Shown one piece after another: positions 1 through 64,000 of a stretch of 64,000 nucleotides of DNA (positions within the stretch are counted from its first letter, which is position 1; each line of letters begins with the position of its first letter). A model generated the notes under the pieces. It made no database searches, was not told where the DNA came from, and saw only the letters and a program-made list of their open reading frames with translations. Where the stretch lies: NCBI RefSeq assembly GCF_009765225.1, contig NZ_VMSF01000001.1, forward strand, positions 2,108,001 to 2,172,000, read 5' to 3'. The position numbers and the translations under genes are program-made. This DNA comes from Leifsonia sp. AG29. Lineage in GTDB: Bacteria > Actinomycetota > Actinomycetes > Actinomycetales > Microbacteriaceae.

Positions 1-1813
1 GCCCCTCGTGCTCCGAGAGGAACACCACGAACCGGCGGCCGTCGGCGTGCACCAGCGAGTCCGCGAACACGAGCGGGTCGTCGAGCCGGACGTCGCGTTC
101 GAGATCGGCCGCCGCGGCGAGCGCGTCGTACACCCGCCACGTCTCTTCGGGGTTGACGCGCCCCTGCGCCGAGGCGAAGAACTCGAGCGGGTAGGTGCAC
201 AGCACTGCCCGTCCGGCACCGTGCTCCTTCACCACGATCGCGGGGCGCCCCAGCGCGTCCACGGCGACGACTCTTCCCGAGGTCGCCGTGACCGGGAGGC
301 GCGTGCGCCCGTTCTCTCCCCCGGCTGGTCGGAACGACAGCGCGGCTCCCGCAGGCAGGTTGCCGAACGCCTCCACGAACCGCAGTTCGACGAGCTCGTC
401 GGTCACCGGCTCCGCGAGCCCGTACGCACTGTCCGGGCGCACCCCGAACAGCTCCTCGCTGCTCGTCCACCACGGGCCCCGCTGGACCGGGCTGTCACCG
501 TGCGAGTAGGAGGCGTAGACCGTCGCACCCTGCTCGGCGAACCCGATGAGCTGCTGCCACGAGGAGGCGCAGAGCTGCTTCACCGACGGCAGCAGGTACA
601 GCCCGTACCCCGCCGGAAGCCCGCCGTCCTCCTTCTCGCGGACGACCGCCACCGGGATGTGCGCCTCATGAGCGGCGACGTACGCCTGCTCGCCCGTCGC
701 GACGATGTGCGCCCGCTCCGCCTCCTGGGTGAAGGGATAGTCGGCAGCGAGGTGCGACGGGACGACCAGCGCCGCGTCGACCGGAGCGCGCCGGGCCGAG
801 GCCAGGTCGATCGCCGCCAGATCGGACGCGAACCGGGCGAGCTCCCGGAGGGGCGGCTTCGGGTTCCCGTGCCGATCGGTGATCCCGAAATGCATCTCGA
901 AGGGGTGGTGCGAGTACGGGCGCTGGCCGGCGAGGTCGTCGTAGTCCGTGTTGTTCCACGCGATCCACCCGGTCGCCCCCGCGAGCAGCGTCGAGTAGAG
1001 CAGTTGCCGGTAGTAGGAGGCGGCGCCCGCGTCCGACACGAAGTCGCTCGACAACCCGAACTCCTCCATGATCACGGGGAGCCCATCGCCGGCGGCGAGC
1101 TCGGCGATGTACGCGGCCTTGAGGTGCTGGCGCACCTGGTCGGTCTCCATCCGGTAGACGTGCGGACCGATGAAGTCGGTGTACCGCGCCAGGTCACCGA
1201 CGGAGAAGCCGTTGTCGTGACCGGTCGTCTCGATCCCCCAGGCGCCGTCGCCGACGGCCACCGGCTGCGTCCCTCCCCCGGCGCGCACCGCGTTCACGAG
1301 GAGGGACGCCCACGCGTCGACGACCGGGCGGGGCGCCTCCCCGCCGTAGATCGGCACCTCGTTGGTGAGGAGCCACCCGCCGACGGCCGGGTGCGCGGCG
1401 AACCGCGCAGTGAGCTCGCGCACATACCAGGCCTGCCGCCCCACGAACCACACGTCGCTGTACAGGTCCCGGCCTTCCCGCCAGGCGGGGTCCCAGTTCT
1501 CGCCCGACATGTGCCCGACGAGGAAGGTGGGCACGGTGGTCATGCCGACCTCGATGTGGGCGTCGAGGAAGTCCGCGAAGTTCGCCACGCACTGCTCGTC
1601 GAGAGAGTCGGGCGTCGGGTGGAAGTCCGGCCAGTAGAAGAACGAGCGAGTCATCGTGAGGCCGTGCTCGGCGAGCACCTGCAGCTCCTGGCGGACCACC
1701 TCCGGGTCGTACCGGGTCCACATGAGGGGGCCGCCGGTCCGGGACCAGAAGTTGGCGCCCAGCCAGACGACCGGGGCGTCTCCGACGGAGAGCACGGAGG
1801 AAGGACGGTCCAT
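1..1813 (-). CDS. Clan GH-A (GH5-like) glycoside hydrolase, 3' end outside window
   Basis: Probable cytoplasmic retaining beta-glycosidase acting on sugars brought in by the adjacent ABC importer. The N-terminal 300 residues look like a TIM barrel of the cellulase/mannanase type: LLTNE (E152) fits the acid/base and IMEEFG (E251) fits the nucleophile. The remaining 300 residues resemble the glutamine-amidotransferase-like trimerisation region seen in beta-galactosidases. No signal peptide is visible. The ATG gives MDRPSSVLSV and follows the permease stop by 46 bases, so the gene is the last of the binding protein-permease-permease-hydrolase transcript. About 604 residues are present and the C terminus is missing at the window edge. 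The substrate (mannoside, glucoside or galactoside) cannot be fixed from sequence. Confidence 0.8.
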   Translation of the reverse strand, partial: MDRPSSVLSVGDAPVVWLGANFWSRTGGPLMWTRYDPEVVRQELQVLAEHGLTMTRSFFYWPDFHPTPDSLDEQCVANFADFLDAHIEVGMTTVPTFLVGHMSGENWDPAWREGRDLYSDVWFVGRQAWYVRELTARFAAHPAVGGWLLTNEVPIYGGEAPRPVVDAWASLLVNAVRAGGGTQPVAVGDGAWGIETTGHDNGFSVGDLARYTDFIGPHVYRMETDQVRQHLKAAYIAELAAGDGLPVIMEEFGLSSDFVSDAGAASYYRQLLYSTLLAGATGWIAWNNTDYDDLAGQRPYSHHPFEMHFGITDRHGNPKPPLRELARFASDLAAIDLASARRAPVDAALVVPSHLAADYPFTQEAERAHIVATGEQAYVAAHEAHIPVAVVREKEDGGLPAGYGLYLLPSVKQLCASSWQQLIGFAEQGATVYASYSHGDSPVQRGPWWTSSEELFGVRPDSAYGLAEPVTDELVELRFVEAFGNLPAGAALSFRPAGGENGRTRLPVTATSGRVVAVDALGRPAIVVKEHGAGRAVLCTYPLEFFASAQGRVNPEETWRVYDALAAAADLERDVRLDDPLVFADSLVHADGRRFVVFLSEHEG

Positions 1814-1859
1814 GATGCCTTTCGGGACGGTGGGGCGGCGCGCGGCGCGGCGCGGCGGG

Positions 1860-2699
1860 CTACTTGACGGCGCCGGCCGTGAGGCCCGCGACGAAGTTGC
1901 GCTGCAGCAGGAGGAAGGCGACGACGATCGGGATCGAGACCACCAGCGAGGCGGCCATGATCTGGTTCCAGTACACGTTCGTCTGGGTCGAGTACAGCTG
2001 CAGGCCCACGGCCAGGGTCCGGTTCTCGTCGGTCGTCATGACGGAGGCGAAGAGCACCTCGCCCCAGCTCGTCATGAACGAATAGATGGCGACGGCGATG
2101 AGCCCGGGACGGGCGGCCGGGAGCACCACGTGCCAGAGCGCGCCCATGGGGCCGGAGCCGTCGACCTTCGCCGCCTCGTCGAGATCGCGCGGGATGCCGT
2201 CGAAGTAGCCCGCGAGCATCCAGATCGAGAAGGGCAGCACGAACGTGAAGTACGTGATGATGAGGCCCCACCGGGTGCCGACGAGCTGGATCCCGACCGC
2301 CTGGTTGATGTTCACGAAGATCAGGAACAGCGGGAGGAGGAACAGCACGCCCGGGAACATCTGGGTCGACAGCACCGTCGTCGTGAACACGTTCCGCCCC
2401 TTGAAGCGGTAGCGCGACACGGCGTAGGCCGCGAAGACCGCGATGACGAGCGAGATGAGGGTCGCCGCGCTCGAGACGATGAGGCTGTTGACGAAGTACG
2501 ACGCGAGCGGGACCGTCGTCCACATGTCGATGAATGGCTGGAACGTGATCGTCTGGGGCCACCAGGTGAAGGCGCTCTGCACCTCCGACAGCGGCTTCAT
2601 CGACGACGTGACCATCACGTAGAGCGGCACGACCGTGAAGAGGGTCAGGAAGACGATCACGACCCAGCGGAAGATGTGCGAGGAGCGGGTCTCACGCAT
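1860..2699 (-). CDS. Carbohydrate ABC transporter permease, MalG type
   Basis: Inner-membrane permease of a CUT1 sugar importer. The 279 residues carry about six hydrophobic segments and the EAA loop (LDEAAKVDGSGPMG, then LP), which contacts the ATPase. Length is normal for MalG-like subunits. Its start overlaps the end of the MalF-type gene by 8 bases, which suggests translational coupling. No ATPase gene lies in this locus; as is common in actinobacteria, a shared MsiK-type ATPase encoded elsewhere probably energises it. Confidence 0.93.
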   Translation of the reverse strand: MRETRSSHIFRWVVIVFLTLFTVVPLYVMVTSSMKPLSEVQSAFTWWPQTITFQPFIDMWTTVPLASYFVNSLIVSSAATLISLVIAVFAAYAVSRYRFKGRNVFTTTVLSTQMFPGVLFLLPLFLIFVNINQAVGIQLVGTRWGLIITYFTFVLPFSIWMLAGYFDGIPRDLDEAAKVDGSGPMGALWHVVLPAARPGLIAVAIYSFMTSWGEVLFASVMTTDENRTLAVGLQLYSTQTNVYWNQIMAASLVVSIPIVVAFLLLQRNFVAGLTAGAVK

Positions 2700-3675
2700 G
2701 GCGGTCCCTCCGGTTGACGACGATCAGGTAGGCGCCGGTCACGACCAGCAGGAACAGCAGCAGCAGCACGCTCATGGCGGCCCCCGAGCCGAAGTTCCAG
2801 GTGAGGAACGACGCGTTGTAGATGTGGAACGAGATGAGGTCGCCCGCGGCCGGCTGGGCGTTGCCGCCGAACAGCACGTAGGGCGTGTTGAAGTCGTTGA
2901 AGGTCCAGAGGAACATCACGAGGAGCAGCACCGCGTTGACCGGGCGCAGCATCGGGAGCGTGATCGAGCGCCACTGGCGGAACGGCTTCGCACCGTCGAC
3001 CGCGGAGGCCTCGTAGACGTCGGACGGGATCGACTGCAGGCCCGCCATCAGCATGAGGAAAGCGAACGGCCAGAGCCTCCAGATGGCGACGATGACGATC
3101 GCCCAGAAGGCGTTGCCCCCGATCAGCCAGAACGGCTTGTCCCCGGGCAGGCCGAGGTTGTCGAAGAGGAAGTGGTTGATCGCGCCGGTGTCCTTCTGGA
3201 ACATGAACTTCCAGGTGATGATGCCGGCGTAGAGCGGCAGCGCGTACGGCACGAGGAACAGGGTGCGGAAGATCGCGCGGCCGCGGAACCTCCCCTGGAG
3301 GGCGACGGCGGCGGCCATCCCGAAGAACCAGGAGAGGCCGACGACGAGGATCGTGAACCCGACCGTGACGAAGAACGAGCGGAGGAGCCCCGCGCCGATC
3401 GACGAGTTGAAGTCGAGCGCCACCATGTAGTTGTGCAGTCCGACGAACGGGGCCTCGCCCCAGTTCGCGATGAAGAACTTCGTCAGCTGCAGGAAGCTGA
3501 TCCAGATGCCGGTGAGCATCGGGACGATGTGGATGAGGAGCTCGAACACCACGGCGGGCGCGAGCAGGACGAGCGGCAGCCACCAGCCCTTGGGGCGGCG
3601 CCGCTTCGGCTTGGCGGGGGCGGGGGCGGCCGGGGCGGTGCTCGCCGGGCCGCGGACGTCTGTCGTCGTCGACAT
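2692..3675 (-). CDS. Carbohydrate ABC transporter permease, MalF type
   Basis: Partner permease of the sugar importer, 327 residues. The N-terminal cytoplasmic tail is Pro/Ala/Lys-rich, followed by about six membrane spans and an EAA loop (VYEASAVDGAKPF...LP). An AAGGAGACCC-type ribosome site precedes the ATG. It lies 77 bases downstream of the binding-protein gene, and that gap contains a strong hairpin. Confidence 0.93.
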   Translation of the reverse strand: MSTTTDVRGPASTAPAAPAPAKPKRRRPKGWWLPLVLLAPAVVFELLIHIVPMLTGIWISFLQLTKFFIANWGEAPFVGLHNYMVALDFNSSIGAGLLRSFFVTVGFTILVVGLSWFFGMAAAVALQGRFRGRAIFRTLFLVPYALPLYAGIITWKFMFQKDTGAINHFLFDNLGLPGDKPFWLIGGNAFWAIVIVAIWRLWPFAFLMLMAGLQSIPSDVYEASAVDGAKPFRQWRSITLPMLRPVNAVLLLVMFLWTFNDFNTPYVLFGGNAQPAAGDLISFHIYNASFLTWNFGSGAAMSVLLLLFLLVVTGAYLIVVNRRDRHA

Positions 3676-3699
3676 GGGTCTCCTTCAGCTGGTCGGTGC

Positions 3700-3735
3700 C
3701 ACGGGGCGCGACGCGGTGCCGCGCCGCGCCCCGTG
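3700..3735 (-). promoter_or_regulatory. Intercistronic hairpin between binding protein and permease
   Basis: An 11-bp perfect inverted repeat (CACGGGGCGCG at 3700-3710, its complement at 3725-3735) surrounds a 14-base loop that could itself pair. There is no T-tract, so it is more likely a partial terminator or an mRNA-stabilising stem. Such a stem would let the binding protein be made in excess over the permeases, as in other sugar importers. The role is inferred. Confidence 0.6.
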
Positions 3736-3752
3736 CTGGTCGTGCGGCCGGC

Positions 3753-5057
3753 TCAGCCGCCCATCGACTGCTTGACCTGGTCCTGCGCGGTCTGCATCGC
3801 CGCCTTGATGTCGGCGTCGGAGACCGTGCCGCCGGTGGCGATCTTGGCGAACATGTCGTTCATCGCCTTCCCGACGGTGTTCTCGAACTGGTCCTCCGCC
3901 GGGACGAGCGGCAGCGGCTTCGCCATCTCGTTGTAGATCTTCTGGAACGTGGCCGCCTCGTCGGCGTTGTCCGTGAACTCCGCCTTGGCGCCCGCGAGCA
4001 CCGGCAGCGTGGCGTACGGCTTGGCGAGCCTCGACTGCACCGAGGAGCTCGTCATGTACTTGACGAACTTGAGGGCCGCGTCCTTGTTCTTCGTGTTCTT
4101 GAACACCGACAGGTTGATGCCGGCCGGGAACGAGGCGATCTTCTTGCCGCCCTCCGGCGCCGGGAACGGGACGACCCCGTACTGGTCGCTCTTCATGCCG
4201 TTCTTGACGATGGAGGAGTCGGCGTTGTTCTGGCTGAGGATCATCGCGACCTTGCCGGTGGCGAAGTCGTTGACAGCCTGCACGCCGTTGTCGTATTGCG
4301 CGTTCGACGGGTTCACGACCTTGTCGGTCTGCATGAGGTCGAGGTAGCGCTTGATGCCGTCGACGTTGGCCTGCGAGGTGAACGTCGGGTTCCCCTTGCT
4401 GTCGAACCACTCGCCCCCGTTCTGCGAGCCGTTGATGAAGGCGAAGTGCACGTTCTCGGTGTAGCTGCCCGCGGCGAGGGAGAAGCCGTACTGCGTGCCG
4501 TTGGTGAGCTTCTTCGCCGCGGCGACGAGCTCCTCCCAGGTGGTGGGAGGCTGCACACCCGCGTCGCTGAACATCTTCTTGTTGTAGTAGAGGCCGTAAG
4601 CCAGTCCGTAGAGCGGGACGCTCGTGACGGGCTTGCCGGCGGCGCCGCCGGTGTCGAGCGCGGTCTTGACGAACTTGCTGCTTCCGCCGATCGCCTTCAT
4701 GTTGGCGTCGTCGAAGGGCAGGAAGGCGCCGGTCGCCTGGAGGGAGGAGGCCCACGTGTTGCCGATGTTCAGCACGTCCGGGCCCTGGCCCGAGGTGACC
4801 GCGGTCTGGATGCGGGTCTGGAGGTCGTTCCAGCCGATGACCTCGAGCTTGACCTTGGTGCCGGTCTCCTTCGTGAACTCGTCGAGGACCGGCGTGAGGA
4901 CCTGCTTGTCGTTGTCGAGGCTGGTGCCCTGGTTGCTGGCCCAGTACGTGAGCGTTCCCCCGCTCGACGACCCCGATCCCGAGCTGCTGCTGCAGCCCGC
5001 GACCACGAGCGAAACCGCTGCGGCGATGGCGGCCGCGGCGATGGCGCGTTTCCTCAT
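3753..5057 (-). CDS. Extracellular sugar-binding lipoprotein of ABC importer
   Basis: Family 1 (MalE-like) solute-binding protein, 434 residues, anchored outside the membrane. The chosen ATG starts MRKRAIAAAA, a signal peptide ending in the lipobox VVAGC with lipidated C22, followed by a Ser/Gly linker. An AAGGAG ribosome site lies 6 bases upstream; a longer in-frame opening exists but lacks this site. First gene of the importer operon. A LacI-type operator lies in its promoter, so expression is probably induced by the transported sugar. Confidence 0.93.
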   Translation of the reverse strand: MRKRAIAAAAIAAAVSLVVAGCSSSSGSGSSSGGTLTYWASNQGTSLDNDKQVLTPVLDEFTKETGTKVKLEVIGWNDLQTRIQTAVTSGQGPDVLNIGNTWASSLQATGAFLPFDDANMKAIGGSSKFVKTALDTGGAAGKPVTSVPLYGLAYGLYYNKKMFSDAGVQPPTTWEELVAAAKKLTNGTQYGFSLAAGSYTENVHFAFINGSQNGGEWFDSKGNPTFTSQANVDGIKRYLDLMQTDKVVNPSNAQYDNGVQAVNDFATGKVAMILSQNNADSSIVKNGMKSDQYGVVPFPAPEGGKKIASFPAGINLSVFKNTKNKDAALKFVKYMTSSSVQSRLAKPYATLPVLAGAKAEFTDNADEAATFQKIYNEMAKPLPLVPAEDQFENTVGKAMNDMFAKIATGGTVSDADIKAAMQTAQDQVKQSMGG

Positions 5058-5127
5058 TGTGACTCCTTCGTCTCTTGATGGGAGGGGCGCCTCCGTCGAT
5101 CCTGATGCGCGACGGTGCGCTCCAGCG

Positions 5128-5163
5128 AGCATAAGTTAACCGGTTCAGTAAGCGCAACCGTTG
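5128..5163 (-). promoter_or_regulatory. Promoter with LacI-type operators for the sugar importer
   Basis: Reading leftward, a TTGCGC -35 (5157-5152) and a TATGCT -10 (5133-5128) are separated by 18 bases. The spacer contains TTAACCGGTTCA (5136-5147), built on the perfect palindrome AACCGGTT. A second partial palindrome, CAACCGTTG, lies at 5155-5163 over the -35. This arrangement suits repression by the adjacent LacI-family protein. The octamer CGGTTCAG is shared with the operator in front of the regulator gene. Confidence 0.65.
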
Positions 5164-5196
5164 AAATCGGCGCCTCCCCGGGTGTACGCCGCCGCG

Positions 5197-6234
5197 TCAG
5201 CCGGCGATCGCCGCGCCGCCGCGTCGCCCGACCGGGACGCTCGTCGCGCGCATGATGAGCTCGGACGCCCGCGCGTGCGAGACCTCCGGCACGACGCCCG
5301 CGAGCTGGTCGAGGAGCATGCGCGTGGCGCGCCTCCCCTGCTCCTCCGGGAACCGGTCGAGGGCCGTGATCGGCCGCGAGCCCAGGCGGCACAGCAACGA
5401 GTCGTCCCAGGAGACGATCGCGACATCGTCACGCGCCGCCCGGGTGAGAGCCGTCTGCACGCCGAGCGCGAGGAGGTCGTTGGAGGTGAGGACGGCGGTG
5501 ATCCCGGGGTCCGCCGCGAGACGCTCCGCGGCGATCCGCTCGCCCTGCTCCATCGAGTAGTCGGAGGCGGCGAACGAGACGCGCATGCCGTGCTCCTCCG
5601 ACCATCGGGACACCGCCGTGGCCCGGTCGACCTCGTGCTCGAACTCGGTGGGGCCCTGGATGTGCAGCACCCGCGTGTGGCCGAGGGAGGCGAGATGATC
5701 GACGAGCAGCCGTGCGTCGCCGGCGGCGTCGTACAGGAGCACGCGGCCGGGAGCGACCGAGTCGCGGTTGCCGTGCAGCACGAAGGCGAGCCCGAGCTCG
5801 TCGAGCAGCGGGAGGCGCGGATCGCCGTCCGTGATGTCGAACAGCATCACGCCGTCCACGCGGCGTTCGGCGCTCCAGCGCCGGTAGACCGCGGTGTCCT
5901 GCCCGACCGCGCCTCCCACCATCCGGAGGAGGAGCGACTGGTCGGTCTGGCCGAGCTCCGACTCGACGCCGGCGAGAAGGCTCATGTAGTACGGCTCGGT
6001 GCCGAGGAGCCCGGGATGGCGGCGGAGCACGATCCCGATGGCGTCGGCTCGGGCCAGCGAGAGAGCGCGCGCACTGGACGACGGGTGCCAGCCCAGCTCC
6101 TCCGCCAAAGCCAGGACGCGCTGCCGGGTCTGATCGCTCACCCCGGCCTGGCCGTTGAGGGCGTACGAGACCGACGCCTTCGACAGGCCGAGCCGCTCGG
6201 CGAGGCCGCCGATCGTCACGCGTTCCGTGGACAT
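5197..6234 (-). CDS. LacI-family transcriptional regulator
   Basis: 345-residue repressor with an N-terminal LacI helix-turn-helix (residues 5-52: VTIGGLAERLGLSKASVSYA, then the hinge region at the end of SSSARALSLARA) and a C-terminal periplasmic-binding-fold sensor. The start is set by GAAGGAGACGAGG just upstream; the open frame extends far beyond it only because of GC bias. It lies directly upstream of the importer operon in the same orientation, with operator-like palindromes in front of both. It probably represses importer, hydrolase and itself until a sugar ligand binds. Confidence 0.93.
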   Translation of the reverse strand: MSTERVTIGGLAERLGLSKASVSYALNGQAGVSDQTRQRVLALAEELGWHPSSSARALSLARADAIGIVLRRHPGLLGTEPYYMSLLAGVESELGQTDQSLLLRMVGGAVGQDTAVYRRWSAERRVDGVMLFDITDGDPRLPLLDELGLAFVLHGNRDSVAPGRVLLYDAAGDARLLVDHLASLGHTRVLHIQGPTEFEHEVDRATAVSRWSEEHGMRVSFAASDYSMEQGERIAAERLAADPGITAVLTSNDLLALGVQTALTRAARDDVAIVSWDDSLLCRLGSRPITALDRFPEEQGRRATRMLLDQLAGVVPEVSHARASELIMRATSVPVGRRGGAAIAG

Positions 6235-6323
6235 CCTCGTCTCCTTCCGGACGCGCCGCCGGACGGCGCGTCCCGGCGCCCTCGGGCGGGCGCCTGCCGC
6301 AGCATCGGGTCGCTGCGGGCACA

Positions 6324-6350
6324 ACGTTACCGGGCACTGAAGCGGTTCAG
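6324..6350 (-). promoter_or_regulatory. Putative autoregulatory operator and -10 of the LacI gene
   Basis: CTGAAGCGGTTCAG at 6337-6350 has perfectly complementary 5-base ends (CTGAA/TTCAG). It lies just upstream of a leftward TAACGT -10 (6329-6324). It shares CGGTTCAG with the importer operator, consistent with autoregulation. The -35 is not clear. Confidence 0.5.
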
Positions 6351-6498
6351 CACCAGTGGAAGCCCGCGAATCGCCGAAGTCCGCCCGGGTTCGCCGCCGC
6401 CGGACGATCCGACCGGCCGGCCACGCGATTCCTGACGGTCGCGGCGGCCGCATCCCGGCAGAATGACAGGCAGCGCGGCACCGGGCCGGAGGGAGTCG

Positions 6499-7908
6499 AT
6501 GGTGGGTTCGACGGTATTCGAGCGCGAGCGGCCCGCGGCGGCCGTCGTCTCGCACGCGCTGCGCGGGTCGCGCAACGCCGTCTTCTGGACCGAGGACGCC
6601 CCCGGCGACCACTATCCCCGGCTCACCGGCGACATCTCGTGCGACCTCGCGGTGGTCGGCGGCGGCTACACCGGGCTGTGGACGGCCCTCCTGGCCAAGC
6701 GGGCGGATCCGTCCGCGCGCGTCGTCCTCCTGGAGGGACGCAGGATCGGATGGGCCGCGTCGGGCCGCAACGGCGGCTTCTGCGAGGCGAGCCTCACGCA
6801 CGGCGACGAGAACGGCCGGACCCGCTGGCCCGGCGAGTTCGAGAAGCTCCGGCGACTCGGGAGGGAGAACCTCGACGAGATCGAGCGCACCGTCGCCGAG
6901 CTGCGACTCGACGCGGGCTTCGAGCGCAACGGCGCGATCGACGTAGCGACCGAACCGCACCAGGTCGAGTGGCTGCGGGAGGAGGCCGACGGCGACGACG
7001 CCCGCTTCCTCGACCGGGAGGCGGTGCGAGCCCGGGTGGACTCCCCCACCTACCTCGGCGGCCTCTTCCATCCGCGCGACTCGGCGCTCGTGCACCCCGC
7101 GCGACTGGCCCGCGCGCTCGCCCGCGCCTGCGAGAGCGCGGGCGTCGAGCTGTTCGAGCACAGCCCGGTCGAGTCCATCGGCGACGGGACCACGCTCGAG
7201 ACCCCGGACGCTGTGATCCGCGCGCGCCGGACCGCCCTGGCGACCAACGTCTTCCCCAGCCTCCTCAAGCGGAACCGCCTGGCCACCGTCCCGGTCTACG
7301 ACTACGTGCTCATGACCGAGCCGCTCACGCCGGAGCAGCGCGCCTCCATCGGGTGGGAGGGGCGCGAGGGCGTCGGCGACTCCGCGAACCAGTTCCACTA
7401 CTACCGGCTCACGCAGGACGACCGCATCCTGTTCGGCGGCTACGACGCCGTCTACCACTACGGCGGACGGGTGCGCAGCGCTTACGAGGAGCGGCCGGCG
7501 AGCTTCACCCGCCTGGCCTCGCACTTCTTCACGACCTTCCCGCAGCTGGAGGGCCTCCGCTTCACGCACCGCTGGGCCGGGGCCATCGACACCTGCAGCC
7601 GGTTCTGCGCCTTCTTCGGCACGGCGCGCGGCGGCCGCGTCGCATACGCGACCGGGTACACCGGGCTCGGCGTCGCGGCGACGCACTTCGGGGCCCGCGT
7701 GATGCTCGACCTGCTGGACGGCCGCGAAAGCGAGCGAACGGCCCTCGAGATGGTGCGGTCGCGCCCTGTGCCGTTCCCGCCCGAACCCGCGGCCGCGCTC
7801 GGGATCGGGCTCACGCGCTGGTCGCTCGACCGCGCCGATCATCGGGAGGGGCGGCGCAACCTCTTCCTGCGCGCTCTCGACGCGGCGGGCATGGGATTCG
7901 ATTCGTAG
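6499..7908 (+). CDS. FAD-dependent amine/amino-acid oxidoreductase (DAO fold)
   Basis: Cytoplasmic flavoenzyme of the glycine/D-amino-acid oxidase fold, closest in look to gamma-glutamylputrescine oxidases (PuuB-like). The FAD dinucleotide-binding motif VVGGGYTGLW lies near residue 50, followed by GRRIGWAASGRNGG, and a C-terminal YATGYTGLG closes the FAD site. GGAGG lies six bases before this ATG; an ATG 36 bases earlier has no such site. Expected reaction: oxidative deamination of an amine, giving an aldehyde, ammonia and hydrogen peroxide. The nearby dehydrogenase and aminotransferase fit amine or beta-alanine breakdown. Exact substrate unknown. Confidence 0.85.
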   Translation: MVGSTVFERERPAAAVVSHALRGSRNAVFWTEDAPGDHYPRLTGDISCDLAVVGGGYTGLWTALLAKRADPSARVVLLEGRRIGWAASGRNGGFCEASLTHGDENGRTRWPGEFEKLRRLGRENLDEIERTVAELRLDAGFERNGAIDVATEPHQVEWLREEADGDDARFLDREAVRARVDSPTYLGGLFHPRDSALVHPARLARALARACESAGVELFEHSPVESIGDGTTLETPDAVIRARRTALATNVFPSLLKRNRLATVPVYDYVLMTEPLTPEQRASIGWEGREGVGDSANQFHYYRLTQDDRILFGGYDAVYHYGGRVRSAYEERPASFTRLASHFFTTFPQLEGLRFTHRWAGAIDTCSRFCAFFGTARGGRVAYATGYTGLGVAATHFGARVMLDLLDGRESERTALEMVRSRPVPFPPEPAAALGIGLTRWSLDRADHREGRRNLFLRALDAAGMGFDS

Positions 7909-7920
7909 CCGCCGTCGGTC

Positions 7921-9633
7921 TCAGCCCGAAGCGCCGCGGGCGAGCAGCGCCGCGTGCAGGGCGCCGACCGTCTCGCCGTCGTCGAGATCCATGCCGAGGA
8001 GCTCCTCGATGAGCGCGATCCGCTGGTAGAAGACGGAGCGCGAGAGGTGGCTCGCCGCGGCCGCCCTCGTGCGGTTGCCCGGGTGCGTCAGGTAGGCGCG
8101 AAGCACTTCCAGGAGGTCGCCGCCGGTCGCCAGGTCGTACTCGATCAGCGGGCCCAGCAGCTGCTCGGTGTGCTCGAGCATGCGGGGGTCGCCGCCGAAC
8201 GCCGTCACCAGCCGCAGCAGGGGCCGGTGCTCGACGCGCTGCACGACCCGGGAGGCGCCCATCGCGCGCCTCGGGTCCGCGAGCGCTGAGAGCTCCGCGG
8301 CCTCCTCGAGGGACGCGAGCAGCCCCGGGATCCCGCGGGACTCGGAGCCCGCGGAGACGACGGGAGGCGCGTCGCGCCGCTCCTCCCCGCGGGCGCCCGA
8401 CGACCGCACCCCTGGCCCCGCCGCCGCGGCGAGAGCGCCGAACAGCGCATCCGAGAAGGGACGGCCGGGTCGCGCCGCGAGCGCGACGACGACGGTCGAC
8501 GGGAGCGCCGGGTGCACCCCCGCGAGAGCGTCGGCACCCCACGACCGCGCCGCGTCGGCCAGACGCCGCGCGACGTCGCCGATCGGTTCCGGGGGCAGCG
8601 CCGGCCGGAGGCGGACGGCGACGCCGACGACCGCTCGCCCGGTCACGGGGAATCCGGCGGCCTCGAACCGGGCCGCGAGCCCCCCTTCGCTGGCGAAGCG
8701 CCGGCCGAGCAGGGCGGCGAGGAGGGCCTCCTGGCTGCTCCGCACCCAGACGTCGTCCGGCTCAGCAAGCCGGCCGAGGGCGAGTGCGACGGCGGCCTGC
8801 TCGAGCACGGTCGACCTCCCCGCCGGATGCGGCCGGCCGGGCAGGGCGACGAGGTAGCCCCAGCGCCGGCCCCGGGCCTCGACCGGCACGATCGTCCAGT
8901 CGCCGTCGGCGGCGCCCGGCGCCGATCGCGCGGGAGACGGCTCGGCGCGATGCGCTGCTCGCGAGCGCTGCTCCCACCCGCCGAGCTCGGCCTCCTCGTC
9001 CGACAGTCCGTCGGCGGTGATCACCCGGTGACCGGTGTCCTCGAGCACCACCGGCGCCCCGAGGACGCGGGCGGCCTGTTCGACGATGAACTCGGCCGGG
9101 CTCCCGCGCAGGGCGAGCTGGGTGAACAGCGCGTGGAGCTCGTCGCGGGCCCGCAGCGCGGTCATCTGGTCGGCGATGATGCGGGAGTGCACCGCCTCGG
9201 TGACCGCCACGAAGCGGATCTCGCGATGGAGGACGACGAACGGCACGCCCGCGGCCTCGAGCTCTGCCACGAGCGCGGGAGGCGCCTGCCGCATCGGATC
9301 GCCGAGCTCGAGCACGAGCCCGGACACCCCGTCGTCGGCGAGCTGGCGGCCGAGCCTGCGGAGCGAGACGTCGTCCGACGGCCAGCCGACGCCCGTGGCG
9401 AGGAGGAGCTCTCCGCCGGAGACCAGCCGGGCGGCCGCGACCGTCTCGGCGACGTGCACCCAGCGCACCGGCGCGCCCAGTCCCTCCCGGCCGGCGACGA
9501 CCTCGGGGAGGCCTTCGGCGAGCGCCTCCATGCGGAGGACCTCTCGCACGGTCGGCAGCACGGAGGCGGTCTTCTGACCCCCCATCGGACGATCTGTGTG
9601 GTCGCTGCCCAAGCCCCGACGATCTGGCATCAC
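7921..9633 (-). CDS. PucR-family transcriptional regulator
   Basis: 570-residue regulator with an N-terminal PucR (purine-catabolism-type) sensing domain of about 130 residues (TVREVLRMEALAEGLPEVVA), a variable middle, and a C-terminal PucR helix-turn-helix (DLLEVLRAYLTHPGNRTRAA, then SRSVFYQRIALIEELL). Many relatives control amine, GABA or beta-alanine catabolism. It diverges from the dehydrogenase gene across an 86-base gap and converges on the oxidase gene, so it is the likely regulator of this module. The GTG start has AAGGGG upstream; the next codon is ATG, and a further ATG exists at 9585. Confidence 0.88.
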   Translation of the reverse strand: MMPDRRGLGSDHTDRPMGGQKTASVLPTVREVLRMEALAEGLPEVVAGREGLGAPVRWVHVAETVAAARLVSGGELLLATGVGWPSDDVSLRRLGRQLADDGVSGLVLELGDPMRQAPPALVAELEAAGVPFVVLHREIRFVAVTEAVHSRIIADQMTALRARDELHALFTQLALRGSPAEFIVEQAARVLGAPVVLEDTGHRVITADGLSDEEAELGGWEQRSRAAHRAEPSPARSAPGAADGDWTIVPVEARGRRWGYLVALPGRPHPAGRSTVLEQAAVALALGRLAEPDDVWVRSSQEALLAALLGRRFASEGGLAARFEAAGFPVTGRAVVGVAVRLRPALPPEPIGDVARRLADAARSWGADALAGVHPALPSTVVVALAARPGRPFSDALFGALAAAAGPGVRSSGARGEERRDAPPVVSAGSESRGIPGLLASLEEAAELSALADPRRAMGASRVVQRVEHRPLLRLVTAFGGDPRMLEHTEQLLGPLIEYDLATGGDLLEVLRAYLTHPGNRTRAAAASHLSRSVFYQRIALIEELLGMDLDDGETVGALHAALLARGASG

Positions 9634-9719
9634 CGCGTGCCCCTTCGCTCTGTGATCATTGGGAGGAAAGCTTACTGTCCTCGCCGGGCAGAACGTCCGG
9701 CGAGCATCGAGGAGGAACT

Positions 9720-11204
9720 GTGGCCCTCATCCGTCATGTCATCGCGGGCGTCGCCGCCGGGGATCCGGTCCGCACCGGTCCGGTGTTCGACCCGGCCACC
9801 GGCGAGCAGCAGCACGAGGTCGTGCTCGCGAGCGCGGCCGAGACCGAGCAGGCGATCGCCGCCGCGCGCGCGGCCTTCCCGGCGTGGCGGGCGACCAGCC
9901 TCACCAAGCGTGCGGACGTGCTGTTCCGACTCCGCCATCTGCTCACCGAGCGCCGCGACGAGCTGGCCGCGATCGTCACCTCCGAGCACGGCAAGGTGCT
10001 CTCCGACGCGGCCGGCGAGATCGGGCGCGGCCTCGAGAACGTCGAGTTCGCCTCCGGCCTCATCGACAAGCTCAAGGGCGAGTACAGCGAGCAGGTCTCG
10101 ACCGGCGTCGACGTGCACAGCGTCAAGCAGCCGGTCGGCGTCGTCGGCTGCATCACGCCGTTCAACTTCCCGGTGATGGTCCCGCTCTGGATGGTGGCGA
10201 GCGCCATCGCGTGCGGCAACACCGTCGTGCTGAAGCCGAGCGAGAAGGACCCGAGCGCCTCGGTGTTCCTGGCCGGCCTGTTCCGTGAGGCGGGTCTCCC
10301 GGACGGCGTCCTCAACGTGGTCCACGGGGACAAGGAGGCGGTCGACACGATCCTCGACTCCCCCGACGTCGCCGCGGTGAGCTTCGTCGGCTCGACCCCG
10401 ATCGCCCGCTCGATCTACCAGCGCGCGAGCGCGAACGGGAAGCGCGTGCAGGCACTCGGCGGCGCGAAGAACCACATGGTCGTCCTGGAGGACGCGGACA
10501 TCGACGCCGCCGCGGACGCCGCCGTCTCCGCGGCGTACGGCTCCGCGGGCGAGCGCTGCATGGCGGTCAGCGTCGTCGTCGCCGTCGGCGAGGTCGGGGA
10601 TCGGCTGGTCCCCGCCATCCAGCGGCGCATCGGTGCGCTCCGCATCGGGCGCGGGACCGACCCGGCCAGCGAGATGGGGCCGCTCATCACCCGCGAGCAC
10701 CGCGACAAGGTCGCCTCGTACGTGACGGGCGCCGCCGCCGAGGGCGCGACCGTGGTCGAGGACGGCACCCGGCGCTCGTTCGACGGAGACGGCTTCTTCG
10801 TCGGCGTCAGCCTCCTCGACCACGTGAAGCCCGGCATGAGGGCCTACGACGACGAGATCTTCGGCCCCGTGCTGTCCGTCGTGCGCGTCGACACCTTCGA
10901 GGAGGCCGTCGAGCTCGTGAACGACAACCCGTACGGCAACGGCGTCGCCCTGTTCACCCGCGACGGAGGCGCCGCCCGCCGGTTCGAGTTCGAGATCGAG
11001 GTCGGGATGGTCGGCATCAACGTGCCCATCCCGGTGCCGGTCGGGGCGTACTCTTTCGGCGGCTGGAAGAACTCGCTGTTCGGCGACTCGCACATCTACG
11101 GACCGGAGTCCTTCCACTTCTACACGCGGAGCAAGGTCGTGACCACGCGCTGGCCCGACCCCGTCCAGTCCCGCGTGAACCTCTCCTTCCCCGGCAACTC
11201 CTGA
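9720..11204 (+). CDS. mmsA: CoA-acylating methylmalonate-semialdehyde dehydrogenase
   Basis: 494-residue aldehyde dehydrogenase of the MmsA/IolA subgroup. Diagnostic features are GCITPFNFPVMVPLWM, the ALGGAKNHM segment and the active-site SAGERCMA with C280. MmsA enzymes convert methylmalonate or malonate semialdehyde plus CoA and NAD to propionyl- or acetyl-CoA. Beside a class III aminotransferase this fits beta-alanine or beta-aminoisobutyrate catabolism, although valine or inositol breakdown uses the same enzyme. GTG start with a strong GAGGAGGAA site; the aminotransferase follows after 11 bases. Confidence 0.9.
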   Translation: MALIRHVIAGVAAGDPVRTGPVFDPATGEQQHEVVLASAAETEQAIAAARAAFPAWRATSLTKRADVLFRLRHLLTERRDELAAIVTSEHGKVLSDAAGEIGRGLENVEFASGLIDKLKGEYSEQVSTGVDVHSVKQPVGVVGCITPFNFPVMVPLWMVASAIACGNTVVLKPSEKDPSASVFLAGLFREAGLPDGVLNVVHGDKEAVDTILDSPDVAAVSFVGSTPIARSIYQRASANGKRVQALGGAKNHMVVLEDADIDAAADAAVSAAYGSAGERCMAVSVVVAVGEVGDRLVPAIQRRIGALRIGRGTDPASEMGPLITREHRDKVASYVTGAAAEGATVVEDGTRRSFDGDGFFVGVSLLDHVKPGMRAYDDEIFGPVLSVVRVDTFEEAVELVNDNPYGNGVALFTRDGGAARRFEFEIEVGMVGINVPIPVPVGAYSFGGWKNSLFGDSHIYGPESFHFYTRSKVVTTRWPDPVQSRVNLSFPGNS

Positions 11205-11215
11205 TCGGAGCCATC

Positions 11216-12646
11216 ATGACCGACACCCTCCCCGCCGCGGCCCGGACCGGCGCCGCCGAGCGCACCGGCTTCGCCGACCGGCACGGCGTCCAGCACCCCT
11301 TCGGCGACGCCGAGGCCGAGGCGCAGGTGCGCAGCGACGACCGCAGTCACGTGTTCCACTCCTGGAGCGCACAGGCGCAGATCGACCCGCTGCCGATCGC
11401 GGCCGGTGAGGGCTCCACGTTCTGGGACTACCAGGGCAACGCCTTCCTCGACTTCAGCTCGCAGCTCGTCAACCTCAACCTCGGGCACCAGCACCCCGAC
11501 CTCGTCGCCGCTATCCAGCAGCAGGCCGGCCGGCTGGCGACGATCCAGCCGTCGATGGCGAACGACGTGCGCGGCGAGCTCGCCCGCCGCATCGCGGGCG
11601 TCGCGCCCGGCACGCTCGACTCGGTGTTCTTCACCAATGGAGGCGCGGACGCCAACGAGTACGCGGTCCGGCTCGCCCGGCGGGTGACCGGCCGCCGCAA
11701 GGTGCTGTCGATGTACCGCTCGTACCACGGCGGTACGGCCACGGCGATCGCGCTCACCGGCGACCCGCGCCGGTGGGCGAACGAGCCGAGCGACCCCTCC
11801 GTGGCGCACTTCTTCGGCCCGTACCCGTACCGGTCCGCGTTCCACTCGACGAGCCCCGAGGAGGAGACGGCCCGAGCCCTGGAGCACCTCGAGAACGTCA
11901 TCGTGCTGGAGGGCGCCGCGACCGTCGCCGCGATCATCATCGAGACGATCGTCGGCACGAACGGCGTGCTCGTCCCTCCCCCGGGCTACCTCGCCGGTGT
12001 GCGCGAGCTGTGCGACCGGTACGGCATCGTCTACATCGCCGACGAGGTGATGGTCGGCTTCGGCCGCGTCGGCGAGTGGTTCGCCGTCGACGCCTTCGAT
12101 GTCGTCCCCGACCTCATCACCTTCGCGAAGGGCGTCAACTCCGGGTACGTGCCGCTCGGCGGCGTCGTGATCTCGGACGCGATCGCCTCCTTCTTCGACG
12201 ACGTGTCGTTCCAGGGCGGCCTGACGTACTCCGGTCACCCGCTCGCGTGCGCCGCCGGCGTGGCGACCTTCGACGTCTTCGAGCGCGACGGCATCCTCGA
12301 GCGCGTGCGCGACCTCGGCAGCCGGGTCGTCGAGCCGGAGATCACCTCCTGGCTCGACCGCCACCCGTCGCTCGGGGAGGTGCGCGGCCGCGGGCTGTTC
12401 TGGGCGCTGGAACTCGTGCGCGACCGCGAGACGCGGGAGCCGCTCGTCCCGTTCAACGCGACGGGTGCCGACGCGGCCCCGATGGCCGAGGTCGCCGCCG
12501 CCTGCAAGAAGGCCGGCGTATGGCCGTTCACCCACTTCAACCGCGTGCACATCGCGCCGCCGCTGATCATCGAGGAGGACGAGCTGCGCCGCGGCCTGGC
12601 GGCCATCGACGCCGCTCTGGCGGTCGCCGACCGCTACGCGCGCTGA
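11216..12646 (+). CDS. Class III PLP-dependent aminotransferase (omega-amino acid type)
   Basis: 476 residues with the class III fold. PLP-binding elements are the DEVMVGFGR stretch and the Schiff-base lysine K305 in ITFAKGVNSGYVPLGG. Relatives transfer the amino group of beta-alanine, GABA or taurine to pyruvate or 2-oxoglutarate. It is co-transcribed with mmsA, so the aldehyde it makes is probably the dehydrogenase substrate: beta-alanine to malonate semialdehyde to acetyl-CoA is the simplest reading. A GGAG site precedes the ATG. Substrate preference cannot be read from sequence. Confidence 0.9.
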   Translation: MTDTLPAAARTGAAERTGFADRHGVQHPFGDAEAEAQVRSDDRSHVFHSWSAQAQIDPLPIAAGEGSTFWDYQGNAFLDFSSQLVNLNLGHQHPDLVAAIQQQAGRLATIQPSMANDVRGELARRIAGVAPGTLDSVFFTNGGADANEYAVRLARRVTGRRKVLSMYRSYHGGTATAIALTGDPRRWANEPSDPSVAHFFGPYPYRSAFHSTSPEEETARALEHLENVIVLEGAATVAAIIIETIVGTNGVLVPPPGYLAGVRELCDRYGIVYIADEVMVGFGRVGEWFAVDAFDVVPDLITFAKGVNSGYVPLGGVVISDAIASFFDDVSFQGGLTYSGHPLACAAGVATFDVFERDGILERVRDLGSRVVEPEITSWLDRHPSLGEVRGRGLFWALELVRDRETREPLVPFNATGADAAPMAEVAAACKKAGVWPFTHFNRVHIAPPLIIEEDELRRGLAAIDAALAVADRYAR

Positions 12647-12668
12647 CCCGGGCCGATAGTGTGAGCAG

Positions 12669-13772
12669 ATGAGTGAACCCGGAGACGGCCGCGTCGCGGT
12701 CTACATCGACTTCGACAACATCGTGATCTCGCGGTACGACCAGGTCCACGGACGCGGGTCGTACATGCGCGACCGCCCGAAGTCGAGCTCGGCCGCTCCG
12801 AAGGGCGCTTTCGCCGACAAACTGGAGGAGGCCCGCGTCGACCTCGGCGCGATCCTCGACTTCGACTCGTCCTTCGGGACGCTCGTGCTGACACGGGCCT
12901 ACGCCGACTGGTCCTCGGCGGTCAACGCCGAGTACCGCGGCCAGCTCGTCGGGCGCGCCGTAGACCTGGTGCAGCTGTTCCCCGCGGCCGCCTACGCCAA
13001 GAACGGCGCCGACATCCGTCTGGCGGTCGACGCCGTCGAGGACCTGTTCCGCCTTCCGGAGCTCACGCACGTCGTGATCGTGGCCGGCGACTCCGACTAC
13101 GTCCCGCTGGCCCAGCGCATCCGCCGCCTCGGCCGCTACGTCGTCGGCATCGGAGTCGCCGGATCCACGGCGAAATCGCTCGCGGCCGCCTGCGACGAGT
13201 TCGTCAGCTACGACGATCTCCCGGGCGTCGCCCGCGACGAAGCCGCCGACGCGGCGATCGCTCCCGAGGTCGAGGTCGAAGAGGCCGCTGAGGCCGCTGA
13301 GGCCGACGAGACCGCAGCCGCCGCGGTCGCAGAGCCTGCCGCGCCGACTGTCCCCGCGGCGAAGGACGGTGCGGCGCCGGCCGAAAAGCCCGCGACATCC
13401 GCCCGGAGGCGCTCCTCACGGAAGCCGAAAGAGGCGGCCGAGCCCGCCGCTGTCGTCGAGGCCTCCGACGAGACCCTCGACGAGCGCCAGCAGACGGCCA
13501 CGCGCCTCCTCGCCCGCGCCATGCAGCTCGGGCACGAGAAGGACGACTCCGACTGGCTGAACAGCGGGACCGTCAAGAGCCAGATGAAGCGGATGGACCC
13601 GTCGTTCAGCGAGAAGGCGCTCGGGTACCGGTCGTTCAGCGACTTCGTGAAGTCCCGCGCCGACCTCGTCGAGCTCGACGACAGCACGACGGCCCAGCTC
13701 GTGCGCCTCGCGCCGACCAGGCCGCGCCGGGCGCGCCACAGCGGCCGGGCCACCGACCCGGTGAACTCCTGA
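12669..13772 (+). CDS. NYN-domain RNase-like protein with OST-HTH domain
   Basis: 367 residues. An N-terminal NYN/LabA PIN-like nuclease domain spans about residues 8-180, with acidic motifs VYIDFDN, GADIRLAVDA and AGDSDY that could bind metal. An Ala/Glu-rich low-complexity linker spans about 195-265, and a C-terminal OST-HTH/LOTUS-like domain 275-350 (LLARAMQLGHEKDDSDWLNS). The pairing suggests an RNA-binding and RNA-cleaving protein; the target is unknown. TAGTGT lies exactly six bases before the ATG with no ribosome site, so the mRNA is probably leaderless. Confidence 0.85.
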   Translation: MSEPGDGRVAVYIDFDNIVISRYDQVHGRGSYMRDRPKSSSAAPKGAFADKLEEARVDLGAILDFDSSFGTLVLTRAYADWSSAVNAEYRGQLVGRAVDLVQLFPAAAYAKNGADIRLAVDAVEDLFRLPELTHVVIVAGDSDYVPLAQRIRRLGRYVVGIGVAGSTAKSLAAACDEFVSYDDLPGVARDEAADAAIAPEVEVEEAAEAAEADETAAAAVAEPAAPTVPAAKDGAAPAEKPATSARRRSSRKPKEAAEPAAVVEASDETLDERQQTATRLLARAMQLGHEKDDSDWLNSGTVKSQMKRMDPSFSEKALGYRSFSDFVKSRADLVELDDSTTAQLVRLAPTRPRRARHSGRATDPVNS

Positions 13773-13861
13773 CCCGCGTCCCTCCTGGCTCGCGCTCCTC
13801 CTGACCCTCGTTCCTGCTGACACCAAGCGGGCACACAGCTTCGGCGGGTTGCATGCAGGCC

Positions 13862-14797
13862 ATGGCACGACAGTGGATGGCGACGAATTGGGGCGGACCG
13901 GAGGACTGGGAGTTCGCGGAGGTCAAGACCCCCGCACCCGGCGCCGGTGAGGTGACGATCCGGGTGACCGCGGCGGGCGTGAACCCGGCCGACGCGAAGC
14001 ACGTCCGGGCACCGCGTCCCGGCGTGACCCTCCCGGTGCCCATCGGCTACGAGGTCGCCGGGGTGATCTCGGCCCTCGGACCCGGCACCGAGATCGCATC
14101 GGGAGGCGGTGCTCCCGGCGACGAGGTCGTCGCCTTCCGCATCCAGGGCGGCTACGCGACCGAGGTGACCGTTCCCGCGAAAGATGTCTTCGCCAAGCCG
14201 CCGCGGCTCGCCGACGAGGAGGCGGCGAACCTCCTCCTGGCCGGGACGACCGCGGCACAGATGCTCCACGTCACCGACGTGCGTGCGGGCGAGACGATCC
14301 TCGTCCACGGCGCGTCCGGTGCGGTCGGCGTGAGCGTGCTGCAGCAGGCCGCCGAGCTCGGCGCCCGCGTCATCGGCACGGCGAGCGAGCGCAGCTTCGA
14401 TCGGGTCCGCCGGTTCGGGGGCCTCCCCGTGGCCTACGATCCAGGGCTCGCCGAGCGCGTCCGCGAGGCCGCGCAGGGCCCGATCGCGGCCGCCCTCGAC
14501 ACGGTCGGAACCGCGGAAGCCGTCGATGTCTCGCTGGAGCTCGTGCCCGACCGCCTGCGGATCGTCACCATCGTCGCAGCGGACCGCGCGGAACAGGAGG
14601 GGTTCCACGCGGTCTTCGGCGCTCAGCCGGGGAGCCAGGCCTACCGCGACTCGGTGCGGGCCCGCCTCCTCCAGCTCGCCGGAGAGGGGCGGCTGCAGGT
14701 GCCCATCGCGCGGACCTATCCGCTGGCGCAGGCACCCGAGGCGCTGGCCTTCCTCGCCGAAGGGCACCCCGGCGGCAAGATCGCACTGCTGCCCTGA
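13862..14797 (+). CDS. NADP-dependent quinone oxidoreductase-like MDR protein
   Basis: About 311 residues of the zinc-free medium-chain dehydrogenase/reductase family. The N-terminal GroES-like half includes VTAAGVNPADAKH, then a Rossmann half with ETILVHGASGAVG for NADPH. Substrate-binding zinc ligands are absent, as in QorA-like enzymes. I prefer the second ATG (MARQWMATNWGGPEDW matches the usual family start); an ATG nine bases earlier is possible. Neither has a clear ribosome site. It ends 19 bases before the convergent DUF7882-like gene. The physiological substrate is unknown. Confidence 0.85.
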   Translation: MARQWMATNWGGPEDWEFAEVKTPAPGAGEVTIRVTAAGVNPADAKHVRAPRPGVTLPVPIGYEVAGVISALGPGTEIASGGGAPGDEVVAFRIQGGYATEVTVPAKDVFAKPPRLADEEAANLLLAGTTAAQMLHVTDVRAGETILVHGASGAVGVSVLQQAAELGARVIGTASERSFDRVRRFGGLPVAYDPGLAERVREAAQGPIAAALDTVGTAEAVDVSLELVPDRLRIVTIVAADRAEQEGFHAVFGAQPGSQAYRDSVRARLLQLAGEGRLQVPIARTYPLAQAPEALAFLAEGHPGGKIALLP

Positions 14798-14816
14798 GCC
14801 CGCTCTGCTCGACCGC

Positions 14817-15143
14817 CTAGCGCTCCTCGAACGCGCCGCGCTCCGCGTCCGCCTCCGACATGACCACCATGCCGCCGGTGCGCTGACTGGTGTGGAGGAG
14901 CGCCTCCATCCACCGCTCGTTCAGCTTGGGCGGACGGCTGCCCGAGAAGACGAACGCCATCGGGATCTCGCGGCTGATCCAGAGGCTCATCCGGCCGCCG
15001 CCGTTCTCTGCGGGGATCTGCCAGTTCAGCAGGAAGCTCTCGTGCCGGCGGAGCTTCGTCACGATCGCCATCTTCACGTGCGACAGGGTGCGGTCGTCGA
15101 ACTCGTACTCCTGGCCGCTGAAGCCGTAGACGAGACGGCCCAT
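14817..15143 (-). CDS. DUF7882-like small protein, copy A
   Basis: 108-residue protein of a family I know only from Microbacteriaceae-type genomes, often mislabelled DNA ligase. It starts MGRLVYGFSGQEYEFDDR and carries the family pattern KLRRHESFLL ... LWIS ... FVFSGSRPPKLNERW. No membrane segment, signal or catalytic motif is visible. The ATG overlaps the stop of copy B by one base (TGATG), so the two are co-translated. Function unknown. Confidence 0.8.
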   Translation of the reverse strand: MGRLVYGFSGQEYEFDDRTLSHVKMAIVTKLRRHESFLLNWQIPAENGGGRMSLWISREIPMAFVFSGSRPPKLNERWMEALLHTSQRTGGMVVMSEADAERGAFEER

Positions 15144-15508
15144 CAGGCCTCCTTCTTCCTCGCCCTGCTGGCTCGATAGCTGCCCTCCGGGACCTCCTGG
15201 CGGATCTCGGCACGCAGGGCGTCCTCGAGGAGGAGCCCGCCGTTGCTGTTCGCCCGCTCGGTGAGGATGGTCAGCCAGTCGCGGTTCAGCTCGGGGAGGT
15301 CCGAGCCCGAGAACACGAACTGAACCGAGATGGAGGGGTCGAGCCAGATCGAGCGGAGCGTTCCGCCCGGCGCCGTCGTGCGGTCGTTCCAGATCAGGAG
15401 GAACCCCTCCCGGCGCCGCAGCTTCGTGGAGATGACCGCCTGCAGGTGGGCCAGCACCCGGTCGTCGAACGTGAAGCCGTCCGCACCGTCGTAGATCAGG
15501 GTTCCCAT
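15143..15508 (-). CDS. DUF7882-like small protein, copy B
   Basis: 121-residue paralogue of the next gene, first of the pair. It starts MGTLIYDGADGFTFDDR and shares KLRRREGFLLIW, WLDPSIS and FVFSGSDLPELNRDW with copy A; a basic C-terminal tail (SYRASRARKKEA) is specific to this copy. I chose the ATG before MGTLIYD by homology to copy A; GGGAGGACGC lies just upstream as ribosome site. An upstream extension of 15 codons is possible but unlike the family. Function unknown. Confidence 0.8.
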   Translation of the reverse strand: MGTLIYDGADGFTFDDRVLAHLQAVISTKLRRREGFLLIWNDRTTAPGGTLRSIWLDPSISVQFVFSGSDLPELNRDWLTILTERANSNGGLLLEDALRAEIRQEVPEGSYRASRARKKEA

Positions 15509-15585
15509 GCGTCCTCCCGCACTCACTTTCGCGGTGCCGCCGCGCGTCGTCAAGTCGCGCGGCCCGCAAGCCGTAAAGTCCGGCC

Positions 15586-15831
15586 ATGGACGCTCTCACG
15601 CGAACCATCAAAGCGGCCCTCCTCTACGAGGACGGCCGGACCCTCGACAGCGTCGTGGTCGTGCCGCTCATCGGAGGGTGTCCTCCGGGCGAGATCCGCG
15701 TCGCCACCACGTTCGCCGGCGCCCTCGCCTACGACGTGTACGAGCTGGCCGACGACGAGGAGTACTCGTCGATGCCGGCCTACCCGTACCGCTCCACCAT
15801 TCCCCTGACGACCGCGGACCTCGACGACTGA
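15586..15831 (+). CDS. Small conserved-looking protein, 81 residues
   Basis: Unrecognised soluble 81-residue protein (MDALTRTIKAALLYEDGRTL...). It is acidic towards the end (ELADDEEYSSMP), with no signal peptide or membrane segment. Support for a real gene: TAAAGT lies exactly six bases before the ATG, the spacing seen at many leaderless genes here, and it diverges from the DUF7882-like pair. I do not know its function. Confidence 0.65.
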   Translation: MDALTRTIKAALLYEDGRTLDSVVVVPLIGGCPPGEIRVATTFAGALAYDVYELADDEEYSSMPAYPYRSTIPLTTADLDD

Positions 15832-15872
15832 GCCCGGGTAGCGTGGAGGGGTGACCCCTCCCGTCCCTCCGC

Positions 15873-15884
15873 CGCGCGCGCGCG
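15873..15884 (+). repeat. (CG)6 dinucleotide run at the 5' end of the MFS gene
   Basis: Six CG units lie between a GTG (15851) that has a well-placed TAGCGT -10 and the reading frame of the transporter. With seven units, that GTG would read MTPPVPPPRARAGAAVAALS and enter the MFS frame; with six it does not. It may be a slippage site, a sequencing error or chance. Confidence 0.45.
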
Positions 15885-15893
15885 GGAGCCGCC

Positions 15894-17261
15894 GTGGCCG
15901 CGCTCAGCGTCGGGACCCTCCTCAATCCGCTCAACTCGTCGATGATCGCCGTGGCGCTCGTGCCCCTCCAGCACTCGTTCCGGGTCGACGTGGCGACCGT
16001 CACCTGGGTCGTCACCTCGTTCTACCTCGCGTCGGCGGCGGGTCAGCCGCTGATGGGCCGCCTCGGCGACCGGTTCGGCCCGCGCCGTCTCTTCCTGTTC
16101 GGCATGCTCGTCGTCGCGGCGGCGTGCGTCGCCACGCCCTTCGCTGGCTCGTTCGCCGGGGTCTGCGCCGGGAGGGTCGCGCTCGCCATCGGGACGGCGA
16201 CGGCGTTCCCCTCGGCCATCTCGATGCTGCGACCGATCGCGGCCTCCTCCGGCGTCGGCAGTCCGCGCCTGCTCGGGCGGATCCAGATCGCGAACACGTC
16301 GGGGGCCGCGATCGGGCCGGTCCTCGGGGGCGTGCTGCTCACGTTCCTCGGCTGGCAGGCGATCTTCTGGGTCAACGTGCCGATAGCGCTGCTCGCCTTC
16401 GTGGGCGTGCGGCTCGCCGCTCCGCGCGACCCCGAACGGGAGCGCACACCGCTCAGCCGTACCCTGGCCGAGTCCGACATCCCCGGCATCGTGCTGTTCA
16501 TCGGCACGCTCACGGCACTGCTCGTCTTCCTCCTCGACCTGAAGCCGCAACCGCTGTGGGGGCTCCTCCCCGTCGCGGTGCTGTGCGGCGCGCTCTTCGT
16601 CTGGCGCGAGCTGCGCGCCCGGGTGCCGTTCCTCGATCTCCGGCTTCTCGCCCGCAACCGGCGCCTGATGCTCGTGTACCTGTCGTTCGCGCTGTTCAAC
16701 GTCGTGTACTACTCGGCGTTCTTCGGTCTCCCCCAGTTCCTCCAGGAGCACGGCGGCTACCCGGCCGGGATCGCCGGGCTCCTGATGTTCCCCCTCGCCG
16801 CGGTGACGATCGTGGTCACCCCGCTCGCCGCGCGCTCAATCGAGGGCGTCGGGCTGCGTCCGACGCTCCTCGCCGGCGCGGTCGCTCTCGTCATCGGGGC
16901 CGCACTGCTCATCTTCGCCGCGGCGACGACGGCGGCCTGGGTGATCCTGCTGCTCACGGCGGCACTCGGCATCCCGTACTGCGTCGTGAGCATCGCCATG
17001 AACCAGGCGCTCTATGCCTCGGCCCGCCCGGAGGAGAGCGGCGTCGCCGCCGGGATCTTCCAGACCTCGCGCTACGTCGGCGCGATCGTCGCGACCACTG
17101 TTCTCGGACTGCTCTTCACGGGAGGTACGACTCCCGCGCAGTGGACCACCGCTGTCGTCGTCGCCACCGGCCTGGCCATCGTCCATCTCGCCCTTCTCGT
17201 CCTCGTCCGCCCCGGTGGCCGCGACGGGACGGCCGGTGCCACGGCGGCTGCGCGCTCGTAG
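15894..17261 (+). CDS. MFS drug/metabolite efflux transporter
   Basis: 455-residue major facilitator with 12 to 14 hydrophobic segments. Family signatures are NPLNSSMIAVALVPL in the first helix and GRLGDRFGPRRLF (motif A). It resembles proton-driven multidrug exporters; cargo unknown. In the frame shown the only upstream start is this GTG with GGGAG five bases before it, giving a very short N terminus. An alternative GTG at 15851, with a better promoter, is out of frame by one CG unit. MgtC follows after nine bases. Confidence 0.85.
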   Translation: MAALSVGTLLNPLNSSMIAVALVPLQHSFRVDVATVTWVVTSFYLASAAGQPLMGRLGDRFGPRRLFLFGMLVVAAACVATPFAGSFAGVCAGRVALAIGTATAFPSAISMLRPIAASSGVGSPRLLGRIQIANTSGAAIGPVLGGVLLTFLGWQAIFWVNVPIALLAFVGVRLAAPRDPERERTPLSRTLAESDIPGIVLFIGTLTALLVFLLDLKPQPLWGLLPVAVLCGALFVWRELRARVPFLDLRLLARNRRLMLVYLSFALFNVVYYSAFFGLPQFLQEHGGYPAGIAGLLMFPLAAVTIVVTPLAARSIEGVGLRPTLLAGAVALVIGAALLIFAAATTAAWVILLLTAALGIPYCVVSIAMNQALYASARPEESGVAAGIFQTSRYVGAIVATTVLGLLFTGGTTPAQWTTAVVVATGLAIVHLALLVLVRPGGRDGTAGATAAARS

Positions 17262-17270
17262 ACTCCGCGC

Positions 17271-17960
17271 ATGGAGCTCTGGCTGGGAGGCGGCGCACTC
17301 GGCACGCAGCTGCTGCTGCTCGGCCTGGCGTTCGTGCTGACCGGCATCATCGGCATCGAGCGCGAGAGCCGGCTGAAGAGCGCCGGCCTGCGGACGCACA
17401 TCCTGGTCGGCGTCGGCTCGGCGCTGTTCACGCTCATCTCGGCCTACGGATTCGTCTCGCTCGGGTTCGCGCCGAGCGATCCCGGCCGGATCGCCGCGCA
17501 GGTGGTGACCGGCATCGGCTTCCTGGGCGCGGGCGTCATCTTCGTCAACCGCGGCAACGTCGTCGGTCTGACCACCGCGGCGTCGGTCTGGGTCGCGGCC
17601 GGCATCGGCATGGCGTGCGGGGCGGGTCTGCCGCTGCTGGCCGTCGCGGGCACCGTCCTCCAACTCATCGCAGTGGGAACCATGCCGATGGCGGAGCGCG
17701 TGCTCCGTCGCACCGCGGGCGCGACCCTCACTGTGCGAGCGGCCCGCGACTCGGGCGCTCTTCAGGCCGTGCTCGAGCACTGCGCGGGATCGGGACTCCG
17801 GACGCGGATCGACCAGGTCGCGCGGGCGGCGGGCGGCGCGGACCTCGAGCTGACGCTGCGGATCCGCGGGCGGCGCACGGACACGGAGCGGCTCGCGACC
17901 GAGGTGGCGGGGCTGGACGGGGTGACGGCCGTGCGGGTCGGAGACCCGGCTCCCCGCTGA
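17271..17960 (+). CDS. MgtC/SapB-family membrane protein
   Basis: 229 residues: about five membrane helices in the first 150 residues with the MgtC signature ([22 protein letters not shown] and GFLGAGVIF), then a soluble C-terminal domain resembling an ACT fold. MgtC proteins help cells cope with low magnesium, in some species by acting on F-type ATPase; others have no proven role. TAGACT lies exactly six bases upstream of the ATG, predicting its own leaderless mRNA rather than strict dependence on the MFS transcript. Confidence 0.88.
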
Positions 17961-18009
17961 TGCATCGGCGCATCACCGGGGAGCACACCGCGCCGGGTAG
18001 ATTCGGGGG

Positions 18010-18657
18010 ATGCAGGTGGTGGTGGCGACCTCTCACGGTGACGGCCGTCTGGTGGTCTCCCCCGCGACGCGGCCGATCGCCGGGCTGTGGCTGGGGCACG
18101 GCGCGGGCGGCGGCATCGAGGCACGCGATCTGGCGGAGCTGGCCGCTGGGCTCCCGGCGCGCGGGATCAGCGTGGTGCGCTACGAGCAGCCCTGGCGCGT
18201 GGCCTGCCGCCGTGTCGCCGCTCGTCCGGCGACGCTCGACGAGGCCTGGGTCGAGACGGCTCCCCGCGTCCGCGAGCTGATCGGAGACGCCCCGCTGGTC
18301 GCCGGGGGCCGGAGCGCCGGGGCGCGTGTCGCCTGCCGCACCGCGGCCCAGGTGGACGCCGCCGCGGTCGTCTGCCTCGCCTTCCCGCTGCACCCGCCCG
18401 GCCGACCGGAGAAGTCGCGTCTCGAGGAGTTGCTCACGCCCACCGTCCCGGTGCTGGTGCTCCAGGGAGAACGGGACACTTTCGGCAGCGCAGACACCGT
18501 GGCGAGGGAGGCGGCCGGTCGCTCCGGGATCCGCGTCGTCCCCGTCCCGGGGGCGGACCACGGGATGAAGGTGCTCGCCTCCTCTGCCGTGCCCCAGCAG
18601 GAGGCGCTCGACCTCGTCACCCGAGCGGTCGCCGACTTCGTCGCCGCGGTGGTGTGA
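18010..18657 (+). CDS. Alpha/beta-hydrolase of the KANL3/Tex30-like type
   Basis: 215-residue cytoplasmic hydrolase. The nucleophile elbow GGRSAGAR places the serine. LVLQGERDTFGSAD provides the acid and GADHGMKVL the histidine of the triad, and LWLGHGAGGG forms the oxyanion region. Length and motifs match the small KANL3/Tex30-like hydrolases, whose substrates are unknown. TAGATT lies six bases before the ATG (leaderless). Confidence 0.85.
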   Translation: MQVVVATSHGDGRLVVSPATRPIAGLWLGHGAGGGIEARDLAELAAGLPARGISVVRYEQPWRVACRRVAARPATLDEAWVETAPRVRELIGDAPLVAGGRSAGARVACRTAAQVDAAAVVCLAFPLHPPGRPEKSRLEELLTPTVPVLVLQGERDTFGSADTVAREAAGRSGIRVVPVPGADHGMKVLASSAVPQQEALDLVTRAVADFVAAVV

Positions 18658-18868
18658 GCCCGGTGGAACCCGCCCACCCAGATGGCCGCCTCCGACACCG
18701 TTCCGGCGCCCTCCTCCCCCGTCACCGCTTCGCGAACGGAGGGCATCCGCGCTCGCGCCGCCTGAACCGCCCTCCTTCCCCGCCGCACCCCGGCGTGTCG
18801 ACCCGCACCTCCTCCCTCCCCGAGATCCCCGGCCCCAAACAGCCCGCTCCGGCGTATCGTTCGGCGCC

Positions 18869-19450
18869 ATGAACCCCATCACTCCTTCGGACGGCGGCCG
18901 TCCCTCCCGTTCAGAACTCGCCGACTTCGCCGCGCGGCTCGAGGCGCTCGGCCCGCAGACCCCGGTGTTCCCTCGCACCATCGTCTCGATCGACGCCGGC
19001 CATCTGTTCCACAGCCTGGGCACGGGAGCCGACCTCACGCTCCCGTCGGGTGCAGCGACGGGCGACACCCTGTTCGCGCCGAACCTCAACCCGGCGTTCT
19101 TCTACTCCTGGGACGTCCACACCGGGCAACCGCCCGACTGGTTCCGCGTCACCGTCCGGTTCACACCCGCCGACTTCGGCATTCAGGCGACCAGCGCCTA
19201 CCTCATCGAGTGGATCGTGCTCCCGTTCTTCCTCGACCCGGGTGCGGAACTCACTGCCCAGGTCTCCGTCGGGGGCGCACCGCAGACGGTGACGTTGAAC
19301 GATCAGGCGGTCACGAGAGTCCGCATCGGCTCCGCGCCGATCCCGCCGGGCGAGACCCTCACCGCCGAGCTCATCCGGAGCAGCGCACAGGGCAGCTGGA
19401 TCTGGCTGCGCACCGACATCGGATTCCCGCCGCTGACGAACGAGCCGTAA
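18869..19450 (+). CDS. Unknown protein, paralogue of the gene at 46321
   Basis: 193-residue protein with no signal peptide or membrane helix. The second half matches the gene at 46321-46908: VRFTPADFGIQATSAYLIEWI against VHFTPSAYGITATGTYIVSF, and GSWIWLRTDIGFPPL against GSWQWFSTSIEYPPL. Alternating polar and hydrophobic stretches suggest a beta-sandwich. A TATCGT -10 lies eight bases before the ATG. Function unknown; no enzyme motif is visible. Confidence 0.75.
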   Translation: MNPITPSDGGRPSRSELADFAARLEALGPQTPVFPRTIVSIDAGHLFHSLGTGADLTLPSGAATGDTLFAPNLNPAFFYSWDVHTGQPPDWFRVTVRFTPADFGIQATSAYLIEWIVLPFFLDPGAELTAQVSVGGAPQTVTLNDQAVTRVRIGSAPIPPGETLTAELIRSSAQGSWIWLRTDIGFPPLTNEP

Positions 19451-19466
19451 CCGACCCGAACGGACC

Positions 19467-21197
19467 TCAGCTGGATCGCCCGAAGACGAAGACGCCCGCG
19501 GTCCCGACCGGCTGCACGAGGAGGTGCCAGCCCTTCGCCTTCATCGCGTCCGCCGTCTCTGTGAGGGTGGGGTCGACCGTGATGAAGTCGGAGTGGTACT
19601 CGTCGGCGATGCTGATCAAACGACTGGCCGACAGCGTGTTGTAGAGGAGGGGCCCCGGGGCGACGCACTGACTGAGGCCGCCGAGGTCTCCGATGCGCTT
19701 CTTCCACTCCCGCCAAGGCTTGCCGCCGTACGGGACGTCCTTGCAGTCGACGACGACGGCCCGCTGGGTGACGAGTTTCGTCCACTCGTTGCGGGGCGAC
19801 GACACGATCACCTTGCCGGCCGGGACGGCCGCCCGCACCTGATCGCCCCACTGGATGAGCGCCTGATTGCTGATGAACCGGAAGTCCGGCCGCTTGATCG
19901 TGATCGCCCCGCTGCCCGCCGCCGTGAAGACGAACAGCAGCCCGAGGAGGAACGCCGAGAGACCCATGATGAAGGGACGGCTGACGCGTCGCCGGTAGCG
20001 GACACCGAGGATCGCCGACGCCGCGATGATCGCGATGACAGCCAGGAAGAGCGGGCTCGTGACTCCCATGACGTAGCGGAAGGGGCTCGTGAGGAATCCG
20101 GCGAGCGCCAGCGCCCAGAGGATGAGGCGGACGATGCTCCACCGCGTGAGCTCGGGCTTCAGGAGGGGCAGCAGAGCCCCCCAGATCGCGAACGGGAGCA
20201 GCACAACGCCGAGCCGGTACACGTTGACGCCCTGCGCGAGCGGACCGAGCACGGGGACGCTCAGCGCATCCGCGGCGAAACCGAGCCCGTAGCCCGCGAT
20301 GGCGAGCCCGACGGTGACCAGCCAGGCGAGCCGCAGACGTCGCGGCAGCAGGAAGACGGACAGCGCCGCGAGCACGATGAGGCCGACCGTCGACATCAGT
20401 TCAGGGGCCGACCAGAGATGCGCGGCGCAGTGGTACGGGATGACCGTGTCGCAGATCTCGACGAAGTCGTGAAGGTTGGAGGCCACCGGCCGGAACAGCA
20501 GACCGAAGATGACGAAAGCAGTGGTCACCGCGATCGCCCCGACGAGGCGCCAGTCGATGCGCCGGGTGCGGACCACGTCGAGGACGGTGAACGCGCCCAG
20601 GATGATCGCGATCACGGCGCCTTCCTGAACGTGGACGATGGCGACGAGCACGGACACCACCCCGGCCAGCCAGCGACGATCGGTGAGCAGAGCCGCCACG
20701 GCGAGGTAGACCAGGCTCGCGCTCGTCACGGCCGGCAGCGCCTGCGCGATGACGAGCGAACCGGTGCCGCCGATCTCCCACGGCGTCTGCGAGATGAGGA
20801 AGGTGAAGCCGATGGCCACAGGCCACGCGGCACGGCGTGCGACCAGCATGGCCATGAGAGCGGTGGCGCCGCCGAAAGCGAGCAGTCCGACCGCCCAGAA
20901 CAGGGCGTACGCCGTGGACAGATGACCCGACAGCTGTCCCAGATAGGTGACGATGTCGAAGAACCAGTGGGGCTGCGGCGAGCTCTCCATGAACCAGTCG
21001 TTCGCGAAGGCGCCGGGGATCGCCCAGCTCAGTCCCTCCGGGGACAGCACGAAGTGGTCGCCCCACCCGGCGATGTACCCGGCCGCCTGGTTGCCCCACA
21101 CCTCGAGGGTTCCGAGGAGGACGGCCATGCTGATCGCGAGACCCAGGGGTCCACGGATGTAGCGGACCGTCGTGGTCATCCACGGAGCGGCCTTCAC
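19467..21197 (-). CDS. Polytopic membrane protein beside a GT2 (possible GT-C fold)
   Basis: 576 residues with about 11 to 13 membrane helices and a soluble C-terminal domain of about 140 residues. After the first helix a loop has GWGDHFVLSPEGL, where GT-C glycosyltransferases keep a catalytic acid, but this is only suggestive. The GTG start overlaps the GT2 stop (GTGA), so the two are coupled. A role in transferring or moving polyprenyl-linked sugars is plausible; family unrecognised. Confidence 0.8.
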   Translation of the reverse strand: MKAAPWMTTTVRYIRGPLGLAISMAVLLGTLEVWGNQAAGYIAGWGDHFVLSPEGLSWAIPGAFANDWFMESSPQPHWFFDIVTYLGQLSGHLSTAYALFWAVGLLAFGGATALMAMLVARRAAWPVAIGFTFLISQTPWEIGGTGSLVIAQALPAVTSASLVYLAVAALLTDRRWLAGVVSVLVAIVHVQEGAVIAIILGAFTVLDVVRTRRIDWRLVGAIAVTTAFVIFGLLFRPVASNLHDFVEICDTVIPYHCAAHLWSAPELMSTVGLIVLAALSVFLLPRRLRLAWLVTVGLAIAGYGLGFAADALSVPVLGPLAQGVNVYRLGVVLLPFAIWGALLPLLKPELTRWSIVRLILWALALAGFLTSPFRYVMGVTSPLFLAVIAIIAASAILGVRYRRRVSRPFIMGLSAFLLGLLFVFTAAGSGAITIKRPDFRFISNQALIQWGDQVRAAVPAGKVIVSSPRNEWTKLVTQRAVVVDCKDVPYGGKPWREWKKRIGDLGGLSQCVAPGPLLYNTLSASRLISIADEYHSDFITVDPTLTETADAMKAKGWHLLVQPVGTAGVFVFGRSS

Positions 21198-21949
21198 GCA
21201 ACCACCTCGGGGCTCTGCTGGACGCTCAGGGCGCGCCGGGCACGGCGCAGGCGCAGCAGGCCGACCCCCATGTCCCAGGCGTCCGAGATCCGGACCGTCG
21301 ACGGCTTCGGTGCGTGGTCCTTCGACAGCACGACCGGGACCTCGGCGATCGAGAGCCCCTGGAGTTCCGCGGCGTAGATGAGCTGGGTCGTGAACAGGAA
21401 GCCGGGCTCGGTGAAGAGCGACACGTTCTCACGGAGCCAGTCGCCGTCGGCGATGATGGTGCCCTGCGAGTCGCCGACCTCCGAGCCCAGGAGGGCGCGC
21501 CGGAACACGCGATAGCCGTAGGTGTACAGGTGGCGGTGGACGTGACGGTTGATCTGGGAGCCGGGGTGCGCCTTCGATCCGATGATGATGTGGGGCCGCG
21601 GGTCGAGCTTCCTCGCTTCGTCGACATCGGTGAAGTCGAAGGGGAGGTCGTCAGCAGTGAGGAGCACGAGCGGCGCGGTCGACATCTCGATGCCGACCCG
21701 CAGCGCGTTGCCCATGCCCTTCTCCGACTGAGCGAGGCGGAACCGGACGTGAGGGGTGTCCTTGGCCAGCTCCTGCGCCAGCGGCCAGGTGAGGTCGGTG
21801 GAGCCGTTCTCGACGAGGATGATCTCGGTCCGGCCGTGGGAGAGGTACGCGAGCCAGCGCTCGATGGTGCGGGCGAGGACCATCGAGCTGTTGTGCAGCG
21901 GGATGACGATCGAGAGGCCGACGTGGCGGTTCCACGGGTGATCATTCAT
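21194..21949 (-). CDS. Family 2 glycosyltransferase (dolichyl-phosphate mannose synthase-like)
   Basis: 251-residue GT-A enzyme: SIVIPLHNSSMVLARTI at the N terminus, ENGSTDLTW for the nucleotide, TADDL as the metal-binding acidic pair, and GSKAHPGSQINRHVHR in the acceptor half. There is no C-terminal membrane domain; the overlapping downstream membrane protein may supply it. Such enzymes move a sugar from a nucleotide donor to polyprenyl phosphate or a glycan. The start chosen has GGAG 10 bases upstream. Confidence 0.88.
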   Translation of the reverse strand: MNDHPWNRHVGLSIVIPLHNSSMVLARTIERWLAYLSHGRTEIILVENGSTDLTWPLAQELAKDTPHVRFRLAQSEKGMGNALRVGIEMSTAPLVLLTADDLPFDFTDVDEARKLDPRPHIIIGSKAHPGSQINRHVHRHLYTYGYRVFRRALLGSEVGDSQGTIIADGDWLRENVSLFTEPGFLFTTQLIYAAELQGLSIAEVPVVLSKDHAPKPSTVRISDAWDMGVGLLRLRRARRALSVQQSPEVVA

Positions 21950-22025
21950 AGGACGAGAGCTCCAGCAGGACTGGCTGCTCCGGATTGGGCACACAACGGG
22001 AACGTGTGAGCAGCCTGGGACATCC

Positions 22026-22051
22026 TATAGGGGTAGAACCGTGCCCCTATA
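22026..22051. promoter_or_regulatory. Perfect 8-bp inverted repeat upstream of the GT2 gene
   Basis: TATAGGGG (22026-22033) and CCCCTATA (22044-22051) are separated by 10 bases, so the half-site centres are 18 bases apart, close to two helical turns. No T-tract follows on either strand, which argues against a terminator. It lies 77-102 bases upstream of the leftward GT2 start and may be an operator or promoter element. The regulator is unknown. Confidence 0.45.
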
Positions 22052-22144
22052 CCACGCCGCGCGTGGGCCATCCGAGCCTCGCGGCGACGACGCGGGCTCC
22101 TCGCGGACGAACGGACCAGCGGTGGTGGACGGTGGTCCGACGCC

Positions 22145-22771
22145 TCATTCGGCGGACCAGAGCTCCTCGGCCTCGAGGACCAGATCGATCATCTGACGCA
22201 GGAGACCTCCCATCGATGTCGACCTCAGCAGGGTGTACCTGTCGTACTCGCCCAGCGGGGCGATCGCCGCCAGTTGCCACACGGCTGCGACGGGATCGTC
22301 CGACAGCTCGATTCCGGCGTCCGACTGCGGCTCAGCGACGCGGGCGATCACGCGGCGGACAACCGCTTCGGCCTCGGTCCGCAGGGGCGCGAGCGCCTCC
22401 GACCACTCCAGGTCCGGCAGCATCGAGAGCTCGGCCCGGGGATACGGGTCGTCGTCAAGCCAGCGCTCGACCGTGAACCGCCGGGTCCCCGCGCCCACGA
22501 TGAGCAGATCGTCGGCTCCCGCGGCGGCGCTCACAAGGCGCGCCATCGTCCCGACCGAGGCGCGCTGGTCGCCACCCCCGGCTTCTGGTCCCCGCTCGAT
22601 GAGGACGACGCCGAACTCGAACCCCGGTTCGACCTCGTCGAGCAACCGGCCGACCATCGTGAGATACCGGGGCTCGAACACCCGAAGCGGAATGAGCACG
22701 CTGGGGAACAGCACTGATCCGAGCGGGAACATCGGTGAGGCGGCCATACTCCAGTCAAGCACCGCGGGCAT
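22145..22771 (-). CDS. LON substrate-binding-domain protein
   Basis: 208 residues equal to the N-terminal domain of Lon protease without ATPase or protease parts: MFPLGSVLFPSVLIPLRVFEPRY at the start, then a beta-rich core and a C-terminal helical bundle. Such stand-alone proteins are common in actinobacteria and are thought to bind unfolded protein; the role is unproven. The start is uncertain: this ATG or one eight codons later (22747, nearer the family start); neither has a clear ribosome site or -10. It diverges from DUF427 by only 11 bases. Confidence 0.8.
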   Translation of the reverse strand: MPAVLDWSMAASPMFPLGSVLFPSVLIPLRVFEPRYLTMVGRLLDEVEPGFEFGVVLIERGPEAGGGDQRASVGTMARLVSAAAGADDLLIVGAGTRRFTVERWLDDDPYPRAELSMLPDLEWSEALAPLRTEAEAVVRRVIARVAEPQSDAGIELSDDPVAAVWQLAAIAPLGEYDRYTLLRSTSMGGLLRQMIDLVLEAEELWSAE

Positions 22772-22782
22772 AGAGTGAACAG

Positions 22783-23280
22783 GTGCCCCGACCGCGCCCC
22801 GAGACCCCAGGACCCGGACAGGAGTCTGTGTGGGACTACCCGCGGCCGCCGCGCATCGAGCGCGTCGCCGCGCCGGTCACGATCCGTCTGGGCGGGCAGC
22901 TCATCATCGACACCCGGGACGTCGTCCGGGTGCTCGAGACCAGCCATCCGCCGGTCTACTACCTCCCGATAGCCGACTTCGCGCCCGGCGCGCTGGTCGA
23001 CGCCGACGGTTCGTCGTTCTGCGAGTTCAAGGGCACCGCACGATATCTCGACGTTCGCGGGGGAGGCGAGGTGCGGTCCGGTGCCGCGTGGAACTACCCG
23101 CATCCGTCGCCCGGGTTCGAGCTTCTCCGAGACCGCGTCGCCGTCTACGCCCAGCAGATGGACGAGTGCACGGTCGACGGCGAGGTCGTCACGCCGCAGC
23201 CCGGAGGCTTCTACGGCGGCTGGATCACGAGCGCCGTCGTCGGGCCCTTCAAGGGGTCGCCCGGGTCACACGGCTGGTGA
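22783..23280 (+). CDS. DUF427-domain protein
   Basis: 165 residues with one DUF427 beta-rich domain: VLETSHPPVYYLPIADF, then FCEFKGTARYLDV, WNYPHPSPGF and FYGGWITSAVVGPFKG. Family members are small soluble proteins with no established activity. TAGAGT lies exactly six bases before the GTG, so the mRNA is probably leaderless. The -10 box falls within or against the start of the divergent LON-domain gene. Confidence 0.88.
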   Translation: MPRPRPETPGPGQESVWDYPRPPRIERVAAPVTIRLGGQLIIDTRDVVRVLETSHPPVYYLPIADFAPGALVDADGSSFCEFKGTARYLDVRGGGEVRSGAAWNYPHPSPGFELLRDRVAVYAQQMDECTVDGEVVTPQPGGFYGGWITSAVVGPFKGSPGSHGW

Positions 23281-23373
23281 GCGCCGGGGATACCCACACG
23301 GTGGAGCCGAACTCCGCTACGTCGCGCAAGGTGCGTAACGGTGAAGGAGCTCGACCTCGTCGCGCGCGGCTTC

Positions 23374-23462
23374 GGGAGGAGTTCCGCTCCAACACGCCGC
23401 AATGAGACGGTTAGGGGAGGCGAAGCGCGCGCTTCGAGAGTGAACTCTCCTCCGTAACCGAC
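23374..23462. repeat. Palindromic intergenic element
   Basis: Between DUF427 and ychF. It holds the perfect 16-base palindrome CGAAGCGCGCGCTTCG (23421-23436) inside imperfect arms CGGTTAGGGGAG (23409-23420) and CTCTCCTCCGTAACCG (23445-23460). A copy of GGGAGGAGTTC lies at 23374-23384. The same GGGAGGAGTTC core occurs in the long hairpin at 37514-37570, suggesting a dispersed intergenic repeat. No gene is seen in the rest of 23281-23569. Confidence 0.5.
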
Positions 23463-23569
23463 GCGCCCGGACCCCAGGACGTGGTCGAGCACTCCTCGCA
23501 TCCCGACCCCCGACACGGGCCCTCTGACGAACCGCCTCTTCTCAAAGACGCGACTCGGCGTGGTGCGAG

Positions 23570-24643
23570 CTAAACGTTGAACCGGAACTCCACCACGTCC
23601 CCGTCCTGCATGACGTAGTCCTTGCCCTCCATGCGCGCCTTGCCGCGGGAGCGGGCCTCGGCGACGCTGCCCGCCTCCATCAGGTCGTCGAATGAGATGA
23701 CCTCGGCCTTGATGAAGCCCTTTTCGAAGTCGGTGTGGATCACGCCGGCCGCCTGCGGGGCCTTCCACCCCTTGTGGATGGTCCAGGCGCGCGACTCCTT
23801 GGGGCCGGCGGTCAGGTAGGTCTGGAGCCCGAGCGTGTCGAAGCCGATGCGCGCGAGCTGGTCGAGGCCCGACTCCTCCTGACCGGTGGAGGCGAGGAGC
23901 TCGGCCGCGTCGTCCGCGTCGAGGTCGATGAGCTCGGACTCGAGCTTGGCGTCGAGGAAGACGGCCTGAGCGGGCGCCACGAGCGCGGCGAGCTCGGCGC
24001 GGCGGCTCTCGTCGGTGAGCACCTCCTCGTCGACGTTGAAGACGTAGATGAAGGGCTTCGCGGTCAGGAGGCCGAGCTCCTTCACCGGCTCGAGGTCGAT
24101 GCTGGAGGTGGACAGCGGCTTCCCCGCGTTGAGGTACTCGATCGCGGCGCGAGCGGTCTCGAGGACGACCGGCTCGAGCTTGCGGCCCTTGACCTCCTTC
24201 TCGTAGCGCTGCTCGGCCTTCTCGAGGGTCTGCAGGTCGGCGAGGATCAGCTCGGTGTTGATCGTCTCCATGTCGCCTGCCGGGTCGGTCTTGCCCGCGA
24301 CGTGCACCACATCGCTGTCGCTGAAGCCCCGGACGACCTGGGCGATGGCGTCGGCCTCGCGGATGTTGGCGAGGAACTTGTTGCCGAGGCCCTCCCCCTC
24401 GCTCGCTCCCTTGACGATGCCGGCGATGTCGACGAAGGAGACGGGGGCCGGAACGACGCGCTCACTGTGGAACAGCTCCGCCAGCTTGTCGAGCCGCGGG
24501 TCCGGCAGGTTCACCACGCCGACGTTGGGCTCGATGGTCGCGAACGGGTAGTTCGCCGCCAGAGCGTCGTTCTTCGTCAGTGCGTTGAACAGGGTGGACT
24601 TGCCCACGTTGGGCAGGCCGACGATACCGATAGTGAGAGCCAC
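23570..24643 (-). CDS. ychF: Redox-regulated ribosome-binding ATPase YchF
   Basis: 357 residues, full length. The OBG-type P-loop is GLPNVGKST near residue 8; [14 protein letters not shown] (switch I) and [17 protein letters not shown] (switch II) follow. Then come the YchF-specific coiled coil and a C-terminal TGS domain ending [13 protein letters not shown]. YchF binds ribosomes and prefers ATP. The GTG start gives MALTIGIVG, the normal family start; the long upstream open frame is a GC artefact. TAGAAT lies eight bases upstream, so a leaderless or nearly leaderless mRNA is likely. Confidence 0.96.
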
Positions 24644-24799
24644 GGTCGTCCATTCTACGGGGGCGCCCGGTGAGCACCGGGGCGCCAGGGACCGGGGGTA
24701 GGTCGGGAGGGAGGCGGTCGCGGCAGCCGCGAGCGCCGGATCGGGGACGCGCGGGCCCTCCTCGCGGGCACCGTCGGTGGAGCGTGTCAGCATGACGGC

Positions 24800-25384
24800 G
24801 TGCCACTGGATTTCACCGCCATCGACTTCGAGACCGCGAACTCCTCCGCCGCGTCGGCGTGCTCGGTCGGGTTGATCAAGGTGAGGGACGGCAAGGTGGT
24901 GGACCGCGCGGGCTGGCTGATCCAGCCGCCGCCCGGTCACGACCAGTTCCAGGAATGGAATGTCCGCATCCACGGCATTCAGCCGCAGGACGTCGTCGGG
25001 GCGATGGGGTGGGTCGAGCAGCTCGCCGACCTGGTCGAGTTCGCCGAGGACGACCACCTGGTGGCGCACAACGCGGGCTTCGACATGGGCGTGATCCGCG
25101 CCGCGTGCGCGGCGACGATGGTGTCGTGCCCGGAGTACGCGTATCTGTGCAGCCTCCAGGTCGCGCGCCGCACCTACCACCTGGAGTCGTACCGGCTCCC
25201 GGTCGCGGCGATGGCCGCCGGCTTCGACGACTTCCACCACCACGACGCGCTCGCCGACGCGGAGGCCTGCGCCGCGATCGTCATCCACGCCGCGAAGCGT
25301 CACGAGGCCGCCACGGTCGCCGATCTCGCGGCGCTGACGGGCGCACGCCTCGGCCGCATCGGCGCGCCCGCGTTCGCGGCCTGA
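24800..25384 (+). CDS. DEDDh 3'-5' exonuclease, DNA polymerase III epsilon-like
   Basis: 194 residues. The motifs are FTAIDFETAN (Exo I), LVAHNAGFDMGV (Exo II) and HHHDALADAEACA (Exo III), so the DEDDh catalytic set looks complete. Small stand-alone proteins of this type act in DNA repair or RNA end trimming; which one is unknown. The GTG start is supported by CAGCAT exactly six bases upstream (leaderless pattern). Confidence 0.9.
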   Translation: MPLDFTAIDFETANSSAASACSVGLIKVRDGKVVDRAGWLIQPPPGHDQFQEWNVRIHGIQPQDVVGAMGWVEQLADLVEFAEDDHLVAHNAGFDMGVIRAACAATMVSCPEYAYLCSLQVARRTYHLESYRLPVAAMAAGFDDFHHHDALADAEACAAIVIHAAKRHEAATVADLAALTGARLGRIGAPAFAA

Positions 25385-25485
25385 CCACTCCTCCCCCGAG
25401 TTCTCCGGCCAGTCCGACCCCGCGCGTTCGGAGGGCCCGCGGCGCGCGTCCGGGCAGTGTCGGCGGCCCCTGACAGACTGACCGC

Positions 25486-26904
25486 ATGGACATCCTCGCC
25501 CTGCTCCTCGGCCTCCTGATCGGCCTCGTCGTCGGTGCCGCGGGCGCCGGTCTCGCCGTCGTCGCGCTGCTGCGCTCCCGGTCCGCGGCCGAGCCCGCCG
25601 AGCCGGCCATCGACCCGGCGGTCGTCGCGGCCCGGCACGCGGCCGAACTCGCCGAGGTGCGGGCTGCTGAGGCAGCTGTGCAGGCCGAGATCCGCGCCGA
25701 CCTCGCCGCCGCGTCCGCCCGCGTCGATGCGCTTCAGGCCCAGCTCCGTGATGCGCAGCAGCTGCAGCGAGAGACCGTCGAGCGCCACCGGGCCGAGCTG
25801 GAGGCGCAGCAGCAGCGCGAACGCGCCGAGAGCAAGGTACTGCAGGCCCTCGCCCCCGTGCGCGAGAGCCTGACCGACATGCAGCGCAAGGTGGTCGAGC
25901 TCGAGCAGCAGCGGAACCAGCAGCACGGTCAGCTGACCCAGCAGCTCCGCACGGCTGCCGAATCCGAGGAGAGGCTCCGCAGCACGGCCGAGGCGCTGGC
26001 GTCCGCGCTCCGTTCGAACAGCACCCGCGGCGTGTGGGGCGAGGCCCAGCTCCGCAGCGTCGTCGAGGCGGCGGGCCTCATCGAGCGCGTCGACTTCGAC
26101 GTCCAGTCGAGCATCACGTCGGACTCCGGCGCGGGCCGTCCCGACATGATCGTGCACCTCCCGGGCGGCAAGAGCATCGCGCTCGACGCGAAGGTGCCGT
26201 TCAACGCCTACCTCGAGGCGAGCCAGATCCCGGCGACCGCGACGGGGTCCGAAGCCGCGCAGCGCACCGCGCTCCTCAAGCAGCACGTCAAGGCGGTGCG
26301 CGACCACATCACGACGCTCGGCAGCAAGGCCTACTGGACCGGCCTCGACTCCTCCCCCGAGCTCGTCATCGCCTTCATCCCGAGCGAGTCGCTGGTCTCG
26401 TCGGCGCTCGAGGCCGACCCGTCGATCATGGAGTTCGCCTTCGGGAAGCGGGTCGCCCTCGCCTCGCCGGTCACCCTCTGGTCGGTGCTCAAGACGGTCG
26501 CGTTCAGCTGGCAGCAGGATGTGCTCACGCAGGAGGCCAAGCAGCTGTTCGACCTGAGTCGCACGCTCTACACGCGTCTCTCGACGACCGCCTCCCACAT
26601 CGAGAAGCTCGGCCGGTCGCTCGAGCGCACCGTCAAGGACTACAACGGCTTCGTCGGCTCGCTCGAGCGCCAGGTCTTCCCGGCGGCGCGCAAGCTCAAC
26701 GCGCTCGACGAGTCCAAGGTCATCGGCGTGATCGAAGGCATCGAGGAGGCGCCCCGCGAGCTGACCGCGTACGAGCTCGTCAGCGAGCTCGAGCCGCGCG
26801 ACATGCACGGCATCGACAAGCTCGCCCTCGACGAGGTCGCCCGCGCCAAGGCGTCCCGTGAAGGCTCCGCCTCCGACGGCGAGGACGAGCGCGAGTCCGC
26901 CTGA
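25486..26904 (+). CDS. rmuC: RmuC-family DNA recombination protein
   Basis: 472 residues. An N-terminal membrane anchor (residues 3-30) is followed by a long coiled coil to about residue 170 and the RmuC nuclease-like domain (NSTRGVWGEAQLRSVVEAAGL, DMIVHLPGGKSIALDAKVP). RmuC limits recombination at inverted repeats in E. coli; it carries a restriction-endonuclease-like fold. CAGACT lies six bases before the ATG. It converges on glpX with a 28-base gap. Confidence 0.93.
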   Translation: MDILALLLGLLIGLVVGAAGAGLAVVALLRSRSAAEPAEPAIDPAVVAARHAAELAEVRAAEAAVQAEIRADLAAASARVDALQAQLRDAQQLQRETVERHRAELEAQQQRERAESKVLQALAPVRESLTDMQRKVVELEQQRNQQHGQLTQQLRTAAESEERLRSTAEALASALRSNSTRGVWGEAQLRSVVEAAGLIERVDFDVQSSITSDSGAGRPDMIVHLPGGKSIALDAKVPFNAYLEASQIPATATGSEAAQRTALLKQHVKAVRDHITTLGSKAYWTGLDSSPELVIAFIPSESLVSSALEADPSIMEFAFGKRVALASPVTLWSVLKTVAFSWQQDVLTQEAKQLFDLSRTLYTRLSTTASHIEKLGRSLERTVKDYNGFVGSLERQVFPAARKLNALDESKVIGVIEGIEEAPRELTAYELVSELEPRDMHGIDKLALDEVARAKASREGSASDGEDERESA

Positions 26905-26932
26905 CTCGATCAGAGCCGGATCGGTCGCCCGA

Positions 26933-27934
26933 TCAGAGCTGGTCGGGCGACAGCCACTTCTCGGCGAGGTGGTCGGCGACCACGCGACGGATGGTTCCCG
27001 ACTTCGAGCGGAGCACGATCGACTCGGTGCGGATGATCGGACCCTTCCGGCGCACGCCCTCCACCAAGCCGCCGTCGGTCACACCGGTCGCGACGAAGAA
27101 CGTGTTGTCGCCCTTCACCAGGTCGTCCGCGTCATAGATGCGGTCCATGTCCAGCCCGGCCGCCTCGCCCTGAGCGCGCTCGGCGTCGTCCTTCGGCGCC
27201 AGCTTTCCCTGCATGAATCCGCCGAGCGCCTTGATCGCCGCCGCCGTCGTGATCCCCTCCGGGCTGCCCCCGATGCCCACGCACATGTCGATGCGCGACT
27301 CGTACCGGGCGGCGTTGATGCCGCCCGCGACATCCCCGTCCAGCAGCAGTCGCGTGCCCGCCCCGGCCGCGCGGATCTCCTCGATCAGGCCCTCGTGCCG
27401 CGGGCGGTCCAGCACGGCCACGCGGATCTCCCCGACCGGCTTGCCCTTCGCCTTCGCGAGCTCGCGGATGTTCTCACCGATCGGCTGAGACAGGTCGACC
27501 ACGCCGCGACCCTCGGGGCCGGTCACGATCTTCGACATGTAGAAGACGCTGGATGCGTCGAGCATCGTCCCCCGATCGGACACCGCGATCACCGAGAGCG
27601 CGTTCTGGCGGCCGGCCGCCGTGAGCGAGGTGCCGTCGATCGGGTCCACCGCGATGTCGCAGGCCGGACCGCGGCCATTGCCGACGTGCTCCCCGTTGAA
27701 CAGCATCGGGGCGTTGTCCTTCTCGCCCTCGCCGATGACGATGAGGCCGTCGAAGTTCACCGTCCCGAGGAACTTGCGCATCGCATCGACCGCCGCGCCG
27801 TCGGCCGCGTTCTTGTCGCCGCGGCCGATCCACGGCGTCGCCCGGATCGCCGCCGCCTCCGTCGCCCTCACCAGCTCCATCGCCAGGTTCCGGTCCGGGT
27901 GCAGGAACAGTGTCGCGGTGTCGGTGCTGGTCAT
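26933..27934 (-). CDS. glpX: Class II fructose-1,6-bisphosphatase
   Basis: 333 residues, full length. Gluconeogenic hydrolysis of fructose 1,6-bisphosphate to fructose 6-phosphate. Metal and phosphate motifs seen: IGEGEKDNAPML, DIAVDPIDGTSLTA, the DGDVAGGINAA stretch and GIGGSPEGITTAAAIKALGG. The start is fixed by GGGAGGACCCACC upstream; the longer frame is spurious. It stands head-to-head with fructose-bisphosphate aldolase, so two adjacent steps of gluconeogenesis share a 177-base control region. Confidence 0.96.
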   Translation of the reverse strand: MTSTDTATLFLHPDRNLAMELVRATEAAAIRATPWIGRGDKNAADGAAVDAMRKFLGTVNFDGLIVIGEGEKDNAPMLFNGEHVGNGRGPACDIAVDPIDGTSLTAAGRQNALSVIAVSDRGTMLDASSVFYMSKIVTGPEGRGVVDLSQPIGENIRELAKAKGKPVGEIRVAVLDRPRHEGLIEEIRAAGAGTRLLLDGDVAGGINAARYESRIDMCVGIGGSPEGITTAAAIKALGGFMQGKLAPKDDAERAQGEAAGLDMDRIYDADDLVKGDNTFFVATGVTDGGLVEGVRRKGPIIRTESIVLRSKSGTIRRVVADHLAEKWLSPDQL

Positions 27935-28111
27935 GGTGGGTCCTCCCGGACGGAATTCGACATCGCCGCCGGCCTGACGGCTTCGCAGCCAGTGTATCGG
28001 CGCATGGATTCCGCGCCACGGACGGTCGGAGCAGCCCGGACCGGCCCCCGGCCGCCCGAGGCGGCGTCGGTATGATGAACGCGTTCGACACCCCGATCCC
28101 AAGGAGCTGCA

Positions 28112-29140
28112 ATGCCCATCGCCACGCCGGACCAGTACGCAGAGATGCTCGACAGAGCGAAGGCCGGCGGCTTCGCCTACCCCGCGTTCAACGTTTCGTC
28201 GTCGCAGACGATCAACGCCGTCCTGCAGGGTCTGACCGAGGCCGGCAGCGACGGCATCATCCAGGTCACGACCGGGGGCGCCGACTACTTCGCCGGCCAG
28301 TCCGTCAAGGCCCGGGCGACCGGTGCGCTCGCGTTCGCCCGATTCGCCACGGAGGTCGCGAAGAACTACCCCATCACCGTCGCCCTGCACACCGACCACT
28401 GCCCGAAGAACGCGCTCGAGGACTTCGTGCTCCCGCTCATCGCCGCCTCCGAGGAGGAGGTGAAGGCCGGGCGCAACCCGATCTTCCAGTCCCACATGTG
28501 GGACGGCTCCGCGGTTCCGCTCGCCGAGAACCTCGAGATCGCGAAGGACATGATCAAGCGGACGAAGGCCATCAACGCCATCCTCGAGGTCGAGATCGGC
28601 GTCGTCGGCGGCGAGGAGGACGGCGTCCGCCACGAAGGGTCGAACGAGGCGCTCTACACCACCCTCGGCGATGTCGAGCAGGCGGTCGAGGCCCTCGGCC
28701 TGGGCGAGAACGGCCGCTACATGGCCGCCCTGACCTTCGGCAACGTGCACGGCGTCTACAAGCCGGGCAACGTGAAGCTGCGCCCGGAGCTCCTCAAGGA
28801 GATCCAGGACGGCCTCGCGGCCAAGTACGGCACGGGTCCGAAGCCGCTCGACCTGGTCTTCCACGGCGGGTCCGGGTCGACCGACGAGGAGATCGCCGAG
28901 GCCGTCCGCAACGGTGTCGTGAAGATGAACATCGACACGGACACCCAGTACGCGTTCACCCGCTCCATCGCGGGCTACATGTTCCAGAACTACGACGGCG
29001 TGCTCAAGGTCGACGGCGAGGTCGGCAACAAGAAGCTCTACGACCCGCGCGCGTGGGGCAAGGTGGCCGAGTCCGCCATGGCGAAGCGCGTCATCGAGGC
29101 GACCCAGCAGCTGGGATCCGCCGGACACTCGGGCAAGTAG
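28112..29140 (+). CDS. fbaA: Class II fructose-bisphosphate aldolase
   Basis: 342 residues, full length, zinc-dependent. Interconverts fructose 1,6-bisphosphate with dihydroxyacetone phosphate and glyceraldehyde 3-phosphate. Zinc and substrate motifs are HTDHCPK and FHGGSGSTDEEI; NMDTDTQ-type residues appear as NIDTDTQYAFT. AAGGAGCTGCA before the ATG is a strong ribosome site. Divergent from glpX; followed at once by a strong terminator. Confidence 0.97.
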   Translation: MPIATPDQYAEMLDRAKAGGFAYPAFNVSSSQTINAVLQGLTEAGSDGIIQVTTGGADYFAGQSVKARATGALAFARFATEVAKNYPITVALHTDHCPKNALEDFVLPLIAASEEEVKAGRNPIFQSHMWDGSAVPLAENLEIAKDMIKRTKAINAILEVEIGVVGGEEDGVRHEGSNEALYTTLGDVEQAVEALGLGENGRYMAALTFGNVHGVYKPGNVKLRPELLKEIQDGLAAKYGTGPKPLDLVFHGGSGSTDEEIAEAVRNGVVKMNIDTDTQYAFTRSIAGYMFQNYDGVLKVDGEVGNKKLYDPRAWGKVAESAMAKRVIEATQQLGSAGHSGK

Positions 29141-29145
29141 TCGAC

Positions 29146-29173
29146 GGTGGCGGCGGGGACCCCCGCCGCCACC
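29146..29173 (+). terminator. Terminator hairpin after the aldolase gene
   Basis: GGTGGCGGCGGGG (29146-29158) pairs perfectly with CCCCGCCGCCACC (29161-29173), five bases after the stop codon. There is no T-tract, as is common in actinobacteria, and the next gene starts 32 bases on. Confidence 0.7.
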
Positions 29174-29205
29174 CGCCCAGGGGCGACAGAAGAGGGGGCG
29201 GCCTG

Positions 29206-29793
29206 ATGGCCGACGAGCAACCGCAGCCGAACGACCGGCCGCGGCCGCAGTACGGGGAGCTCGCGCCTCCGGGATGGGTGTGGCGTCCCCCGGCGGATCA
29301 GCACCGCCTCGACACCGACCGGCCGCTGCCCGACTCGGCGCCGGCCGGACCGGACTATCCGCCGGCGCACCCGGGTGCGACGGGAGCCCGGCCGCCCGTG
29401 ACCGGATCGACGGGTAACTGGAACCTCACGCTCACGATCCTGCTGATCGTGTTCGGCTTCTTCGGGATGTCGTACTCGGTGATCCTCTTCCAGGCCGTGG
29501 TTCCCTCCATCCAGTTCCTGTACACGCAGAACCACCTCGGAAGCTACTCGCCGCCCGGATACGTCGGCGCCATCGTGACGGCCGGATCGATCGCGATGGC
29601 CCTCATCTGGATCGTCTCGACGGCGATCTCGGTCACGCTCCTCGCGCGACGCCGGCTGGCGTTCTACGTTCCCCTGATCGCCGGCGTGCTCGCCTTCGTG
29701 CTCGTCATCGCGCTGACCGGTCTCGTCGCGGCGTCCGACCCCACCCTGATGGAGCTGTACCGGCAGGGGACGGTGCCGCCGACCACACCCTAG
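29206..29793 (+). CDS. DUF6264-like membrane protein
   Basis: 195 residues. A Pro-rich cytoplasmic N terminus of about 70 residues contains the PRPQYGELAPPGW motif typical of this Microbacteriaceae family; three hydrophobic segments follow (about 74-98, 118-140, 147-172). No enzyme motif. The ATG follows AGAGGGGGCG; the longer in-frame opening belongs to shadow sequence of the aldolase gene. Function unknown. Confidence 0.8.
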   Translation: MADEQPQPNDRPRPQYGELAPPGWVWRPPADQHRLDTDRPLPDSAPAGPDYPPAHPGATGARPPVTGSTGNWNLTLTILLIVFGFFGMSYSVILFQAVVPSIQFLYTQNHLGSYSPPGYVGAIVTAGSIAMALIWIVSTAISVTLLARRRLAFYVPLIAGVLAFVLVIALTGLVAASDPTLMELYRQGTVPPTTP

Positions 29794-29830
29794 CGGGCCG
29801 GCGGCAGCGGCCGGCGACCTCGACCGTCGC

Positions 29831-30700
29831 TCAGGCCGCGGCTCGGTCCCGCGCCTCGGCGAGGCCGTCCGCGAGCGGTGTCGTCGGCCGCCCGAGCAGG
29901 CGGCTGAGCGTGCCGTCCGTGTCGGCGAGCGCGCCCTCCCGGATGTTGCCGTCGAGGGCGACGACGAAGCCAACCGTTGCCTCGTCGAGACCGGCGCCCC
30001 GGAGGATCTCCGCGTGCTCCTCCGGCGTCACCGACCGATGGACCACCGGGCGTCCGACGAGCGCCGAGAGAGCGTCGGCGAGGTCGGCGAACGTCCAGGC
30101 CGCGTCGCCCGCGAGCTCGTAGACCGCGCCCTCGTGCCCGGGCGTCGTGAGCACGACGGCCGCGGCCTCCGCATAGTCCTTGCGGGAGGCGCTGGCCACC
30201 CGCCCGTCGCCGGTGCTCGAGACGACCTCACCGGTCGCGGCAGCGGTATCGAGCTGCCCGACGTAGTTCTCCGTGTACCAGTTGTTCCGGAGGATGGTCA
30301 CGGGGAGGCCCGAAGCAGCCAGCAGCCGCTCGGTCTCGGCGTGCTCCGGCGCGAGGACGAGGTCCGTGTCGGTCGCGTGCGGCGCGCTCGTGTACACGAT
30401 CCTGCCCACCCCGGCGGCCACGGCCGCCTCGATGGCGTTGCGATGCTGCGGGATGCGGTTGCCGACCTCCGAACCGGAGACGAGAAGCAGCTCGTCGGCG
30501 CCTTCGAACGCGCGGAGGAGCGTCTCGGGCCGCTCGAAGTCGATCACGGCCGTCTCCACACCGAGGGAGGCGAGAGAGGCGAGCCGGTCCGCGGATCGGC
30601 CGAGGGCGCGGATCCGGGAGGCGGGAACGCCCCGCTCGAGCAGGTGGTCGACGACGAGGCGTCCGAGCTGGCCGGTGGCCCCGGTGACGGCGATGGTCAT
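29831..30700 (-). CDS. NmrA/QorB-like NAD(P)H:quinone oxidoreductase
   Basis: 289-residue atypical short-chain dehydrogenase. The Rossmann motif AVTGATGQLGRLV is at residues 4-16, followed by RNNWYTENY and HRSVTPEEHAEILRGAG typical of the QorB/NmrA-like group, which reduces quinones with NADPH. GAAAGGAACAACC precedes the ATG. It diverges from an HxlR-type regulator across 92 bases, as DUF24/HxlR redox sensors often do with quinone reductases, so induction by quinone or oxidative stress is likely. Confidence 0.88.
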   Translation of the reverse strand: MTIAVTGATGQLGRLVVDHLLERGVPASRIRALGRSADRLASLASLGVETAVIDFERPETLLRAFEGADELLLVSGSEVGNRIPQHRNAIEAAVAAGVGRIVYTSAPHATDTDLVLAPEHAETERLLAASGLPVTILRNNWYTENYVGQLDTAAATGEVVSSTGDGRVASASRKDYAEAAAVVLTTPGHEGAVYELAGDAAWTFADLADALSALVGRPVVHRSVTPEEHAEILRGAGLDEATVGFVVALDGNIREGALADTDGTLSRLLGRPTTPLADGLAEARDRAAA

Positions 30701-30779
30701 GGTTGTTCCTTTCGGTCGGTCACCGGGTCGAACCCGGGGAGCCTCCACAACCTTCCCGGCGGGAGGTACCCACTTTTCG

Positions 30780-30792
30780 GTAAGTTACGTAC
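30780..30792 (+). promoter_or_regulatory. Leaderless promoter and overlapping palindrome of the HxlR-PP2C gene
   Basis: TAAGTT (30781-30786) is a TANNNT -10 ending exactly six bases before the ATG, which puts transcription start at the start codon. The palindrome GTAAGTTAC (30780-30788) covers this -10. GTA-TAC-type palindromes are what HxlR/DUF24 regulators often bind, so autorepression and control of the divergent reductase are plausible. Confidence 0.6.
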
Positions 30793-31974
30793 ATGCAAGA
30801 CGGTTTCGGCTCCCTGAACGGCTACGGCTTCACCGATGGCGTGCTCCCGTCCGCGTGCCCGAGTCGGATCGTGCTGAACCACGTCACGAGCACTTGGGGT
30901 GTGCTCGTGCTCGTCGCCCTCTCCCAGAGCGAGCTGCGCTGGGGCGAGCTGCGCCGCACCGTGCAGGGCATCAGCGAGAAGATGCTCGCTCAGACGCTCC
31001 GGACGCTCGAGAAGGACGGCTTCGTGCTGCGGACCGCCCAGCCGACCGTCCCTCCCCGGGTCGACTACAGCCTGACCGAGCGGGGGCGAGAGCTCACCGA
31101 GCACCTCCTCCCCCTGATGCGGTGGATCGCGGAGAACGCCGACGACATCCTCGCCCCGAACGACGCCGCGCCGGCACCGCTCGGCTTCGTCACCGGCCAC
31201 GCCTCCGCCACGGGGGTTCACCGCGAGGGCAACGAGGACTCGGTGTACACCTCACCCTGGTCGGCGTTCGTCGCCGACGGCGTCGGCGGACACGCAGCCG
31301 GCGAGGTCGCCTCGGCGACGGTGACGATCCGGCTCGCCGCCATGCTCGACGCGACGGAGGGACGGATCTCGGGTGAGGAGCGGCTGCGCGAGCTCATCGC
31401 GGTCGCCAACGCCGATCTCGCTCTGCGGGCCCGATTCGACCCCTCCCTCGACGGCATGGCGACGACGCTGGTCGGTCTCTTCTCCGACGGTAAGCAGACC
31501 TTCGTGGCGCACACCGGCGATTCCCGGGCGTACCGCCTCCGCTCCGGGAAGCTTGAGCTCGTCACCCGCGACGACTCGCTCGTGCAGGAGCTGGTCTCCT
31601 CGGGCGCACTCCAGGAGGCCGACGTGCGGCGTCACCCGCTCCGGTCGGTCGTGACGCACGTCCTCGGCGGTGCGGCGGACGATGCCCGCGCCGTGCACTT
31701 GACCGCTGCTCCCGCCCGCAGGGGCGACCGCTGGCTTCTCGCCAGCGACGGGCTGACCGACTACGTGCCGCCACCGGTGATCGCAGACGCGCTCACCGGC
31801 GGGACGGCACAGGAAGCCGCCGAGCGCTTGCTCGCGGAAGCCCTCCGTTACGACGCGCGCGACAACGTCTCGGTCGTCGTGGCCGATGTTGTCTCCCATA
31901 GGGAGGCTCCCGCATACTCCCCGGCGTTCGGAGGCTCCGCCGCTGCGGACCCAGCATCGTCGCGCGAGCTCTAG
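30793..31974 (+). CDS. HxlR-type redox regulator fused to a PP2C protein phosphatase
   Basis: One uninterrupted 393-residue frame with two domains. Residues 20-122 are an HxlR/DUF24 winged helix (CPSRIVLNHVTSTWGVLVL, LRWGELRRTVQGISEKML, DYSLTERG) with the conserved N-terminal cysteine C22 used for thiol sensing in this family. Residues 130-368 are a PP2C/Stp-type phosphatase with HREGNEDS (D149), VADGVGGHAAGE (D162), HTGDSRAYRLR, LLASDGLTD (D319) and DARDNVSVVV (D357), so the metal site looks intact. There is no membrane segment. It diverges from a QorB-like reductase. A DNA-binding sensor that also dephosphorylates Ser/Thr would link redox and kinase signalling; I do not know this fusion from characterised proteins. 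Confidence 0.88.
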   Translation: MQDGFGSLNGYGFTDGVLPSACPSRIVLNHVTSTWGVLVLVALSQSELRWGELRRTVQGISEKMLAQTLRTLEKDGFVLRTAQPTVPPRVDYSLTERGRELTEHLLPLMRWIAENADDILAPNDAAPAPLGFVTGHASATGVHREGNEDSVYTSPWSAFVADGVGGHAAGEVASATVTIRLAAMLDATEGRISGEERLRELIAVANADLALRARFDPSLDGMATTLVGLFSDGKQTFVAHTGDSRAYRLRSGKLELVTRDDSLVQELVSSGALQEADVRRHPLRSVVTHVLGGAADDARAVHLTAAPARRGDRWLLASDGLTDYVPPPVIADALTGGTAQEAAERLLAEALRYDARDNVSVVVADVVSHREAPAYSPAFGGSAAADPASSREL

Positions 31975-31990
31975 GCCCAGCGGCGCCGGC

Positions 31991-33064
31991 TCAGCGGCCG
32001 CGGCCGCCGAGGGCGCGGGCGTCCTGCTTGCCGGTGACGTCTTTGCGGAGCTCCTTCGGCAGGGAGAACATGAGGTCCTCCTCCGCCGTCTTCACCTCGG
32101 CGACGTCGGCGTAGCCCGCGTCGGCGAGGTCGGACAGCACCTCCTGGACGAGGACCTCGGGCACGGAGGCGCCGCTCGTCACACCGACCGTCTCGACGCC
32201 GTCGAGCCACTCCTGCCGGATCTCGTTGGCGTAGTCGACCCGGTACGCGGCCTTCGCTCGGTACTCGAGAGCCACCTCCACCAGGCGGACCGAGTTGGAG
32301 GAGTTCGCGGAACCGACGACGATCACGAGGTCGGCCTGCTCGGCGACCTTCTTGATGGCGACCTGGCGGTTCTGCGTGGCGTAGCAGATGTCGTCGCTGG
32401 GCGGATCCTGGAGGTTCGGGAAGCGCTCGCGCAGGCGTCGCACCGTCTCCATCGTCTCGTCGACGGACAGCGTGGTCTGCGACAGCCAGACGACCTTGTC
32501 GGGGTCGCGCACCACGACGCTGTCGACGTCGCCCGGGCCGTTGACGAGGGTTACGTGGTCGGGCGCCTCACCGGCGGTGCCCTCGACCTCCTCGTGGCCG
32601 GCGTGACCGATCAGGAGGATCTCGAAGTCGTCGCGGGCGAAGCGCACGGCCTCGCGGTGCACCTTGGTCACGAGCGGGCACGTGGCGTCGATCGCCTGGA
32701 GGCCCCGCTCCGCCGCGGAGTTCACGACTGCCGGCGAGACGCCGTGCGCCGAGAACACGACGTGGGCGCCGGGCGGGACCTCGTCGACCTCGTCGACGAA
32801 GATGGCGCCCTGCTGCTCGAGCTCCGACACGACGTGGACGTTGTGGACGATCTGCTTGCGCACGTAGACGGGCGCGCCGTAGAGGTCGAGCGCCTTCTCG
32901 ACTGCGACGACCGCGCGGTCCACGCCGGCGCAGTAACCGCGCGGGGCGGCGAGCAGCACCCGCTTGTGTCCGACGACCGGGTTATCCTGAAGCCGACCTC
33001 GCGAGCCCGGCTCACGGCGCACCGGAATCCGCGGCATCGGGAGGCTGATGGTTGCGTCGCTCAC
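31991..33064 (-). CDS. ispH: 4-hydroxy-3-methylbut-2-enyl diphosphate reductase
   Basis: 357 residues; last step of the MEP isoprenoid pathway, making IPP and DMAPP on a 4Fe-4S cluster. The cluster cysteines appear in [10 protein letters not shown] (C45), DATCPLV and [11 protein letters not shown]; substrate-binding HGV, the TQTTLS-type stretch ([10 protein letters not shown]) and SANSSNS are present. The GTG start is supported by TAGGAT exactly six bases upstream (leaderless). It is divergent from xseA, a common actinobacterial arrangement. Confidence 0.96.
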
Positions 33065-33110
33065 CCTTCGATCCTACGTGAGCGCACTGGACGGTGAATG
33101 GGAGGTGCCG

Positions 33111-34373
33111 GTGAGCGAGACCGCCACGGTCACGATGAGCGCTGGGCCGCCGACCGCCGACGCGCCCTGGCCCGTCGCGCTGCTCAGCAGCAAGATCAAG
33201 GGCTGGATCGACCGCCTCGGGACCGCCTGGGTCGAGGGCGAGATCACCCAGTGGGGCGTCTCCGGCGGCAACGTCTACGGCAAGCTCAAAGACCTCACCG
33301 AGGACGCCACGATCAGCTTCACCATCTGGTCGTCGGTCAAGGCGCGCATCCCGGCCGATCTCAAGCAGGGCGACCGCGTGGTCGCGGCGATCAAGCCGAA
33401 CTTCTGGGTCAAGGGCGGCACCCTGACCATGCAGGTCTACGACATGAAGCACGTGGGCCTCGGCGACCTGCTCGAGCGGCTGGAGCGGTTGCGGCAGCAG
33501 CTCGCCGCGGAGGGGCTGTTCGCGGCCGAGCGCAAGAAGCGCCTCCCGTTCCTCCCGCACACCATCGGTCTCGTCACCGGCAAGGACTCCGACGCCGAGA
33601 AGGACGTGCTCCGGAACGCGCAGCTGCGCTGGCCCCAGGTCCGGTTCCGGGTCGTCCACGCGGCCGTGCAGGGCGAGCGGACGGTGACGGAGGTGATCTC
33701 GGCGATCCGGACGCTCGACGGCGACCCGGAGGTCGAGGTGATCATCGTCGCGCGGGGCGGCGGCGACTTCCAGAACCTGCTCGGCTTCAGCGACGAGCGG
33801 CTGGTCCGTGCGGCAGCGGCCGCGACCACGCCGATCGTCAGCGCGATCGGGCACGAGGCCGACCGGCCGCTGCTCGACGAGGTGGCCGACCTGCGCGCCT
33901 CCACGCCCACCGACGCGGCGAAGCGCGTCGTGCCCGACGTCGCCGAGGAGCTCGCCCGGGTGCAGCAGGCCCGCGCGCGCATCGGCACGCGCCTCACCCA
34001 CCTGATCGCCCACGAGATCGACCGCATCGGGCACCTCCGGACCCGGCCGGCCCTCGCCTCCCCCGCCTGGATCGTCGATCGCCGCGCCGAGGAGCTCACC
34101 CGCTACGTCGCACGCGGCACGGAGCTCGTCGGTCGCTGCGTCGAGCGCGAGACGACGCGGGTCGCCGAGCTCCGCGGTCAACTGCGCGCCCTGTCGCCGC
34201 AGGGCACGCTCGACCGCGGGTACGCCATCGTCCAGACGGCCGCCGGGCACGTGGTGACCGCGCCGGGGGAGGCACCAGCGGGCTCGGAGCTGCGCGTCAC
34301 CGTCTCCGGCGGCGCCTTCGCCGCGGTGGCCGGCGCCCCGGTCACCTCACCCGCGCACCCGGAGGGGAAATAG
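33111..34373 (+). CDS. xseA: Exodeoxyribonuclease VII large subunit
   Basis: 420 residues. An N-terminal OB fold (WVEGEITQWGVSGGNVYGKL) is followed by the catalytic domain (GLVTGKDSDAEKDVLRNAQLRWP, VIIVARGGGDFQNLLGFSDE, SAIGHEADRPLLDEVADLRASTPTDAA) and a helical C-terminal region. It cuts single-stranded DNA to oligonucleotides with XseB. I chose the GTG with GGGAGG at the right spacing; an earlier in-frame ATG overlaps the ispH start and looks spurious. xseB follows after one base. Confidence 0.95.
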   Translation: MSETATVTMSAGPPTADAPWPVALLSSKIKGWIDRLGTAWVEGEITQWGVSGGNVYGKLKDLTEDATISFTIWSSVKARIPADLKQGDRVVAAIKPNFWVKGGTLTMQVYDMKHVGLGDLLERLERLRQQLAAEGLFAAERKKRLPFLPHTIGLVTGKDSDAEKDVLRNAQLRWPQVRFRVVHAAVQGERTVTEVISAIRTLDGDPEVEVIIVARGGGDFQNLLGFSDERLVRAAAAATTPIVSAIGHEADRPLLDEVADLRASTPTDAAKRVVPDVAEELARVQQARARIGTRLTHLIAHEIDRIGHLRTRPALASPAWIVDRRAEELTRYVARGTELVGRCVERETTRVAELRGQLRALSPQGTLDRGYAIVQTAAGHVVTAPGEAPAGSELRVTVSGGAFAAVAGAPVTSPAHPEGK

Positions 34374-34374
34374 A

Positions 34375-34647
34375 ATGGTCGACATGCCCCCCACCGAGAC
34401 GACTTCGGCCACGGACGCTCTCGGCGCCATCGGCGCCCTGAGCTACGAGGAGGCGCGCGACGAGCTCGTGCGGGTCGTCGGCGAGCTCGAGCAGGGCAAC
34501 GCGACGCTCGAGGAGTCGATCGCGCTCTGGGAGCGGGGCGAGGCGCTCGCCCGGCACTGCGAGGAGTGGCTGATCGGTGCGAAGGCGCGCCTCGAGGCCG
34601 CGCGCGCCGGTGCGGCCGGGAGTGCGCCGGAGCCGCGGGCCGAATGA
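34375..34647 (+). CDS. xseB: Exodeoxyribonuclease VII small subunit
   Basis: 90 residues with the helical-hairpin XseB domain (LSYEEARDELVRVVGELEQG, LEESIALWERGEALARHCEEWL). It caps the XseA coiled coil. It sits one base after xseA and overlaps the next gene by ATGA, so the three are co-translated. Confidence 0.95.
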   Translation: MVDMPPTETTSATDALGAIGALSYEEARDELVRVVGELEQGNATLEESIALWERGEALARHCEEWLIGAKARLEAARAGAAGSAPEPRAE

Positions 34648-35300
34648 GTCCTCGCGACAAACCGCCGGCGATCGTCGCCGAGCTCGGCCGGCCGGAGACG
34701 CCGGAAGAGACCGCTGCGCGCAAGGCGAAGAACTCGGCCGATCACCGCAACCGCCAGACCGTCAACAACCTGGTGCTGTCGCTCCTGGCGACGCTCGCCC
34801 TGGTGGCCGTCATCGTGCTGATCGTCCCGCGCGGCAACCCCGTGGGCACGACGCCCGCGGTCGACTACGCCGCCGTCGCGCAGCAGGCGCAGGGCAGCGA
34901 GCCGGACCACCTCCTCGTCCCGAAGCTGCCGGCCGGCTGGAAGTCGAACAACGCCGAGCTCCGCACGAAGACCCCCGACAACGTCGACAACTGGTACGTC
35001 GGCCTCCTCACCCCGAAGGGCCAGTTCATCGGCATCACGCAGGGCTTCCGCGCCAACGACAGCTGGGTCGCCAACCAGGTGAACCGCTCGATGGCGAAAG
35101 GCACCCGCACGATCGACGGCATCACGTGGGATGTCTACGACAACCGCTCGTCGTCCGCCGATGCCGGGAACGTCGAGTACGCCCTCGTCACCACCGCCGG
35201 CCGCAGCACCGTCGTCGTCTTCGGCACCGCTGACGACGCCGAGTTCCGCACCGTCGCCTCGTCCCTGTCCGCCCAGCTCACCAGCCTCGGAGGTAAGTGA
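34644..35300 (+). CDS. DUF4245-domain membrane-anchored protein
   Basis: 218 residues: an N-terminal cytoplasmic tail, one membrane segment (about residues 42-64, [20 protein letters not shown]) and an extracytoplasmic DUF4245 domain ([34 protein letters not shown]). It is conserved beside xseAB in many actinobacteria; function unknown. The start uses the ATGA overlap with xseB, and the stop overlaps the carbonic anhydrase start (TGATG). Confidence 0.9.
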
Positions 35301-35968
35301 TGCCCACCACCCGTCCCGGAAAAGTCTGGAACGCCATGCTCGCCGGCAACGAGCGCTTCGTCGCCGGAACGCCCGCGCACCCCCACCAGGACGTGCAGCG
35401 GCGCGAGTTCGTCGCCGCCGGCCAGGATCCCGTCGCGGCGATCTTCGGCTGCTCCGACTCGCGCCTCGCAGCCGAGATCATCTTCGACATGGGCCTCGGC
35501 GACGCGTTCGTGATCCGCAACGCGGGTCAGGTCGCCTCCGACTCCGCGATCGGCTCGCTCGAGTACGCCGTCGCCGTGCTCCACGTCCCGCTCATCCTGG
35601 TGCTCGGCCACGACAACTGCGGCGCCGTCGCCTCCGCGATCGCCTCCCAGGCTCCGGATGCCGCGCCGCTCCCTCCCCACATCGCCGATCTGATCGCGCC
35701 GATCGTCCCCGCCGTCCACCGGGTCGCCGCCTCCGGACCGGGCGAGCCCGTCTCCCCCGGCACCGTCGACGCCGCCGAGGTCGGGCGCGAGCACCTGCGC
35801 GACACCGTCGCCGACCTCCTCGCCAAGTCGGAGATCATCAGCACGGCGGTCGCCGACAACGTGCTGGCGATCGTGGGCGCCAACTACCGCCTCCAGGAGG
35901 GTCGGGTCATCCCCGACGTCGTCCTCGGCCTGGCCGAACCGGCCGCCGAGCCAGAGCCCGCGCACTGA
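35300..35968 (+). CDS. Beta-class carbonic anhydrase
   Basis: 222 residues. Zinc ligands and the catalytic dyad are visible: [11 protein letters not shown] (Cys, Asp, Arg) and [10 protein letters not shown] (His, Cys). Interconverts carbon dioxide and bicarbonate, supplying bicarbonate to carboxylases. GGAGGTAAGTG supports the ATG rather than the GTG one codon earlier. It is translationally coupled to DUF4245 and 29 bases before fumC. Confidence 0.94.
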
Positions 35969-35997
35969 GCGCGGGCATCAGAAAGGAAGAACACACC

Positions 35998-37404
35998 GTG
36001 GTGGACACCCAGGCGGACTCCGAGTTCCGCATCGAGCACGACACGATGGGCGAGGTGCGCGTCCCGAAGGACGCGCTCTACAGCGCGCAGACGCAGCGCG
36101 CCGTCGAGAACTTCCCCATCTCGGGGTCGGTGCTCGAGCCGGCCCAGATCGCCGCGCTGGCGCGCATCAAGAAGTCCGCGGCGCTCGCCAACGCGCGCCT
36201 CGGCGTGCTCGACCAGGACGTCGCCGAGGCGATCGCCGCCGCGGCCGACGAGGTCGTGACCGGTCGCTACAACGGCGAGTTCCCGATCGACGTGTACCAG
36301 ACCGGGTCCGGCACCTCCTCGAACATGAACATGAACGAGGTCCTGGCGACGCTGGCATCGCGGCGGCTGGGCCGGCCGGTCCACCCGAACGACCAGGTCA
36401 ACGCCTCGCAGTCGTCGAACGACGTGTTCCCGACCTCGGTGCACATCGCCGTCACCGGTGCGCTCATCGACGACCTCATCCCCGCGCTCGACCACCTCGC
36501 CGTGGCCCTCGAGGAGAAGGCGGAGCTCTGGGCGACCGCGGTCAAGAGCGGTCGCACCCACCTGATGGACGCCACGCCGGTCACGCTCGGCCAGGAGTTC
36601 GGCGGCTACGCGGCCCAGATCCGCTACGGCATCGAGCGCGTGCAGGCGGCCCTCACGCGCGTGGCCGAGGTCCCGCTCGGCGGAACCGCCGTCGGCACCG
36701 GCATCAACACCCCGCTCGGTTTCCCGCAGCTGGTGATCGAGCTCCTCCGCGCCGAGACCGAGCTGCCGATCACCGAGGCCCGCAACCACTTCGAGGCGCA
36801 GGCCAACCGCGACGCCCTGGTCGAGACCTCGGGCGCGCTCCGGACGATCGCCGTGTCGCTCACGAAGATCTCCAACGACCTGCGCTGGATGGGCTCGGGA
36901 CCGAACACGGGCCTCGGCGAGCTCCACATCCCCGACCTGCAGCCGGGGTCCTCCATCATGCCGGGCAAGGTCAACCCGGTCATCCCGGAGGCCGTCCTCA
37001 TGGTCGCCGCTCGGGTCGTCGGCAACGACGCGACCATCGCCTGGAGCGGCGCCTCCGGCCTGTTCGAGCTCAACGTGGCCATCCCGGTCATGGGCACCGC
37101 CCTGCTCGAGTCGGTCCGGCTGCTCACCCAGGCGAGCCGCGTGCTGGCCGACAAGACGGTCAGGGGCCTGGAGGCGAACCTCGAGCGGGCGCGCGCCCTC
37201 GCCGAGTCGAGCCCCTCCATCGTGACGCCCCTCAACCGTGTCATCGGCTACGAGGCCGCGGCGAAGGTCGCGAAGCACTCCGTGGCGAACGGCATGACGG
37301 TACGCGAGGCGGTGATCGACCTCGGCTTCGTCGAGCGCGGAGAGGTCACGCTCGAGCAGCTGGACAAGGCCCTCGACGTCCTCACCATGACGCACCCGGG
37401 CTGA
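35998..37404 (+). CDS. fumC: Class II fumarate hydratase
   Basis: 468 residues, full length; reversible hydration of fumarate to malate in the TCA cycle. Signatures: [31 protein letters not shown], and [15 protein letters not shown], which carries the mobile catalytic loop. The start is the first of two tandem GTG codons, with AAAGGAAG about eight bases upstream; the very long upstream frame is a shadow of the preceding genes. A good terminator follows. Confidence 0.96.
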
Positions 37405-37430
37405 CCCGGCACCCGCGAACGCCTGCCAGG

Positions 37431-37464
37431 AGCGCCCCGGATCTTCCGATTCGGGGCGCTTCTT
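37431..37464 (+). terminator. Rho-independent terminator after fumC
   Basis: AGCGCCCCG (37431-37439) pairs with CGGGGCGCT (37452-37460), 26 bases after the stop, followed by the T-rich TTCTTCGT. The inner bases can extend the stem. Confidence 0.75.
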
Positions 37465-37513
37465 CGTGTGCCTGCCGGCATCGGAGGGGTGCAAGGCCGC
37501 GTAGCGGCGAGTC

Positions 37514-37570
37514 GTCGGGAAAGGGAGGAGTTCTCGAGCACGGGGACTCGAGAACTCCTCCCTTTCCGAC
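37514..37570. repeat. Very long intergenic hairpin
   Basis: The left arm 37514-37538 and right arm 37547-37570 are complementary over 24 bases with a single bulged G, around an 8-base loop (CACGGGGA). The core on both arms is GGGAGGAGTTCTCGAG. It lies between the convergent fumC and phoH genes, after the fumC terminator. It could end phoH transcription, but its length and its shared core with 23374-23462 suggest a mobile palindromic repeat. Confidence 0.75.
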
Positions 37571-37589
37571 ACTGCAGCGGAGCAGGGCG

Positions 37590-38945
37590 CTAGGCCAGCT
37601 CGTTGCCCTCCAGCATCTCGGTGACCAGGGCCGCGATGGCGGAGCGCTCCGACCGCGTCAGGGTGATGTGGGCGAACAGCGGGTGACCCTTGAGCGTCTC
37701 GATGACGCTCGCGACGCCGTCGTGCCGCCCGACGCGGAGGTTGTCGCGCTGTGCGACGTCGTGCGTGAGGACCACTCGCGAGTTCTGGCCGATACGGCTG
37801 AGCACCGTGAGCAGCACGTTCCGTTCGAGCGACTGCGCCTCGTCGACGATCACGAAGGCGTCGTGGAGGGACCGCCCGCGGATGTGCGTCAGCGGGAGCA
37901 CCTCGAGCATCCCCCGCTCGACGACCTCGTCGAGGACGTTCTGCGACACGAGCGCGCCGAGCGTGTCGAACACGGCCTGGCCCCACGGGTTCATCTTCTC
38001 GCCCTGGTCGCCGGGCAGGTAGCCGAGCTCCTGGCCGCCGACCGCGTAGAGGGGGCGGAAGACCATGATCTTCTTGTGCTGCTGCCGCTCGAGCACCGCC
38101 TCCAGGCCCGCGCACAGTGCGAGCGCCGATTTGCCCGTCCCGGCGCGGCCGCCGAGCGACAGGATGCCGATCTCCGGGTCGAGCAGGAGGTCGATGGCGA
38201 GCCGCTGCTCGGCCGACCGGCCGTGGAGGCCGAAGACGTCGCGGTCGCCGCGCACGAGCTTGACCTCGCGGTCGGCGACGACGCGCCCGAGGGCGGAGCC
38301 ACGGTCGGAGTGGATGATGAGCCCGGTGTTCACCGGCATGCCCGCGACCAGGTCGCTGCGCATCCACTCGCTCTCGTACAGTCCGGCCATCTGGTCGCTG
38401 CCGAGCGTCACCTCCGCGAGCCCGGTCCAGCCGGAGTCGACCACCTGTTCGTGGCGGTACTCCTCGGCGGCGAGACCGATCGACGCGGCCTTGACGCGCA
38501 TCGGGAGATCTTTGGAGACGACGGTGACGTCGAGTCCGTCGGCGGCGAGGTTGAGCGCGACGGCGAGGATGCGGGAGTCGTTGTCGCCGAGCTGCATGCC
38601 GCTCGGAAGGACGGACATGTTCGAGTGGTTGAGCTCCACCCGGAGGGAGCCGCCGTCGCCGACCGGGATCGGGAAGTCGAGGCGCTCGTGCTGCACCCGG
38701 AGATCGTCGAGGTTGCGCAGCGCCTGCCGCGCGAAGTACCCGATCTCGGGGTCGTTCCGCTTGCCCTCGAGCTCGCTGACCACGACGACCGGGATCACGA
38801 CAGCATGCTCGGCGAACCGGAAGATCGCCTTCGGATCGGACAGCAGGACGGACGTGTCGAGCACGTATGTGCGCTCGAGCGTCCCCGTCGTACCGGGTGC
38901 CGATGCGTCCTGTCGGGTTGCTGATTCAGCCACGACCACTCCCAC
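37590..38945 (-). CDS. PIN-PhoH fusion ATPase (PhoH2 type)
   Basis: 451 residues. The N-terminal PIN ribonuclease domain spans about 25-165 ([12 protein letters not shown], with acidic residues in VVVSELEGK and [11 protein letters not shown]). The C-terminal PhoH ATPase spans about 240-440, with Walker [14 protein letters not shown] and Walker [10 protein letters not shown]. Mycobacterial PhoH2 is an RNA helicase and ribonuclease, so a similar role is likely. The GTG start has GAGGGAG seven bases upstream; another GTG four codons in (38933) also has a ribosome site. Confidence 0.93.
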
Positions 38946-39027
38946 CCCGCCGCTCCCTCGGGAGCTGAGCGGATCACAATGGCGAGCCGGCCGCTGGGTC
39001 TCGAAACGAACTTATGTGGCCGTCTCG

Positions 39028-39046
39028 ATCGGGCGCCGTGCCCGAT
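39028..39046. promoter_or_regulatory. Inverted repeat upstream of phoH
   Basis: ATCGGGC (39028-39034) and GCCCGAT (39040-39046) are a perfect 7-bp inverted repeat with a 5-base spacer. It lies in the 216-base gap between the aminotransferase stop and the phoH start. It may end transcription from the aminotransferase gene or act as an operator for phoH. A leftward -10-like TAAGTT lies nearby at 39014-39009. Confidence 0.4.
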
Positions 39047-39161
39047 GAGTCGACGCTACGCCCGGCCACCGACACGCAGCACCGCCGTGGCCGCGTGTCG
39101 TGTTTCGGGGAGGTGAACAATCGCCCCCAGTTGTGGGAGCTTGCGGACGCCCGCCGCGGGC

Positions 39162-40280
39162 TCAGGTGGCCGATGCGAAGGACGTGAAGGCTGCGCGCAG
39201 CATGTCGAACGTCTCCTCGCCCGTCCCCGCGTGGGCGCTGATCCGGACAGTCGTGGATCTCACCGACGCGGTCACGCCGTGGTTGAACAGGGAGGCGGCG
39301 AGCACCGTCAGTTCCTCGGGCTGCGGCTCGAGGACGACGATCCCGGCGCGCTCCGCCTGATCCCGCGAGGAGGCGACCGGTACGGCGAACTCGTCCGCCA
39401 GGTCGAGCACGCGCTCGACGCTGTCGGAGACCGCATCGGCGATGGCTGCCACGCCGACCTCGACGATCTCCTCGAGCGCCGCGGCGAAGCGCGCCTCCGC
39501 GACCGGGTCCGGATTGGAGATCGAGAACGCCGCGGCGCCGCGGACCGGATCCCGGACCTCGTCCCACGGCTGCTCGGCGCCCGACCCGGTCCACCCGCTG
39601 AAGACCGGGGTCAGGTGGTCGATGGCACGCTCGCTCAGCGCGAGGAAGCCCGTGCCCCAGCCCGCCCGGGTCCACTTCTGGCCGCCCGATACGACCACGT
39701 CGGCGACCTCGTACGGCGCATCCACGACGCCGAAGCCCTGGATCGCGTCGACGATGAGAAGGCGGTCGCCGATCACCTGACGGATGCCGTCGATGTCGGC
39801 GAGGTAGCCGGTCCGCGAGTCGACGAGGCTCACCATCACGGCGGCCGTGCTCGAGGTGAGCTGATCCCTGATGCGCGACGGCGTCACCTTCCCGTCGTCG
39901 GTCTCGAGCCAGACCGGCGTCACCACCCGAAGGGCATGGGAGGCGCGCTCGGCCGCGTAGGTGACGCTGGGGAACTCAGCGAGCGAGAGCAGCACCTCCC
40001 CTCCCGTCAGCCCGAATGCGGCGTGCATGAGTCCGCTGGAGGCGTTCGGCTGGAACACGATCTGATCGGGGGCGAACCCCGTCAGTGCGCCGACGGCGTC
40101 GCGCACTCGCTCGTCCTCGGAGCGCATGCGCTCGATGGTGCCGAATCGGGCGCGAGCGAGCGTCTCGTACTGCGCTGAGATCTCGGCGCGCACGGTCGCC
40201 GAGATCGGCCCCACCCGGCCGTAGTCGAGGTAGCCGGGTTCCTCGCCGAAGCCGCTGAGGTACTGGTCGAGCGTCGTCAC
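39162..40280 (-). CDS. Class V-fold PLP-dependent aminotransferase/lyase
   Basis: 372 residues of the cysteine desulfurase/kynureninase-like fold: IVFQPNASSGLMHAAFG binds cofactor phosphate, LLIVDAIQGFGVVD carries the PLP-nitrogen Asp, and the Schiff-base lysine is in VVSGGQKWTRAGWG. No desulfurase cysteine loop is obvious, so an aminotransferase or lyase is more likely than NifS. The GTG start lacks a ribosome site, but CAGAAT lies six bases upstream. Substrate unknown; the next gene is UppS. Confidence 0.85.
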   Translation of the reverse strand: MTTLDQYLSGFGEEPGYLDYGRVGPISATVRAEISAQYETLARARFGTIERMRSEDERVRDAVGALTGFAPDQIVFQPNASSGLMHAAFGLTGGEVLLSLAEFPSVTYAAERASHALRVVTPVWLETDDGKVTPSRIRDQLTSSTAAVMVSLVDSRTGYLADIDGIRQVIGDRLLIVDAIQGFGVVDAPYEVADVVVSGGQKWTRAGWGTGFLALSERAIDHLTPVFSGWTGSGAEQPWDEVRDPVRGAAAFSISNPDPVAEARFAAALEEIVEVGVAAIADAVSDSVERVLDLADEFAVPVASSRDQAERAGIVVLEPQPEELTVLAASLFNHGVTASVRSTTVRISAHAGTGEETFDMLRAAFTSFASAT

Positions 40281-40310
40281 CGCACCATTCTGTCAGGGGC
40301 GCAGGGTGCG

Positions 40311-41135
40311 TCAGCCGCCGTACCGGCGCTGCCGCCGCGAGTAGTCGCGGACCGCCCGCAGGAAGTCGACCTCGCGGAGGTCGGGACCGAGCGCCTCCAC
40401 GAAGTAGAACTCGCTGTGCGCACTCTGCCACAGCATGAAGTCGCTGAGGCGCTGCTCGCCGGAGGTGCGGATCACCAGGTCGGGGTCGGGCTGGCCGCCG
40501 GTGTACAGGTGCTCGCCGATGAGGTCGGGGGTGAGGAGGTCGGCGAGCGTCTCGAGGCTGCCGCCCTCGGCGTGATGCGCGGCGACGATGCTGCGCATCG
40601 CGTCGGTGATCTCCTTGCGGCCCCCGTACCCGACGGCGAGGTTGATGTGCATCCCGGTGTGCCCGGCGGTGCGCGCCTCCGCCTCGCCGAGCGCCCGGAC
40701 GAGCGTCTCGGGGAGCCCGGCGGTCGAGCCGACGTGCTTGACCCTCCAGTCGCCGGCGTGCGAGAGGTCCTCGGCGAGCTGCGCGATGATCTCGATGAGG
40801 TCGTCGAGCTCCGAGCTGTCGCGGTTGGTGAGATTGTCCGACGACAGCAGGTAGAGGGTCACGACCGCGATGCCCAGCTCGTCGCACCACTCGAGGAACT
40901 CGCGCATCTTCGCGGCACCGGCGCGGTGACCGTGGGCGACCGTGGTGAGGCCGGCCTGCCGCGCCCACCGGCGGTTGCCGTCGATGATCATGGCGACATG
41001 ACGCGGGAGCGCGTCGCGGTTGAGATCGCGCTTCAGCCGCTTCTGGTAGAGCCCGTACAGCAGCCCGCGACCCGGCTCGCGCTTGTTCTGCGAGGTGCCG
41101 GCGTCGCCTGCTCCGGATCCGTCGCGTCTGCTCAC
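40311..41135 (-). CDS. Cis-isoprenyl diphosphate synthase (UppS family)
   Basis: 274 residues: AMIIDGNRRWARQAG (P-loop Asp), a central LYLLSSDNLTNR and C-terminal DLVIRTSGEQRLSDFMLWQSAHSEFYF. It condenses IPP onto allylic diphosphates to make cis-polyprenyl carriers for cell-wall precursors, or a short Z-product like the mycobacterial Rv1086; chain length cannot be read here. GTG start with TAACGT exactly six bases upstream (leaderless). Divergent from the TrhA gene. Confidence 0.93.
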   Translation of the reverse strand: MSRRDGSGAGDAGTSQNKREPGRGLLYGLYQKRLKRDLNRDALPRHVAMIIDGNRRWARQAGLTTVAHGHRAGAAKMREFLEWCDELGIAVVTLYLLSSDNLTNRDSSELDDLIEIIAQLAEDLSHAGDWRVKHVGSTAGLPETLVRALGEAEARTAGHTGMHINLAVGYGGRKEITDAMRSIVAAHHAEGGSLETLADLLTPDLIGEHLYTGGQPDPDLVIRTSGEQRLSDFMLWQSAHSEFYFVEALGPDLREVDFLRAVRDYSRRQRRYGG

Positions 41136-41209
41136 GCTGCTACGTTAGCGCGGCCTTCCCGGACGCGGCTCACAGGCGCCGGACACCCGTCTCCCCTTAC
41201 GCTTGGTCC

Positions 41210-42052
41210 ATGGCGCCGCGAGACACCCCCGACCCCCGCGATCTCCGTTTCCGCGAGGGCGAAGACGTCGGCGAGCTCCTCCAGGAGCCGGCCGCGGAGC
41301 TCGACGGGGCGGATCGGGCCGTGCAGGCCGACGAGCGGGAGGCGCGCACCACCGGTCCGGAGATCCCCAACATCCCGCTGCTCGACGCCTCCCTCGCGAA
41401 CCCCGCCGACGTCAAGCCGACCTGGCGCGGCTGGATCCACGCGGGCACCTTCCCGGCCACCATCGTGGCGGGCATCGTCCTCATCTGCCTGGCTCACGGC
41501 GCCCCCGCCAAGTGGGCGTCGGCGGTCTTCATGCTGACCTCGATGCTGCTGTTCGGAAACTCGGCGCTGTACCACCGCTTCAACTGGAAACCGCGCACGA
41601 AGATCGTCCTGAAGCGCATCGACCACGCGAACATCTTCCTGCTCATCGCCGGGACGTACACCCCGCTCGCCGTCCTCGCGCTGCCGCCGGAGAAGGGCGT
41701 GCTGCTGCTGTCGCTCGTCTGGGCCGGCGCCCTCGTCGGCATCGGGTTCCGCGTCTTCTGGATCCACGCGCCGCGATGGCTGTACGTCCCGCTCTACGTG
41801 CTCCTCGGCTGGGCGGCGATGATGGACATCGTCGACCTCGTGCACGCCAACGCCGCGATGATGGTGCTCGTGATCGTGGGCGGCGTGCTCTACACGATCG
41901 GCGCGGTGATCTACGGCATGAAGCGGCCGAATCCGTTCCCCGGCCGGTTCGGGTTCCACGAGATCTTCCACACGCTGACCGTGCTGGCGTTCCTGTGCCA
42001 CTGGACGGCCACCCTGCTGATCGCCCTGCACCCCGCCTACAACGCGGGCTAG
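41210..42052 (+). CDS. TrhA/hemolysin III-family membrane protein (PAQR)
   Basis: 280 residues. A cytoplasmic N terminus of about 70 residues is followed by seven membrane helices. PAQR zinc-site histidines are expected in LFGNSALYHRFNW and the C-terminal FHEIFHTLTVLAFLCHW, and both are present. Bacterial members influence membrane energetics and fluidity; true hemolysis is doubtful. TACGCT lies exactly six bases before the ATG. Confidence 0.92.
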   Translation: MAPRDTPDPRDLRFREGEDVGELLQEPAAELDGADRAVQADEREARTTGPEIPNIPLLDASLANPADVKPTWRGWIHAGTFPATIVAGIVLICLAHGAPAKWASAVFMLTSMLLFGNSALYHRFNWKPRTKIVLKRIDHANIFLLIAGTYTPLAVLALPPEKGVLLLSLVWAGALVGIGFRVFWIHAPRWLYVPLYVLLGWAAMMDIVDLVHANAAMMVLVIVGGVLYTIGAVIYGMKRPNPFPGRFGFHEIFHTLTVLAFLCHWTATLLIALHPAYNAG

Positions 42053-42081
42053 GAGCCGCGCCGGTCAGGAGCCCCCGCGCG

Positions 42082-42357
42082 TCAGGAGCTCGGGCGATCA
42101 CCCGGCGAGCCCGCGTCGCCGTCGGCCGCGGCCTGTTCGGCGTCGAGCTTCTCGGCCACCTCGGCCCGGTAGCGGACGCGCCGGATCCGCCGCACCATGT
42201 CCAGCACGAGCAGGACGACGACGACGGCCAGCAGGAAGGTGATGACGAACCCCACGACGCCGGGCGTCACCTGGTCGTCGCTCGGCGCCCCGGTCGGGGT
42301 GGGCGCCGGGGTGGCGGCAAGCCGCACCGAGAGGTCCAGGAGGGCGTGACCGATCAT
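42082..42357 (-). CDS. Small single-span membrane protein
   Basis: 91 residues: a Thr/Pro-rich N terminus, one membrane helix (about 32-54, VVGFVITFLLAVVVVLLVLDM), then a basic stretch RRIRRVRYRAEVAEKL and an acidic tail. It resembles the small protein next to mca in many actinobacteria (the Rv1083 position in M. tuberculosis). GGGAGGCGCACCG supports the ATG. Function unknown. Confidence 0.8.
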   Translation of the reverse strand: MIGHALLDLSVRLAATPAPTPTGAPSDDQVTPGVVGFVITFLLAVVVVLLVLDMVRRIRRVRYRAEVAEKLDAEQAAADGDAGSPGDRPSS

Positions 42358-42558
42358 CGGTGCGCCTCCCGTCGGGCGAACGGCTCGGTCCGGGCCATGG
42401 TGCGAGTCCACCTCCGCGTCGGGGCTGCGGGCCCGCGGCGGCGGGATTCACAGCTTTCTCTCTTAGTCTGGATCCCAGCCTACCGTCGCTCCCGACGGGG
42501 CCCCTCGACCCACCCACTCCCGGCGGAAGGCGGACCGGCACGCCATGGCGGTGCACGA

Positions 42559-42960
42559 ATGACGGCGACCCGATCCCTCGATTCCCGCTACGGCCGCACC
42601 CCCGCGAGGCGCCGGCGCGACCGATGGCTGCTCGCCGGGGGCGCCGTGGCGGTGCTCGCCGTCGTCGTCGCCTGGGTTTTCTGGGCCGGCTGGGACAACA
42701 ACCAGGCCGACCTCGAGACGACCGACACCGCCTACGTCATCCCCGACGCGCACCACGTGAAGATCAGTTTCACCATCAACGCGCCTCCGGGAACCCCCGT
42801 CACCTGCGCGCTGCAGGCGCTGAACGAGTCGTTCGCGATCGTGGGCTGGCGCATCGTCGAGTACCCGGGCGCCGACAGCCGGGTCACCACGCACACCGAG
42901 ACGATCCGGACGATCGCGCAGCCGAACACGGGTTTGATTAACACCTGCTGGCTGACCTAG
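42559..42960 (+). CDS. DUF4307-domain membrane protein
   Basis: 133 residues: a basic N terminus, one membrane helix (about 27-46) and an extracytoplasmic DUF4307 domain ending TGLINTCWLT. It normally lies between greA and mca in actinobacteria; here greA follows, but no mca is present on the other side. The ATG at MTATRSLDSRYG fits the family; the longer open frame is spurious. Promoter-like TAGTCT lies at 42465-42470. Function unknown. Confidence 0.88.
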   Translation: MTATRSLDSRYGRTPARRRRDRWLLAGGAVAVLAVVVAWVFWAGWDNNQADLETTDTAYVIPDAHHVKISFTINAPPGTPVTCALQALNESFAIVGWRIVEYPGADSRVTTHTETIRTIAQPNTGLINTCWLT

Positions 42961-42972
42961 CATTATGCGGAT

Positions 42973-42997
42973 ACGCCCCGGCCTGAGGCCGGGGCGT
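42973..42997 (+). terminator. Terminator hairpin between DUF4307 and greA
   Basis: ACGCCCCGGCC (42973-42983) pairs perfectly with GGCCGGGGCGT (42987-42997) around a TGA loop. It is 12 bases after the DUF4307 stop and separates it from greA. Confidence 0.75.
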
Positions 42998-43084
42998 CGA
43001 CTTTACCACCGGCCCGTCACCCGGGTGACCGGACCGGCCGATCCGCCGAGGCGGCACCGCGCCGCAGGCGCAAAGGAGTTCATC

Positions 43085-43573
43085 ATGTCCCAGGAGTCGC
43101 AGGTCACGTTTCTGACCCAGGACGCGTACGACCGGCTGTCCGCCGAACTGGAGGAGCTCAGCGGCAACGGCCGCACCGAGATCGCGAAGCGCATCGAGGC
43201 GGCCCGCGAGGAGGGCGACCTCAAGGAGAACGGCGGCTACCACGCCGCCAAGGAGGAGCAGGGCAAGATCGAGGCGCGCATCGTGCAGCTCACCACCCTG
43301 CTGCGCCACGCCCAGGTCGGCGCCGCTCCCGAGAGCCACGGCGTGGTCGAGCCCGGCACCGTCATCACGGCGACGATCGCCGGCGACGAGAGCGTCTTCC
43401 TCATCGGCAGCCGCGAGATCGCGGCCGGCACCGACCTCCCCGTCTACAGCGAGGCCAGCCCGCTCGGCGCCGCGATCCTCGGGCTCAAGGTCGGCGACAA
43501 GACCGAGTACACCGCGCCCAACGGTCGTCAGATCGCTGTGGAGATCTCCAAGGTCGACACGTTCGTCGGCTGA
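43085..43573 (+). CDS. greA: Transcription elongation factor GreA
   Basis: 162 residues. The N-terminal coiled coil (LTQDAYDRLSAELEEL, ARIAEAREEGDLKENGGY-type tip, here IEAAREEGDLKENGGYHAA) has the acidic residues that enter the polymerase channel. The C-terminal FKBP-like domain includes SPLGAAILGLKVGDKTEY. It rescues backtracked RNA polymerase. AAAGGAG before the ATG fixes the start. Flanked by terminators on both sides, so it is a single-gene transcript. Confidence 0.96.
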   Translation: MSQESQVTFLTQDAYDRLSAELEELSGNGRTEIAKRIEAAREEGDLKENGGYHAAKEEQGKIEARIVQLTTLLRHAQVGAAPESHGVVEPGTVITATIAGDESVFLIGSREIAAGTDLPVYSEASPLGAAILGLKVGDKTEYTAPNGRQIAVEISKVDTFVG

Positions 43574-43594
43574 GCCTCCCCGACATCGCGACCG

Positions 43595-43624
43595 GACGGG
43601 TCGGCGCTTCGGCGCCGGCCCGTC
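43595..43624. terminator. Bidirectional terminator between greA and ilvA
   Basis: A 13-bp stem (43595-43607 with 43612-43624, one G-T wobble) closed by a TTCG tetraloop, in the gap between two convergent genes. It probably serves both. Confidence 0.8.
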
Positions 43625-43636
43625 TCGTCGTCCGGC

Positions 43637-44896
43637 TCAGTCGTCGTCGACGACCGGGTCGTACCCGGCCGCCCGCAGCGCACTGATCACCTGCTGACGA
43701 TGCTCCGTGCCCCGGGTCTCGACGCTCACGTCGAGCTCGACCTGGCTGAGCTGCATGCCGCGCCCGTGGCGGGTGTGGAGCACCTCCACGACGTTCGCAT
43801 TCACGCCCGCGAGCAGCTCGGCGATCCGGGCGAGCTGCCCCGGCCGGTCGGGCAGCATGATCGTGAGTTTGAGGTAGCGGTCGGAGGCGGCGAGGCCCTG
43901 GCCGATGATGCGCTGCATCAGGAGGGGGTCGATGTTGCCGCCGGAGAGGATGGCCACGGTGGTGCCGTCGGCCGGCACGAGGCCCGCGAGGATTGCCGCC
44001 ACGCCGGCGGCGCCCGCGGGCTCGACCACGAGCTTCGCGCGCTCGAGGAGAACCAGGAGGGCGCGGGCGATGTCGTCCTCGCTGACGGTGACGACCGTGT
44101 CGACCGCGTCGCGGATGATCTCGAAGTTCAGCGCGCCCGGACGGCTCACCGCGATGCCGTCGGCGATCGTGCCCGTGATCGCGATGTCGGTGGGTGCTCC
44201 CGCCGCCAGCGACGGAGGGTAGGCGGCCGCGTTCGCCGCCTGCACGCCGATGACCCGGACGGACCGGCCCTCGCGCGCCGCTCGCTGCTTGATCGCGCTG
44301 GAGACGCCCGAGATGAGGCCACCGCCTCCGATGGGCACGACGACGGTCGCCACGTCAGGGACCTCGTCGAGGATCTCGAGGCCCAGCGTGCCCTGGCCGG
44401 CGATGACATCGGGGTGGTCGAAGGGAGGGATGAGAACGGCGCCGGTCTCGGCGGCGAAGTCGGCTGCCGCGCGGAGCGTCTCGTCGACGATCGAGCCGCT
44501 CAGCACCACGTCGGCCCCGTACGCCCGGGTCGCCTGGAACTTCGGGATCGCGACACCGACCGGCATGAAGATGGTGGCGTGGATGCCGAGCTCGCGCGCC
44601 GCGAAGGCGACCCCCTGGGCGTGGTTGCCCGCCGACGCGGCGACGACCCCGCGCTCGCGTTCCTCGGCGGTCAGCCGCGACATCCGGTGGTAGGCGCCGC
44701 GGATCTTGTACGACCCGGTCCGCTGGAGGTTCTCGCACTTCAAGAGCACCGGCGCTCCGAGCACGTCGGCGAGGAACCTTGAGGACTCCATGGGCGTCGG
44801 CTGAGCGACCCGGGCCACGATCCCGCGCGCGGCCTCGAAGTCGTCGAGGCTGGGCCCGGCGAACGGGGTGCGCGTGTGCGGGGTCACGGAAGCCAC
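43637..44896 (-). CDS. ilvA: Threonine ammonia-lyase with C-terminal ACT domain
   Basis: 419 residues. A fold-type II PLP domain carries K64 in RTGSYKIRGA and the phosphate loop VPIGGGGLISG. A C-terminal ACT domain (about 335-415, KLTIMLPDRPGQLARIAELL) may bind an effector. It deaminates threonine to 2-oxobutanoate, the entry to isoleucine; a single short ACT domain is the usual actinobacterial form. TAGGCT lies exactly six bases upstream of the GTG (leaderless). Confidence 0.94.
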   Translation of the reverse strand: MASVTPHTRTPFAGPSLDDFEAARGIVARVAQPTPMESSRFLADVLGAPVLLKCENLQRTGSYKIRGAYHRMSRLTAEERERGVVAASAGNHAQGVAFAARELGIHATIFMPVGVAIPKFQATRAYGADVVLSGSIVDETLRAAADFAAETGAVLIPPFDHPDVIAGQGTLGLEILDEVPDVATVVVPIGGGGLISGVSSAIKQRAAREGRSVRVIGVQAANAAAYPPSLAAGAPTDIAITGTIADGIAVSRPGALNFEIIRDAVDTVVTVSEDDIARALLVLLERAKLVVEPAGAAGVAAILAGLVPADGTTVAILSGGNIDPLLMQRIIGQGLAASDRYLKLTIMLPDRPGQLARIAELLAGVNANVVEVLHTRHGRGMQLSQVELDVSVETRGTEHRQQVISALRAAGYDPVVDDD

Positions 44897-44968
44897 CCGC
44901 TCAGCCTACTCGCGGACGTATGCCGGGGCGTGTATGACGTCGGCCGCCGCGCTCCGCTCGCTCCGGCG

Positions 44969-46237
44969 TCAGCGGTGCTGGTCGCCGGGGTGCCGCCGGA
45001 CGCCGCGCGGGACCGTCTCCCAGATCGCCCCGGGCGGTGGTGCCCACTGCTGCTCGGGCGCGGTGCGCCACTTCCCTGAGGACACGTAGTGCACCATCAC
45101 GTTGAGCACGGCCACGAACGGCACGGCGAAGAGCGCGCCCGGGATGCCCGCGAGAAGGGAGCCCGCGGCCACCGAGAGCACGACCGCGAGCGGGTGGACC
45201 TTGACCGCCGTCCCCATGATGAGCGGCTGGAGGACATGCCCCTCCAGCTGCTGCACCGCCAGGACGCCGGCGAGCATGATGAGCGCGAACACCCAGCCCT
45301 TGAAGACGAGGGCGATGATCACCGCGAGCGCGCCGGTCACGACGGCGCCGACGACGGGGATGAACGAGCCGAGGAAGACGAGCACCGCGATCGGCCCGAC
45401 GAGCGGGAGGCCCAGGAAGAACGCGACGAGGCCGATGCCGACCGCGTCGATGAACGCGACGAGCACCTGCACCTTGGCGAAGTTCCGGAGGGTCACCCAG
45501 CCGGCGCGACCGGCACCGTCGACCGCGGCGCGCGCCCGGCGCGGGAAGACCCGGACGATCCAGGCCCAGATCCCCTTGCCGTCGATGAGGATGAACAGCA
45601 CGCTGAACAGCGTCAGCAGGGCCCCGGTGAGCACGTGCCCGACCGTCGACCCCACCGACAGGGCGCCCGAGATGAACACCTGGCTGTCCTGCTGGATCGA
45701 CTGCCCGAGCGAGGCGAACGCCTGGTCGAGTTGCTCCTGCGTCAGGCCGATCGGCCCGGTCACCAGCCACTCGCGGAACCCGGTGAAGGCCGCAACGGAC
45801 TGCTGCTGCAGCTCGGCGCTCTGCCGGGTCACCTGCCAGACCGCGACGTAGAACAGGCCGCCGACGATGACGAGGAGCGTGACCAGCACGGTGACGATGG
45901 CGAGCCACGCCGGCCAGCGGTGGCGGGTGAGGAAGTCCTTGAACGGGACGAGGAGCGCCGCGAGGAGCACCGCGACGAGCACGGGGATGACGATCAGCCG
46001 GAGCTGGACGATGAGGAACACGACGACGGCGATCGCAGCGCCGATCACGAGGAGCCGCCAGGACCACGCGCTCGCCAGCCGCACGCCCCGCGGGAGGGAA
46101 GCATCGATCGGCTCGACCGGCTCGCCGAGGTCGCGGCGGCGGCGCGGGAACCACGCGCGGGCGGAGGCTCGTCCGGGGGTGGTCTCGGCTGCAGAGGGGG
46201 TGGGCGCCGGCGCGCCGGGGCGCTCGAAGTCGGACAT
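44969..46237 (-). CDS. AI-2E family transporter
   Basis: 422 residues with a variable cytoplasmic N terminus (about 60 residues), eight membrane segments and the family motif region (GSFIPVVGAVVTGALAVIIAL, LAVQQLEGHVLQPLIMG). Proteins of this family export AI-2 or act as sodium/proton antiporters; cargo here is unknown. TACACT lies exactly six bases before the ATG, predicting a leaderless mRNA. Confidence 0.92.
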   Translation of the reverse strand: MSDFERPGAPAPTPSAAETTPGRASARAWFPRRRRDLGEPVEPIDASLPRGVRLASAWSWRLLVIGAAIAVVVFLIVQLRLIVIPVLVAVLLAALLVPFKDFLTRHRWPAWLAIVTVLVTLLVIVGGLFYVAVWQVTRQSAELQQQSVAAFTGFREWLVTGPIGLTQEQLDQAFASLGQSIQQDSQVFISGALSVGSTVGHVLTGALLTLFSVLFILIDGKGIWAWIVRVFPRRARAAVDGAGRAGWVTLRNFAKVQVLVAFIDAVGIGLVAFFLGLPLVGPIAVLVFLGSFIPVVGAVVTGALAVIIALVFKGWVFALIMLAGVLAVQQLEGHVLQPLIMGTAVKVHPLAVVLSVAAGSLLAGIPGALFAVPFVAVLNVMVHYVSSGKWRTAPEQQWAPPPGAIWETVPRGVRRHPGDQHR

Positions 46238-46320
46238 GCCGACAGTGTAGGGGCGGGCGCGCGGCGGGTCGTCGGACCGGAGGACGATTCCCGCGATCCC
46301 TCAGCCGGTGCGCCTCCTGG

Positions 46321-46908
46321 TCAGAGCTTGATCACGAGCGGCGGGTACTCGATGGAGGTGCTGAACCACTGCCAGGAACCGCCTCCCTTCTGCTGGACCG
46401 AGACCCAGGTGGTCTGGCCGGCGGGGACGCCGCGCAGGGCGACGACCACCGAGACGGTGCCCGACACGGTCCGGTTGCCTGTACCCGCTGCGCTCGTCCC
46501 CGGTCCTCCCGTGTAGGCGGCGACGGCCAGGTCGACACCGCCGGAGGTCGCGATGTGGAAGGAGACGATGTACGTCCCGGTGGCCGTGATCCCGTAGGCG
46601 GACGGGGTGAAGTGCACCGAGACGCCGGGGCCTCCGGCGAGCGTGTCGCGATAGCTGAATCCGGCGTACGGGGTGCCGGTGGTGTCGGTCTGGAGGATGT
46701 CCGGCGCGAGGAGGGTCAGGTTGGTGCGTCCCTCCCCCACCGTGTGGACGGGGCTGATCGTGTCGATCGGCCGGAACCAGGGGAAGGTGATGACGTCGTC
46801 CACCGTCAGGCGGGTGGCGACATCCGAGAGGGCGAGGGTCTTGTCGAACGTGGAGGGGTCGATGACGTCGGTGTGCTCGGCGTCCGCCCCCGAGAACTCG
46901 GTGGACAT
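46321..46908 (-). CDS. Unknown protein, paralogue of the gene at 18869
   Basis: 195 residues, no signal peptide or membrane segment. The C-terminal 130 residues match the protein at 18869-19450 (VHFTPSAYGITATGTYIVSF; GSWQWFSTSIEYPPL), with the same spacing. The Gly/Thr/Ser-rich beta-strand pattern suggests a jelly roll. TAGAGT lies exactly six bases before the ATG. It sits upstream of the AI-2E gene in the same direction; function unknown. Confidence 0.78.
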   Translation of the reverse strand: MSTEFSGADAEHTDVIDPSTFDKTLALSDVATRLTVDDVITFPWFRPIDTISPVHTVGEGRTNLTLLAPDILQTDTTGTPYAGFSYRDTLAGGPGVSVHFTPSAYGITATGTYIVSFHIATSGGVDLAVAAYTGGPGTSAAGTGNRTVSGTVSVVVALRGVPAGQTTWVSVQQKGGGSWQWFSTSIEYPPLVIKL

Positions 46909-46974
46909 GCGCGCACTCTAGCCGTCGGGGGTGCCCGCGGGGAGGCTCGATCCGGCGCACCGCGACCGGTGCGG

Positions 46975-48054
46975 TCAGTCTCGAGCCGGATCGACCGCCG
47001 GAGTCACGGCCACCGGCGCACCGCCCACGGCGAGCCGGACCCTCTCCCCCGCCTGCGGCCGTTCGCGCGCGCCGTGCTGGAGCGACAGCTCGGTGCCGTC
47101 GTCGAGCCGCACACGGGTGCTGCGGTGCGCCCCGAGGAAGCTGGAGGTGACGACCGTAGCGGAGACGCCCTCTGCGGCGATCAGGACGTCCTCCGGCCGC
47201 AGATAGGCGGTGACCGGACCCTCCGGTGCCGCAGAGGCGAGCGGCACCGTCGTCCCCAGCGCGCGGAGCGACCCTGCGACGACGGTGCCCGGGACGCGGT
47301 TGGTGAGCCCGACGAACTCGGCCACGAAGGTCGACGCCGGCCGGTGGTAGAGCTCCTCCGGCGTGCCGATCTGCTCGATCGCCCCCGCCCGCATGACCGC
47401 GACGCGGTCGGCGACGGCGAGCGCCTCCTCCTGGTCGTGCGTCACGAAGAAGGTGGTGATGCCGAGCTCCGTCTGCAGGCGGCGGATCTCGTCGCGGAGC
47501 TGGACGCGTACCTTCGCGTCGAGCGCGGAGAGCGGCTCGTCGAGGAGGAGGACCCGGGGCTCGGTGACGAGGGCGCGGGCCAGCGCCACGCGCTGCTGCT
47601 GGCCCCCGGAGAGCTGGTGGGCGTAGCGGTCGCCGTGCCGGCCGAGACCGACGAGCTCGAGCGCCTCCCGGGCCCTCCGGCGTCGCTCGGCGGACGGGAC
47701 CTTGCGCATCCGCAGCCCGAACTCGACGTTCTGCGCCGCTGTGAGGTGCGGGAACAGCGAGTAGGACTGGAACACCATGCCGAGGTCGCGCCGGTTCGCG
47801 GGCTCGTCGGTGACATCGTGACCGTCGATGACGATGCTGCCCGCGTCGACTCGCTCGAGACCGGCGAGCGCGCGGAGGGCCGTCGTCTTGCCGCAGCCGC
47901 TCGGCCCGAGGAGGGCGATGAACTCGCCCGGGGCCGCCGAGAGCGAGAAGCCGGCGAGCCCGGCGCCGCCGCCGAAGTCGCGGATGAGGTCGGTGAGCTC
48001 GACGGTCGAGCCGGTGCGGGAGGGGTGGAGGGAAGGGGCCTCGAGGGCGCTCAT
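46975..48054 (-). CDS. ABC transporter ATPase, iron/polyamine (PotA/FbpC-like) type
   Basis: 359 residues. Walker A GPSGCGKTT, Q-loop VFQSYSLFP, signature LSGGQQQRVALARAL, Walker B VLLLDEPLSALD and the H-loop FFVTHDQEEAL are all intact; a C-terminal TOBE-like domain follows (about 255-350). It energises the two upstream permeases. Last gene of the operon, one base after the permease stop. Confidence 0.94.
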   Translation of the reverse strand: MSALEAPSLHPSRTGSTVELTDLIRDFGGGAGLAGFSLSAAPGEFIALLGPSGCGKTTALRALAGLERVDAGSIVIDGHDVTDEPANRRDLGMVFQSYSLFPHLTAAQNVEFGLRMRKVPSAERRRRAREALELVGLGRHGDRYAHQLSGGQQQRVALARALVTEPRVLLLDEPLSALDAKVRVQLRDEIRRLQTELGITTFFVTHDQEEALAVADRVAVMRAGAIEQIGTPEELYHRPASTFVAEFVGLTNRVPGTVVAGSLRALGTTVPLASAAPEGPVTAYLRPEDVLIAAEGVSATVVTSSFLGAHRSTRVRLDDGTELSLQHGARERPQAGERVRLAVGGAPVAVTPAVDPARD

Positions 48055-48055
48055 G

Positions 48056-48892
48056 TCAGCCTTTCGCGGGGCGCCGCCGGACGCTCATGATCCGGTCGAC
48101 GACGAAGAGGAGGAGGAACGCGAACACCAGCGCGAGGAGGGCGAAGATGACCGCGACGAACGGGTCGGACTGCGAGACCAGCAGGAGCGAGGTCTGCAGA
48201 TTGACCCGGGAGAGGAGGGAGGCGATCGTGAACTCGCCCAGCACCACGGCAACCGAGAGCGCCGACGCCGCGAGGATCCCCCGACGCAGGTTGGGGACGA
48301 GCACCCGGCCGAAGACGGTCCACCATCCCGCACCGAGTGACCGAGCGGCTTCGCTGAGCGTGACGAGGTCGACGCCCGCGACAGCGCTCTGGATGGCCCG
48401 GTAGCCGTAGGGGAGCACCGTGATGCCGTACGCGAAGGCCAGGGTCCACGCGCCCGATCCGAAGATCTCGGTCACGACCGCGTAGGTCGGGGCGAGCCCC
48501 ACGACCATGACGATCGCGGGGATCATGATCGGGAGCAGGCAGACCGCCTCCAGCAGGCGCCGGAGCGCGGGGAACCGCAGCTCGACGAGCAGGATGGTCG
48601 GGAGGAGCACGACCAGCACGAGGGCGACCGTCACGGCGGCGAGCACGAGGGAGTTGCCGAGGCCCTGGTAGATCCGGTCGTAGCGGGTCGTCTCGCCGCT
48701 GAACACCGCGATCCAGCGGCTCGCGTCGTAGACACCCGGCTTCGCGGTGCGGAGCGTGAACTCGAGCATCGAGACCAGCGGGATGAGGAAGAACGCGGCA
48801 GCGAGCACGCCGATGACCGTCCGGACGACCGGACCTGGTCCGAGGCGCAGTCCCGGGCCGCGACGGGGCCGCCGCTGGAGCGCGCCGCTCAT
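48056..48892 (-). CDS. ABC permease, PotC-like subunit
   Basis: 278 residues, about six membrane spans, with an EAA-type loop (LVTLSEAARSLGAGWWTVFGRVLVPNL). The chosen ATG overlaps the previous permease stop (ATGA). It forms the channel with the other permease and the PotA-like ATPase. Substrate not determined: iron, polyamine, phosphonate and thiamine importers share this layout. Confidence 0.92.
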   Translation of the reverse strand: MSGALQRRPRRGPGLRLGPGPVVRTVIGVLAAAFFLIPLVSMLEFTLRTAKPGVYDASRWIAVFSGETTRYDRIYQGLGNSLVLAAVTVALVLVVLLPTILLVELRFPALRRLLEAVCLLPIMIPAIVMVVGLAPTYAVVTEIFGSGAWTLAFAYGITVLPYGYRAIQSAVAGVDLVTLSEAARSLGAGWWTVFGRVLVPNLRRGILAASALSVAVVLGEFTIASLLSRVNLQTSLLLVSQSDPFVAVIFALLALVFAFLLLFVVDRIMSVRRRPAKG

Positions 48893-49860
48893 CGCTGCCA
48901 CCTCGCCGTCCGGCGCACCAGCGCGGAGTAGGCCAGCATGACGACGACCATGACGAGCAGCATCCCGAGGGCCATCGACCCGGCCAGATTGGCGCGGCCG
49001 AGCACCGTCTCGCTGATGAGCGCCTGCCGGATCTGCAGCGACACGATGGTGTTGGCCTGCCCCACCAGCGCCGCTGCGGTCGCGTACGACGAGAAGGCGT
49101 TGGCGAACAGGAGGAGCAGGCTGCCGAGGAACGACGGGAGGAGGATCGGGCCGCCGACACGCCTCCAGTACGTCCAGCGGCTGCCGCCGAGCGTCGCCGT
49201 CGCCTCCAGCCACTGTGGCTTCAGCCCCTCGAGCGCCGGGAGGAACGTGATGACCATGAGGGGGATCTGGAAGTACAGGTACGGGAGGATCAGCCCCGGG
49301 ACGGTGTAGAGCCAGACGCCGTTCGCGTACAGGTCGATGTGGAACACGTTCCGCAGCAGTACCGTCACGAGGCCCTGGGCGCCGATCGTCGCGATGAACG
49401 CGAAGGCGAGCATGACGCCGCCGAACTGCGCAAGGACGCTGCTCGCCGAGTCGACGACCGACCGGGTCGCGCCTCCCGGCCGCGAGCTCAGCAGCGCGAA
49501 GCACACGGCCGCGCCGGCGAGCGCGCCGACGACGGCGGTCACCGCCGAGAGCCAGAAGGCGCCGAAGAACGACGCGGCGATGGCGGGCTCGGCGAGTCCC
49601 GTCAGGTTGGCGACGGTGAACCGTCCGTCGCCGTCGAAGAAGCCGCTGCCGACGGCCACCGCCGTGGGGATGGCGAGGAACACGATGACGTAGAGGGCGA
49701 ACGGCGTGAGGCCGAGCGCTGCGGCCAGACGCCCGCGGCGCCGCCGGGCCGGCGTGCGCCTCCCGGACGACGGCCGCCGCCGGGGGTCCGACGTGTCGGA
49801 TCCCCCGGCGGCGGGCCGCTCGACCGCGGGCGCGGCGGCGCCCGCGATGGTCTCGGTCAT
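48889..49860 (-). CDS. ABC permease, PotB-like subunit
   Basis: 323 residues. The long basic, Pro-rich cytoplasmic N terminus (about 50 residues) precedes six membrane spans; the EAA-type region is QWLEATATLGGSRWTYWRRVGGPILLP. Its ATG overlaps the binding-protein stop (TGATG), and its stop overlaps the next permease start. The long upstream open frame overlaps the binding-protein gene and is rejected. Confidence 0.92.
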   Translation of the reverse strand: MTETIAGAAAPAVERPAAGGSDTSDPRRRPSSGRRTPARRRRGRLAAALGLTPFALYVIVFLAIPTAVAVGSGFFDGDGRFTVANLTGLAEPAIAASFFGAFWLSAVTAVVGALAGAAVCFALLSSRPGGATRSVVDSASSVLAQFGGVMLAFAFIATIGAQGLVTVLLRNVFHIDLYANGVWLYTVPGLILPYLYFQIPLMVITFLPALEGLKPQWLEATATLGGSRWTYWRRVGGPILLPSFLGSLLLLFANAFSSYATAAALVGQANTIVSLQIRQALISETVLGRANLAGSMALGMLLVMVVVMLAYSALVRRTARWQR

Positions 49861-50999
49861 CAGCCGACCGCGTTCGCCCAGGTGGAGTTGAGCAGCTGAC
49901 CGGCCTTGGTGGCCTGCTCGTCGGTCATGACGGCGATCTTGTCGAGCTTGCCCGGGAAGTCCTTCGTGTCGAGGGTCTTCGCCTTCTCCATGGCGTCGAC
50001 GCGCGCCGGGTAGGCGCCGCCCTTCAGCCACGCGTTCTGGGCGGCGTCGCTGTAGAGGTACTCCTCCCAGAGGCGCGCGGCGGCCGGGTGCGGCGCGTCC
50101 TTGTTGATGGCCTGGTTGTAGTAGCCGACGTAGGCGGTACCCGGAAGGACGACGTACTTCCAGTTCACGCCGCCCGACTTGATCGTGTCGGAGGTCGCGT
50201 AGCCCTTCTGGTTGAAGGACCAGTCGAGGAGCACGGGGGTCTCGCCGGACGCGATGGTGTTCGGCTTGCCGTCCGCCGCGTTCCAGTTGCCCGCCTGCTT
50301 CAGCTTCGAGAACCACTGGACGCCCGGGGTGAGGTCGTCGAGCGTGCCGCCGTTCTGCAGGGCCGCGTACGCGACCGCGCCGGCCGCTGCGGCCGCCTGG
50401 GTCGGGTTCCCGTTGAGCGCAACCGCACCCTTGAACTCCGGCTTCAGCAGGTCGGAGAAGCTCTTCGGGGGCGTCTTGATCTTGTTCGCGTCGTAGCCGA
50501 CCGCCATCACGCCGTAGTAGCCGACCTTCCAGAGGCCGTCCTTCTCCTTCTGGGAGGCGGGGACGTCGTCCCAGCCGGCCGGCTTGTACGGCGCGAAGTA
50601 CTGGGTGTTCGCGAGCGCGACCGACGATCCGATGTCGAACGTGTCCGGCGCGGTGTCCTGCCCCTTGAGCTTCTTGGCCGCGTCGATCTCCTCCTGGCTG
50701 GAGGCGCTGTCCTGGCTGGGGTTGATGGTGATCCCGTACTTCTTGGTGAAGCCGTCGAAGATCTCCTGGTAGTTGGCCCAGTCGCCGGGCGTCGCGATGA
50801 TGTTCAGCGACCCCTCCTTCTTGGCGGCCGCGACGAGCGCGTCCATGCCGCCGGCGGACGCGGCGTCGGTCGCCGTGGCGACCTTCGCGGTGCCCGGAGT
50901 GGAGCTGGCGTCGGCGCCGCCGGAGCAGGCGGCGAGGGAGAGGGCGACCACGGTCGCCGCGGCGGCGAGGCCGGCGGCGCGTGCACGCTTGTTGATCAC
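49860..50999 (-). CDS. ABC substrate-binding lipoprotein, iron/polyamine type
   Basis: 379 residues. The GTG start gives MINKRARAAG; a signal peptide ends in the lipobox SLAAC with lipidated C25. The mature part has the family-1 binding-protein fold (SLNIIATPGDWANYQEIFDGF near its start). GGAGGAAACCC is a good ribosome site. First gene of a four-gene operon with coupled permeases and ATPase. The ligand is uncertain; no tyrosine pattern proving ferric iron was established. Confidence 0.9.
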   Translation of the reverse strand: MINKRARAAGLAAAATVVALSLAACSGGADASSTPGTAKVATATDAASAGGMDALVAAAKKEGSLNIIATPGDWANYQEIFDGFTKKYGITINPSQDSASSQEEIDAAKKLKGQDTAPDTFDIGSSVALANTQYFAPYKPAGWDDVPASQKEKDGLWKVGYYGVMAVGYDANKIKTPPKSFSDLLKPEFKGAVALNGNPTQAAAAAGAVAYAALQNGGTLDDLTPGVQWFSKLKQAGNWNAADGKPNTIASGETPVLLDWSFNQKGYATSDTIKSGGVNWKYVVLPGTAYVGYYNQAINKDAPHPAAARLWEEYLYSDAAQNAWLKGGAYPARVDAMEKAKTLDTKDFPGKLDKIAVMTDEQATKAGQLLNSTWANAVG

Positions 51000-51022
51000 G
51001 GGTTTCCTCCAGTGCAAGGTGT

Positions 51023-51057
51023 GGTCCGGGCGGGGCGCCCGGACCGAGGACACCCTA
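51023..51057 (-). promoter_or_regulatory. Promoter and 5'-end hairpin of the ABC operon
   Basis: A leftward TAGGGT -10 (51057-51052) would start transcription near 51045. Right there a perfect 10-bp stem begins: GGTCCGGGCG (51023-51032) pairs with CGCCCGGACC (51036-51045). The transcript would thus open with a stem-loop, placed before the ribosome site, which may stabilise it or bind a regulator. I see no known riboswitch consensus. Confidence 0.5.
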
Positions 51058-51160
51058 GGAAGCGCCGACGACCGGGAGGCCTCGCGCCGGTGACACGGCG
51101 GTGAACGCCGCGTGTCGTACCGCGACGGGCACTGTCCGAGGCCGCCGGTAGTGTCGGAGC

Positions 51161-52390
51161 GTGGTCGAACAGGTCTCCCCCGCGCTCGCACGGCGCATCG
51201 CTCTCGCCGCTCAGGGCTTCGGCCGGCCCCGCCCGGCCGAGGTGGGCACGCGCCAGCTCAACGCCCTCGTCGATCGGCTGAGACTGCTGCAGATCGACTC
51301 GGTCAACGTCTTCGAGCGCAGCCACTACCTCCCGGCGTTCGCCCGGCTCGGGGCGTACGACAAGGCGCTGCTCGACCGGCTGACGGTCGATCCGCGCGGC
51401 CCGCACACCGAGTACTGGGCGCACGAGGCGGCCTTCCTCCGCAAGGAGGACTGGCCGCTCTTCCGCTGGCGCATGCGCGCCTACCGCGAGAAGTACGGAT
51501 CCGGCGACTCGTGGTTCGCCGCGAACGAGAGCACGGTCGAGTGGCTCCGCTCGGAGCTCGCGGCGAACGGCCCGCTCGCTGCGAGCGAGATCGAGCACGA
51601 CGCGAACCGCCGGACCGGTCCGTGGTGGGGCTGGTCGGAGGTCAAGCGCGCCCTCGAGCGCATGTTCCTCTTCGGCGAGGTCGCCATCGCCGGTCGGAGC
51701 CGCTTCCAGCGCCGCTACGCCCTCGTCGAGGACGTCCTGCCCGCCGCCGTCCTCGACCGCACGGTGGCCGACGCCGATGCCATCCGCGAGCTCATGCGCC
51801 GCTCCGCCGTGGCGCACGGCATCGGGACCGCCCGCGATCTCGCCGACTACTACCGGCTGAAGGGTCCCGCCGTCGGCACGGCGATCCGCGAGCTGGAGGA
51901 GGCCGGCGAGCTGGTCCCGGTGCGGGTCCCGGGCTGGGAGAGCGGCGGACGCCCGGCCCCGGTGTGGGTGCACCGCGACGCCCGGTTCCCGCGCCGCATG
52001 GAGGCCGCAGCTCTGCTCTCGCCGTTCGACCCGGTCGTCTGGTTCCGCGACCGGGCACTCCGGATGTTCGGGTTCCACTACCGGATCGAGATCTACACGC
52101 CCGCGCCGCAGCGCGTCTTCGGCTACTACTCCCTCCCGATCCTGATCGACGACGCGCTGGTCGGCCGGATCGACCTCAAGAGCGACCGGCAGGCGGGCGT
52201 GCTCCGCGTGCAGTCGGCCTGGACGGAGCACGGCGCACCGGGCGCCGTCGTGGAGCGCCTCCTCCCGCTCCTCGCCGAGACGGCGGCCTGGCAGGGTCTG
52301 GCGGAGGTCGAGGTCGCCGCGGGCGCCCGAGGAGATCTCGCTCCCGCCGTCGCGGACGCGCTGCGCACGGGGGTAAGGTGCGGGGCATGA
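51161..52390 (+). CDS. YcaQ-like winged-helix protein (HTH_42, crosslink repair type)
   Basis: 409 residues. Family features: LRLLQIDSVNVFERSHYLPAFARLG with the QID motif, YWAHEAAFL, RRYALVEDVLP, and LLSPFDPVVWFRDRALRMFGF. E. coli YcaQ and Streptomyces AlkX/AlkZ relatives are DNA glycosylases that unhook interstrand crosslinks; activity here is inferred. The GTG start has TAGTGT exactly six bases upstream (leaderless). The next gene overlaps by ATGA. Confidence 0.9.
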   Translation: MVEQVSPALARRIALAAQGFGRPRPAEVGTRQLNALVDRLRLLQIDSVNVFERSHYLPAFARLGAYDKALLDRLTVDPRGPHTEYWAHEAAFLRKEDWPLFRWRMRAYREKYGSGDSWFAANESTVEWLRSELAANGPLAASEIEHDANRRTGPWWGWSEVKRALERMFLFGEVAIAGRSRFQRRYALVEDVLPAAVLDRTVADADAIRELMRRSAVAHGIGTARDLADYYRLKGPAVGTAIRELEEAGELVPVRVPGWESGGRPAPVWVHRDARFPRRMEAAALLSPFDPVVWFRDRALRMFGFHYRIEIYTPAPQRVFGYYSLPILIDDALVGRIDLKSDRQAGVLRVQSAWTEHGAPGAVVERLLPLLAETAAWQGLAEVEVAAGARGDLAPAVADALRTGVRCGA

Positions 52391-52842
52391 CGTCACCGCT
52401 GGACTACTTGGACGAGGCCGGGGCCGACGAGGCCGACTACGAGTCGCCGATGCGCGAGCTGTACGCGTACCGCGACGGCGACACCTGGCTCGACGGGGTC
52501 GTCACGGGCGTCAGACCCCACGGCGGGGTCGACGGCTGCACGCTCGTGCAGTTCGACGACCGGCTCTGGGTCCCCGCCCGCGAGGTCCGCGCCTCCAGCC
52601 ATTATGTCGCCGTGCTGCTGAATCCCGACTCGGAGGTCTACAGCGAGGTCATCCAGTCGTACGTCGACGGGGCCCCGAAGGAGATCATCCGCGACGTGTC
52701 GATCATCGGCGACGGCGACAACGTGGGCACGGAGTGGCGCCTGATCGACGAGCCGCAGACGGGCACGCGGGTCCGTTACCGCTACACCGGCACGGCCGAG
52801 CTCGCGGAGCCCGACGACGAGGACGAGGAGCAGACCGCCTAG
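52387..52842 (+). CDS. Unknown acidic protein coupled to the YcaQ-like gene
   Basis: 151-residue soluble acidic protein (MTSPLDYLDEAGADEADYES...). A middle part (YRDGDTWLDGVVTGVRPHG, VQFDDRLWVPAREVRASSHYV) looks like small beta-strands; the tail is Glu/Asp-rich. No known motif. Its ATG lies in the YcaQ stop (ATGA), so it is co-translated and may be a partner. Its stop shares the four bases CTAG with the convergent htpX stop. Confidence 0.75.
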   Translation: MTSPLDYLDEAGADEADYESPMRELYAYRDGDTWLDGVVTGVRPHGGVDGCTLVQFDDRLWVPAREVRASSHYVAVLLNPDSEVYSEVIQSYVDGAPKEIIRDVSIIGDGDNVGTEWRLIDEPQTGTRVRYRYTGTAELAEPDDEDEEQTA

Positions 52843-53723
52843 AAGGTGCTGCCCATCTTCTCGAGCCGCTCGACGCGGTCCGGGATGGGCGGGTGCGTCG
52901 CGAACAGCCGGCTCATCAGGCCGGGCTTCAGGGGATCCGCGATCCACAGGTGCGCCATCGAGCTGTTCTGCCTGCGCATCGGCCGCCCGTAGGCCTCGAG
53001 CTTCAGCAGCGCGTTCGCGAGAGCGTCGGGCTGCCGCGTCGTCATGGCTCCGGTCGCGTCGGCGAGGTACTCGCGCTGCCGGGACACGGCGAGCTGGACG
53101 AGGGTCGCGACGAGCGGAGCGATCACGGCGGCGATCAGCCCGAACACGAGCACCACGGGGTTCCCGCCCCCGTTGTTGTTGTTGCGGTTGCCGCCGAAGA
53201 AGGCCATGCGGAGGAAGATGTCGGCGATCAGGCCGATGGCCACCGTGAGACCGAACACGATCATGCCGAGGCGGATGTCGTAGTTGCGCACATGGCCGAG
53301 CTCGTGCGCCATGACGCCCTCGAGCTCGGCGTCGTCCATGATGGCGAGCAGGCCGGTCGTCGCGGCGACCGACGCGTGCTGCGGGTCGCGGCCGGTGGCG
53401 AACGCGTTCGGCGCGGGATCGTCGACGATGTAGACCGCGGGCATCGGGGTCCCCGTCGCGATCGAGAGGTTCTCGACGACGTTCCAGAGCCGAGGGTTGT
53501 CCTGCTTCGTGATCGGGACGGCCCCCGACATGCTGAGCGCCTGACTGCTCGCCATGAAGTACTGGAAGAGGGCGTAGAGGGTCGCCCCGACCAGCACGAC
53601 GATGAAGATCGTCCAGCTCTGGTACAGGTAGGCGGCGAGCCATCCGAGCGCGCCGATGATGATCAGGAACAGCAGGATGATGAAGACGGTGTTGCGCTTG
53701 TTCCTGGCTATGGCCCGGTACAT
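52839..53723 (-). CDS. htpX: Zinc metalloprotease HtpX (M48B)
   Basis: 294 residues. Two N-terminal membrane helices (about 11-32 and 35-55), the zinc motif VMAHELGHVRNYD, two more helices, and the third ligand region REYLADATGA. HtpX degrades damaged membrane proteins. It starts seven bases after lemA, and this lemA-htpX pairing is widely conserved. The ends overlap the convergent gene's stop. Confidence 0.95.
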   Translation of the reverse strand: MYRAIARNKRNTVFIILLFLIIIGALGWLAAYLYQSWTIFIVVLVGATLYALFQYFMASSQALSMSGAVPITKQDNPRLWNVVENLSIATGTPMPAVYIVDDPAPNAFATGRDPQHASVAATTGLLAIMDDAELEGVMAHELGHVRNYDIRLGMIVFGLTVAIGLIADIFLRMAFFGGNRNNNNGGGNPVVLVFGLIAAVIAPLVATLVQLAVSRQREYLADATGAMTTRQPDALANALLKLEAYGRPMRRQNSSMAHLWIADPLKPGLMSRLFATHPPIPDRVERLEKMGSTF

Positions 53724-53730
53724 CGATGCC

Positions 53731-54297
53731 CTAGAACTGGACCCGCGGCGGCTCGGCGATGGCGGCCAGGTTCTCGACCTCGAAGAACTCGGCCTTGCTG
53801 AAGCCGAGGCGCCGCGCGAACAGGTTGTTCGGGAAGACGACGATCTTGGTGTTGAACTCGCGGACGCCGCCGTTGTAGAACCGGCGCGAGGCCTGGATCT
53901 TGTCCTCGGTGTCGACCAGGTCGGCCTGCAGCCGGAGGAAGTTCTGGCTGGCCTGCAGCTGCGGGTAGGCCTCGGCGACGGCGAAGATGCTCTTCAGCGC
54001 CGTCTGCATGTGGTTCTCGGCGACGGAGGCCTCGCCCGGGGTCTGAGCGGAGAGCGTCTCGGCGCGCGCCTGGGTGACCGACTCGAAGACGCCCTTCTCG
54101 TGCGCGGCGTAGCCCTTGACCGTCTCGATCAGGTTCGGGAGGAGGTCGGCGCGGCGCTTGAGCTGCACCGTGATGTCGCTCCACGCCTCGTCGACCCGGA
54201 CCTTGAGGGTGACCAGGGAGTTGTAGGTCGCCCAGAGGTAGATCCCGATGATCGCGACGAGCACGACGACGATGATGACCGGGATGAGCCATTCCAT
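53731..54297 (-). CDS. lemA: LemA-family membrane protein
   Basis: 188 residues: an N-terminal membrane helix (about 3-24), then the LemA helical bundle (YNSLVTLKVRVDEAWSDI, LKRRADLLPNLIETVKGYAAHE, ESVTQARA, RRFYNGGVREFNTKI). Role unclear in bacteria, but it is often co-transcribed with htpX. AAGGAG precedes the ATG; the upstream extension is shadow sequence. Confidence 0.93.
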   Translation of the reverse strand: MEWLIPVIIVVVLVAIIGIYLWATYNSLVTLKVRVDEAWSDITVQLKRRADLLPNLIETVKGYAAHEKGVFESVTQARAETLSAQTPGEASVAENHMQTALKSIFAVAEAYPQLQASQNFLRLQADLVDTEDKIQASRRFYNGGVREFNTKIVVFPNNLFARRLGFSKAEFFEVENLAAIAEPPRVQF

Positions 54298-54479
54298 GGC
54301 GGGAACTCCTTGTGTGGGCGCGGACGGCTTGCGCTTGGACAATCCTAACGGCGGCGGAGCGGACCCCCACCGCCTTCCCACCACTCTCGAAGCAACCACC
54401 GCGCGGGCGGACAGGAACGCTCCGCGGCCCCGCGAGTCGCCTGGTGCCGGTTCGCCTCCCGGGGCGAATAATGCATCTC

Positions 54480-55238
54480 ATGACGGACACGGACGCGGCG
54501 ATCGTGATCGAGGGCCTCGTGGTCCGGCGCGGCCGAGCGACCGTGATCGACGGCCTCGACCTGAGCGTGCCCCGCGGGCAGGTCGTGGGCCTGCTCGGCC
54601 CGAGCGGGAGCGGCAAGACGACCCTCATGCGGGCCATCGTCGGCGTCCAGAAGGTGAAGGCGGGCCGGGTGGAGGTGCTCGGCCAGCCCGCGGGCAGCAC
54701 TCCGCTGCGCCACCGGGTCGGGTACGTGACCCAGGCGGCGAGCGTCTACGACGACCTCACGGTGCGCCAGAACCTCGACTACTTCCGGCACGTGCTCGGT
54801 GCGGGGAAGGAGGATGTCGACCGCGCGATCGCGGCGACCGACCTCGGCGATACGGCCGGCCGCCTCGTGTCCGCCCTGTCGGGCGGTCAGCGCAGTCGGG
54901 TCTCGCTCGCCGCCGCGCTCCTCGGCTCGCCGGACCTCCTCGTGCTCGACGAGCCGACCGTCGGGCTCGACCCGCTCCTCCGCGTGGAGCTCTGGGCGCT
55001 GTTCCACCGGCTGGCGGACGCGGGCACGAGCCTCCTGGTCTCGAGCCACGTCATGGACGAGGCGACCCGCTGCGACCGTCTGCTGCTGATGCGCGAGGGG
55101 GCCGTGATCGCCGACCAGACGCCGGAAGGGCTGCTCGCCGAGACAGGCGCCCCCGACGCGGAGAGCGCCTTCATCGCCCTGCTCCGGCGCCACCACCCGA
55201 GGCACGCGTTGCCGACGCCCGGAGAGGACGCGCGATGA
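54480..55238 (+). CDS. ABC-2 type transporter ATP-binding protein
   Basis: 252 residues. Walker A LLGPSGSGKTTLMR, Q-loop YVTQAASVYDDLTV, signature LSGGQRSRVS, Walker B LLVLDEPTVGLDP and H-loop SSHVMDEA. With the following permease it makes a DrrA/CcmA-type exporter for drugs or lipids; cargo unknown. The ATG chosen begins MTDTDAAIV; TAATGC lies five bases before it, and an ATG three codons earlier is an alternative. Confidence 0.92.
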   Translation: MTDTDAAIVIEGLVVRRGRATVIDGLDLSVPRGQVVGLLGPSGSGKTTLMRAIVGVQKVKAGRVEVLGQPAGSTPLRHRVGYVTQAASVYDDLTVRQNLDYFRHVLGAGKEDVDRAIAATDLGDTAGRLVSALSGGQRSRVSLAAALLGSPDLLVLDEPTVGLDPLLRVELWALFHRLADAGTSLLVSSHVMDEATRCDRLLLMREGAVIADQTPEGLLAETGAPDAESAFIALLRRHHPRHALPTPGEDAR

Positions 55239-55969
55239 ACCCGACGCGGACGCTCGCCACGACCGGGCGGGTCCTCACTCAGATCCGGCACGACCCACGG
55301 ACGATCGTGCTCCTCGTGGTCGTCCCGAGCCTCCTGATCGGGCTGGTCGCCTGGATCTTCACCGACACGCCCGTCTTCCAGACGATCGGCCCCGCGATCC
55401 TCGCCCTGTTCCCCTTCACCGTCATGTTCCTCGTGACCTCGATCACCACCCTGCGGGAGCGGCGGACGGGCACGCTCGAGCGCCTCCTGTCGATGCCGCT
55501 CGGCCGGGGCGACTTCATCATCGGGTACACGCTGGCCTTCGGGCTGCTCGCCGTGATCCAGGCCCTGGTGGCCTCGGGGTACGCGATCTGGGTGTGCGGG
55601 CTCGACGTCAAGGGCGACCCCTGGCTGCTCGTCGCCGTCGCCGTCGTCGACGCGATCCTCGGCAGCACTCTCGGCCTGTTCGCGAGCGCCTTCGCGCGCA
55701 CCGAGTTCCAGGTGGTGCAGTTCATGCCGTTGCTGATCTTCCCGCAGATCCTCCTCGGCGGCATCTTCATCCCGCGCGACCAGCTGCCTGCGGGGCTGGA
55801 GACGGTCAGCGACTGGCTACCCCTCTCGCACGCGATCGACGCGCTCAACGCCGTCGCGACGGACTCGCACGACGCGGCCTACGTCGGCGGCCAGCTGCTC
55901 ATCGTCGGCGCCTTCGCCGTGGCGGCCGTCGTACTCGGTGCGCTCACCCTGCAGCGCCGGACGGCGTGA
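55235..55969 (+). CDS. ABC-2 type transporter permease
   Basis: 244 residues with six membrane segments; family region LRERRTGTLERLLSMPLGRGDFIIGY and GGIFIPRDQLPAGLETVSDWLPLSHAIDAL are typical of ABC-2 exporters. The ATG overlaps the ATPase stop (ATGA), so the two are coupled. It converges on the alditol-oxidase-like gene with a 15-base gap. Confidence 0.93.
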   Translation: MNPTRTLATTGRVLTQIRHDPRTIVLLVVVPSLLIGLVAWIFTDTPVFQTIGPAILALFPFTVMFLVTSITTLRERRTGTLERLLSMPLGRGDFIIGYTLAFGLLAVIQALVASGYAIWVCGLDVKGDPWLLVAVAVVDAILGSTLGLFASAFARTEFQVVQFMPLLIFPQILLGGIFIPRDQLPAGLETVSDWLPLSHAIDALNAVATDSHDAAYVGGQLLIVGAFAVAAVVLGALTLQRRTA

Positions 55970-55984
55970 GCTGGCGGCGCTCCG

Positions 55985-57298
55985 TCACCCGCCGAGCACG
56001 CGCTTGAGGTAGGCGTTCTCGAAGATCCGCTCGGGATCGAGGCGATCGCGGACCGCCCGGAAGTCGTCGAACCGCGGGTAGACGGTGCGCAGCGACTCGG
56101 CGTCGCGGTGGTGCAGCTTGCCCCAGTGCGGACGCCCCTCGAACGCCACCATGATGTCCTCGACCGCCCGGAAGTACTCCTCGGGGTTTTCCCGGTAATA
56201 GCGGTGCACGGCGATGTAGCCGCTCTCGCGGGCGTACGCCGTGGAAAGCCAGTTCTCGTCGGCGGCGGCGCTGCGCACCTCCATCGGGAACGAGATGCGC
56301 CAGCCGCGCCGCTCGATGAGCGCCTTGACGGCGCGCACCGCGTCGGGGACGGCGTCGCGCGGGACGGCGTACTCCATCTCGCGGAACCGGACGGTGCGGT
56401 TCGTCACGAAGACGCGCGGTGAGCGGTCGGTGAAGTCGCGGTTGCCGGTGAGCCGCTGAGCCAGGCGGTTGAACGGCGGGATGACGGCGGGCGCGACCGT
56501 CCCGAGAGCGCAGACGCCGCGATAGACGCCGTTCGCGAGAAGCTCGTCGTCGACCCACCGACCGAACGGCGGGAGGGGCTTGCGCGGGTCGGTGAGCGGC
56601 AGGCGCGTGTTCGTCTTGGTGAGCGCCGTCCCGGTGTGCGGGAACCAGTAGAACTCGAAATGATCCTCCCGGGCGGAGCGCTCCGTGTACGACTCGAGCA
56701 CCGCCTCCAGCGGCTCGGGGCGCTCGACGGCGTGCAAGAGGAACGCGGGGACGCACTGGATCGTGAGGTCGACGATGATGCCCAGCGCGCCGAGCCCCAC
56801 CCGGGCGGCGGGCAGGAGGTCGGCGTTCTCCTCCTCGCCGATGCGCAGGAGGCTGCCGTCGCCCGTCACGAGCGTCATGCCGACGATCTGCGTGGCGAGG
56901 CCGCCGAAGGCCCCGCCGGTGCCGTGCGTCCCCGTGGAGGTCGCTCCGGCGAGGCTCTGCCGGTCGATGTCGCCCATGTTCTGGAGCGCGAGCCCGTGCT
57001 GGCCGAGCAGCCGGGGCAGCTGATGGAGGCGCGTCCCGGCCGCCAGCGTCACGCGCGACCGGTCGAGGTCGAGGTCGACGATGCCCGTGAGCGCGTCCAG
57101 CTCGAGCAGGACCCCGGGCGCGGCGGCGATGCCCGTGAAGCTGTGGCCCGCTCCGACCGCTTTCACGCGCAGGTGTCTGGCCGCCGCGGCGGCGACGGAC
57201 CGCTGGACGGCCTCGGCCGTCGCGGGGCGCTCGACGCGCTGGGGTCGGATCGCTTCGCTGCGGCTCCAGTTGCGCCAGACGCCGCCGTCCGCCGTCAC
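55985..57298 (-). CDS. FAD-linked alditol/D-arabinono-1,4-lactone oxidase-like enzyme
   Basis: 437 residues of the vanillyl-alcohol-oxidase fold. The PP-loop VKAVGAGHSFTG has H52 at the position used for covalent FAD attachment in alditol oxidase. LAGATSTGTHGTG and the C-terminal RPHWGKLHHRD are family signatures of ALO/AldO. Such enzymes oxidise sugar alcohols or aldonolactones with oxygen, giving peroxide. The GTG start overlaps the upstream stop (GTGA) and has GGGAGGGA upstream. Last gene of the tetR operon; substrate unknown. Confidence 0.88.
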   Translation of the reverse strand: MTADGGVWRNWSRSEAIRPQRVERPATAEAVQRSVAAAAARHLRVKAVGAGHSFTGIAAAPGVLLELDALTGIVDLDLDRSRVTLAAGTRLHQLPRLLGQHGLALQNMGDIDRQSLAGATSTGTHGTGGAFGGLATQIVGMTLVTGDGSLLRIGEEENADLLPAARVGLGALGIIVDLTIQCVPAFLLHAVERPEPLEAVLESYTERSAREDHFEFYWFPHTGTALTKTNTRLPLTDPRKPLPPFGRWVDDELLANGVYRGVCALGTVAPAVIPPFNRLAQRLTGNRDFTDRSPRVFVTNRTVRFREMEYAVPRDAVPDAVRAVKALIERRGWRISFPMEVRSAAADENWLSTAYARESGYIAVHRYYRENPEEYFRAVEDIMVAFEGRPHWGKLHHRDAESLRTVYPRFDDFRAVRDRLDPERIFENAYLKRVLGG

Positions 57299-58599
57299 AG
57301 GAAGTCCCTCCCCTCGCCGCGGTACGTCGGCACCTCGCCGATCACCGCCACGCGGCCGTCGACGGAGTCGACCAGCTGGAACGCGTTGACGTGCTCGCTG
57401 AGCTCGCCCGACTTGGTGTGCCGGAACCACACGCGGTCACCGACCCGGAGAACCGAGGCCGCCGCGCCTCGCACCGGCGTCTGCACCTCGCCCGCCATCT
57501 CGCGCGCGACCATCGTGAGTCCGGCCGGCCACACCGGCTTGGGCAGGCGATCCGGCCCGGGCGGCCCGGACGCGACCCACCCCCCGCCGAGGAGCGTGGC
57601 CGTCCGCTCGTCGGGGCGCCGGACCACGGGCAGGGCGAACGCGGCGGCGGGTGCCGGCCGGAACCCCCGGTACGTGTCGAAGAGGTGACCGCCGAACAGA
57701 CCGCTCCCGGCCGCCAGCTCGGTGACCGACGGGTCGGATGCGGTGAACTCGAGGGATCCCGTCCCTCCCCCGTTGACGAAAGCGAGCTCGGCGATCGCGC
57801 GGACCGCGGCCACCGCCTCCCCCCGGCGCCCGAGCAGCTCCTCCCGGGAGCTCCGCTGCACCCGGCGGAGGGTCGCGCCCCAGGCGGGCCGCCCGGGCGG
57901 ACGGTCTCCCTGGCCGGCGATCTGGGCCTCGTAGCCCATGATGCCGACGAGCGAGAACCCGGGCCGGCGGACGACCTCCTCGGCGAGCGCCCGGAGCTCG
58001 GCGGGCGCGTGGAGCGGCGAGCGGTAGACGCCGACATGGCCGAGGACCGGGGCGTCCCAGGACGAGTCGAGCTCCAGGCAGACGCGGATGGTCTCACGCG
58101 CGCCGGGCCGGGTCACGGCGTCGACCAGGTCGAGGTGGGCCACGGAGTCGACCATGAGCGTCACCCGCGAGGCGAGCTCCGGGGAGGCGGCGAGCCGGGC
58201 GATCGCCGAGCGGTCGGCGGTGGGATAGCCCACGACCACATCGGTGATGGGCTCGTGCCCGTCGTCCCCCTCGGCGAGCCACAGCGCCTCAGGCAGCGTG
58301 TAGGCGAGGACCCCGCGATAGCCCGGGAGCGCGAGCACGGCGTCGAGCACCGAGCGCACGCGGACCGACTTGGAGGCGACGCGGATGGGCTTGGCCGGCG
58401 CGGACCCGGACGCTGCAGCGCCGGCCGCCACCCGGCGGAGCATGTCGTGCGCGTTGTGCCGGAGCGCCGGCAGGTGGAGGACCGCGAGCGGCGGATCGAG
58501 CCGCGCCGTGGCGGCGGACAAGGCGGGCCAGTGGGCGTCCGGCGCGGTCCAGGTCCGGTCCCGCGGTGCGGGCGGGGTCGACAGGTCGAGAGCGGTCAT
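57295..58599 (-). CDS. Alanine-racemase-fold PLP enzyme (D-threonine aldolase/amino acid deaminase type)
   Basis: 434 residues. Residues 36-260 form an alanine-racemase-type TIM barrel with the PLP lysine K77 in IRVASKSVRVRSVL; NGGGTGSLEF and GSGLFGGHLFDTY bind PLP phosphate and substrate. The C-terminal beta domain (about 300-434) includes VWFRHTKSGELSEHVNAF with the histidine expected in D-threonine aldolase relatives. It may cleave or deaminate a D- or beta-hydroxy amino acid. Its ATG overlaps the MFS stop (TGATG). Confidence 0.87.
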   Translation of the reverse strand: MTALDLSTPPAPRDRTWTAPDAHWPALSAATARLDPPLAVLHLPALRHNAHDMLRRVAAGAAASGSAPAKPIRVASKSVRVRSVLDAVLALPGYRGVLAYTLPEALWLAEGDDGHEPITDVVVGYPTADRSAIARLAASPELASRVTLMVDSVAHLDLVDAVTRPGARETIRVCLELDSSWDAPVLGHVGVYRSPLHAPAELRALAEEVVRRPGFSLVGIMGYEAQIAGQGDRPPGRPAWGATLRRVQRSSREELLGRRGEAVAAVRAIAELAFVNGGGTGSLEFTASDPSVTELAAGSGLFGGHLFDTYRGFRPAPAAAFALPVVRRPDERTATLLGGGWVASGPPGPDRLPKPVWPAGLTMVAREMAGEVQTPVRGAAASVLRVGDRVWFRHTKSGELSEHVNAFQLVDSVDGRVAVIGEVPTYRGEGRDFL

Positions 58600-59855
58600 C
58601 AGCGCACCGTCTTCACTCGGGCGACCGCGAGCGCGCCCGCGAACGCGAACAGGGCAGACAGCACGAACAGGCCCGCGAAACCGCCCAGCGCCGCGACGAT
58701 CATCGCGCCGAACAGCGGCGCCACGGCCTGCGGGACCGCGAGTGCGATGTTCATGATGCCGAGATCCTTCCCGCGGTTCTCCGGATCGGGGAGCACCTGC
58801 GTGGCGAGCGCCTGGTCGACCGACAGGAAGCACCCGTAGCCGAGGCCGAGCAGTCCGGCGGCGACCATCGCGACCGGGAGAGCGGGGACGAACGCGAGCA
58901 GGAGGGCGGCCACGCCCTGCACCGCCGAGGAGAGGAAGACGAAGGCCTTGCGCCTCCCGAGCCGGTCGGAGAGCCGGCCGAGCACGAGCGACGCCACGAT
59001 GACGAAGACCATGTAGATGAGGATCAGGATGAGGAGGTCGTCGTCGGCGTGCGCGTCGCGCAGGCCGAACTCGAGGAAGTACAGGAGGAGCGACGTGCCG
59101 AACGCGTTCCCGAGGTTCACGAGCACGCGGCTGAGCAGCGTCCAGCCGAAGTCCGGGTGCTCGCGCGGGCTGATCCACAGACCCTGCACCACGCCGCGCA
59201 CGGTCATCGCCTCGCGCAGCTCGGCGGGGAGGACCGCGTCCGGCAGGGCGAGGAACGGGAGCACGAGCAGCACGAGGAGGACCGCCATCGCCGCGTAGCC
59301 GACCAGAGCGCCGACGAAGACATAGGTCACGAGAGCCACGCCCAGGATGATCCCGATCGCCTGAGGAGCGCTGATCCACCCCGAGACGAAACCGCGCTGC
59401 CCCACGGGAACCTGGTCGCTGATCGTCGCGGTCAGGGCCGCGGTGAGGATGCAGAACCCGGTCAGCGCCAGGCACCAGAACGCGCCGATCCCGACGATCG
59501 TCGTCTGGAGGCCCAGGAGCATCAACGAGAGCGCGAACACGAGAGCGCCCGCGGCGATCCACGGCCGTCGGCGCCCGAACCGGCTCGTCGTCCGGTCGGA
59601 GAGCGCACCGGTGAGCGGGTAGGCGACGATCGCGCAGACGCCGGAGAGGCCCGAGATGATGCCGAACGCCACCACGCTGTCGACCCACGAGGAGGAGCCG
59701 AGCTGCCGCTGCACCTGGTCCGGGAGGAGCTTCTGGATCGGGGCCAGCTGCGCCATCCACACGCCGAGCCAGGCGATCGCGAAGAAGGCGATCCAGCGGC
59801 CCGGCACCCTGCGGGTCGGTTCGGCGAAGACGGCCGGGGTCGAGGTGTCGGTCAT
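58599..59855 (-). CDS. MFS transporter, sugar:cation symporter-like (SLC45/GPH type)
   Basis: 418 residues with 12 membrane segments. GALSDRTTSRFGRRRPWIAAGA (motif A form seen in sucrose and glycoside symporters) and GRLSDRLGRRKAF in the second half support this group. It probably carries the substrate or product of the operon's enzymes. Its ATG overlaps the tetR stop (ATGA). The upstream extension of the frame is shadow sequence of tetR. Confidence 0.88.
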   Translation of the reverse strand: MTDTSTPAVFAEPTRRVPGRWIAFFAIAWLGVWMAQLAPIQKLLPDQVQRQLGSSSWVDSVVAFGIISGLSGVCAIVAYPLTGALSDRTTSRFGRRRPWIAAGALVFALSLMLLGLQTTIVGIGAFWCLALTGFCILTAALTATISDQVPVGQRGFVSGWISAPQAIGIILGVALVTYVFVGALVGYAAMAVLLVLLVLPFLALPDAVLPAELREAMTVRGVVQGLWISPREHPDFGWTLLSRVLVNLGNAFGTSLLLYFLEFGLRDAHADDDLLILILIYMVFVIVASLVLGRLSDRLGRRKAFVFLSSAVQGVAALLLAFVPALPVAMVAAGLLGLGYGCFLSVDQALATQVLPDPENRGKDLGIMNIALAVPQAVAPLFGAMIVAALGGFAGLFVLSALFAFAGALAVARVKTVR

Positions 59856-60511
59856 CGGGAGCCGGCTTCCGTCGAGGGAGCCGCGGCGGCGGCTAGCGCG
59901 GAGGCGGGCGCGGCGAGCGCGGCGAGGGCGTCGGCCGCGAAGTCCAGCGCCGCCTCGGCCGCGTCGTCGTCGCGGGTGACGAGCCACGCCACCGTCAGCC
60001 CGTCGGTCAGGGTGACGAGGAGGCGCGCGATGTCGGCGACCGGGCGCCTCCATTCGCTGCCGCTCAGCCGCGCGGCCGTCTCGACGGCTTGCGCGGCCAG
60101 CTCGAAGTAGCGGTCGTACTGGCGCTTCGCGAGCGGGGCGAACCCGGGCTCCCGGAGCGCCCACTGGGTGAGCTCGAGCAGCGCCGTCTCGCGCTCGGGC
60201 GCAGCCCGGACGCCGTCGAAGTAGTGCTGCAGGCCGAGGCGCAGCACCTCCCGCAGCCCGGTCGGGCGCTCCCCCGGGCGGGGCAGCAGCACGGGCGCCA
60301 GGTCGGCCTGCTCGGAGGCGAGCGCGGCCTCGATCAGCTCGGCCATGAGCTCGTCCCGCGAGTCGAACACGTAGTGGAAGCTCGCGAGGGACATGCCCGC
60401 CTCGGCCACGATCCGGCGGGTCGTCGCTGCGGACACCCCGTCCTTCGCGACGACACGGAGGGCGGCCTGCACGAGCGCCGTGCGTCGTTCCGCTGCCGAG
60501 ATGCGCGTCAT
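59852..60511 (-). CDS. TetR-family transcriptional regulator
   Basis: 219 residues. N-terminal TetR helix-turn-helix (RTALVQAALRVVAKDGVSAATTRRIVAEAGMSLASFHYVF) and a helical ligand domain. GAGGAG lies five bases before the ATG. First gene of the operon with the transporter, PLP enzyme and flavoenzyme, all overlapped; it probably represses the operon from the palindrome just upstream and is released by a pathway substrate. Confidence 0.92.
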   Translation of the reverse strand: MTRISAAERRTALVQAALRVVAKDGVSAATTRRIVAEAGMSLASFHYVFDSRDELMAELIEAALASEQADLAPVLLPRPGERPTGLREVLRLGLQHYFDGVRAAPERETALLELTQWALREPGFAPLAKRQYDRYFELAAQAVETAARLSGSEWRRPVADIARLLVTLTDGLTVAWLVTRDDDAAEAALDFAADALAALAAPASALAAAAAPSTEAGSR

Positions 60512-60552
60512 CCGGACTCCTCGCTGTCACCGCGCGTCCTCGCGCGGAAGTG

Positions 60553-60569
60553 GGACAAGTGACCCAGTT
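60553..60569. promoter_or_regulatory. Putative TetR operator
   Basis: ACAAGTGACCCAGTTGT is a 17-base imperfect palindrome in which six of eight pairs match (ACAA-TG...CA-TTGT). It lies 42-58 bases upstream of the tetR start, within the 126-base gap to the divergent gene, where the tetR promoter must be. Confidence 0.55.
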
Positions 60570-60637
60570 GTCAGTATGCCGTAAATCCCCGTCACACGTT
60601 TGACAGGGACCCTCGGCACCCCCTGGAATGGGGGTGA

Positions 60638-62833
60638 ATGCGGGGATTCAGCACGGACAGCTCACCGCCAGACCAGCGACGGGGATCGCTCGGGCTGGTG
60701 GCTCTGGCGATCGCGGCGGCCGGTCTCCTGCTCCTCCTCGGCGCCGTCGGACCCGCCGGTCCGCCCGCCTCGGCCGAGACCACGCCGTCGCCCCCCGCCG
60801 CCGATCTCGCGGCCACCGACCCGCCGACACCGGCGTCGCCGCCGCCCACCGCCGCACCGACCACTCTGGGCCCGCTCCCCACCGGGCTCGTCACACGCTT
60901 CCCTCTCGCGATCAGCGGCTCCGGCGTGACCGGCGACACCATCGACGTGTCCGGCGGGTCGTCGCCGGGCCCGACCGAGCAGTGCCAGGCCGTCGTCGCC
61001 GCCGACGGCAGCTGGACCTGCTCGCTCGGCGCCCTGCCCGACGGCCCGTCCGTCCCGGTCCGAGCGGTCTCGCGCGGGAGCGGGGAGGCGGACTCCGGCA
61101 AGGTGCAGGTGCTGCGGCCGCCGAGCATCGCCGTGCCCCCGGGCGGCCTGGCGACCTCAGGCGGCATCCGCGGCACGGCCTACCCGGGGGCGACGGTCAC
61201 CGTGACGGCGGAGACGGGGGCGAGCTGCAGCTTCCCCGCCGACTCGACCGGTTCCTGGGGCTGTGTCCTGAGCGGCCTGGCGGATGGGCGCCACTCCGTC
61301 ACCGCGCGCCAGGTCGCGCCCTTCTCCTCGCAGAGCTCCGCCCCCACCGCGGCCGTGCCCGTCCTCGTCGACGCGACCGCCCCGCCTGCGCCCGCGATCG
61401 GCGCGCCGAGCAGCGGCTCGGCCGTCGCGCCCGGTTCCGCGTTCATAGTTCGCGGGACGGGCGAGGAGGGAGACCGCATCACCGTCTACGCGAGCACGCA
61501 GGCCGGGACCGTCGTGGCTTGCACGGCCACGGTCGCCGGAGGCGCGTGGTCGTGCTCGGCGAACCTGCCGGCCGGCAAGTACCTGCTCTCCGCGCTCCAG
61601 CGGGATGCCGCGGGCAACGTCAGTCCGGGAAGCAACGGCGTCTCGCTGACCGCCGCCGCCCCCGCGCGGAGCACTCCGGCCTCCCCGTCGACCGCCGCAC
61701 CCGCTCCGACGCCGTCGTCCGCACCGTCGAGCGCGGCGCCGGCGCCCGCACCGGCTCCCGCCGACCCGCCGGCGGCTTCGGCGCCGCACCCCGGGACCAA
61801 GAGCTGGATCGGCACCCCGTTCACCGTCGCCTCGGCTCCCGTGGTGAGCGCGGAGGCGATCCCCGGCTGGGTGCGCTCCGTCGCCCTCGCTCTGGCGGCG
61901 CTCCTCCTCCTGATCCTCCCGGCACGGCTGCTGTCCGCGGCGCTGGCGCGGAATCGCGAGCCGCGACGGACCCGGTCCCGCGGAACGCCGACGTTCTTCG
62001 GACGCAACCGTCCCCGCGATGCCGCGCCCTCGCTGTTCGCGCGATCGCAGCCGACGGTCGACGCGTCCGCGCCTCCCCCGGACCCGAACGGACCGGCCGC
62101 GGCGGACCCGTCGCAGCGCTGGCTGCTCCCCGTGGTCGGTGTGCTGGCCGCGACGCTCGTGACGCTCTCGACGTCGGTGCCGGACACGGGCGCCTACCTC
62201 CGTCTCCTGCTCGCCGTCCTCGTGGCGGTCGCCGCTGTGAACGCCGTGTGGGTGCTGTCGGCCCGTGTGATCGCACCGCGAGTCGGCTTGGAAGCGCCCC
62301 ACGTCCGCGTGCGACCGGTGGCGCTCGCGATCGTCGCGGTCACCGCGCTCGGTTCGCGTCTCGTCGGACTCGAGCCCGCACTGCTCTTCGGCCTGGTGCT
62401 CGGGGTGGTGTTCGAGCCGCACGTCGGGCGCGCGCGTCGCGGGCACGTCGCCGCGGTCCAGGCCTGTTCGGTGGCCGCTCTCGGGGTGATCGCCTGGCTG
62501 ACGGTCGGCCTGCTCCCCGCCCCGGCGGGCGTGGTCTCGGCGTTCCTCGTCGAGCTGGCGAACTCGCTCGCACTCCTCGGGCTCGGGTCCGCGGCGGTCG
62601 TCCTCCTGCCGTTCGGGTCGTTCTCGGGGAAGGCCATCGCGAGGTGGTCCCGGTGGTTCTGGCTCGCCCTGACCCTCGTCGTCTACACCCTGCTGTTCGC
62701 GCTGCTGCTGCCCGTCGCCTCCCTGGTGCAGGCCGGCGCCGGGCTCATCATCGTCGTCGTCGCCGCGGTCGTGTTCGCCGCGCTCAGCGTCTCCACGTGG
62801 CTGTGGGAGCGCTACGTCGAACCGGCGCGCTGA
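60638..62833 (+). CDS. Unknown protein: three Ig-like domains plus multi-span membrane domain
   Basis: 731 residues. An N-terminal signal/anchor (about 17-46) precedes a Thr/Pro/Ala-rich stalk, three bacterial Ig-like repeats (about 85-150, 165-240, 250-345; each ends in a pattern such as ADGSWTCSLGALPDG or TGSWGCVLSGLADG), a second Pro/Ala-rich linker, a membrane helix near 410-435, a basic cytoplasmic loop, and seven or eight further helices to the end. Paired cysteines in each Ig repeat suggest disulphides outside the cell. I do not recognise the membrane domain. It converges on the ychJ-like gene. Function unknown; perhaps surface sensing or adhesion. Confidence 0.8.
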   Translation: MRGFSTDSSPPDQRRGSLGLVALAIAAAGLLLLLGAVGPAGPPASAETTPSPPAADLAATDPPTPASPPPTAAPTTLGPLPTGLVTRFPLAISGSGVTGDTIDVSGGSSPGPTEQCQAVVAADGSWTCSLGALPDGPSVPVRAVSRGSGEADSGKVQVLRPPSIAVPPGGLATSGGIRGTAYPGATVTVTAETGASCSFPADSTGSWGCVLSGLADGRHSVTARQVAPFSSQSSAPTAAVPVLVDATAPPAPAIGAPSSGSAVAPGSAFIVRGTGEEGDRITVYASTQAGTVVACTATVAGGAWSCSANLPAGKYLLSALQRDAAGNVSPGSNGVSLTAAAPARSTPASPSTAAPAPTPSSAPSSAAPAPAPAPADPPAASAPHPGTKSWIGTPFTVASAPVVSAEAIPGWVRSVALALAALLLLILPARLLSAALARNREPRRTRSRGTPTFFGRNRPRDAAPSLFARSQPTVDASAPPPDPNGPAAADPSQRWLLPVVGVLAATLVTLSTSVPDTGAYLRLLLAVLVAVAAVNAVWVLSARVIAPRVGLEAPHVRVRPVALAIVAVTALGSRLVGLEPALLFGLVLGVVFEPHVGRARRGHVAAVQACSVAALGVIAWLTVGLLPAPAGVVSAFLVELANSLALLGLGSAAVVLLPFGSFSGKAIARWSRWFWLALTLVVYTLLFALLLPVASLVQAGAGLIIVVVAAVVFAALSVSTWLWERYVEPAR

Positions 62834-62839
62834 CGCCGC

Positions 62840-63208
62840 TCAGACGGCCTCGACGTAGAACCAGTCGCGGCCTTCCCTGAGGAAGCGCGACACCTCGTGG
62901 AGCTGCCCGCGCTCGGCGCCCTTGAAGTAAGCCCGGAACTCGACCACTCCCTCCGTGTCGAAGGGGCCGCCCGCCTCCGTTCGCACGATGTCGAGGCGGT
63001 ACCACACGAGCCCGCCGTCGAGTTCGAGAGCGGCCGGGCGAGCGGAGGGATGCCAGCTGCGGAGCAGGTACCCCGCGTCGCCGAGGGCGAAGGCGCTGAA
63101 GCGCGACCGCATCAACCGCTCAGCCGTCGGCGCGGGCTCGCCGCTGTGGAGCGGACCGCAGCAGAGGTCATAGGTCTCGCCGCTCAGGCACGGGCACCGG
63201 GAGGTCAC
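62840..63208 (-). CDS. YchJ-family (UPF0225) SEC-C motif protein
   Basis: 122 residues. The N-terminal SEC-C zinc motif CPCLSGETYDLCCGPLHSGE is followed by the YchJ domain (AERLMRSRFSAFALGDAGYLLRSWHPSARP, LVWYRLDIV, FRAYFKG). Family function is unproven. The GTG start has TACGCT exactly six bases upstream, so a leaderless mRNA is predicted. Confidence 0.9.
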   Translation of the reverse strand: MTSRCPCLSGETYDLCCGPLHSGEPAPTAERLMRSRFSAFALGDAGYLLRSWHPSARPAALELDGGLVWYRLDIVRTEAGGPFDTEGVVEFRAYFKGAERGQLHEVSRFLREGRDWFYVEAV

Positions 63209-63428
63209 CCTCCGAGCGTAGCCCGGGCGAGAAGAGACCCGGCCGGTGCCCGCGTCGGGGGATCTCGGGCACCGGCCGGGCCGGAGGACACCTCACCAGA
63301 AAGGGTGTCGGCAGCCATAGTGGACCGCCTGGATGCATGCGGGCTTCGGAGTGACTGAATGAGCTCTCACAACGCGGGAGGCGGTCGCGGGAACGCCGAA
63401 GCGGGGGCGGCAGTGTAGCGTTGTCCCT

Positions 63429-63536
63429 ATGGAAGGTGTGCTCATCGGATTCATCTGGCTCGTCGTGATCGTCGGCGGGAGCCTCGCCACGGCGGCCGCC
63501 GTGCAGATGATCAAGTCGCCCTACCGCGACCGCTGA
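63429..63536 (+). CDS. 35-residue single-span membrane peptide
   Basis: Reading gives MEGVLIGFIWLVVIVGGSLA, then TAAAVQMIKSPYRDR. One membrane helix covers residues 4-26, with a short basic tail. TAGCGT lies seven bases before the ATG, matching the leaderless pattern. It stands alone just upstream of the tRNA gene. Too short for routine gene calling; a small membrane-protein modulator is possible. Function unknown. Confidence 0.55.
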   Translation: MEGVLIGFIWLVVIVGGSLATAAAVQMIKSPYRDR

Positions 63537-63572
63537 CCCGCGGGCCCGTCGGGCCGCCTCCCGGTCGGAGTG

Positions 63573-63646
63573 GCCCCCATAGCCCAATTGGCAGAGGCAG
63601 GCGACTTAAAATCGCCCGAGTGTGGGTTCGAGTCCCACTGGGGGTA
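63573..63646 (+). tRNA. tRNA-Leu (anticodon UAA), short variable loop
   Basis: A 74-base cloverleaf: acceptor GCCCCCA/TGGGGGT, a 3-bp D stem GCC/GGC, anticodon stem GGCGA/TCGCC around CTTAAAA (anticodon TAA), T arm GTGGG-TTCGAGT-CCCAC, and A at the discriminator position. The variable loop is only five bases (CGAGT), whereas bacterial tRNA-Leu normally has a long class II arm. CCA is not encoded. Confidence 0.85.
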
Positions 63647-63839
63647 CTGCCTACCCGCTGACGATCGACGCGCGACGCGACGCGTTTGCGGCCCTGCGGG
63701 ACGCATGCGGCCGCGCGCGCAGTCGCACACGTCCCCAGCAACCGCAGGAGCGCGCGCTTGCCGGTGTCAGGCGCGCGGAGCTGCCGGCTGGCCGCGCTCG
63801 GATGAGCGAAAGCCCGGCGCCGCGGCGGCCCGGGACGGC

Positions 63840-63874
63840 CGAAGGCCCGGCCCCTGACCGGGACCGGGCCTTCG
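63840..63874 (-). terminator. Terminator hairpin for the gene at the right edge
   Basis: CGAAGGCCCGG (63840-63850) and CCGGGCCTTCG (63864-63874) form a perfect 11-bp stem, 13 bases beyond the stop of the leftward partial gene. The region 63647-63839 holds no gene that I can support. Confidence 0.75.
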
Positions 63875-63886
63875 CGCTCGAGCGCC

Positions 63887-64000
63887 TTACTTCGCGGCGA
63901 CCTCGGCGGGCTGCTTGCGCGTCGACGCCTTCGCCGGCTTCTCGACCGGCTTCGGGGTCTCTTCGACCGCCGGCGGCTTCGGCCGGGCGGCGAACTCTTC
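63887..64000 (-). CDS. C-terminal end of an unidentified Lys/Pro/Glu-rich protein (partial)
   Basis: The last 37 codons only, ending TRKQPAEVAAK and rich in Lys, Pro, Glu and Ala (KPPAVEETPKPVEKP). This is a charged, disordered tail; the family cannot be told from it. The gene continues past the right edge. The downstream hairpin supports the stop position. Confidence 0.6.
   Translation of the reverse strand, partial: EEFAARPKPPAVEETPKPVEKPAKASTRKQPAEVAAK

Follow-up and report, generated by a model that had tools for sequence, protein, structure and literature searches.

An HxlR winged-helix regulator fused to a PP2C phosphatase domain in Leifsonia

The HxlR-PP2C gene of Leifsonia sp. AG29 is, on sequence grounds, a real, conserved, and clade-specific fusion of two known modules; within the range searched it is a new architecture built from known parts, restricted to one clade and dispensable. 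The reading considered reasonably probable is that of a bifunctional protein, in which a thiol-sensing autorepressor of qorB would carry an active, tethered phosphatase. Positions refer to the window, the whole 64,000-nucleotide stretch of DNA that was analysed.

Architecture of the fusion and its phosphatase half

The fusion gene is apparently monocistronic and convergent with ispH; the gene, its parts, and its downstream neighbor are as follows.

30793..31974, + strand: HxlR-PP2C fusion gene, a single 393-aa frame from ATG to stop without internal stop
30826..31155, + strand: HxlR/DUF24 winged-helix domain, residues 12-121 (Pfam 31-117)
30856..30858, + strand: codon of C22, the sole cysteine of the protein; MarR/DUF24 regulators have their electrophile-sensing Cys at this position (PMC7835342)
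31156..31200, + strand: Ala/Pro-rich linker, residues 122-136
31201..31893, + strand: PP2C/PPM phosphatase domain, residues 137-367
31894..31971, + strand: C-terminal tail (FGGSAA...PAS), common to the stand-alone PP2C orthologues of genomes G006 and G012
31991..33064, - strand: ispH-like gene, named by reading its sequence, convergent and downstream; it anchors the locus in the species comparison

An earlier note had taken this stretch for one open frame joining an HxlR domain to a PP2C domain, and this is borne out: 393 aa are encoded at exactly 30793-31974 on the + strand, and Pfam matches both domains. The protein belongs to both families, with HxlR (PF01638) at residues 31-117 (4.4e-25; 87.8 bits against a cut-off of 20.8), PP2C_2 at 154-325 (5.6e-8; 33.0 bits against 24) and PP2C at 160-259 (2.6e-7; 31.0 bits against 20.3). 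The Stp1/IreP-type PP2C model of NCBIfam (NF033484) aligns to residues 138-364 (1.1e-51), however its 175.6 bits fall under the curated cut-off of 230 for the equivalog; the phosphatase half is therefore a PP2C of that general type rather than a certified Stp1. A PDB search aligns residues 137-367 to the structure of PstP (6.3e-42), and the best solved HxlR match is 1yyv, a putative transcriptional regulator of the YtfH type (7.3e-29 over residues 18-124). The AlphaFold model is mostly confident for the HxlR half; the PP2C half has pLDDT values mostly below 50, and because its alignment is shallow the model gives no reliable PP2C fold or inter-domain arrangement.

C22 and the metal-binding residues D149, D162, D319, and D357 stand where the earlier note had placed them, and D243 (in GDSR) and S285 are further PP2C residues that it did not list. 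All of these, together with R144, N147, and G163, are invariant in the 11 fusions that were found, and the five aspartates D149, D162, D243, D319, and D357 are also invariant in five stand-alone PP2C relatives. D162, D243, S285, D319, and D357 align with the residues that we take to form the metal sites of PstP.

PstP itself includes transmembrane and extracellular segments, and its gene lies near those of PknA/PknB. Among bacterial PP2Cs of the PstP/Stp1 kind, PstP can be aligned with the entire PP2C half of the fusion, with all ligands present; the fusion differs in carrying a DNA-binding domain and in having no kinase neighbor. The pairing of PP2Cs with Ser/Thr kinases is usual, and the fusion was correctly thought to depart from it: there are nine strong matches to Ser/Thr kinases in this genome, and its other two PP2C genes lie near kinases (3446930 near 3440987 and 3442815; 1489148 near 1490125), whereas no kinase gene is near the fusion and the nearest match is approximately 170 kb away. 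Neither the window nor the fetched flanks contain a kinase motif, and the fusion thus lacks the kinase pairing of an eSTP; the number of kinases shows no clear difference between fused and unfused species. PP2C proteins with PAS, GAF, or REC sensory domains also place a phosphatase output on a signalling domain (PMC1592074; PMC9239204); these have ligand or receiver sensors, whereas the partner domain in the fusion is a DNA-binding HxlR domain.

Distribution, selection, and origin

Among 28 Leifsonia species genomes, this one included, the full-length fusion is present in 11 (the other ten copies being 75-79% identical to this one) and an intact stand-alone HxlR in 12; in one genome (G022) HxlR is followed by a broken PP2C stub, and in four (G005, G006, G009, G017) no HxlR match was found at the threshold used. 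The orthologous fusions that the earlier note suggested looking for are thus uninterrupted in ten further genomes, which excludes the frameshift or assembly error near the joint that it had raised; with the same joint in all ten, several of them in long contigs, an artefact joining two genes is ruled out to near certainty. The concern that homologues might always be split likewise falls away, yet HxlR stands alone in 12 Leifsonia species and in all relatives found outside the genus.

Outside Leifsonia no fusion was found at E <= 1e-50 in a sample of 400 Microbacteriaceae and 397 Actinomycetota genomes, nor in a wider contig scan, which detects close relatives only, nor on plasmids. Two candidates with matches extending past the HxlR half (L045 and L058) were rejected as lacking PP2C. 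In the literature, covered mostly outside subscription journals, HxlR and PP2C occur together as words only in work on archaeal two-component systems.

Purifying selection on the PP2C part is indicated by a mean dN/dS of 0.19, compared with 0.11 for the HxlR domain and 0.31 for the linker (simple Nei-Gojobori count over the fusions in 11 species). On a tree of xseA, ispH, and fumC the main 24-species Leifsonia clade splits into two branches that each contain fused species, and the distribution of fused and unfused loci needs three changes of state. The fused PP2Cs form one clade with support of 99/98, therefore a single origin with several losses is most likely, and one gain within Leifsonia followed by several losses would be the simplest reading; the window's copy is basal in this clade, beside two other groups, and the deepest branching order is without clear support. 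The fusion may instead have been gained in one branch and then transferred to the window's lineage.

Stand-alone PP2Cs 54-60% identical to the fused ones are present in G006, G012, and G014, with G006 and G012 lying outside the 24-species clade; in both of these two the gene (L012, L013) is located upstream of an aldo/keto-reductase-like gene. The joint of the fusion coincides with the start codon of the stand-alone PP2Cs, as MFGF in G006 and G014 corresponds to PLGF in most fusions, and most fusion orthologues have no plausible start codon near the joint from which a PP2C could be translated separately. These two features suggest the probable capture of an entire phosphatase gene, whose product is now made solely within the fusion.

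In G022 (L015/L069) an in-frame stop and a frameshift occur 3' of the HxlR gene soon past the joint, and the HxlR frame is open; the genome is 2.7 Mb, and its close relative G017 is one of the four genomes without an HxlR match at that threshold. At the other unfused loci examined for PP2C remnants, a match in G003 is due to chance and G002 has none. On several occasions the PP2C half has probably disappeared from a locus that retained the HxlR half, which makes the PP2C an accessory module and not an essential part of the switch; its absence from 12 species that keep HxlR, and its decay in G022, mean that the switch works without it.

The divergent promoter and a proposed cysteine switch

Upstream of the fusion the following features are found.

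29831..30700, - strand: NmrA/SDR-type NAD(P)H:quinone oxidoreductase gene, QorB-like, divergent from the fusion
30766..30788: putative operator GTACCCACTTTTCGGTAAGTTAC within the divergent promoter region of qorB and hxlR, an imperfect inverted repeat directly 5' of the fusion start codon

The divergent gene is QorB-like, as had been proposed, matching E. coli YtfG/QorB at 9e-70, and this divergent quinone oxidoreductase gene is kept beside fused and unfused HxlR genes and in other genera. The hxlR-qorB pair of four species (L071-L074, in G013, G018, G025, and G014) lies away from fba and ispH, unlike in the rest of the genus, and appears to have moved as a unit. With E. coli YtfH the HxlR half shares 54% identity and the same divergent qorB (ytfG) partner; YtfH differs in that it is a 126 aa protein, ends past the winged helix, and has no phosphatase. 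The HxlR half is the counterpart of YtfH and probably also of QorR from Corynebacterium glutamicum, which stands alone, unlike the fusion, and was reportedly described by Ehira in 2009 as the actinobacterial DUF24 regulator of a quinone oxidoreductase. QorR is a thiol-based "quinone oxidoreductase regulator" (PMC6306002).

Most bases of GTACCCACTTTTCGGTAAGTTAC are invariant across 24 Leifsonia loci, in contrast to the spacer upstream, much of which varies, and the consensus from the fused loci alone is the same as that from all 24; no other exact copy exists in this genome, where the best of the remaining matches has three mismatches. Similar sequences precede the HxlR genes of Plantibacter, Agromyces, Kineosporia, Actinoplanes, and others, and a related sequence, CTTACTTTTAGTAAG, is located in the E. 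coli qorB-ytfH intergenic region (L081). GTACyyAC-N6-GTAAGGTAC-like sequences occur upstream of HxlR genes in distant bacteria (L059, L060, L061), and a repeat of this type may be a widely shared HxlR operator. The operator common to fused and unfused loci implies retained DNA binding, and no HxlR position separates fused from stand-alone HxlRs; from these two observations we infer that the fusion still binds the operator and regulates qorB and itself. At 30789-30793 and in the orthologues the start codon almost abuts the operator with no visible Shine-Dalgarno sequence; the fusion mRNA may be leaderless.

C22 is the only cysteine in each of the 11 fusions and is nearly invariant in stand-alone HxlR relatives as well, and it stands where MarR/DUF24 regulators (PMC7835342), YodB among them (PMC8063818), have their electrophile-reactive Cys. 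The formaldehyde-sensing HxlR of the B. subtilis type has a Cys-x-Lys pair on helix 1 (PMC7835342), a pair that the fusion lacks, having C22-P23-S/T24 with no Lys. With only one Cys, the chemistry available to the protein would be limited to intermolecular disulfides, mixed disulfides, S-alkylation, or oxidation.

Possible roles of the tethered phosphatase

In the favored bifunctional reading, the N-terminal half would act as a YtfH/QorR-type thiol-sensing repressor at 30766-30788, repressing its own gene and the divergent qorB; electrophiles or quinones would modify C22, the dimer would leave the DNA, and both qorB and the fusion would be induced. The C-terminal half is predicted to be a Mn/Mg-dependent PP2C phosphatase, putatively active, held on a flexible linker and made solely within the fusion. 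As the PP2C would be produced only as part of an induced protein, the phosphatase dose would rise with thiol stress and part of the phosphatase would be kept at the promoter. Its most likely task would be to strip regulatory phosphates set by a Ser/Thr kinase of the cell, be it from the regulator or from other proteins.

A simpler alternative, possible though not favored, is that the fusion merely sets a phosphatase under a quinone-inducible, autoregulated promoter, leaving the two halves independent and the PP2C with substrates in trans. The faster evolution of the linker than of the domains (dN/dS 0.31), the unaltered HxlR half, and the presence of the PP2C as a stand-alone gene in related species are consistent with this; however, a second cistron would have served equally. 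The PP2C start codon is also lost in all fusions with no plausible internal replacement in most, which argues that the tether itself has been kept.

A sharper version of the favored bifunctional reading, though a rather unlikely one, is that the PP2C acts in cis and removes phosphate from its own HxlR half, at a phospho-cysteine on C22 or at a nearby Ser/Thr, and that the fusion thereby withstands kinase control of the quinone response or resets it. The precedent is found in S. aureus, where the kinase Stk1 phosphorylates the N-terminal redox Cys of the MarR-like regulators SarA, MgrA, SarZ, and CymR (PMC4601284), and MgrA is phosphorylated on Ser as well (PMC4601284); these modifications make dephosphorylation in cis a testable idea. 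Like the fusion, the S. aureus proteins are winged-helix redox regulators with an N-terminal Cys; they differ in belonging to another subfamily, in having the phosphatase as a separate protein, and in the [Q/N]XCF motif, which is absent from the fusion (CP[ST]R). The single, invariant Cys of the fusion and the covalent link, which favors a substrate within the same protein, speak for this reading, while stand-alone HxlRs of nearly identical sequence without a phosphatase speak against it. To our knowledge, no HxlR protein has been reported to be phosphorylated, and we know of no transcription factor with its own protein phosphatase used in such a way. The most specific form of the idea is considered improbable: a redox regulator bound to DNA at the qorB promoter, in which the tethered PP2C would take phosphate off the winged-helix half of the same protein, possibly off phospho-Cys22; if true, thiol chemistry and kinase signalling would be integrated on one cysteine of one protein. 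A further reading, judged quite improbable, treats the PP2C half as an almost neutral passenger: a gene that came to lie behind hxlR, is expressed by read-through, and is now being lost. The losses inferred on the tree, the decayed stub in G022, and the clean absence in G002 and G003 might suggest this, but PP2C dN/dS is 0.19 across 11 species and the metal ligands are invariant.

The earlier note had proposed a new type of one-component signalling protein. The genuine and conserved fusion, the complete ligands, the conserved Cys, the divergent qorB, and the common operator uphold this in part and leave a new signalling mechanism plausible; against it, the fusion is confined to one genus as far as searched, and repeated loss of its phosphatase half is probable. 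Bacteria have few Ser/Thr phosphatases, and these act broadly; in the fusion one of them is coupled to a particular promoter and redox switch. With its fused, unfused, and decaying versions, the genus provides a natural panel in which two questions can be tested directly: whether the response changes when a phosphatase is tethered to a transcription factor, and whether the kinase marks on redox regulators known in S. aureus matter in other bacteria.

Follow-up and report, generated by a model that had tools for sequence, protein, structure and literature searches.

What kind of protein is encoded on the forward strand at positions 60638–62833 of the window (the whole 64,000-nucleotide stretch of Leifsonia sp. 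AG29 DNA analyzed here), and what might it do in the cell envelope? The original prediction, made from the DNA letters, described Cys-paired Ig-like repeats on a Pro/Ala stalk linked to an unrecognised multi-span domain, and placed the protein at the surface. Chance open frames are numerous in a stretch as GC-rich as the one around this gene (74% GC); judging by positional GC and by conservation in orthologous loci, this frame is not one of them. Orthologues agree in start, frame and layout, and the position of the ATG is common to those in the alignment. From the N- to the C-terminus, the product comprises a signal peptide, a Pro/Ala stalk, three Ig repeats, another stalk and a membrane domain with some nine helices. 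Profiles, an AlphaFold2 model and the alignment support the proposed layout. The sequence also points to a Sec-type signal peptide (residues 1–46), probably cleaved after ASA, and a surface location is supported. Both stalks are largely of low confidence and devoid of secondary structure in the model, and their mean pairwise identity among 14 aligned proteins is 29% (residues 47–83) and 35% (residues 343–387). The features of the locus are as follows.

60600–60629, + strand: two promoter-like boxes, TTGACA (from 60600) and TGGAAT (from 60624), the second of which ends 8 bases ahead of the ATG
60638–62833, + strand: whole gene, 731 amino acids plus stop, ATG start
60638–60775, + strand: putative Sec-type signal peptide, residues 1–46, based on the hydrophobic segment 16–45 and the sequence
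60776–60886, + strand: first Pro/Ala-rich stalk, residues 47–83, of low identity and mostly without secondary structure
60887–61123, + strand: Ig repeat 1, residues 84–162, with Cys 116/128
61124–61375, + strand: Ig repeat 2, residues 163–246, with Cys 197/209 and with Asp245 in the linker
61376–61663, + strand: Ig repeat 3, residues 247–342, with Cys 295/306 and with Glu276 and Asp323 as candidate Ca2+ ligands
61664–61798, + strand: second Pro/Ala-rich stalk, residues 343–387, of low identity and low pLDDT
61799–61864, + strand: conserved outer segment with W-x-x-T-P-F, residues 388–409, 63% mean pairwise identity
61865–61951, + strand: first membrane helix of the platform, residues 410–438, with Pro428
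61952–62116, + strand: predicted inner loop, residues 439–493, with the invariant G455-R456-N457 (62000–62008)
62117–62809, + strand: membrane helices 2–9, residues 494–724, from model, hydropathy and alignment

The ectodomain is readily assigned. Pfam Big_13 (E 6.9e-14; 52.6 bits against a cut-off of 27) and Big_6 (E 1.6e-7; 31.9 bits against 27.6) both scored above their cut-offs, as did NCBIfam Ca_tandemer (59.8 bits against 50), which matched three stretches; for Big_13 and Ca_tandemer the best stretch is repeat 3. AlphaFold2 produced three β domains at about residues 84–340, with pLDDT mostly between 80 and 95, and the full model came closest in fold to the Ig domains of SiiE (E 7.3e-12) and to a large adhesion protein repeat. 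All three Cys pairs (116/128, 197/209 and 295/306) are kept in 14 of 14 aligned proteins which, together with the Big_13 and Ca_tandemer scores, confirms the predicted three Cys-paired repeats. Among 26 orthologues from other genera, 21 have the pair in all three repeats and five in two. The spacing of 11–12 residues within each repeat suggests a hairpin disulphide rather than the classic Ig disulphide.

The number of repeats hardly varies: exactly three are present in all 26 orthologues from other genera and in 25 of 27 from the same genus. In the remaining two (L042:7768–10308 and L054:7937–10375), the Ig repeats, either all or two of the three, are off-frame from the membrane domain; these are broken genes or sequencing errors. 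One of the two genomes with such a frame-split gene (G017) is small, at about 2.6 Mb. The mean pairwise identity of the repeats among the 14 aligned proteins (55–63%) is about the same as that of membrane helices 2–9 (62%), which speaks for a constant ligand. A variable host-facing adhesin, also considered, is not favored for the same reason.

A study of SiiE (PMC5466336) describes type I Ca2+ sites as combining an Asp of one domain with two of the next Ig domain. Asp245 in the linker between repeats 2 and 3, and Glu276 and Asp323 in repeat 3, are invariant in 14 of 14 proteins and, by likeness to SiiE, may form one Ca2+ site at this junction. A D-x-A-G-N motif ahead of the membrane domain is found in 50 of 52 Ig-type proteins, a count that leaves out the two split genes and a further Ig-type protein, L103.

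The membrane domain turned out to be larger than originally proposed, as it begins at about residue 388–410 and not at residue 500. The multi-helix C-terminus stands, but instead of "eight or so" helices the AlphaFold2 model has nine (residues 410–438, 496–510, 517–548, 560–575, 580–591, 601–625, 632–655, 668–690 and 701–730), in rough agreement with hydropathy. With the ectodomain outside, nine helices would bring the C-terminus to the inside, where the Arg-rich loops would lie as well. Family motifs within residues 494–724 are S573-R574-x5-P580-x4-G585, W620, P658-x5-G664 and W675. Arg522, Ser573, Arg574 and Glu639, all conserved and located in or at the membrane, could be a sign of an activity.

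Fold searches, which had been suggested as a check, took us only part of the way: nine helices were modeled, but no confident fold match emerged. The model of the membrane domain alone, for which an alignment of 14 close rows served as input, is weak (mean pLDDT 60, pTM 0.54), and a Foldseek search with it returned nothing below E 0.88. The best VIA-align score (Z 7.4) was to microbial rhodopsins and lies where, according to the tool, helical bundles commonly score. Given such middling scores and the weak model, we claim neither a fold match nor a new fold. A Pfam search of residues 401–731 and a comparison of the family profile with PDB sequences gave no match.

Is the domain then truly unrecognised? 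It is homologous to NF041501 (cola_mem, FGLLP motif-containing membrane protein), with a match of E 5.6e-21 that covers profile positions 18–312 of 312 and residues 414–721. Yet the score, 74.8 bits in the protein scan and 79.5 in the genome scan, is below the curated cut-off of 150, and the domain falls into a separate clade. "Unrecognised" therefore holds only in part, and so does membership in a known family, which had been expected to settle the matter. A tree built from 58 domain sequences separates the 30 Ig-type rows of Microbacteriaceae from the others by a branch with support 100/99, although labels were set beforehand by similarity and locus and branches are long; the canonical row nearest to them is L102, which comes from Microbacteriaceae and bears an LRR ectodomain. 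NF041501 matches each of the 28 members of alignment A5. Text searches returned no paper on the window protein and none naming the NF041501 family. The subfamily is new and adjoins a named but uncharacterised family; it is not a new category.

Conservation across the two groups can also be followed at the level of residues. Pro580, Pro658 and Gly664 are each present in 58 of 58 sequences, and Ser or Thr at position 573 in 57 of 58. Arg574 is found in 30/30 Ig-type and 23/28 canonical sequences, and Trp675 in 28/30 and 28/28, respectively. The region corresponding to the FGLLP motif, as we understand that name from the sequences, reads VVLLPFGSFSG in the window protein; Pro658 and Gly664 are kept, and the rest differs from the canonical F-G-L-L-P-L-x-F-L-D-G.

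Outside the Ig-type clade, the membrane domain occurs with other partners, as a search for the domain without Ig repeats revealed. Among the 23 proteins that NF041501 retrieved, such repeats are absent from 20, a single one occurs in one protein and three occur in two, one of the latter being the Ig-type L103. A named ectodomain scored above its cut-off in five of ten canonical proteins scanned (LamG, LRR, Big_3_5, Calx-beta and CarboxypepD_reg/SpaA), and none did in the other five. As the ectodomain is fixed in Ig-type proteins and swapped elsewhere, the membrane domain looks like a reusable base. In one canonical relative (L108:127–3960), a long C-terminal stretch of HEAT-like repeats follows the membrane domain; HEAT_2 scored slightly under its cut-off, and the stretch could serve as a partner domain on the inner side. 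Canonical-type relatives (L044, L072) are also encoded at other loci in some Microbacteriaceae genomes (G008, G036), and thus both types can coexist in one genome.

A distinctive feature of the Ig-type clade follows the first membrane helix. Here the consensus is [LIVF]-[FT]-G-R-N-[RQ], with few exceptions at the flanks. G-R-N was found in 55 of 55 Ig-type sequences by pattern search and in 30 of 30 aligned rows; for row L209 the pattern search seemingly picked another place, but the aligned columns G, R and N hold, L209 included. Among 22 canonical proteins GRN occurs in one (L102), within the later LDG-type motif and not in the loop. The motif stands out because it is invariant inside a loop that is otherwise only 36% identical among 14 aligned proteins. 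From the topology the loop is expected on the inner side, and GRN may thus be a conserved cytoplasmic contact.

How widespread is this protein? Thirteen named loci carry a relative, 12 from Leifsonia and one labeled Microbacterium sp. STN6. In a survey of 60 genomes including our own, NF041501 relatives were present in all 27 other (Leifsonia-like) genomes of the genus, in seven of nine other genomes of the family and in none of the 23 genomes drawn from elsewhere in the order. Among the seven is G036, whose two main matches are canonical-type. A profile of the membrane domain at E 1e-6 matched in 88 of the 150 genomes from the family, which represent 51 of the 85 genera sampled, counting our own genome and canonical-type proteins, and gave no match in the other 62 genomes. 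Larger samples show NF041501 to be rare: the cut-off was exceeded in 13 of 296 genomes of the class (18 at E 1e-6) and in seven of 396 genomes of the phylum (10 at E 1e-6).

Gene neighborhoods offer little by way of a partner. Divergently upstream lie genes for a TetR regulator, an MFS transporter, an aldolase-like protein and a FAD-linked oxidase (window 55985–60511, − strand), followed by LemA-like and HtpX-type genes; the former we take to be LemA-like, the tool match being to the MamQ model and below cut-off. A YchJ gene sits downstream, and the sole tRNA gene found in the window, tRNA-Leu (TAA), is at 63573–63647 (+). In the same genus TetR, MFS, aldolase and oxidase genes are present in 25 of 27 loci and YchJ in all 27. 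For 26 loci of other genera the counts, lower bounds because the stretches were under 20 kb, are TetR 12, MFS 13, aldolase 17, oxidase 17, LemA-like 21, HtpX-type 16 and YchJ 1. Since loci that lack the cluster still have the gene, the cluster is not a requirement, and neighborhood conservation in Microbacteriaceae looks like general conservation of gene order. Across 20 loci, canonical with a few from Microbacteriaceae, no neighbor family recurred in three or more, as seen with a gene caller tuned to high GC that may miss genes and called the target gene itself 18 times.

Conserved across 25 aligned upstream regions, including that of the window, are a TTGACA-like box and a block that runs up to the ATG. 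The TTGACA and TGGAAT boxes may act as a promoter and, as they adjoin the ATG, transcription would start close to it and yield a near-leaderless transcript. The strongly conserved blocks of the short divergent region (60557–60637) are GTGGGAC..TTGACCCAG..CAGTATGCC..AAAT, GTTTGACA and TGGAATGGGGTGGAATG. Inspection of this alignment by eye suggested no TetR operator.

Taken together, we favor, with a probability of about 50%, a binding protein at the cell surface that a polytopic membrane platform holds in place. Display of the Ig rod at the surface is likely; ligand, partner and any signaling we infer. As for its role, a fixed contact in the envelope is most likely, be it adhesion or a link from the membrane to a conserved ligand in the wall or matrix. 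Of the possibilities raised at the outset (receptor, transporter or anchor), an anchor or a receptor agrees best with the data, given that relatives carry unrelated binding-type ectodomains on this membrane domain; the swaps in five of ten canonical proteins are as expected for a display base. A sortase-anchored protein would have a C-terminal LPXTG followed by a single helix and a basic tail; here no LPXTG is found near the C-terminus, and the nine-helix domain ends in WERYVEPAR. Nine helices exceed what a mere anchor needs. A transmembrane receptor, in which a ligand on the Ig rod would change the membrane domain and the change would be read in the cytoplasm via the GRN loop, is a tentative alternative. 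It draws on the invariance of GRN within a variable loop, on conserved Arg, Ser, Pro and Gly residues among the nine helices, and on the divergent TetR gene that adjoins in most loci of the genus and in nearly half of those from other genera; however, the protein has no signaling domain, canonical relatives have no recurrent partner gene, and the gene persists where TetR is missing.

An envelope transporter, flippase or enzyme, with the Ig part as merely an external docking arm, appears unlikely. Nine helices, a short hairpin at S-R-x5-P and conserved polar residues nearby would suit it, and a transport or enzyme fold could be hidden in so weak a membrane model, but the Pfam, PDB-sequence and fold searches gave it no backing and the ectodomain changes completely between relatives. 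Very improbable, and rejected, is a degenerate relative of M50 site-2 proteases. The canonical LLPLxFLDG resembles M50 LLPxxPLDGG, a likeness seen in canonical members, and Peptidase_M50 matched one of 28 members below cut-off (E 0.018). Against this, the window protein has no HExxH zinc motif, its clade lacks the Asp of LDG, and when 15 M50 proteins, which came from 30 fetched loci and did not include the SpoIVFB type, were compared profile to profile, the probability was 1.8%.

For the surface binding protein that we prefer, the following sequence of events can be proposed. Sec export and signal cleavage would place the Ig rod outside, where the Cys pairs and one Ca2+ site at the Ig2–Ig3 junction would stiffen it. 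The stalk would raise the rod into or through the wall, the nine-helix domain would fix the protein in the membrane, and the inner loop would dock a conserved partner via GRN.

That the protein probably matters to the envelope is suggested by its fixed architecture, by a motif that none of the examined copies has altered and by the occurrence of relatives in 88 of the 150 genomes sampled from the family. A broader and rather doubtful idea makes the whole NF041501 superfamily a multipurpose receptor chassis of actinobacteria, with exchangeable binding ectodomains outside and a clade-specific reporting loop inside; Microbacteriaceae would then have settled on the three-Ig, GRN-loop version as an envelope receptor that is widespread and has a conserved ligand and partner to itself. 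GRN, the Ig rod and the phenotype of a deletion all lend themselves to direct tests, and what is learned from the Ig-type protein would offer a first way into the NF041501 family at large.

Three known systems invite comparison. Inverse autotransporters of the intimin/invasin type share the working principle of an Ig rod projecting from a membrane-embedded anchor; their anchor is an outer-membrane β-barrel, whereas the window protein has a helical platform, presumably in the cytoplasmic membrane, and nothing speaks for common descent. SiiE-type BIg/Ca_tandemer adhesin repeats (Big_13) share the Ig fold and the candidate type I Ca2+ ligands at one junction, but SiiE is a giant secreted adhesin, while the window protein is membrane-bound and has only three repeats, each with a Cys pair. 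In the canonical NF041501 proteins, a binding-type extracellular ectodomain likewise precedes a homologous membrane domain. The clade of the window protein differs from them in having LLPxGxxxGR instead of LLPLxFLDG and in the loop GRN, which is limited to the Ig-type clade.
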